DNA of 22,881 bases from a virus: IMG/VR virus record IMGVR_UViG_3300028571_000130, positions 1-22,881 of that record, one strand, 5' to 3'. Position numbers and translations under genes: made by a program. The notes under the pieces were generated by a model that searched no databases, had not been told where the DNA came from, and was given only the letters and a program-made list of their open reading frames with translations. Each line of letters opens with the position of its first letter. The stretch's first letter is position 1. Shown here in pieces: positions 1-22,881 of the stretch.

Positions 1-2
1 TG

Positions 3-311
3 AGTGTAGAGGAAATGTCCATGCTGCTTCAAGCGGTGAAAGCTTCCAATGGAATTTACTCGATTGGAAAGAGAAGTATGACGCGTTTGGAAAACGTAGC
101 CGCACCACAAAATAAGGGACCGCAGCAAAAGAACTATATGCAACGAAACGCAGAGCGCCTGAATCGAATTGCGACCACGAACCAATTTACACTGCAAGGG
201 CACTGCCCGAATTGTAGTCAGCGAGGAATGAAGGTTAAACATCATGGCACTTGGGCTGGATACTATTGCAGTGCTTGTAGTAAGGGAGGATCAATAACAC
301 TTAAAAAATAA
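3..311 (+). CDS. Small zinc-ribbon protein, possibly cut at the 5' end
   Basis: Unknown function. The C-terminal third carries two Cys pairs, CPNC and CSAC, about 20 residues apart with His-His between them, the layout of a zinc ribbon that could bind nucleic acid or a protein partner. The first in-window ATG is at 15, but the frame is open to the left edge and the first two bases are TG, so the real start may be an ATG one base outside the window. Local GC (30 of 60 bases in 121-180) is clearly above the roughly 25-35% seen elsewhere. The next gene starts 11 nt downstream. I see no recognisable family beyond the zinc-ribbon pattern. Confidence 0.7.
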   Translation, partial: SVEEMSMLLQAVKASNGIYSIGKRSMTRLENVAAPQNKGPQQKNYMQRNAERLNRIATTNQFTLQGHCPNCSQRGMKVKHHGTWAGYYCSACSKGGSITLKK

Positions 312-322
312 AAATAAATAAT

Positions 323-505
323 ATGACAAAACTAGAAAAAGCAGTAGATAAATATATTCGAGACAAACATTCCACAGACGAGTGCTATGCGTATATTAAG
401 GGTTGGGAGGATTCTCTTGATTTAGTCGCCTCTCGAATGTATTGGGTTCTGGCACTAGGGATGGTCCTAGGAGCTATAATCACAGTAGCGGTATCATTAA
501 TTTAA
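323..505 (+). CDS. Small single-pass membrane protein
   Basis: 60 aa. A charged, soluble N-terminal part (residues 1-38) is followed by one C-terminal hydrophobic segment (about 40-60) that ends the protein, a tail-anchored layout. Function unknown. It follows the zinc-ribbon gene closely with an A-rich leader and is followed by a promoter at 511-544, so it probably ends a transcription unit. Confidence 0.6.
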   Translation: MTKLEKAVDKYIRDKHSTDECYAYIKGWEDSLDLVASRMYWVLALGMVLGAIITVAVSLI

Positions 506-510
506 AACTA

Positions 511-544
511 AATTTGGTACATACAAATGGAATACTTATTTTAA
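511..544 (+). promoter_or_regulatory. Phage promoter, TTTG-N20-TATTTTAA
   Basis: AATTTGGTAC gives the -33-like TTTG at 513-516. After exactly 20 nt, TATTTTAA at 537-544 matches the Bacteroidota -7 form TAnnTTTG. The same arrangement recurs at least twelve times in this window. The first ATG downstream is at 563. Confidence 0.8.
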
Positions 545-562
545 AGAAATAAATAAAAAGAT

Positions 563-823
563 ATGAAAACATTTAAAGATTTAGAATTCAAGCCTCACTC
601 CATGGGTGACGGCATTATGTCAAGATTATCGTTTGATAATGGTTATGGAGTGTCAGTAGTTCGCACTTCATTTACATATGGAGGTAAAGAAGGTCTATAT
701 GAACTAGCTGTGCTAGATAAGCATGGGAATTTAACATACGATACTTCTGTCACCAATGACGTTATTGGATATTTGTCTGAAGAAGAAGTGTCTGATATCA
801 TGGAGCAAGTACAAAAACTTTAA
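563..823 (+). CDS. Small conserved-looking phage protein, unknown function
   Basis: 86 aa, no membrane segment or signal peptide. It is rich in beta-forming residues in the first two thirds and ends in an acidic helix (about residues 70-86). First gene of the unit driven by the promoter at 511-544, with an A-rich leader before the ATG. I recognise the general look of a small phage accessory protein but no family. Confidence 0.65.
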   Translation: MKTFKDLEFKPHSMGDGIMSRLSFDNGYGVSVVRTSFTYGGKEGLYELAVLDKHGNLTYDTSVTNDVIGYLSEEEVSDIMEQVQKL

Positions 824-833
824 ACCTGAAAAT

Positions 834-986
834 ATGAAAACACTCAATGCATTAGCATCAATAACATCAATAGGATGCATCGCAACATCATTAATTACCA
901 GAGATTGGACCGAAGCCATAGCTTGGTTCATTGTAGGAATGTATAACATCAAAGACTTTGTAGATAGTCTTTTAAACGATAAATAG
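834..986 (+). CDS. Small membrane protein, unknown function
   Basis: 50 aa. An ATG at 756 in the same frame lies inside the preceding gene, so I take the ATG at 834, ten bases after that gene's stop and preceded by an A-rich stretch. Two moderately hydrophobic segments (about 5-21 and 26-38) suggest membrane association. It ends just before the ATG at 988. Confidence 0.6.
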   Translation: MKTLNALASITSIGCIATSLITRDWTEAIAWFIVGMYNIKDFVDSLLNDK

Positions 987-987
987 T

Positions 988-1287
988 ATGCCATACATAA
1001 GTGTACATGTAGATTTTGAAGAGGTTTATCAAGAATTAAGAGACCGAGAAAAACAACAACTAGTTGATTGGTTGAAAGAAGATGGGTATCTAACTAAACG
1101 AGATACTGAATATGAAAAACCTATCTCAGTTATGCAAGAATTATTTGAGGATGATCTTACTAAAATAAGAAGAGCATACTTTATGCAAGAATTATTTGAG
1201 GATGATCTTACTAAAATAAGAAGAGCATACTTAACAATCTCAGCGGAGGATGCTGAGTTAATTAATCAAATAGCTAAGCGATATTAA
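988..1287 (+). CDS. Unknown protein with a perfect 17-residue tandem duplication
   Basis: 99 aa, charged and mostly helical, no named family. Residues 49-65 and 66-82 are the same 17-residue block (MQELFEDDLTKIRRAY plus one residue), because 51 bp are repeated perfectly and in frame. Without the second copy the protein would be 82 aa. The start follows the previous stop by one base. Since the two copies are identical at DNA level, the duplication is either very recent or an assembly error. Confidence 0.6.
   Translation: MPYISVHVDFEEVYQELRDREKQQLVDWLKEDGYLTKRDTEYEKPISVMQELFEDDLTKIRRAYFMQELFEDDLTKIRRAYLTISAEDAELINQIAKRY
1131..1232 (+). repeat. Perfect 51-bp tandem duplication (two copies)
   Basis: Copy one is 1131-1181 and copy two is 1182-1232, identical at every base; identity stops one base outside on the left and at once on the right. 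The period is a multiple of three, so the reading frame is kept. A second perfect duplication of the same period occurs at 16068-16169. Confidence 0.97.
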
Positions 1288-1288
1288 A

Positions 1289-1600
1289 ATGGATTCACGC
1301 TACAAAGAATTTATAGAGGAGTTTGAAAAGTTTCTTAAGAATACAGCTCCTGCAGGTTCTATTGTAACTACAAGACAAATTAAACGTTGGGTGCGAGCTT
1401 TGGATTTGGATCATCCACTTAAGGTTAGTTACCTGAAGTATTTAGAAGTATCAGATTATGTTAATATCGATTTTGATACTATAACCCAGCATATGAAATT
1501 GGTAACTGGCTATTATCAAACAGTATCTTATCAGCGCAGAGTTGGTACCGGTACTGACGTTAAATGTATTACCGTAATGCAAAATAAAATTAAGATATGA
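1289..1600 (+). CDS. Small protein of unknown function
   Basis: 103 aa, soluble. The N-terminal half is helical with a basic patch around residues 29-35 (TTRQIKRWVRAL), the look of a small helix-turn-helix or DNA-contact segment, though I cannot assign a family. It starts one base after the previous stop and overlaps the next gene by four bases, so the two are probably translationally coupled. Confidence 0.6.
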   Translation: MDSRYKEFIEEFEKFLKNTAPAGSIVTTRQIKRWVRALDLDHPLKVSYLKYLEVSDYVNIDFDTITQHMKLVTGYYQTVSYQRRVGTGTDVKCITVMQNKIKI

Positions 1601-2166
1601 AGCACTGCACATCATGTAACACTCCCATACCAGAAGGTCGTCTTAAGGTATTACCAACTGCAACTACCTGCATAAACTGTTCTACAGAAGAAAAATGGTC
1701 AGGTGGTCATGTAATTCATCATAAGACAGGAAATGAGGTTTGTGTTATCAAAGATAAAAAACAAGCAGAAGAATTTCAGCGAATGAGTTCACGTGCCGGC
1801 TTTGGTACAATGCGTGGAATGAAGCCTGGAGTTTCGGGCGGAGCAAAGTCAAATGGGTTGGCAGTAGGGTTCGCATTCCAAGCCGATAAATCGACTTTTG
1901 AAGAAATGGGTACTAAGGCAATGGACCTATATGAATTGTTTGGTATAGACAAAGTAAATAGGTTCCTTTCGGAGAAAGTTACCGAAAGGGTAATATCATT
2001 TGGTCAATCTCAAAAGATTTTAAAATTAATCAATGTAGTTCATACAAAAGAAATTTCTCAAAAGAAACCAGAGAGGTATAACCCTTATGGAAAATTTGAA
2101 CCTAATATTCCAAAAGGATCGGTGTCAAAAGAAATTGAAGAATCTTTTAAATATTGGAAAAAATAA
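1597..2166 (+). CDS. DksA/TraR-like C4 zinc-finger protein
   Basis: 189 aa. Residues 4-28 form CxxC-x17-CxxC with a PIPEGR segment after the first pair, very close to the C4 zinc finger of the DksA/TraR family, which binds the RNA polymerase secondary channel and changes promoter choice. The rest (about 45-189) is unlike DksA: a basic, glycine-rich stretch near 66-85, then a helical part. So this may use the finger in a different context. It lacks the long N-terminal coiled coil of true DksA. It ends the unit before the promoter at 2165-2198. An RNA-polymerase role is inference from the finger alone. Confidence 0.65.
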   Translation: MKHCTSCNTPIPEGRLKVLPTATTCINCSTEEKWSGGHVIHHKTGNEVCVIKDKKQAEEFQRMSSRAGFGTMRGMKPGVSGGAKSNGLAVGFAFQADKSTFEEMGTKAMDLYELFGIDKVNRFLSEKVTERVISFGQSQKILKLINVVHTKEISQKKPERYNPYGKFEPNIPKGSVSKEIEESFKYWKK

Positions 2167-2198
2167 TTTGGTACTTTCATTAGAATAACTTATCTTAA
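2165..2198 (+). promoter_or_regulatory. Phage promoter, TTTG-N20-TATCTTAA, leaderless type
   Basis: TTTG at 2167-2170, 20-nt spacer, TATCTTAA at 2191-2198. The ATG of the next gene begins only four bases after the -7 element, where transcription itself would be expected to start. Confidence 0.8.
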
Positions 2199-2202
2199 TG
2201 AT

Positions 2203-2511
2203 ATGAAAATTAAAATACCAGCTAATAAAGTAATGCCGACAGGAGCATTTACAATAATGTCTTTTCGAGATAAAACGTATGTGTGCCCGGGCTGGGTAGA
2301 AGTTCCAAACGGAACTAAATTTTCAGATATTGAAATTGTAGGCTTAGCAGCAACTACAAAAATTGCTTCGAAGACAATGCATAAAGTTTTAGGATCTAAA
2401 GGAGATATCTATAACGTCGTAATAGATAGTAAGCGTGGGAATTCATGCAGCTGTGTAGGATTTAATTATCACAGAACCTGCAAGCACATTAAATCAGTAA
2501 CCAATAAATAA
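2203..2511 (+). CDS. SWIM zinc-finger protein
   Basis: 102 aa. Near the C terminus CSC (82-84), then CKH (93-95), gives CxC-x8-CxH, the signature of the SWIM zinc finger, a small zinc site found in proteins that act on nucleic acids or as protein-interaction modules. The first 75 residues are a beta-rich domain I do not recognise. The ATG at 2203 lies 4 nt after the promoter's -7 element, so the mRNA is predicted to be leaderless; the next in-frame ATG is codon 11, an alternative start that would still keep the finger. Confidence 0.75.
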   Translation: MKIKIPANKVMPTGAFTIMSFRDKTYVCPGWVEVPNGTKFSDIEIVGLAATTKIASKTMHKVLGSKGDIYNVVIDSKRGNSCSCVGFNYHRTCKHIKSVTNK

Positions 2512-2518
2512 AACATAT

Positions 2519-2884
2519 ATGACAAAGCCAATTGATGTAGTAATTTATGTAGAGTCCATGAAACAGTATATATTCGGATATGAAGAATATATGGAAATGT
2601 TAAATGAATATGGAATTCAAGATCGTAATAAATTTGAAACGCTGTTAATTGAAATTATTGAAGTAATGGCAATGGAAAATTATTTAGAAAGAAACAATCC
2701 AGAATTAAGTTTCGATCAATTTGACGACAGTATGAAATATGCTGTAACTGATTATCACTTAGAATGTCTTCAAGAAAAGGGAATGATCGAATCTTATATC
2801 GATGAAGACAATATGGAAATTTTTTATCGCTCAACTGAAAGAGGTCAGGTACAAACTCTAATTAACAACATCAATTACAACTAA
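2519..2884 (+). CDS. Acidic protein, possible winged-helix fold
   Basis: 121 aa, acidic and mostly helical. The C-terminal part, LECLQEKGMIESY followed by a short beta-like stretch and TERG, resembles the recognition helix and wing of winged-helix proteins, but this is pattern similarity only. It follows the SWIM gene by 7 nt, and its stop overlaps the next ATG by one base (TAATG). Confidence 0.6.
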   Translation: MTKPIDVVIYVESMKQYIFGYEEYMEMLNEYGIQDRNKFETLLIEIIEVMAMENYLERNNPELSFDQFDDSMKYAVTDYHLECLQEKGMIESYIDEDNMEIFYRSTERGQVQTLINNINYN

Positions 2885-3198
2885 TGCAAATACTAAATCA
2901 TCAGCCATTAATTAAGTGCTTTGGCAATGGGTTTCAATTAACCTTTCCAAATATGTATACTGTAATAGTTAAGAATGGTATGGGCACTAAATCAACTTTT
3001 TCTTTAGAAGACAAAACTGATTTACATGTAATTATGGGCGCGAGGTTTGGTGGTTATATGACACCTGATTGTGAAGTTGAAGTTTATGACAAAAATAAAA
3101 ACAACATCACTGAAAAGTTTGGAGAAGCAAATTCCGTAGGATATGTATCTCCTTTAGCGTTAGTTAGTTTATTGTATATAGTATCAGGATTGAAATGA
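2884..3198 (+). CDS. Small protein of unknown function
   Basis: 104 aa, beta-rich N-terminal two thirds and a hydrophobic C-terminal tail (about 86-102) that may pack or insert in a membrane. It overlaps its upstream neighbour by one base and the next gene by four bases (ATGA). No family recognised. Confidence 0.6.
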   Translation: MQILNHQPLIKCFGNGFQLTFPNMYTVIVKNGMGTKSTFSLEDKTDLHVIMGARFGGYMTPDCEVEVYDKNKNNITEKFGEANSVGYVSPLALVSLLYIVSGLK

Positions 3199-3701
3199 GT
3201 AATTTCTTTAAAGAAATGAATAAAAACCCTTTAAAACCTATGACATTAGAAGCATACAGAACTGTATTAACAGACCTTGAGCGGTTTACTTTATTAGAAG
3301 CTGCTAAGTTAATTAAAATAGAATTTCGAATTGAAATAGATCCAAAGTGGTATCAGCTAGATAGGTATTATGCAGAGCGTCTTAAAGATCCTAAACGAAT
3401 TACTAATGTATATCCTACCGATAAATTATCTAAGCGAGAAGAAATTATATGTAAGCTTAATTTATTAATGGATATGCTGTCAATAGCAGCAAACCAAATA
3501 GGCAATGACGAATCTGTTACAATATCTAGATTACTTCTTGCATTTGTAGTAGACATTAGAAATTCAATGTATAGAGAATTATTTCTTATACCAAATGACG
3601 CAGCTACATTATTAAATACTACCTACGAAAGGTTACATGAAATATTTCAAATTCAGTTTACAAGAAGCTTGAAAGATTATTTAAAAGAAATTCCTTTTTA
3701 A
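3195..3701 (+). CDS. Helical protein of unknown function
   Basis: 168 aa, mainly amphipathic helices, no signal peptide or membrane segment. It starts at an ATGA overlap with the upstream gene and its stop abuts the next promoter, closing the four-gene unit that begins at 2203. No family recognised. Confidence 0.6.
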   Translation: MSNFFKEMNKNPLKPMTLEAYRTVLTDLERFTLLEAAKLIKIEFRIEIDPKWYQLDRYYAERLKDPKRITNVYPTDKLSKREEIICKLNLLMDMLSIAANQIGNDESVTISRLLLAFVVDIRNSMYRELFLIPNDAATLLNTTYERLHEIFQIQFTRSLKDYLKEIPF

Positions 3702-3733
3702 TTTGGTACTTACATTAGAATAACTTATCTTTA
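3700..3733 (+). promoter_or_regulatory. Phage promoter, TTTG-N20-TATCTTTA
   Basis: TTTG at 3702-3705, GTAC directly after it, 20-nt spacer, TATCTTTA at 3726-3733. Drives the unit starting with the ATG at 3755. Confidence 0.8.
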
Positions 3734-3754
3734 CAATATAGAAAAATAAATAAA

Positions 3755-3967
3755 ATGGCAGAAAGCAAAACAACATCAGCAGGCTTTGGTATAGGAACAA
3801 TTCTATTCCTTATATTTCTAACACTTAAGCTTGGTGGTTGGGGTGAAGTAGCTAAATGGTCCTGGTGGTGGGTAACAGCTCCATTATGGTTACCATTGGT
3901 AGCAGTTATCATTACTCTAATCATAATCTTATTATTCAAAGGAATCATTGATATGTTTAACAAATAA
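3755..3967 (+). CDS. Small two-pass membrane protein with a WSWWWV motif
   Basis: 70 aa. Two hydrophobic segments (about 14-26 and 41-62) flank a tryptophan-rich motif, GGWGEVAKWSWWWVTAPLW. I recall this motif from small phage membrane proteins often labelled 'transmembrane Fragile-X-F protein', a label that says nothing about function. Tryptophans next to the second segment would sit at the membrane interface. It starts about 21 nt downstream of the promoter's -7 element. Confidence 0.7.
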   Translation: MAESKTTSAGFGIGTILFLIFLTLKLGGWGEVAKWSWWWVTAPLWLPLVAVIITLIIILLFKGIIDMFNK

Positions 3968-3980
3968 AATAAAAAAAAGT

Positions 3981-4184
3981 ATGTATTACACAGCAACAGT
4001 AAAATTAGAATTTACAAATGACAAAGGTCATGTAAAGAAAAAATCAGAAATGTATTTAGTAAAAGCAGAGTCAGTTACAGACGCAGAAGCAATTGTGCAT
4101 GATAAGTTTAAGGATTATCCTCAAGACTTTGAAGTAAAATCAGTTTCTCAATCTCGTATCATTGACGTTTACAGCGCAGAATAA
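3981..4184 (+). CDS. DUF4494-like small protein
   Basis: 67 aa. An in-frame ATG at 3948 lies inside the previous gene; the ATG at 3981 follows a long A-run and gives a protein starting MYYTATVKLEF, so I prefer it. The pattern of an N-terminal beta strand, a charged turn, EMYLVKAESVTDAEA and a following helix resembles DUF4494-type proteins common in Bacteroidota and their phages. Function unknown. A gap of only 5 nt separates it from the next gene. Confidence 0.6.
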   Translation: MYYTATVKLEFTNDKGHVKKKSEMYLVKAESVTDAEAIVHDKFKDYPQDFEVKSVSQSRIIDVYSAE

Positions 4185-4189
4185 TTATT

Positions 4190-4576
4190 ATGGCAAGACA
4201 ATCTAAAAGAAGAAAATTCGCAAATAACCAACCCGTAGTGATACGCTTTGGAGAGCGAAAATTGGTAGGCAAGGTAGTCTTTGCTCGTCCAATTGGTAAG
4301 AAATTTACATACGATGTTCTATGTGAAGACACTAAAGTATATTCAGAGCTTCAGGTAGATGTAGCAATGAATCAATGTATTGACACTTATTTAACTCGTT
4401 TGTTTTATAGGAAATATAAAATTGATGAAACTTACATTCCTGAAGCTGATGACGACATCATTAATATCCCTTCAATGTCTAACTCTTTAATTGAAGAGCC
4501 TGAAGTGGTTGAAGAAGATGTAACTGAGGATGAAGGTCTTCTTTTTGAAGATGATGAAATAGATCCAAATTATTAA
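4190..4576 (+). CDS. Unknown protein, basic head and acidic tail
   Basis: 128 aa. A basic N-terminal segment (ARQSKRRKF) leads into a beta-rich domain (about 14-60). The last third is strongly acidic (repeated EE/DD from about 84 on), typical of nucleic-acid mimicry or partner binding but not diagnostic. Last gene before the tmRNA promoter. No family recognised. Confidence 0.6.
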   Translation: MARQSKRRKFANNQPVVIRFGERKLVGKVVFARPIGKKFTYDVLCEDTKVYSELQVDVAMNQCIDTYLTRLFYRKYKIDETYIPEADDDIINIPSMSNSLIEEPEVVEEDVTEDEGLLFEDDEIDPNY

Positions 4577-4579
4577 TTT

Positions 4580-4613
4580 AATTTGGTTGTTTCATAAGGA
4601 ATTACTATATTTA
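4580..4613 (+). promoter_or_regulatory. tmRNA promoter, TTTG-N20-TATATTTA
   Basis: TTTG at 4582-4585, 20-nt spacer, TATATTTA at 4606-4613. The mature tmRNA 5' end (4626) lies 12 nt past the -7 element, leaving a short leader to be removed by RNase P-type processing. Confidence 0.8.
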
Positions 4614-4625
4614 TACTAGTAATAT

Positions 4626-5004
4626 GGGCCCGACCGGTTTTGACAGGCAAGGGACTCTTTGAAATGATGCAAGCAGTGCTAGTATTGGAAGCACTTTAAT
4701 CACCTATATAAAAAAGTAATCGACGAAATATCGACGTTCACTTTCGAAGACGCTATGGCGTTCGTTAGTGGTGAATATGCAGTAGCTGCTTAGTCACTCC
4801 CGTATCACTCATGGGATTTAAAAAGAAGTGAACGCGAAGGTCTCGTTAGGAGTGCTACCTATAAAAGTGAACTCTCCACCATTAGAAGTGACAATGGCAA
4901 AATAGTAACTTCATATTTTGTTTGTTTAGAAAAACAACACTAAGCTTGTGAATGAGTTAAATTGAGTATTTGTTTGGAAGAGAGTTCGAGTCTCTCCGGG
5001 TCCA
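4626..5004 (+). ncRNA. ssrA: tmRNA (transfer-messenger RNA), phage-encoded
   Basis: The tRNA-like ends are complete: GGGCCCG at 4626-4632 pairs over 7 bp with CGGGTCC ending at 5003, discriminator A at 5004. The third pair is G.U, the alanyl-tRNA synthetase identity element that tmRNAs need. A T-arm GAGAG-TTCGAGT-CTCTC precedes the 3' acceptor strand, and the 5' part has the tmRNA-type GGTTTTGACAGG. The internal reading frame ends GGT GAA TAT GCA GTA GCT GCT TAG, a tag ending GEYAVAA. CCA is not encoded. A pseudoknot-like stem AGTGCT/AGCACT lies before an A-run (about 4707-4712), and several further hairpins follow. The resume codon is uncertain: GGT just before GEYAVAA, or an upstream codon in the same frame. 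Role: frees stalled ribosomes and tags the nascent protein for proteolysis. Own promoter. Confidence 0.95.
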
Positions 5005-5058
5005 CGATATAAGAAAGGTACCTTATATTTATGTTTAACAATTAATAAAAAAAGAAAA

Positions 5059-5235
5059 ATGAAAAATTCAATTTTCGTTCTAGCTATCGCTGCAGTTGCA
5101 TTATTCGCTTCTTGTAGTTCAAACGCTCCAGCTGCTGAAACAACTAACGTTGATTCTTGTGCTGTTGCTTGCGACACTACAGTTGCTGTTGCCACTGATT
5201 CAGTATTAGCAGTAGACACGACTTCAGTTAACTAA
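5059..5235 (+). CDS. Small predicted lipoprotein downstream of tmRNA
   Basis: 58 aa. A lysine then a hydrophobic stretch leads to LFASC at residues 15-19, a lipobox with Cys19 as the lipidated residue. The mature part is about 40 aa, rich in Ala, Thr, Val and Asp, with two more cysteines (34, 38) and repeated TDS/DTT motifs. Its GC content is visibly above the neighbours. Upstream, TATATTTA at 5024-5031 could be a -7 element but lacks TTTG at the right distance, so it may instead be read through from the tmRNA promoter. A strong terminator follows. Possibly a host-derived envelope protein. Confidence 0.75.
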   Translation: MKNSIFVLAIAAVALFASCSSNAPAAETTNVDSCAVACDTTVAVATDSVLAVDTTSVN

Positions 5236-5252
5236 GTCAAGATGATTTAAGA

Positions 5253-5277
5253 GGCGGGACAAAGTTCCCGCCCTTTT
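5253..5277 (+). terminator. Intrinsic terminator after tmRNA-lipoprotein unit
   Basis: GGCGGGA (5253-5259) and TCCCGCC (5266-5272) form a perfect 7-bp GC-rich stem around a 6-nt loop, followed by CTTTT. The clearest intrinsic terminator in the window. Confidence 0.88.
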
Positions 5278-5310
5278 ACTTTAAATTTAAACAAATAAAC
5301 AAATAAAGTT

Positions 5311-5457
5311 ATGAACAAAGACGACGCAAAAGACGAGTTAATCAAGATATTATACTCTCAAGTAACGGACTTATCAATGATGTCCAAAATAGAATTAGGT
5401 GATGATGTAATTGCTGAGATCAAACGATTGCAAGATATTATCCACGCTCCATTTTAG
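5311..5457 (+). CDS. Small helical protein, unknown function
   Basis: 48 aa, charged and helical (starts MNKDDAKDEL). It has an A-rich leader ending in AAAGTT before the ATG, as many genes here do, and is followed after two bases by the next ATG. Unknown function; supported by tight packing and composition. Confidence 0.5.
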   Translation: MNKDDAKDELIKILYSQVTDLSMMSKIELGDDVIAEIKRLQDIIHAPF

Positions 5458-5459
5458 TT

Positions 5460-5624
5460 ATGAACAACCTAGATAATACATATTCAATACCACTATACGA
5501 AAATGGTATTAAAACGGAATGGACCATAGATGGTGTAGTTGGAGATGAGAAATACCAAAAATTAGTATCAACCGAAGGTAACCTACCTGAGTTAGTTAAT
5601 GTTACTACAATACAAGCAAAATGA
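5460..5624 (+). CDS. Small protein upstream of thymidylate synthase
   Basis: 54 aa, soluble, no recognised family (starts MNNLDNTYSIPLYENG). Its stop overlaps the thymidylate synthase start as ATGA, so the two are probably translated in a coupled way. Confidence 0.5.
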   Translation: MNNLDNTYSIPLYENGIKTEWTIDGVVGDEKYQKLVSTEGNLPELVNVTTIQAK

Positions 5625-6808
5625 ACAAACTAGATAAACAATACACAGGCCTACTCCAAGACATCTTAGATAATGGAGTAACAAAAGAAACTAGAAATGG
5701 CGGAACAATCAGTATCTTTGGAAGACAAATACGTCATAAAATGAGTGATGGCTTTCCTTTACTTACAACTAAGAAGATGCCTTTTAAAACTATTGTAACT
5801 GAGTTGTTATGGTTCTTACGAGGAGATACTAATATCAAATATTTAGTGGATAATGGTTGTCATATTTGGGATGGTGATGCTTATAAGAGGTATTTATTTA
5901 ACTCAGAGTGGTTTCCAATTTCAAGTGTAAATGGTGGTTTTATTGGGACTAAGGCTGATAGTGATGAAATTATGACACAAGAAGAGTTCATCAACAAAAT
6001 CAAAACAGATGATGAGTTTGCTAAGAAGTGGGGTGAGTTAGGTCCAATTTATGGTAAGCAATGGAGAAGTTGGGAAAATGAAGTTAATTATAGAGATGAG
6101 CAACTTTCAGACAACCACGTAGTTGCTAGTTGGGTTGAAAAAGAAAATATAGACCAAATCCAAAATCTAATCAATGACCTTAAAGGGAATCCAGACAGTA
6201 GACGATTAATGTTTTCAGCTTGGAATGTTGGAGAAATAGATCAAATGGTTCTTCCACCTTGTCATTATGGATTTCAAGTTTATACAAGAGAGTTGAGTGA
6301 ACGAGAACGGATGGATGTATATAACAAATCGAATTGGAACAAAGACATATTTCCAAGCGATGTTAGTGGATGGAATAGATTACTTGACAGTTACAATATC
6401 CCAACCAGAGCAATCTCTTTAATGTGGAATCAACGTTCAGTAGATACATTTTTAGGTTTACCATTCAATATAGCTTCTTATGGTTTACTACTTGAAATCA
6501 TTGCTAAAGCAGTTAATATGGTTCCTGATGAATTAATAGGAAATCTAGGTGATGTACATTTATATATAAATCATATTGTACAAGCAAAAGAACAGATTGG
6601 TAGAGATGGATTTGAATTACCAACACTAAACATTAACACAGAATTTTGGCCATACGAAGGCGGTGAGTGTGGTGAAGGTCCATTAGATGCTATTAAAGTA
6701 TTTGAAGCATTTAAAGATGATAACTTTTGTAAATGTTTATTAGAAGAAGATATCCAATTAAGTAACTATCAATCACACCCAACAATTAAAGCGCCTTTAT
6801 CAAATTAA
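5621..6808 (+). CDS. thyA: Thymidylate synthase (ThyA type), enlarged
   Basis: Makes dTMP from dUMP with methylene-tetrahydrofolate, supplying phage DNA synthesis. Family motifs are clear: TTKK near 49-52, LLWFLRGDTN (62-71), GPIYGKQWR (141-149), PDSRRLMFSAWN (191-202), the active-site LPPCHYGFQ with Cys214, QRSVDTFLGLPFNIASY (271-287), and GDVHLYINH (310-318). At 395 aa it is about 130 residues longer than E. coli ThyA (264). Extra material lies roughly at 93-135, at 155-175 and in a segment after the active site (about 225-262). All catalytic motifs are kept, so it should be active. ATGA overlap with the upstream gene. Confidence 0.97.
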   Translation: MNKLDKQYTGLLQDILDNGVTKETRNGGTISIFGRQIRHKMSDGFPLLTTKKMPFKTIVTELLWFLRGDTNIKYLVDNGCHIWDGDAYKRYLFNSEWFPISSVNGGFIGTKADSDEIMTQEEFINKIKTDDEFAKKWGELGPIYGKQWRSWENEVNYRDEQLSDNHVVASWVEKENIDQIQNLINDLKGNPDSRRLMFSAWNVGEIDQMVLPPCHYGFQVYTRELSERERMDVYNKSNWNKDIFPSDVSGWNRLLDSYNIPTRAISLMWNQRSVDTFLGLPFNIASYGLLLEIIAKAVNMVPDELIGNLGDVHLYINHIVQAKEQIGRDGFELPTLNINTEFWPYEGGECGEGPLDAIKVFEAFKDDNFCKCLLEEDIQLSNYQSHPTIKAPLSN

Positions 6809-6812
6809 AATT

Positions 6813-7208
6813 ATGAAAAAAATATTATTTATTCTAAGTGTTATCAGCACTACACTTCAAGCACAAACCACTGCCATCTATAGTTATATAGATCCAAAGC
6901 CATATGTCGAGTCATTTAACTCTTATAAAATTACTCGTATGTGTGATGAGCAAGTTGTTCTTAATAAAATTAAAAACACTGTAGCAGTTAAGTCTTCTAG
7001 CTATTCTAAAAACTGTGTTGGTAAAATATTCAAGATGAAGTTTAAAAGAAGAAAGACTCATTATGAAGTTATATCAGAGCAAAATAATGGTCAAGTAATG
7101 CTTATAGGCCAGTACAATAAATACAATATTCTTATAAGAGGCTTTACCTTATATATCGATTGGAAGACTAGAAAAATAAAAGTTATTGATATAGAAGATT
7201 TTGAATAG
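6813..7208 (+). CDS. Secreted protein of unknown function
   Basis: 131 aa. The N terminus is a classic signal peptide: Lys-Lys, hydrophobic core, and a likely cleavage site after LQA (about residue 17). The mature part has two cysteines (44 and 68), possibly a disulphide, and a basic, beta-rich C-terminal half. It follows thyA by 4 nt. A phage product exported to the periplasm or cell surface; no family recognised. Confidence 0.65.
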   Translation: MKKILFILSVISTTLQAQTTAIYSYIDPKPYVESFNSYKITRMCDEQVVLNKIKNTVAVKSSSYSKNCVGKIFKMKFKRRKTHYEVISEQNNGQVMLIGQYNKYNILIRGFTLYIDWKTRKIKVIDIEDFE

Positions 7209-7239
7209 TCTCCATATTTATAATAAAATTATTACAAAA

Positions 7240-7273
7240 GTTTTGTATTAATAATAACCGTTTCTTAAGATTA
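7240..7273 (+). promoter_or_regulatory. Weaker candidate promoter, TTTG-N20-TAAGATTA
   Basis: TTTG at 7242-7245, exactly 20 nt, then TAAGATTA at 7266-7273, a poorer match to the -7 element. It lies in the only gap before the holin-like gene, whose ATG is 6 nt further on. Confidence 0.5.
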
Positions 7274-7279
7274 TAATAC

Positions 7280-7711
7280 ATGTTTAGTGCAAAACTTTCC
7301 TGGCTAATAGCAGCTATATCAGCCTCAACGGCATATATGTTATCATATGTGCTTGATGTTACTTCAAACAATATAGAACAATACATGGCAGTGATAGCCG
7401 TTATGTTCATGGATGGATTCTTTGGAATCATTGCTGGAGTCAAACGAGAAGGATTCAAGACTTACAAAGCCATTCAAGTATTAAGAAATATATTTACGTG
7501 GGTTGTTATATTAACTGTTACGCTAATGGTAGAGAAAGGGTTTCACGGAACCAATTGGTTAAGTGAAGTTATCATAACTCCATTTTTAATATTCCAAATA
7601 ATCAGTGCTCTCAAAAATGCCTCTATGGCAGGGTTTATAAAAACCAAACTTCTAAACAATATACTTGATCAAATAGACAAGCATAAAGGAGAAAGATCCA
7701 TCAAAAAATAA
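7280..7711 (+). CDS. Holin-like membrane protein
   Basis: 143 aa with hydrophobic segments at about 5-25, 34-54, 72-85 and 93-110, then a basic tail. The layout, with MDGFFGIIAGVKREGF after the second segment, is like phage holins of the phi29/toxin-secretion type, which form the inner-membrane lesion that lets the endolysin reach the wall. A lytic transglycosylase is encoded at 11120. Holin assignment is by topology and general resemblance only. Confidence 0.65.
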   Translation: MFSAKLSWLIAAISASTAYMLSYVLDVTSNNIEQYMAVIAVMFMDGFFGIIAGVKREGFKTYKAIQVLRNIFTWVVILTVTLMVEKGFHGTNWLSEVIITPFLIFQIISALKNASMAGFIKTKLLNNILDQIDKHKGERSIKK

Positions 7712-7744
7712 ATTTGGTACTTCCAAATGATTACCCTATATTTA
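7711..7744 (+). promoter_or_regulatory. Phage promoter, leaderless type, with overlapping hairpin
   Basis: TTTG at 7713-7716, GTAC after it, 20-nt spacer, TATATTTA at 7737-7744. The ATG follows after four bases. ACCCTA-tatt-TAGGGT (7733-7748) is a perfect 6-bp inverted repeat over the -7 element, ending right before the ATG: an operator-like or RNA-hairpin feature not seen at the other promoters. Confidence 0.8.
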
Positions 7745-7748
7745 GGGT

Positions 7749-8165
7749 ATGAAAAAAATTAAAATTTACTTAGACGACGTACGCTCTCCAATCGATCACG
7801 AATGGAAAGTCGTTCGCAATTATGAACAATTCTGTGCTATTATTGAAGACTATGGCTTTGAAAACATCGAAGTTATTTCTTTAGACCATGATTTAGGAAA
7901 TACCGCAATGCAAGAGTATTTCAATAACGTTTCTCCAAACTTTACATTAGACTATAATAACATTACTGAAAAGACAGGAATGGATTGTACCAAATGGTTA
8001 GTTGAGCAATGGATGAATGGTAAACAATTAATAGACGTTGTAGTTCATTCAGCTAATCCAATTGGATCCGCTAATATGATGGGTTATATCAATAACTATC
8101 GAATGAATGTGCGTAAGCCTCAAAATTGTGTTAGAGTTAACATTCCGCATACTATAGATTCTTAA
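7749..8165 (+). CDS. Cyclic-phosphate-processing receiver-domain protein
   Basis: 138 aa. Receiver-like motifs IYLDDVRSP (Asp9, Asp10), SLDHDLG (45-50) and VVHSANPIGSANM (98-110) followed by YINNY match the family known as cyclic-phosphate processing receiver domain (cREC). That family is predicted, from comparative work, to handle 2',3'-cyclic phosphates in RNA repair or conflict settings. The conserved DHD and HSANP residues are intact. The domain needs the first ATG, which lies 4 nt after a -7 element, so a leaderless start is likely. It is followed by mutually exclusive hairpins and a separate promoter for the small protein and phosphoesterase. RNA-end repair is an inference. Confidence 0.8.
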   Translation: MKKIKIYLDDVRSPIDHEWKVVRNYEQFCAIIEDYGFENIEVISLDHDLGNTAMQEYFNNVSPNFTLDYNNITEKTGMDCTKWLVEQWMNGKQLIDVVVHSANPIGSANMMGYINNYRMNVRKPQNCVRVNIPHTIDS

Positions 8166-8178
8166 TAATGGAGTGGTT

Positions 8179-8241
8179 GCATATATTTGGAATATGCCAC
8201 GATAGTACGTCGCATATAGATTTATTAGATTTTTTTCTTTT
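8179..8241 (+). terminator. Possible terminator/attenuator with alternative hairpins
   Basis: GCATAT (8179-8184), ATATGC (8192-8197) and GCATAT (8212-8217) allow two exclusive stems. The downstream stem is extended by ACG/CGT and is followed by a T-run with one C (8230-8241). The T-run starts about 12 nt past the hairpin, so termination may be weak. Confidence 0.45.
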
Positions 8242-8256
8242 GAATAATCAAGAATT

Positions 8257-8290
8257 AATTTGGTACTTTCAAAAGAATAAATTATTTTTA
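8257..8290 (+). promoter_or_regulatory. Phage promoter, TTTG-N20-TATTTTTA
   Basis: TTTG at 8259-8262, GTAC, 20-nt spacer, TATTTTTA at 8283-8290 followed by AGTATA. The next ATG is at 8308. Confidence 0.82.
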
Positions 8291-8307
8291 AGTATAATAA
8301 AAAGAAA

Positions 8308-8478
8308 ATGGCAGCAACAAGTAAACATTATGGCGATATCGCTATCTGGGTTGAGAAAGTAATTAACTCCTCAGAAACTTACCAACAGTGTATAAGTGCA
8401 AAAAGATTAATGTATATCTTTGAATCTATGTTGGATAAAGATACTAAATTAGAGTACTATGATAAAAAGAATCTTTAA
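8308..8478 (+). CDS. Small protein of unknown function
   Basis: 56 aa, starts MAATSKHYGDIAIWVEKV. It begins 17 nt after the promoter's -7 element with the AAAGAAA leader typical here, which favours it over the longer ORF in another frame at 8168-8362 that runs through the promoter. Charged, helical, no family recognised. A 47-nt gap precedes the phosphoesterase. Confidence 0.6.
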   Translation: MAATSKHYGDIAIWVEKVINSSETYQQCISAKRLMYIFESMLDKDTKLEYYDKKNL

Positions 8479-8525
8479 ATTGGAGCTAAAGTTGCATATC
8501 ACAGTAAATTTGATGAAGTCAGAAA

Positions 8526-9125
8526 ATGAAATTAACAGCTAAAAATATTTGGTTCACTTCAGATACTCACTATGGACATAAAAACATTTGTAGAGGAGTA
8601 ACTAGCTGGAAGTCGGAAGATACAGCTGCACTAATAGCAGCTACTCGAGACTTTCCTACATTAGAAATCATGAATGAAACAATCGTTAGCAACATTAATA
8701 GTGTTGTTGCAGAAGACGATTGGTTAATACATTTAGGAGATTGGTCATTTGGAGGAATTGAAAACATTGATGCATTTCGCGATCAAATTGCATGTAAAAA
8801 TATAGTTTTGATTTTAGGCAACCATGACCATCATATTGAAGCTGATAAGTTTAGAATTCGCACAGCATTTACTCACGTAGCTCATTATGAAGAATTATCT
8901 GTTAATGAACATAAATTTGTGCTTTGTCATTATCCTATTATTTCTTGGAATGGAATGCGAAAGGGAGTGCATATGTTGCATGGGCATCAACATTTAAAAG
9001 GAGATGCTATACTTGGCCAGGGTAAGCGAATGGATATAGGAATGGATGGGTCAAAAGAATTTCGTCCTTATCACATTGAAGAGGTTGTCGGTCTTTTGAA
9101 AGATCGTATTTCAATTGAACCTTAA
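8526..9125 (+). CDS. Calcineurin-like metallophosphoesterase
   Basis: 199 aa, full set of two-metal phosphoesterase motifs: FTSDTHYGH (Asp13, His15), GDW (71-73), LGNHDHH (97-103), a histidine in CHYP (135) and HGHQH (152-156). Family members hydrolyse phosphomonoesters or diesters of nucleotides, nucleic acids or proteins; the substrate here cannot be read from sequence. The subfamily resembles small stand-alone phage phosphoesterases. The nearby cyclic-phosphate-processing protein suggests, without proving, a shared RNA-end or cyclic-nucleotide role. Confidence 0.9.
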   Translation: MKLTAKNIWFTSDTHYGHKNICRGVTSWKSEDTAALIAATRDFPTLEIMNETIVSNINSVVAEDDWLIHLGDWSFGGIENIDAFRDQIACKNIVLILGNHDHHIEADKFRIRTAFTHVAHYEELSVNEHKFVLCHYPIISWNGMRKGVHMLHGHQHLKGDAILGQGKRMDIGMDGSKEFRPYHIEEVVGLLKDRISIEP

Positions 9126-9150
9126 ATTTCTTTTGGAAATATTTAAAATA

Positions 9151-9184
9151 AATTTGGTACATTGAAAAGGATAACTTATCTTAA
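9151..9184 (+). promoter_or_regulatory. Phage promoter, TTTG-N20-TATCTTAA
   Basis: TTTG at 9153-9156, GTAC, 20-nt spacer, TATCTTAA at 9177-9184. Drives the ligase unit; ATG at 9208. A weak AT-rich inverted repeat (AAATTTC/GAAATATTT) sits just upstream. Confidence 0.8.
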
Positions 9185-9207
9185 TGTATAGACAAAAATT
9201 ATAAGAT

Positions 9208-10491
9208 ATGGATTTTAAATTGTTACAAAAGGTAGTTGATGAACTTAACTCAACTAATAGTACAAATGACAAAAAAGTCATTTTGGAAAAGTATAAAGAT
9301 GATGAGTTCATTAAAAAGGTATTGTATTATACATATAATCCATTTTACCAATATTATGTAACTCCAGCTAATTGTAAGAAATTAAATACATTACTTGATG
9401 TATCTGAATATGAATATAATCTTTTTGAATTGTTAGATGATCTTCGTAATCGAGAAGTAACTGGTCATAATGCCATTGGTATTGTAAATTCATTTTGTGC
9501 TACACATAAAGAGTATGCTGAATTAATTTATAAGATTATCGGTAAGGATTTGGAAATTAGAATGGGTGATAGTTTAATTAATAAAATTATTCCAAATTTA
9601 ATTCCAACCTTTGACGTTGCATTGGCAACTCCATTTGAAGATGTAGAAGTTGATTTTACAACCGACACTTGGTATGCGTCTAGAAAATTAGATGGAGTAA
9701 GATGTTTAGGCATTGTAGATGAAAATGGCAAAGTATCACTTTGGTCTCGTCAAGGCAATCAGTTTGAAACTCTTAAAAAGGTTGAAGATGAAATTGCTAG
9801 CTTAGGAATGAAGGATGTAGTGTTTGACGGAGAAATTTGTTTAACTAACAAAGACGGGTCAGATGACTTTCAAGGTATTATGAAACAAATTCGTAAGAAG
9901 GATCATACTATTGACAATCCTAAATATTTAATATTTGACATTGTTACAGGTCAAGAGTTTAGAGATAAGATAGGAGCTAGCAGTTATTCTTTAAGATACC
10001 ATGCTTTATGTAATTTAATTAAGGGTATGAAGTATTTAGAGTTGGTTAACCAGGATATCATCACAGAAACCGGCCACTTTACCGACTTAATGAAGGAGGC
10101 GGATAATAAGGGTTGGGAAGGATTGATCCTGCGTAAAAACCGTGTTTATGAAGGTAAACGCACTAAAAATATGCTTAAGTGTAAGTCATTTCACGACGCT
10201 GAGTATACAGTAATTGATTTAGAATATGGTCCTTTTAGAATGATTGAAAATGGATTGGAAATTACAAAAGATGTTTTATCCAATGTGGTAATTGAGCATA
10301 AAGGAAATAGAGTATCTGTTGGATCTGGATTTACTATTGAAGAGCGTGAGTTCTTTAAAGCTAATCCAAATGAAATACTTAATAAAGTAATTACCGTTAA
10401 ATATTTTGAAGAAACTCAAAACCAATCAGGTAATTATAGTTTAAGATTTCCGACAGTAAAGGTTATCCATGGCAATAAAAGAACTGTATAA
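9208..10491 (+). CDS. ATP-dependent DNA ligase
   Basis: Seals nicks in phage DNA using an enzyme-AMP intermediate. 427 aa, within the range for phage ligases. Motif I is SRKLDGVR with the adenylated lysine at 160; motif III region FDGEI (206-210); IFDI (242-245); motif IV EGLILRK (304-310); motif V MLKCK (322-326). An N-terminal helical domain (about 1-140) precedes the nucleotidyltransferase core, and an OB-fold-like region follows it. A T4 gp30-type role is likely; RNA ligase activity is less likely given the length and layout. The stop overlaps the next ATG by one base. Confidence 0.93.
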   Translation: MDFKLLQKVVDELNSTNSTNDKKVILEKYKDDEFIKKVLYYTYNPFYQYYVTPANCKKLNTLLDVSEYEYNLFELLDDLRNREVTGHNAIGIVNSFCATHKEYAELIYKIIGKDLEIRMGDSLINKIIPNLIPTFDVALATPFEDVEVDFTTDTWYASRKLDGVRCLGIVDENGKVSLWSRQGNQFETLKKVEDEIASLGMKDVVFDGEICLTNKDGSDDFQGIMKQIRKKDHTIDNPKYLIFDIVTGQEFRDKIGASSYSLRYHALCNLIKGMKYLELVNQDIITETGHFTDLMKEADNKGWEGLILRKNRVYEGKRTKNMLKCKSFHDAEYTVIDLEYGPFRMIENGLEITKDVLSNVVIEHKGNRVSVGSGFTIEEREFFKANPNEILNKVITVKYFEETQNQSGNYSLRFPTVKVIHGNKRTV

Positions 10492-10769
10492 TGGCTAAAA
10501 AGAAAAGAGAAACAGCTCCTCCAGAGAAAATGAAAAAGCCTACTTTTAAAGTAGGAGATACAGTAACAGTTACTTTTTTAAGTGCCGACTATGTATGTAA
10601 AATTATAGAGCTTAGACAAAATGGAGAGCGGTGGATTTATAAAGCACAATCAATTCACGACGGCACTAAGTATGTGCATATAGGAATAAATGGTTCTGAA
10701 AAGTTTGCGAATATTTGGACTATACCAAAAGAAAAAATAGTAGTAAATTTAGATGAAGTAGTAGAGTAG
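10491..10769 (+). CDS. Small basic protein of unknown function
   Basis: 92 aa. A lysine-rich N terminus leads into a beta-rich core starting FKVGDTVTVTFL, the look of a small SH3-like barrel. Coupled to the ligase gene by a one-base overlap. No family assigned. Confidence 0.6.
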   Translation: MAKKKRETAPPEKMKKPTFKVGDTVTVTFLSADYVCKIIELRQNGERWIYKAQSIHDGTKYVHIGINGSEKFANIWTIPKEKIVVNLDEVVE

Positions 10770-10799
10770 TATTTATTAACAATTAAAACAAAAACAATT

Positions 10800-11117
10800 A
10801 TGAAGCAATTTTGGTTAAAAGCAAAAGTGATCCTTAAACCGATAGGAAATTGGACACTATTCACAGTATCATGTTTATCAGCTTTTTGTTTTGGATATTA
10901 TTATCCAACGCTTAAAAAATTAATAAGTGATGAACCAGCAGTAGTAAAAGAAATTGTAGTTAAAGATTCTAAACAGTGTACTGTATCTGTTACGGATCGT
11001 GGAGAGTTGCTAATATTAGATCGTACTTCTGGCACTTTTGAAATGTATGCGGAGCCTGTAGGAATGTCAGTATTTAAAGCCTATGGAAATGTACTTACAT
11101 CTAACCAACCTAAATAA
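10800..11117 (+). CDS. Membrane-anchored small protein
   Basis: 105 aa. One hydrophobic segment at about 17-34 after a basic N terminus, then a beta-rich domain of about 65 residues that would lie outside the cytoplasm. It sits directly before the lytic transglycosylase (2-nt gap), so a lysis or envelope role is plausible, for example an inner-membrane spanin, but the domain lacks the long coiled coil usual in spanins. Confidence 0.6.
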   Translation: MKQFWLKAKVILKPIGNWTLFTVSCLSAFCFGYYYPTLKKLISDEPAVVKEIVVKDSKQCTVSVTDRGELLILDRTSGTFEMYAEPVGMSVFKAYGNVLTSNQPK

Positions 11118-11119
11118 GT

Positions 11120-11650
11120 ATGAAGACAAAAATAATTACAGTAGCGACGCTAATTGTAATTGCATTTGGAATTTTAACTTTAAATAAAAAATGCAATCCA
11201 ACTAATAGTGATCCATACTTGAGAAATGTTGATACGACTGAGATTGTTAATTCTAGTCCATCAATACAAATGTATTTCTTTATTAAGAAGTATGCAGACA
11301 AATATGACATTCCAGAAGCCTATGCGTTTTCTCTAGCTTATCAAGAAACGAGATATCAAGGTCCATTAGATTTGAAGTATAATCATAAACAGAAATCTTA
11401 TGCTGGTGCGTTAGGTCCTATGCAAATAATGCCTGCGACAGCAAAAATGATTAACGGCAAATCAGTGTCAGATCGTAAGCTAAGTTCTGACATTGCTTTA
11501 AATGTAGAAATTTCTATGAAGTTGTTACGTAGGTTACATAACAAGCATAAAAATTGGGGCTTGGTGTTTGGAGCGTATAATACTGGAAGACCTTGCATTA
11601 ATCAATATGCAAGGAATATTTTAAATAAACAGTATAACTGGGTAAGTTAA
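11120..11650 (+). CDS. Lytic transglycosylase (SLT fold), likely endolysin
   Basis: 176 aa. An N-terminal hydrophobic anchor or signal-arrest segment (about 5-21) precedes the SLT domain: catalytic Glu76 in YQETRY, GALGPMQIMPAT (96-107) and GAYNTG (151-156). The family cleaves the MurNAc-GlcNAc bond of peptidoglycan without water, leaving 1,6-anhydroMurNAc. With the holin-like gene at 7280 it is the best candidate for the lysis enzyme, though a virion-associated role cannot be excluded. It ends 8 nt before the tRNA cluster. Confidence 0.9.
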   Translation: MKTKIITVATLIVIAFGILTLNKKCNPTNSDPYLRNVDTTEIVNSSPSIQMYFFIKKYADKYDIPEAYAFSLAYQETRYQGPLDLKYNHKQKSYAGALGPMQIMPATAKMINGKSVSDRKLSSDIALNVEISMKLLRRLHNKHKNWGLVFGAYNTGRPCINQYARNILNKQYNWVS

Positions 11651-11658
11651 TCTAACTC

Positions 11659-11735
11659 GGATCATTAGCTCAGCTGGATAGAGCAACGGTTTTCTAAACC
11701 GTAGGTCTCAGGTTCGATTCCTGAATGGTCTACCA
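11659..11735 (+). tRNA. tRNA-Arg (anticodon TCT), CCA encoded
   Basis: Full cloverleaf: acceptor GGATCAT/ATGGTCT (one G.U at the end, one T.G inside), D-stem GCTC/GAGC, anticodon stem ACGGT/ACCGT around TTTCTAA, T-arm TCAGG-TTCGATT-CCTGA, discriminator A and an encoded CCA. It decodes AGA, a favoured Arg codon in AT-rich genomes. The other tRNAs in the cluster do not encode CCA. Confidence 0.93.
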
Positions 11736-11746
11736 AAAGAAATATT

Positions 11747-11766
11747 AAATTTCCAAAAGGAAATTT
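11747..11766. repeat. Inverted repeat overlapping a promoter -33 box
   Basis: AAATTTCC-AAAA-GGAAATTT, perfect 8-bp arms. The right arm covers three bases of the TTTG of the next promoter, so it could be an operator or a weak hairpin. A degenerate version (ATCC-AAAA-G) precedes the promoter at 13805. Confidence 0.6.
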
Positions 11767-11795
11767 GGTTTATAAAAAGTAATTAATTATATTTA
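11762..11795 (+). promoter_or_regulatory. Phage promoter in tRNA cluster, leaderless type
   Basis: TTTG at 11764-11767, 20-nt spacer, TATATTTA at 11788-11795; GTTT replaces GTAC after the TTTG, as at 13805. The ATG follows after three bases. It can also transcribe the downstream tRNAs. Confidence 0.8.
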
Positions 11796-11798
11796 AGT

Positions 11799-11924
11799 AT
11801 GGGAAGTAAGAAAGCAAATATAGAATGTCTTAAGCAGTGGATGGACACTTTGAAGACTAAGAAAAAAGAAGAAACACGTAAACCTGAAAGACACGTTAAG
11901 TCTAAGGGCTTTCATAAGCGTTAG
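11799..11924 (+). CDS. Very small basic protein inside the tRNA cluster
   Basis: 41 aa, about one third Lys/Arg (starts MGSKKANIECLKQWMD). A highly basic, helical peptide of the kind that binds RNA or ribosomes, but this is composition only. The ATG is three bases after a -7 element, so the mRNA would be leaderless and would run on into tRNA-Glu 13 nt after the stop. Confidence 0.6.
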   Translation: MGSKKANIECLKQWMDTLKTKKKEETRKPERHVKSKGFHKR

Positions 11925-11937
11925 TCTTTTAAAAGAT

Positions 11938-12009
11938 GCTCCGTTCGTCTAGGGGTTAGGACACATCCCTTTCACGGATGAAACACGGGTTCGATTCCCG
12001 TACGGAGTA
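11938..12009 (+). tRNA. tRNA-Glu (anticodon TTC)
   Basis: Acceptor GCTCCGT/ACGGAGT, D-arm GTC...GAC, anticodon stem CATCC/GGATG around CTTTCAC, T-arm CGGGT-family stem with TTCGATT loop, discriminator A. CCA not encoded. Confidence 0.93.
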
Positions 12010-12227
12010 CGCCAATGTGCAGCTGCAACCTGCTAAACGGTGAAGGAGGGTACCCAAGCCTCTGAAAAAGTAGAAACAACATCTCCCCAGTTTCTTGTCT
12101 CGTGCACGGGAAGGATTTATAAGGAGGTTGAGATTGTATAACGTTTATCTTTTGTAATACGACAATAAACAGAAAAAGGTAGTAGTTCGTGGGAGAGCAC
12201 CTACTTTAAAAATAGCGATCCCACCAA
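12010..12227 (+). other. Non-coding stretch between tRNA-Glu and tRNA-Leu
   Basis: 218 nt without a plausible ORF inside the tRNA cluster, so it is transcribed with the tRNAs. It holds GCAGCTGC and GGGTACCC palindromes, a long-range GTGCA/TGCAC match, and TAAGGAGGT at 12120-12128, a perfect Shine-Dalgarno-like sequence with no start codon after it. Its right end (12179-12226) looks like a damaged tRNA. Could be an unrecognised structured RNA or the debris of lost tRNA genes. Confidence 0.5.
12179..12226 (+). pseudogene. Possible tRNA remnant
   Basis: TAGTTC-GTGGGA-GAGC followed by ACCTACTTT is close to the D-arm and 5' anticodon stem of a tRNA-Ala-like gene, and the segment ends in TCCCACCA. 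The anticodon stem does not close properly, and T-arm and 5' acceptor are missing. GTGGGA (12189-12194) can also pair with TCCCAC (12219-12224). Confidence 0.4.
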
Positions 12228-12312
12228 GCTTGGATGGTGGAATAGGTAGACACGCAGGACTTAAAATCCTGTAGCCATTGTGGCTGTGTGGGTTCGATTC
12301 CCGCTCCGAGTA
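12228..12312 (+). tRNA. tRNA-Leu (anticodon TAA)
   Basis: Acceptor GCTTGGA/TCCGAGT, anticodon stem CAGGA/TCCTG around CTTAAAA, a long class II variable arm as expected for Leu, T-arm GTGGG-TTCGATT-CCCGC, discriminator A. CCA not encoded. Reads UUA, the main Leu codon in AT-rich genes. Confidence 0.92.
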
Positions 12313-12324
12313 CTTTTAAATATC

Positions 12325-12398
12325 GCTCCTGTAGCTCATTCGGTTAGAGCAACTGACTCATAATCAGTAGGTGCCTGGTTCGATTCCATGCGGGAGCA
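12325..12398 (+). tRNA. tRNA with anticodon CAT, elongator Met-like
   Basis: Acceptor GCTCCTG/CGGGAGC, D-stem GCTC/GAGC, anticodon stem ACTGA/TCAGT around CTCATAA, discriminator A, CCA not encoded. The C11-type D-stem and absence of three G:C pairs below the anticodon mark it as an elongator; it looks like Bacteroidota tRNA-Met, though an Ile type read with lysidine is possible. The T-stem CCTGG/CCATG has one C-T mismatch. Confidence 0.9.
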
Positions 12399-12407
12399 CA
12401 AATATAT

Positions 12408-12479
12408 AGCGGGTCGGAGAAATGGTAACTTGTTGGGCTCATAACCCAAAGATGGTTGGTTCGATTCCAACACCCGCTA
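12408..12479 (+). tRNA. tRNA with anticodon CAT and initiator hallmarks
   Basis: Acceptor AGCGGGT/ACCCGCT, anticodon stem TTGGG/CCCAA around CTCATAA, T-arm GTTGG-TTCGATT-CCAAC, discriminator A. Three consecutive G:C pairs next to the anticodon loop and A11:U24 in the D-stem are the usual marks of initiator tRNA. The first pair is A1:U72, not the bacterial C1xA72 mismatch. The D-stem is weak (GAGA/ACTT). Either a phage initiator tRNA or a Met tRNA that resembles one. Confidence 0.85.
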
Positions 12480-12655
12480 CTAATAGTAAACCAGCTTCTC
12501 TAAGTGCAAGATTTGTATGTTTATTAACTTAAACATAACCCCTGTATCACTGTAATAAGCACCAAGGTAATAGGTGCAGGAATTAAAAGGATAAGAAAGA
12601 GAGAATAATTAAGGCAGCGATGGCATATACGTTGATCTAACTGGAGCTATTAAAT
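12480..12655 (+). other. Non-coding stretch after the tRNA cluster
   Basis: About 175 nt with no plausible ORF. It has a perfect hairpin TATGTTTA-ttaact-TAAACATA (12516-12537) and a smaller one GCACC/GGTGC (12559-12577). No T-run follows either, so they are not typical terminators. Possibly the structured 3' end of the tRNA precursor or a small RNA. Confidence 0.45.
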
Positions 12656-12656
12656 T

Positions 12657-12690
12657 AATTTGGTACTTACAAAAGAATATATTATTTTTA
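12657..12690 (+). promoter_or_regulatory. Phage promoter, TTTG-N20-TATTTTTA, with nested TATAAATA
   Basis: TTTG at 12659-12662, GTAC, 20-nt spacer, TATTTTTA at 12683-12690. Directly downstream, 12693-12700 reads TATAAATA, identical to the T4 late promoter core. Confidence 0.8.
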
Positions 12691-12707
12691 AGTATAAATA
12701 AAAAGAT

Positions 12708-13025
12708 ATGAAAACACAATTAATGATTGCAGGTCTTGCAATAGCTTTATCTAGTTGTTCAGTTGATAAAGAAATTATCAGTAAATCTGAATTTGTAAAA
12801 TGGTCAACAAAAAATGATACCATATTCTATAATAACAAGCCAGCAGCATATTATGATCACTCAGAATATGAATTGAATCCTGGACACGGTAAGTATGCTA
12901 AGCCAATTCAAGAGTTGTCTATTACTCAATTAAGTTTTGATGTTAAGACTGATGAGTTAATTAAATTTGTGCATACTCTGCACCCTAGACAAAAAGTAGA
13001 AATAGTTGTTCCACGTCATTATTAA
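12708..13025 (+). CDS. Predicted lipoprotein
   Basis: 105 aa. Signal sequence with lipobox LSSC (Cys17), then a polar domain of about 88 residues with no recognised family. Predicted to be lipid-anchored in the host envelope, where phage lipoproteins often block superinfection or serve lysis; neither is shown here. It starts 17 nt past the promoter's -7 element. Confidence 0.72.
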   Translation: MKTQLMIAGLAIALSSCSVDKEIISKSEFVKWSTKNDTIFYNNKPAAYYDHSEYELNPGHGKYAKPIQELSITQLSFDVKTDELIKFVHTLHPRQKVEIVVPRHY

Positions 13026-13035
13026 TTTATAAGTT

Positions 13036-13452
13036 ATGATGCATAAAGCAAGAAGATTTGTACAAAAACTAGCTCTTATAACACTTAAAGCTGCAAAGAA
13101 TAAGACTACTGCTCAAGATAAGTCTGATTATGAAAGAGAATGTATTTCAGTTTGTCGTGCTCTTATTCACAAAGAAGCAAGTGTGTTGTTGCTTTCTCTT
13201 ATATCAGGTAAGCGCTATATTAAAAGCCATGATGATCAATTATTTATCATCATCGAGTCAAATTTAATTACAATCGTCAATCATCAATACTCTTATAATA
13301 TTAGCATTTGGGGCAAGCCATTAGAAACTATTATTAGAATGTTTGACATTGAAGTTGAAAAGCGTCGAGAGGCTATGGAAATGGAAATTCGTTCCAATGT
13401 TAAGCATTCGCTAGCAAATATATTTAAAAATCTATCCGATGAAAAAATTTAA
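13036..13452 (+). CDS. Unknown protein, basic N terminus
   Basis: 138 aa. A basic amphipathic N-terminal helix (about 1-25), a mixed central region, and a highly charged C-terminal helix (about 105-138). Start could be either of two adjacent ATGs (13036 or 13039). Overlaps the next gene by 14 bases in another frame. No family recognised. Confidence 0.58.
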   Translation: MMHKARRFVQKLALITLKAAKNKTTAQDKSDYERECISVCRALIHKEASVLLLSLISGKRYIKSHDDQLFIIIESNLITIVNHQYSYNISIWGKPLETIIRMFDIEVEKRREAMEMEIRSNVKHSLANIFKNLSDEKI

Positions 13453-13723
13453 TTCTTTGTTTTATTTAGGATTGATGTTATTGTCAATGCCTGTAATTAT
13501 TTTTATTATTGTAGCTTTTGCAAGTTCTCGGCCAGCTAATGTTCAAACTCCTGAAGTTCGTGAAGTAGCTGTTATTGATATAAAGCCAAAAGAAATTGTA
13601 ATAGACACAATTAAAAAACCAGAACCAGTTAAGCTTATTAAAAAGAAAAAAATAGAAGTAATAGATTCCATTCAGCCTGTAATTCATTTGGATACTTTAA
13701 TTCAAAAGGATACATTGCATTAA
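13439..13723 (+). CDS. Membrane-anchored protein with Pro/Lys-rich stalk
   Basis: 94 aa. One N-terminal membrane segment (about 7-28), then an extended region rich in Pro, Lys, Val and Ile with repeats of the type DTIKKPEPVK and DTLIQKDTL. This is the layout of a periplasm-spanning anchor, as in TonB-like or spanin-like proteins, but no domain is recognised. A terminator follows immediately. Confidence 0.6.
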   Translation: MKKFNSLFYLGLMLLSMPVIIFIIVAFASSRPANVQTPEVREVAVIDIKPKEIVIDTIKKPEPVKLIKKKKIEVIDSIQPVIHLDTLIQKDTLH

Positions 13724-13725
13724 CC

Positions 13726-13756
13726 ACGCCAATTCCAAAAAGATTGGCGTTTCTAC
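13726..13756 (+). terminator. Likely intrinsic terminator
   Basis: ACGCCAAT (13726-13733) and ATTGGCGT (13743-13750) form a perfect 8-bp stem around a 9-nt loop, two bases after the stop codon. The T-tract (TTCT) is short, so strength is uncertain. Confidence 0.7.
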
Positions 13757-13802
13757 TGATTGTAGATTCACTCCGAAAGAAATCTTAAAATATCCAAAAG
13801 AA

Positions 13803-13836
13803 AATTTGGTTTTATGAAAGTAATTAATTATTTTTA
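13803..13836 (+). promoter_or_regulatory. Phage promoter, TTTG-N20-TATTTTTA
   Basis: TTTG at 13805-13808, 20-nt spacer nearly identical to that at 11768-11787 (AAAGTAATTAAT shared in part), TATTTTTA at 13829-13836. ATG at 13862. Confidence 0.82.
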
Positions 13837-13861
13837 AGTATAGAAATTAAAAAATAAATAT

Positions 13862-14089
13862 ATGGTAGACCAAGTTAAAACAAATGCTGTGAAATTCGGC
13901 AGTTATGGAATTATTTTAAACAAGGAACAATTATTCTATTATGTAGATGGAGAATTGTGTCGAGTAACAGATGTTTCCTATGAATTCAATTTCGACGACT
14001 TAATGGAGTTGGCTTTGAAAATTGCTGCGAAGAAAGACGCAACCAAAGTAAGTTTTGTTCACAGAAATGATATCGTTAACGTAAAATAA
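13862..14089 (+). CDS. Small protein of unknown function
   Basis: 75 aa, soluble, beta-rich first half and a helix at about 45-60. First gene of the unit from the promoter at 13803. No family recognised. Confidence 0.6.
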   Translation: MVDQVKTNAVKFGSYGIILNKEQLFYYVDGELCRVTDVSYEFNFDDLMELALKIAAKKDATKVSFVHRNDIVNVK

Positions 14090-14091
14090 TT

Positions 14092-14301
14092 ATGATGCCA
14101 AAAAAATCTAAATACCGTATTGTGCCGACTACCAATGAAAAATTTGGAGCGTGTTGGGCACTTAAAGAAGGCGATGCTGTCATTGGAACTTTTATTAGTA
14201 AGCAGCATGCTGAAATTAAAAAAGCGTCACTTGAAAAGAAATCCAAAGAAGATTTTCTTTTGGTTAAGACTGTTAACCAAGAATTAAAAATTGAAGAATA
14301 A
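14092..14301 (+). CDS. Small basic protein of unknown function
   Basis: 69 aa with a lysine-rich N terminus and centre and one short beta-hairpin-like stretch (WALKEGDAVIGTF). Two adjacent start codons are possible. Its stop overlaps the next ATG by one base (TAATG), suggesting coupling. Confidence 0.58.
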   Translation: MMPKKSKYRIVPTTNEKFGACWALKEGDAVIGTFISKQHAEIKKASLEKKSKEDFLLVKTVNQELKIEE

Positions 14302-14567
14302 TGAAAGTTAAAATTAAAGAAGCTGTTATTTTAGCAGTAATACAAATTGTACTTTATTCATTGATATGTGTAAATTATCGAGCAATTGCTTTGTTGCATT
14401 ATCATGAAGCTGCATTGGCAGATTTTTTAATTGCTTCAATGAACTTTTTTGTAATTAGAAAAATTGCTCAATCCGGAGATGCATTTCATCAATGGGTAGG
14501 GTATGTAGTAGGATCTGTAATAGGATCTTATGCAGGAATTTATTTATCAGTAATCATTAACTCTTAA
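14301..14567 (+). CDS. Small polytopic membrane protein
   Basis: 88 aa, hydrophobic segments at about 8-26, 38-52 and 64-86. The pattern EAVILAVIQIVLYSLICVNYRA, shortened here to its key residues, and a closing GYVVGSVIGSYAGI is one I associate with a small phage membrane-protein family of unknown function. Overlaps upstream gene by one base. Confidence 0.65.
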   Translation: MKVKIKEAVILAVIQIVLYSLICVNYRAIALLHYHEAALADFLIASMNFFVIRKIAQSGDAFHQWVGYVVGSVIGSYAGIYLSVIINS

Positions 14568-14571
14568 TAGT

Positions 14572-14907
14572 ATGAAAGATGAAATTTTAAAACAGCTCAT
14601 GGATGACTTAGCATCTTATTATCCACCAAATATAGATGGAATGGAATCTATAGAAGATATTATAAAGGAATCTAGTAATTCAGATTTGCAATTAAGGCTA
14701 ATAGCTTTAAAAGAATTTATTGTTAAGGAAAAGCAAACTGATGCAAACCTCTATCGTCCTTTATACAATGACGAGTTCGGTGATATAGAACTTGATATTA
14801 TTGAGCATTATATTAAAACTGATGCAAAGTTAGATCCTGAGCATGCCAAGGTATTAAATCGTATTGCAGAACTTATAGGGTTTAAATATACAGCCCCAAA
14901 AAAGTGA
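14572..14907 (+). CDS. Acidic helical protein of unknown function
   Basis: 111 aa, acidic, helical, no membrane segment. Last gene before a 150-nt non-coding gap. No family recognised. Confidence 0.58.
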   Translation: MKDEILKQLMDDLASYYPPNIDGMESIEDIIKESSNSDLQLRLIALKEFIVKEKQTDANLYRPLYNDEFGDIELDIIEHYIKTDAKLDPEHAKVLNRIAELIGFKYTAPKK

Positions 14908-15057
14908 GAGTATACTGCAACACAAAGAGTTACTCATTTAACAGCTCCTTATTCCTTATATGGGTATGACCACTCTCATCTGCTCTATTCATCCGGATAC
15001 CTTAATGATATCACTCTTTAACAATCTTAACCATTAACGTATATAAAGTATTATATC
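14908..15057 (+). other. Non-coding gap with long inverted matches
   Basis: 150 nt without an ORF or a consensus promoter. TGAGAGT near its start matches ACTCTCA about 60 nt on, and AAAGAGT matches ACTCTTT further on; the two stems interlock and could form a pseudoknot. It leads into the gene at 15058. A structured leader or small RNA is possible. Confidence 0.4.
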
Positions 15058-15423
15058 ATGAATAAACTGTCAGTACAGGAGAAGAAACTAATTGAAAAAT
15101 ACAAGAAAAAGGTATGTAAGCAATACCCAGGAGCATATTTAACTGCCATTGGTAAAACTCACTATACCATTATGCAGGAGCAGGATGGGTTGCAACCAAA
15201 AGACATTTTAGCTGAATGGTGTTTATTGCCTGCTACCAATCCTATTAAAGCTTGGGAATTGGCACAGGTAGGAGCAAAGTCCAATCAAAATTTAAACAGA
15301 ACTCATCCTTTACGAATTGAAGGAATGGATATGGAAGATAAAATTGCTCGAGTAGAAGCTAGACGATTAAAGACAGAATCTGTTAGAGAATCGCGAAAAA
15401 CAAAAGAATATGATATTTATTAA
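15058..15423 (+). CDS. Unknown phage protein
   Basis: 121 aa. Basic N-terminal helix (about 5-22), central mixed region, and a highly charged C-terminal helix from about residue 90. No cysteine clusters or membrane segment. No family recognised; it begins a run of seven closely spaced genes lacking the consensus promoter. Confidence 0.6.
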   Translation: MNKLSVQEKKLIEKYKKKVCKQYPGAYLTAIGKTHYTIMQEQDGLQPKDILAEWCLLPATNPIKAWELAQVGAKSNQNLNRTHPLRIEGMDMEDKIARVEARRLKTESVRESRKTKEYDIY

Positions 15424-15437
15424 TAAATTAGAAAGTT

Positions 15438-16241
15438 ATGTTTAAAAATCTTTTCGGTTCGAAAAAAGAATCAAACGAAGAAAAAATTGCAGAGGAAGAA
15501 GCTCAAATGTCTCAAGACTTTGAACGAGCATCTTTAGAAGATTTAAATAACTCGGAAGAGTTTAAGGATGATGCTATTGAAGTTCCACAAATTCCTAACC
15601 TAGATGAGTTTCCAGAAGATTATTTATTTAATGCTCCGGAAATTGCAGGATGGATGTCCACTAACGAACAAGAATTACTTTTTTCAGCATTGCTGTTATT
15701 TTATTCTCCTAATTATTCTGTATTAGATGTAGGGTGTGGGCGTGCTGACTTATATGGATACCTTCGTAGAATGTTTCCTGAGAGTGATATTAATTATTCA
15801 GGTATAGATTTCAATGCAAATATGATACACGTTGCAGAACGTAAGTATCCTGTGTTATTAGATAAGCTATCTGGTAATGATATTCTTACTGCTACCACTC
15901 TTACCAATCATGATTGGGTGCTAGGTTCAGGATTGTTCAATTTAAACGATCATCCTGATATGTTTGAATATGCTAAATCAGTAGTTGATAAAATGTATGA
16001 GAATGCCAATGTCGGAGTTGCATTTAATTTATTAACAGGTCTTCCTGCAGATATGAACCAATCCGATATTGATCAATTAATTGTGCATGATATGGCAGAA
16101 TGGCTGAATTATTTAGTTATTGATCAATTAATTGTGCATGATATGGCAGAATGGCTGAATTATTTAGTTAGTAAATACACAAAGGTAGTTTGTCGCACAG
16201 ATTATATGGCTGGTGATGTAACTTTCTTTATCTTTAAATAA
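15438..16241 (+). CDS. SAM-dependent methyltransferase with 17-residue duplication
   Basis: 267 aa. After an acidic N-terminal extension (about 1-60), residues 95-103 (VLDVGCGRA) are the class I methyltransferase glycine loop that binds SAM; YSGIDFNANMI (120-130) fits the acidic ribose-binding strand. The substrate is not evident: no DNA-methylase NPPY-type motif is seen, so a small molecule, protein or RNA is possible. Residues 211-227 are repeated exactly as 228-244, due to a perfect 51-bp tandem repeat, which lies in the region after the core strands and may disturb the fold. Without it the protein would be 250 aa. Confidence 0.82.
   Translation: MFKNLFGSKKESNEEKIAEEEAQMSQDFERASLEDLNNSEEFKDDAIEVPQIPNLDEFPEDYLFNAPEIAGWMSTNEQELLFSALLLFYSPNYSVLDVGCGRADLYGYLRRMFPESDINYSGIDFNANMIHVAERKYPVLLDKLSGNDILTATTLTNHDWVLGSGLFNLNDHPDMFEYAKSVVDKMYENANVGVAFNLLTGLPADMNQSDIDQLIVHDMAEWLNYLVIDQLIVHDMAEWLNYLVSKYTKVVCRTDYMAGDVTFFIFK
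16068..16169 (+). repeat. Perfect 51-bp tandem duplication (two copies)
   Basis: Copies 16068-16118 and 16119-16169 are identical, with one further matching base on each side. In frame. Same period as the repeat at 1131-1232, with unrelated sequence. Confidence 0.97.
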
Positions 16242-16260
16242 ACAAAAAAACAAAAACAAA

Positions 16261-16617
16261 ATGATTATTACAATCGTAACAGTTGCTGCGTTAATTGCAG
16301 TGACAATTTATGGCTTAGGTCAAAGAAGTAAATTAAAAATTGCAATGGAAGAAATTGCAACTAAAGAATCAGTTAATGATTTATTACGCTCACATACAAA
16401 ACGTATAGAAGCTGAAAAGATTGCTGATAAAGATTATATCAGAACTTTACGTTCTGAGTTGCAATCTTATAAAGACAAAGCTAGGGCATCGGCTGTGAGC
16501 GCAGTTCAGCGTTTAGCTCCAGTAGAAAATAAAATTGGTAAAACTAAACCAACAAAAGCAGCTCCTGTATTAGCACCAGCTAAGCCTAGAAAGCCTTACA
16601 AGAAAAAAGACGCTTAA
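16261..16617 (+). CDS. Membrane-anchored coiled-coil protein
   Basis: 118 aa. N-terminal hydrophobic segment (1-20), a charged helix likely to form a coiled coil (about 22-85), and a Pro/Ala/Lys-rich tail. The layout fits an inner-membrane spanin or scaffold, without family evidence. Stop overlaps the next ATG by one base. Confidence 0.6.
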   Translation: MIITIVTVAALIAVTIYGLGQRSKLKIAMEEIATKESVNDLLRSHTKRIEAEKIADKDYIRTLRSELQSYKDKARASAVSAVQRLAPVENKIGKTKPTKAAPVLAPAKPRKPYKKKDA

Positions 16618-16982
16618 TGAAACCAGCTCCATTCGAGCAGTTTATTAAAAGTTTATTAGATCAAACTGATGCTGCAGACGCGCTAAGAAATTTAGCAGAA
16701 AGAAATATTCCATTGCAAGACAATAAACTAATGTCAGCAGTAGAATCAATTCTTTTAGAAGAGTCCATAGCAGCGCAGTTTGATTCTATAGGTTATGACG
16801 ACAGAGATACTAAGGCTAAGGTGTTAGCTAAGCTAACTAAATTATCCAATACTATTGACGATAAAAAGTCTAATGAATATTTAACTGTATATGTATGTAT
16901 TAAGTATGTTAACGACGGTTATTCATTGACAAAGGAAATTACAGAAGTACTAAACACTATTTGGAAAAAATATGGCAAATGA
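16617..16982 (+). CDS. Helical protein of unknown function
   Basis: 121 aa, all-helical and soluble. Overlaps its upstream neighbour by one base and the next gene by 11, in a different frame. No family recognised. Confidence 0.58.
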   Translation: MKPAPFEQFIKSLLDQTDAADALRNLAERNIPLQDNKLMSAVESILLEESIAAQFDSIGYDDRDTKAKVLAKLTKLSNTIDDKKSNEYLTVYVCIKYVNDGYSLTKEITEVLNTIWKKYGK

Positions 16983-17190
16983 TTATATATCGTTCCTTCG
17001 CAGTGCATTGAAGGAGGAAGATTTAGTAAAATTAAATTTTGCTAATCAAGAAAAAGATTTAGATGTTAGATCAATGTTATTGCGTGGATTTTTCAATCAA
17101 CCGGAAATCTTTAATAAAATTAAAGTAGTAGTAGACCCTTCTTGGCTCTGCTCTAAGATAATTATTAAAGGGAAGGAGTATGAATTTTAA
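16972..17190 (+). CDS. Small protein of unknown function
   Basis: 72 aa, soluble, helical then a C-terminal strand-rich part. Overlaps both neighbours by 11 bases, typical of compact phage operons. No family recognised. Confidence 0.57.
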   Translation: MANDYISFLRSALKEEDLVKLNFANQEKDLDVRSMLLRGFFNQPEIFNKIKVVVDPSWLCSKIIIKGKEYEF

Positions 17191-17614
17191 CGAATACATA
17201 ATCGATCAAGAAGACTACGATTTTTTCGCGAGTCTACCAAAGGATGAAAAGATTCTATTCTTATACGATTTAATTTGTGTAGATGCTTATGGCATAGGTT
17301 CGGAAGAGCCAGAGTATGAAGAGCATCCTGATTTCGAAACTGACATTGAACATTTCAAAGATAGATTATCATCTATTATAACTGGTTCTATAAATCCAGA
17401 TGCTAAAGTTAACGTGTTAATTGTTAACAATCGAATAATATTAAATTCCAATTCACAAGAATTTTTAAATGAAGCCATTACAGAAATGTTTATGGACGGC
17501 TGTGTCATGGTTGCATATAAATTTTCAGAGATTGCATTTAAACTGTTTAAGCATCAAAAATATTGTAAAGCCTTTACCTTATTAGGGCGATGTGAAAAAA
17601 TTTCTATAAATTAA
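17180..17614 (+). CDS. Acidic protein of unknown function
   Basis: 144 aa, acidic in its first 60 residues, with a helical C-terminal part holding three cysteines. Overlaps the upstream gene by 11 bases. A minus-strand ORF over the same bases is a shadow. Confidence 0.58.
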   Translation: MNFNEYIIDQEDYDFFASLPKDEKILFLYDLICVDAYGIGSEEPEYEEHPDFETDIEHFKDRLSSIITGSINPDAKVNVLIVNNRIILNSNSQEFLNEAITEMFMDGCVMVAYKFSEIAFKLFKHQKYCKAFTLLGRCEKISIN

Positions 17615-17617
17615 GTT

Positions 17618-17830
17618 ATGTTTACTATACACAGAGAATTTATACAATGGGAAGATGGCTTAGTAGAAGTCATTAAGAAATGCCCATCACACAGAGTTAA
17701 AGATGCCAATGGAATTAAAACCCTATTGGAATGTGATGTTGTATTGCGTAAGAACGAAACTACTTACATCTGCCGCAAAGTGAGTGAAGCGGAGCTAGTA
17801 GAAGATGAAGTAAATGAATTGCCAAATTAA
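17618..17830 (+). CDS. Small protein of unknown function
   Basis: 70 aa, soluble and beta-rich, with three cysteines (22, 39, 52) that are not in a recognisable zinc pattern. Ends at the next promoter. No family recognised. Confidence 0.57.
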   Translation: MFTIHREFIQWEDGLVEVIKKCPSHRVKDANGIKTLLECDVVLRKNETTYICRKVSEAELVEDEVNELPN

Positions 17831-17863
17831 ATTTGGTACATTCAATAGATTATCTTATCTTAA
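17830..17863 (+). promoter_or_regulatory. Phage promoter, TTTG-N20-TATCTTAA
   Basis: TTTG at 17832-17835, GTAC, 20-nt spacer, TATCTTAA at 17856-17863; ATG of the UV endonuclease at 17883. Confidence 0.8.
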
Positions 17864-17882
17864 ATTAAATAAAAAATATACA

Positions 17883-18794
17883 ATGACAAATATAGGTTAC
17901 GCATGTATTAACATGACATTAGGTAAGAAAGGTATTCTTACCGGTAGGGCTATGAGAGCTGTTACATTGAAAGAGAAGGGCTTAGCCCATGCTTCTCAAT
18001 TAGCTTTAGCCAATGCAAAAGATTTAGAATTGATTCTAGAATGGAATTTACTAAATGGAATTCACTTTTTTCGTTTAGGTAGTGACTTATTTCCATGGGG
18101 CAATAAAGTAGATGTAACTCAGTTCCCTGACTATAACGAGATAGTAACTGTCTTAGCTCGTTGTGGACAATTTGCCAAGGATAATAATATACGCATTACC
18201 ACTCATCCAGGTCCATTTAACTTACTTGCATCTCCTAAAGAGTCTGTAGTTATTAATACTATTAAAGACTTAGAAATGCATGCTTTGCTATTTGACTTAA
18301 TGGGGCTTTCTCGAACTCCGTATAATAAAATTAATATACATGTAGGTGCGACTTATGGAGATAAGTATAGTGCAGCTGAAACGTGGTGTAAGAATTTTGC
18401 TAGACTATCTGAAGGAGTAAGATCTCGTTTGACTATTGAGAATGACGACAAGGCTTCTATGTATTCAGTTAAAGATTTACATGAATTGATTTATGCTCAT
18501 GTAGGTATTCCAATTGTGTTTGATTATCATCACCATACATTTAATGACGGCGGCCAGTCAGCAGAAGAAGCTTTGAGATTGGCTATGTCTACTTGGAAAG
18601 ACGTGAGACCGGTTGCTCATTATTCAGAGTCAAAGTCACTTCATGAAAATGACGCGACAATTAATCCGAGAGCTCACTCAGTATTAGTAACCAATTATAT
18701 TGATACTTTTGGTTTAGATGTTGATGTGATGATTGAAGCGAAAGGTAAAGAGTTGGCGCTTTTAAATTATAGAATTTTGCATGGCACCAATTAA
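17883..18794 (+). CDS. uvsE: UV damage endonuclease (UvdE/UvsE family)
   Basis: 303 aa TIM-barrel endonuclease that nicks DNA 5' of UV photoproducts, an alternative to nucleotide excision. Motifs: GYACINMTL (5-13), FFRLGSDLFPW (62-72), THPGPFNLLASP (107-118), NIHVGATYGDK (151-161), LTIENDD (183-189), VFDYHHH (212-218), HYSES (246-250) and MIEAKGKE (283-290). Metal-binding His108, His153, Glu186, Asp214, His246 and Glu285 are all present. An in-frame ATG at 17814 lies upstream of the promoter and inside the previous gene, so the start at 17883 is preferred. It is transcribed alone from its own promoter. Confidence 0.94.
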   Translation: MTNIGYACINMTLGKKGILTGRAMRAVTLKEKGLAHASQLALANAKDLELILEWNLLNGIHFFRLGSDLFPWGNKVDVTQFPDYNEIVTVLARCGQFAKDNNIRITTHPGPFNLLASPKESVVINTIKDLEMHALLFDLMGLSRTPYNKINIHVGATYGDKYSAAETWCKNFARLSEGVRSRLTIENDDKASMYSVKDLHELIYAHVGIPIVFDYHHHTFNDGGQSAEEALRLAMSTWKDVRPVAHYSESKSLHENDATINPRAHSVLVTNYIDTFGLDVDVMIEAKGKELALLNYRILHGTN

Positions 18795-18807
18795 TATATT
18801 ATAATAT
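18776..18807 (+). promoter_or_regulatory. Weak candidate promoter at the end of the UV endonuclease gene
   Basis: TTTG at 18776-18779, 20 nt, then TATAATAT at 18800-18807. Spacing fits but the -7 element is a poor match and lies in a purely AT stretch. Confidence 0.3.
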
Positions 18808-18860
18808 TATTATATTAATATTTATTATTAATTATTATATATATTATTTATAATTATACA
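18795..18860. other. Extremely AT-rich tract
   Basis: From the UV endonuclease stop to about 18859 almost every base is A or T, with many short TATTAAT/ATTATTA repeats able to fold back. It could be a promoter region, a terminator or an easily melted site. No larger symmetry is evident by eye. Confidence 0.6.
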
Positions 18861-18899
18861 AACGTTCAGAAAAAACAAACAAAAAACAAAAATAAATTT

Positions 18900-19079
18900 A
18901 TGAGATACAAAGAACACACCGTAAGGAAATTAGAAGCTCAAGCTACTAAATTAAAAACATTGCAACGATCAATTTCAAATGCGGATATATCCGGTGCTGA
19001 AGCCGTACAATTCTTATCTTTAATTATTAAAGAAATTGAATCAGTTGTAGAACGTCTAGGATTAGAACCTAATGAATAA
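18900..19079 (+). CDS. Small helical protein
   Basis: 59 aa, amphipathic helices (starts MRYKEHTVRKLEAQATKL), likely coiled coil. A-rich leader before the ATG. Overlaps the next gene by 8 bases in another frame. Unknown function. Confidence 0.58.
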   Translation: MRYKEHTVRKLEAQATKLKTLQRSISNADISGAEAVQFLSLIIKEIESVVERLGLEPNE

Positions 19080-20172
19080 ACTAGCTCTTAAGATATTTGT
19101 AGGATTAGTGGCACTTTCCCTTGCGGGTTGTGCCGCTTTCTTTTCTATCGTCGGCTTATCTAAATTATTTGCCGGTGCGGCTGTAGCTGTGATTGTTATG
19201 GCTTCAACTTTAGAAGCTTCGAAATTAGTAATCGCTTCTTTCTTATATCGCTTTTGGACAACTGTAAATAAATCATTGAGAACTTATTTATTGGTTGCAA
19301 TTACTATCATTGCTTTAATTACTTCAATTGGTATTTATGGATTTTTATCTGGAGCATATCAAACTACTAAATCTAAATATGATTTAACTCGAACTCAAAC
19401 AGATAGTCTAGCAACTCAGAAGATGTATTTTGAATCTTCAGCAGCGACATTTAAAAGTCAGTTAGAATCTAAAAATACTCAATTAGCCAATTTAACTTCT
19501 ATTAGAAATTCTCAAGAGTTAAGAGCAACTCAATTGGTAACTTCAAACCGTTCATCTCGTTCAGCTGATAAGTCAGCAAAGGAAACGGATGCTACTATTA
19601 AAACATTAAATAAAGACATTGACGAACTAAATAAAAAGGTAATTGCATATTCCGACTCGTCTTCAAAGGTGCAGGTTGCAATAACTCAATTAGGATTAAA
19701 AAATGAAATATCATCTGAATTAGGTTCTTTAGCTTATATATCCAGAGTATTACATGTAGAAATGGATAGTGTAGTTAATATACTAATTATTCTTTTTATT
19801 ATTGTATTTGATCCATTAGCAATTTGTATGGTATTAGCGTTTAACTTTATGTCTAAGCCAAAAGAAGATAATAAACCAGAAGAAGAAATTCAAAAGGAGA
19901 TTAATTTTCCAGAAGAAGATGAATTTCCAATTGAGCCCGACTTTTTTGTAAATACCGACCCAATAATAGAGGATTACATAGCCGAACAGCCTTCAGAACA
20001 ACCCCTGTCACAGCCTGTGCAAGAGCCTGTAATAACAATACCCCAGCCCAGAGATAAGGAGGAGTTAAAGGAGTTGAAACGTCAGGAAATTGATAAGGCT
20101 CGAAAGGTAAGTTCGATAAAAAAGACTCCAAATGAGAATTTGTATAACGAAGACAATTCTAAAACATATTAA
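19072..20172 (+). CDS. Polytopic membrane protein with central coiled coil
   Basis: 366 aa. Three hydrophobic segments (about 5-27, 33-56, 71-94), a long Gln/Ser/Thr-rich coiled-coil region (about 95-220) outside or inside the membrane, a fourth segment (about 234-258), then an acidic, proline-rich cytoplasmic-type tail (about 260-366). The motif MASTLEASKLVIASFLYRFW (43-62), plus GIYGFLSGAY, is one I recall in uncharacterised membrane proteins of large phages. No enzymatic motif. A LAGC box near residue 20 is inside the first membrane segment and not a convincing lipobox. Confidence 0.75.
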   Translation: MNKLALKIFVGLVALSLAGCAAFFSIVGLSKLFAGAAVAVIVMASTLEASKLVIASFLYRFWTTVNKSLRTYLLVAITIIALITSIGIYGFLSGAYQTTKSKYDLTRTQTDSLATQKMYFESSAATFKSQLESKNTQLANLTSIRNSQELRATQLVTSNRSSRSADKSAKETDATIKTLNKDIDELNKKVIAYSDSSSKVQVAITQLGLKNEISSELGSLAYISRVLHVEMDSVVNILIILFIIVFDPLAICMVLAFNFMSKPKEDNKPEEEIQKEINFPEEDEFPIEPDFFVNTDPIIEDYIAEQPSEQPLSQPVQEPVITIPQPRDKEELKELKRQEIDKARKVSSIKKTPNENLYNEDNSKTY

Positions 20173-20186
20173 TTAAAATAAAGGTT

Positions 20187-20717
20187 ATGAAAAAAGTAGA
20201 AAAAGTAAAAGCACAATACGCTGCGACTAAATTCTCAACTAGAATGATTGAGGGTCGTAGGTTTATGATTTGCCAAAACTCTGAACCGGGTGGCAAATAT
20301 TATAGAGAGAAAATTTGCAATGCATGGACAGCCGTTGGAAACGATGCTAATGCTGTTATTTGTTGGAGATGCGTAGCTGCTGTATGTGAAGGGCCTGTAG
20401 TCAGAGCATCTATCCCTAAATCAGATAAACCTAAAGGATGGAAATTTATGAAAGAGTTTGTATCCACAGATGGCACTGTATATCATAAAGGAGAAGAGCA
20501 ACCTGCATTAAAAGGAACGCTACCTGTTACAGTTATTGAACCTAAAGAAGAAAAGAAAAAATTATCTAAACAAGAAAAGTCAGATGCTTATAATGCCTTG
20601 GGTAAAGACATTGAAAAATTAAAAGCACAACTGTTTCATGAAACTCGTAAAGGCAAAAAAGCTGAGTTAATGCGTTCACTATCTAAAGCTAATAGACAGC
20701 TTAAAAAATTAATGTAA
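20187..20717 (+). CDS. Cys-containing protein, possible zinc site
   Basis: 176 aa. The first 70 residues hold five cysteines, including ICWRC (58-62) with another at 67, and single ones at 29 and 44, which may bind zinc. The C-terminal half is a basic, helical tail (from about 118). No family recognised. It ends the unit before the ClpP promoter. Confidence 0.65.
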   Translation: MKKVEKVKAQYAATKFSTRMIEGRRFMICQNSEPGGKYYREKICNAWTAVGNDANAVICWRCVAAVCEGPVVRASIPKSDKPKGWKFMKEFVSTDGTVYHKGEEQPALKGTLPVTVIEPKEEKKKLSKQEKSDAYNALGKDIEKLKAQLFHETRKGKKAELMRSLSKANRQLKKLM

Positions 20718-20721
20718 GAAA

Positions 20722-20755
20722 AATTAGGTTACTTAATATTAATTACATATATTAA
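20722..20755 (+). promoter_or_regulatory. Phage promoter (TTAG variant) with nested TATAAATA
   Basis: TTAG at 20724-20727 replaces TTTG, spacer again 20 nt, TATATTAA at 20748-20755. Just downstream, 20759-20766 reads TATAAATA, the T4 late promoter core. ATG of the ClpP-like gene at 20773. Confidence 0.65.
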
Positions 20756-20772
20756 GTATATAAATAAAAAAT

Positions 20773-21420
20773 ATGACTAAAATAAATAACAATGCAGTCT
20801 ACAAAGGTTTGTATGACGATGAGCCTGAATCTAGAAAGAAAAAGGTAGAAGATAAAAAAGACGAAAAGTCAAGTAAAGATCTTTATAATGAAATTGACTA
20901 TGGCGTTAGTGTTACCGACTCTGTTATTTATTTACATGGAGATATTATGTTAGGTAATTGCTTTGACTTTATTTCAAAAGTTAGATTGATATTAGCACAT
21001 CGTCCTGAAGATAAAAAAGGAGAGCCAATTACAGTATTATTAAATTCCAATGGCGGAGATGTTTATGAAGCTTTAGGTATTATTGATTATATGGAATCAG
21101 TTGAAGTTCCAATTAATGTAATTGCAAGAGGAAGAGCAATGTCAGCAGGAGCAATGATTTTATGTTGTGGTACTGGAATAAGAGCTGCTTCAAAGAATAC
21201 CACTATTATGGTTCACGAAGCTTCAGCTAATATATTTGGTAAGTCTGCCGACATTAAAGCAAATGCAGAACATATCGATGAGTTAGAAGAAGATTTTTAT
21301 AAAATGATGGCACAAAAAACTAAACATGATGAAGAGTTTTGGCGCAAAGCATGTAGAAAAGATTATTATATGACTGCAGCTAAAGCAGTTGAGTTAGGTT
21401 TAATTGATCAAGTAATATAA
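20773..21420 (+). CDS. ClpP-like serine protease
   Basis: 215 aa. ClpP fold motifs: LNSNGGDVYEALGIIDYM (90-107), ARGRAMSAGAM with nucleophile Ser124, IMVHEAS with His148, and KDYYMTAAKAVELGLID with Asp197; spacing between the triad residues matches E. coli ClpP (97, 122, 171) to within one residue. ClpP degrades proteins fed to it by ClpX-type unfoldases. A charged N-terminal extension of about 40 residues replaces the usual short leader. In large phages ClpP-like proteins can serve as prohead proteases, so capsid maturation is an alternative. No unfoldase gene is seen in the window; it would use the host's or act alone. Confidence 0.92.
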   Translation: MTKINNNAVYKGLYDDEPESRKKKVEDKKDEKSSKDLYNEIDYGVSVTDSVIYLHGDIMLGNCFDFISKVRLILAHRPEDKKGEPITVLLNSNGGDVYEALGIIDYMESVEVPINVIARGRAMSAGAMILCCGTGIRAASKNTTIMVHEASANIFGKSADIKANAEHIDELEEDFYKMMAQKTKHDEEFWRKACRKDYYMTAAKAVELGLIDQVI

Positions 21421-21423
21421 GTT

Positions 21424-22164
21424 ATGGGAAAACAAGATACAGAATTACAATGGAAAGCGTTAATGGAATATATTGAAAAATATATTTCTGGTACACGCAA
21501 AGAAGTGTTAATTAAAATGTATGAAGAATTGTCTGACAGAGTTTTAACAGCTCCAGCGTCTTCACATTCAACTAGACATAACTGCTTTCCAGGAGGATAT
21601 ATCGATCACGTTAATAGAGTTGTAAAGACAGCTATTAATTTGTATTCGGTATGGACTGAAGCAGGAGCAGCTACACATAAATATACTTTAGAAGAAGTAG
21701 TATTTGCAGCTATCAATCACGACTTAGGTAAAGTAGGTTCTAGAATTCACGAATATTATGTTCCAAACGATTCAGATTGGCACGTAAAGAGAGGACAAAT
21801 TTATAAAATCAGTGACAAATTAACTTTCATGAAAGTGCCAGACAGAAGTTTATTTACTTTACAAGAGTTTGGTATTGCAGTTTCTGAAAATGAATATTTA
21901 GCAATTAAATTGCATGACGGTCTTTATGGAAAAGGTAATGAGTCGTATTTAATGGGAGGAGCTCCTGAGTTTTCATTGAAAAATGATTTGCCTATATTAT
22001 TACACCACGCCGATCATTTAGCTACTTTAATTGAAGGCAATTTAGCTCACGCTCCACAAATAGTAGAAGTAGCTCCGACAAAGGCAAAGTCTAAATTAGG
22101 AGGGTTTAATGATCCAGTTGCTGACGATAATTTGAAATCAGCATTTGATAAAATATTCGGATAA
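21424..22164 (+). CDS. HD-domain phosphohydrolase
   Basis: 246 aa. The metal-binding His/Asp set is present: His62 (GYIDHVNR), His99-Asp100 (NHDLGK), His164-Asp165 (KLHDG), and His194/195 with Asp197 (LLHHADHLA). HD enzymes cut phosphate esters of nucleotides such as dNTPs, (p)ppGpp or cyclic dinucleotides. Substrate unknown; the neighbouring replication and transcription genes fit nucleotide or signal metabolism. It follows the ClpP-like gene by 3 nt. Confidence 0.88.
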   Translation: MGKQDTELQWKALMEYIEKYISGTRKEVLIKMYEELSDRVLTAPASSHSTRHNCFPGGYIDHVNRVVKTAINLYSVWTEAGAATHKYTLEEVVFAAINHDLGKVGSRIHEYYVPNDSDWHVKRGQIYKISDKLTFMKVPDRSLFTLQEFGIAVSENEYLAIKLHDGLYGKGNESYLMGGAPEFSLKNDLPILLHHADHLATLIEGNLAHAPQIVEVAPTKAKSKLGGFNDPVADDNLKSAFDKIFG

Positions 22165-22165
22165 T

Positions 22166-22456
22166 ATGGTAGCATTAATTATAATTTTCTTCCTAACCGT
22201 AATTGGATTTATGAGTTATGGAATATGGAATCTCGTTAATCAAAACGAAGACTTAGAAGAGACTGTAATATATTATCAGAATAAGCTAGACGAAATACGT
22301 GAGAAGGTATTAGATACTGAAACTCAATTAAAAGACTTAGACATTCGTGGAGCTTTTGAAGCAGACGACGAAGTGGGTTTTGTATTTAAAGAAATAAAAG
22401 AATTGTCTTCGGACTTAACTAAAACAGTAGAATCAGTATATGAATTTAGAACTTAA
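22166..22456 (+). CDS. Membrane-anchored coiled-coil protein
   Basis: 96 aa. N-terminal membrane segment (2-22), then a coiled coil (about 25-60) and a helical end. An in-frame ATG at 22145 lies inside the HD gene; the ATG at 22166, one base after its stop, is preferred. Overlaps the sigma-factor gene by 17 bases. Unknown function. Confidence 0.65.
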   Translation: MVALIIIFFLTVIGFMSYGIWNLVNQNEDLEETVIYYQNKLDEIREKVLDTETQLKDLDIRGAFEADDEVGFVFKEIKELSSDLTKTVESVYEFRT

Positions 22457-22881
22457 TCAAGAAACAGTTAGTGAAGTGACTGTCGAAGCTGTAGTAGCAA
22501 TAGAACCGGAAGCTCCAAAGACTCGAGGTCGTAAGCCAAAGACAAAACAATACTTTACAAAAGACACTGAAAATGCTATTTTGCTGTATAATCTTTTAGA
22601 AGATGAAATAGAGCGTAATAAACTTTACGAAGAGAAGATTAAATATCCATTGGATAAGTTAGTTGAAAATATTATTCATACTTTTAAGTTTTATCACTTT
22701 GACGTTCCGTATGAAGATGTAAAGCATGAAGTAGTTGCTTTCTTAAATGAAAAGATTCATAAATATACAGACCCTGACAAAGGTAAAGCATTTTCATATT
22801 TTTCAATCATAGCAAAAAACTATTTAATTATCCATAATAATGGAAATTATAACAAGTTTAAAAATACGGAACAGCCTGAAG
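22440..22881 (+). CDS. T4 gp55-like late sigma factor, 3' end missing
   Basis: 147 residues in the window. After a low-complexity head and a basic patch (RGRKPKTK, about 29-36), a helical domain holds segments like sigma region 2: LVENIIHTFKFYHF, then YEDVKHEVVAFLNEKIHKY, then DPDKGKAFSYFSIIAKNYLIIHN. This arrangement (helix pair, D-x-x-KGKAFSYFS) resembles T4 gp55 and related phage sigma factors, which direct host RNA polymerase to late promoters with TATAAATA. The start at 22440 overlaps the previous gene by 17 bases. The reading frame is open to the window's end. Confidence 0.8.
   Translation, partial: MNLELNQETVSEVTVEAVVAIEPEAPKTRGRKPKTKQYFTKDTENAILLYNLLEDEIERNKLYEEKIKYPLDKLVENIIHTFKFYHFDVPYEDVKHEVVAFLNEKIHKYTDPDKGKAFSYFSIIAKNYLIIHNNGNYNKFKNTEQPE

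Follow-up and report, generated by a model that had tools for sequence, protein, structure and literature searches.

Bacteria tell their initiator tRNA from elongators by a textbook feature, the 1:72 mismatch, and a phage tRNA gene that combines initiator hallmarks with an A1:U72 pair raises the question of which class it belongs to and what it would do during infection. The window (the whole stretch of DNA analyzed, 22,881 bases) is the linear IMG/VR virus record IMGVR_UViG_3300028571_000130, a fragment of an uncultured phage with about 33% GC, whose ORFs include thymidylate synthase, ATP-dependent DNA ligase, a Clp-type head maturation protease, UvdE, a holin-like ORF, and an SLT lysozyme. 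The features considered here are:

4626..5007, plus strand, tmRNA gene (Rfam RF00023, 78 bits; ARAGORN)
11120..11650, plus strand, SLT-domain lysozyme, bordering the variable tRNA spot on its upstream side
11659..11735, plus strand, tRNA-Arg(UCU), CCA encoded (ARAGORN)
11938..12010, plus strand, tRNA-Glu(UUC) (ARAGORN)
12069..12126, plus strand, conserved, structured RNA lying within the tRNA array, a hairpin with a self-complementary UGCA loop (pattern scan, alignment)
12228..12313, plus strand, tRNA-Leu(UAA) (ARAGORN)
12325..12398, plus strand, second CAT tRNA, of tRNA-Ile2 type, reading AUA after lysidine modification (C4:G69, C5:G68; nearest neighbours)
12408..12479, plus strand, initiator-type tRNA-Met(CAU) with A1:U72, no encoded CCA (ARAGORN, Rfam, direct reading)
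12708..13025, plus strand, small lipoprotein-like ORF that borders the tRNA spot on its downstream side and is conserved in the relative L005

Since the window carries a tmRNA, the host is a bacterium. The window has few Shine-Dalgarno motifs (2/39 starts) and low GC, and most of its tRNAs lack CCA, which together lean weakly to Bacteroidota; the Bacteroidota promoter motif, used as a host test, was not enriched in the window.

Anatomy and class of the tRNA at 12408

A tRNA with anticodon CAU was called at 12408-12479/80 by both ARAGORN and Rfam RF00005 (57.7 bits, E 2.7e-10), and reads AGCGGGT.CG.GAG.AAATGGTAA.CTT.G.TTGGG.CTCATAA.CCCAA.AGATG.GTTGG.TTCGATT.CCAAC.ACCCGCT.A. The end pair A1:U72 lies at 12408:12478, A73 at 12479, A11:U24 at 12418:12430, and G29-31:C39-41 at 12435-12437:12445-12447, with the anticodon (12440-12442) in a CUCAUAA loop; position 8 is C (12415) in place of U, and 13:22 is AxA, two features that the original prediction did not mention. 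The minor formylation determinants G2:C71, C3:G70, G4:C69, and A73 are all present. Among 4,438 bacterial initiators, A11:U24 was reported in 4430 and the GGG/CCC anticodon stem in 3849, while this stem occurred in only two elongator Met and one Ile2 tRNAs; A11:U24 was seen in no elongator Met or Ile2 tRNA at all, these almost always having C11:G24 (PMC5143459). The initiator hallmarks that the original prediction had named are read directly from the DNA and, given the published counts, are not due to chance.

The CAU anticodon with a paired 1:72 is usual in elongators, and a diverged elongator Met or Ile2 tRNA was therefore weighed; this class is practically out of the question, being refuted by A11:U24 and GGG/CCC where an elongator tRNA-Met or tRNA-Ile2 would have C11:G24, and by best identities to sampled genome CAU tRNAs of 84.7% for initiators, only 70.8% for Met elongators, and 66.7% for the Ile2 type. 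Judged by its sequence, 12408-12479 is a real tRNA of the bacterial initiator type in every feature but the 1:72 mismatch, and as it carries A1:U72 instead, we class it as an initiator-type variant and not as a canonical tRNA-fMet. With bacterial tRNA-fMet it has in common CAU, the three G:C pairs, A11:U24, G2:C71, C3:G70, G4:C69, A73, and the bacterial T loop, and it differs in A1:U72 for the mismatch, C8 for U8, A13xA22, and its location in a phage contig. The likeness to eukaryotic and archaeal initiators proposed earlier agrees with the literature for A1:U72 (PMC6412873) and extends to G29-31:C39-41; unlike them, the phage tRNA has A11:U24 and a TTCGATT T loop in a contig whose tmRNA indicates a bacterial host, whereas archaeal and eukaryotic initiators lack A11:U24, their rule being the absence of R11:Y24 (PMC9976931).

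For the unmodified sequence, a structure other than the cloverleaf is the better predicted fold (-25.5 vs -20.2 kcal/mol), and so it is, with smaller margins, for several members of the C8 clade described below; since the cloverleaf was missed for several otherwise well-supported copies, the minimum free energy fold alone was not taken as evidence.

The neighbouring CAU tRNA

The tRNA at 12325 had been taken for the Met elongator. Its acceptor (GCTCCTG...CGGGAGC) contains C4:G69 and C5:G68, which in a CAU tRNA are TilS determinants, and its best identity is 82.4% to genome Ile2-type tRNAs vs 73.0% to Met elongators, two classes split by an acceptor-stem sequence rule only; the nearest genome tRNAs form the GGTCCTA..CTGA-CTCATAA-TCAG class. 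It is therefore of the Ile2 type, and AUA is used at 23.6 per 1,000 codons in the window ORFs. An elongator or Ile2 assignment with host relatives carrying the same stem, named in advance as the outcome that would count against an initiator, was accordingly found for 12325 and not for 12408. Because 12325 is Ile2-type, the array in this fragment, as read from sequence, would comprise an initiator-type and an Ile2-type tRNA and no elongator-type Met tRNA.

The 1:72 pair in bacteria and viruses

In the published bacterial set the 1:72 mismatch is found in 98.6% of initiators by the source's own figure; of the 4,438, none has A1:U72, the only Watson-Crick pair being U1:A72 (63), along with nine U.G (PMC5143459). 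A pattern for A1:U72 initiators, which demands GCG/CGC at 2-4/69-71 together with GGG/CCC and would therefore miss other initiator forms, gave no true cases in 395 Bacteroidota genomes and no matches in 349 Pseudomonadota genomes. Three matched places in two of the 395 Bacteroidota genomes were C1xU72 tRNAs read two bases out of register.

The same pattern matched 69 viral stretches, and 20 distinct A1:U72 tRNAs, a set chosen by this pattern, then passed strict initiator rules, which removed many matches that were other tRNAs, non-tRNAs, or register shifts. These 20 include one from a relative of the window phage (L004/L347), with the tRNA directly 3' of the homologous lysozyme gene. The initiator-type tRNA of Vibrio phage D479 (L275) is also A1:U72. 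Matches labelled 'Acinetobacter phage MD-2021a' (L487, CAKLQF020000005.1) were set aside, as the contig looks bacterial, with secG and with identical copies of an initiator tRNA gene in tandem.

In a viral sample unselected on 1:72, the pair was formed in 13/57 distinct strict initiators (6 U:A, 5 U.G, 1 G:C, 1 A:U), compared with 0/84 and 0/25 strict initiators in the genome samples; the Fisher test of 13/57 vs 0/(84+25) gives p 3e-7, which is only a guide since hosts were unmatched, copies are non-independent, and prophages may be present among the viral stretches. As A1:U72 occurs in phages and in none of the bacterial initiators examined or the published 4,438, a feature of the initiator tRNA that is normally guarded appears to be drifting in phages.

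A clade of viral initiator-type tRNAs with C8

U8 was present in 134/134 genome initiators and in 75/76 of the viral sample, and 12408 has C8. A pattern scan found this C8-type initiator tRNA in 11 viral stretches, and contigs of the clade span 29-64% GC, with L330, from a 64% GC contig, as a looser member. Across the 11 distinct aligned copies, C8, A13, A14, A15, and U7:A66 are invariant, as are 50 of the 72 columns, and 19 of the 20 stem pairs are formed in every copy. Changes on both sides of a pair were counted at eight of the 20 pairs, 1:72 among them, a number reached in 0/500 shuffles and with every slid control far worse; the compensatory changes fall in the acceptor, anticodon, and T stems. 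Only 1:72 breaks, being AxA, UxU, or CxA in 7/11 copies and A:U or U:A in 4/11, and never G:C, C:G, or wobble. The intact pairs, the compensatory changes, and the confinement of breakage to 1:72 argue for a tRNA maintained as such and not a pseudogene. Thus only 1:72, the end that marks bacterial initiators, seems free to vary in the clade, with the limit that it stays weak. The window gave no protein match to the short stretches fetched around the clade tRNAs. In E. coli tRNA-Cys, an A13.A22.A46 arrangement is known, and the A13xA22 of the 12408 type, with A46, recalls it.

Proposed role and competing explanations

We favor, with a probability of about 0.6, the reading that 12408 is a phage-borne initiator-type tRNA supplementing the host initiator in infection. 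The gene would be transcribed together with its tRNA array, the precursor trimmed by host enzymes, and CCA, which is not encoded, added by the host; host MetRS would charge the tRNA through CAU, host Fmt would formylate the charged form, and the three G:C pairs would place it in the ribosomal P site. Phage copies would obey a looser rule than 'mismatch at 1:72', namely 'no strong pair at 1:72', with which A1:U72 complies. The phage could benefit by influencing translation start, as the original prediction suggested. Formylation in E. coli depends chiefly on the 1:72 mismatch, its major determinant, and earlier mutant work makes it plausible that Fmt tolerates a weak 1:72 pair. Here the formylation elements G2:C71, C3:G70, G4:C69, A73, and A11:U24 are kept, with the major one replaced by a weak pair, so that formylation of the weakly paired tRNA, also proposed at the outset, is plausible and fits the clade pattern. 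Counted against the favored reading are this loss of the mismatch determinant, the non-cloverleaf fold, the relative L005, which is without the gene, and the listing of A1-U72, in tRNA-Trp, as an antideterminant against E. coli MetRS that depends on its context.

The main rival to an initiator supplement is a dual-use Met tRNA, whose closed A1:U72 end would lower formylation, part of the Met-tRNA then going to EF-Tu and elongation. A single base change reportedly enabled the initiator of E. coli to act in elongation in vitro (Seong and RajBhandary, 1987), and the array contains no elongator-type Met tRNA, 12325 being Ile2-type. A precedent is the single human mitochondrial tRNA-Met, which serves as initiator and elongator with partial formylation (PMC7949028), and resembles 12408 in its paired 1:72, though as a G1-U72 wobble and of organellar origin. 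We consider dual use unlikely: the window is a fragment, so that a Met elongator may sit elsewhere; the three-G:C anticodon stem is strictly conserved in the clade; and relatives with a mismatched 1:72 retain every other feature, so pairing is not the trait under selection. Less probable still is a passenger drifting without function. Fast turnover of the tRNA spot between close relatives, and departures from the bacterial norm at 1:72, position 8, and 13:22, are what drift might leave, but it accords poorly with compensatory changes in the acceptor, anticodon, and T stems, with 50/72 invariant columns, and with clade members in contigs of 29-64% GC that have no protein match to the window.

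Toxins that target initiator tRNA exist, and the altered copy might be less open to host attackers of tRNA-fMet, such as VapC-like nucleases or AtaT-like acetylases. AtaT activity falls when 1:72 is altered, to about 20% of the wild-type level for A1-C72 (PMC7595197), and A1-U72 reduces CdiA-CT cleavage in the context of tRNA-Gln (PMC9071432). Evasion nevertheless seems very improbable, because 12408 keeps the usual anticodon loop, CTCATAA, at which a loop-reading nuclease would cut as before, because no such toxin has been described for the host, and because 1:72 varies among relatives without pattern. More broadly, phages might keep a separate initiator lineage under the 'no strong pair' rule, with A1:U72 copies being dual-use or evading mismatch-reading host enzymes, a proposal that we regard as tentative and rather doubtful.

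Phage initiator-type tRNAs as such are already known: they are frequent in IMG/VR, and a tRNA-fMet has been annotated in Erwinia Eneladusvirus (PMC7760394). Others occur in Lak-B1, with U1xU72 unlike 12408, and in Vibrio phage D479, which shares A1:U72 and differs in U8, U73, and an encoded CCA. What is new is the A1:U72/C8 form; in a literature search that mostly lay outside subscription journals, no discussion of phage A1:U72 or C8 initiators was found. The eukaryotic and archaeal form of the end pair recurs in phage initiator tRNAs that are otherwise well maintained. Such naturally occurring variants can serve to test which elements of initiator identity are indispensable, and they open to experiment the question of what phages gain from carrying initiator tRNAs.

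The tRNA spot and a conserved RNA element

Between the lysozyme gene and the lipoprotein-like ORF, ARAGORN gave the order Arg(UCU), Glu(UUC), Leu(UAA), CAU at 12325, and CAU at 12408. At this lysozyme-adjacent spot (window 11659-12480), each relative compared (L002, L003, L004, L005, L008) has a different tRNA set, and the spot is a fast-changing tRNA hot spot between close relatives. L005 (181 kb), the closest of the large syntenic relatives, lacks both CAT tRNAs at the corresponding spot, and the A1..U72 pattern gave a single match in its whole contig, not initiator-like; the tRNA gene at 12408 is therefore dispensable. In other viral stretches (L020, L028, L271, and also L019, L026, L260), neighbouring initiator-like tRNAs occur in pairs, both with A11:U24, one with a GGG/CCC anticodon stem and the other with AGG/CCU or UGG/CCA; in L020, L028, and L271 the GGG-stem copy is of the C8 type.

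Inside the array, the element at 12069-12126 (AGTAGAAACAAC..AAGGAG) recurs with little change in distant phages, within a wider conserved stretch (12020-12126, reaching 12226 in L005). It was found in 22 viral stretches by pattern scan, several copies lying in or beside tRNA arrays, with no Rfam match above chance, no INPHARED match, and none in 99 Bacteroidota genomes; it may be a new RNA family. A five-pair hairpin with the UGCA loop is formed in 16/16 distinct aligned copies, an alignment that leaves out a variant with a CGCG loop, and four of the pairs show changes on both sides. GAAA:UUUC and CUCC:GGAG are invariant in the aligned copies; a pseudoknot between them could form but lacks support. 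Near the element, repeated tRNA-like genes were seen in L491, L494, L496, L499, L502, L504, L506, and L509, in which the acceptor and T arm stay constant (AGTCAGG..GGTTCGAATCCTGTCCTGACTA) and the middle varies; many were not called by ARAGORN, and one lies at L005:12560-12630.

Elsewhere in the window, the predicted tag of the tmRNA at 4626-5007 (VNSPPLEVTMAK) looks wrong, and the tmRNAs of the related L005 and L024 give ordinary tags. In L008 (163-2067), the thymidylate synthase gene is split by an insert whose 240-aa ORF has a NUMOD1 domain, of the homing-endonuclease type, where an Rfam search gave no intron match; unlike it, thyA of the window (5621-6808) is unsplit.
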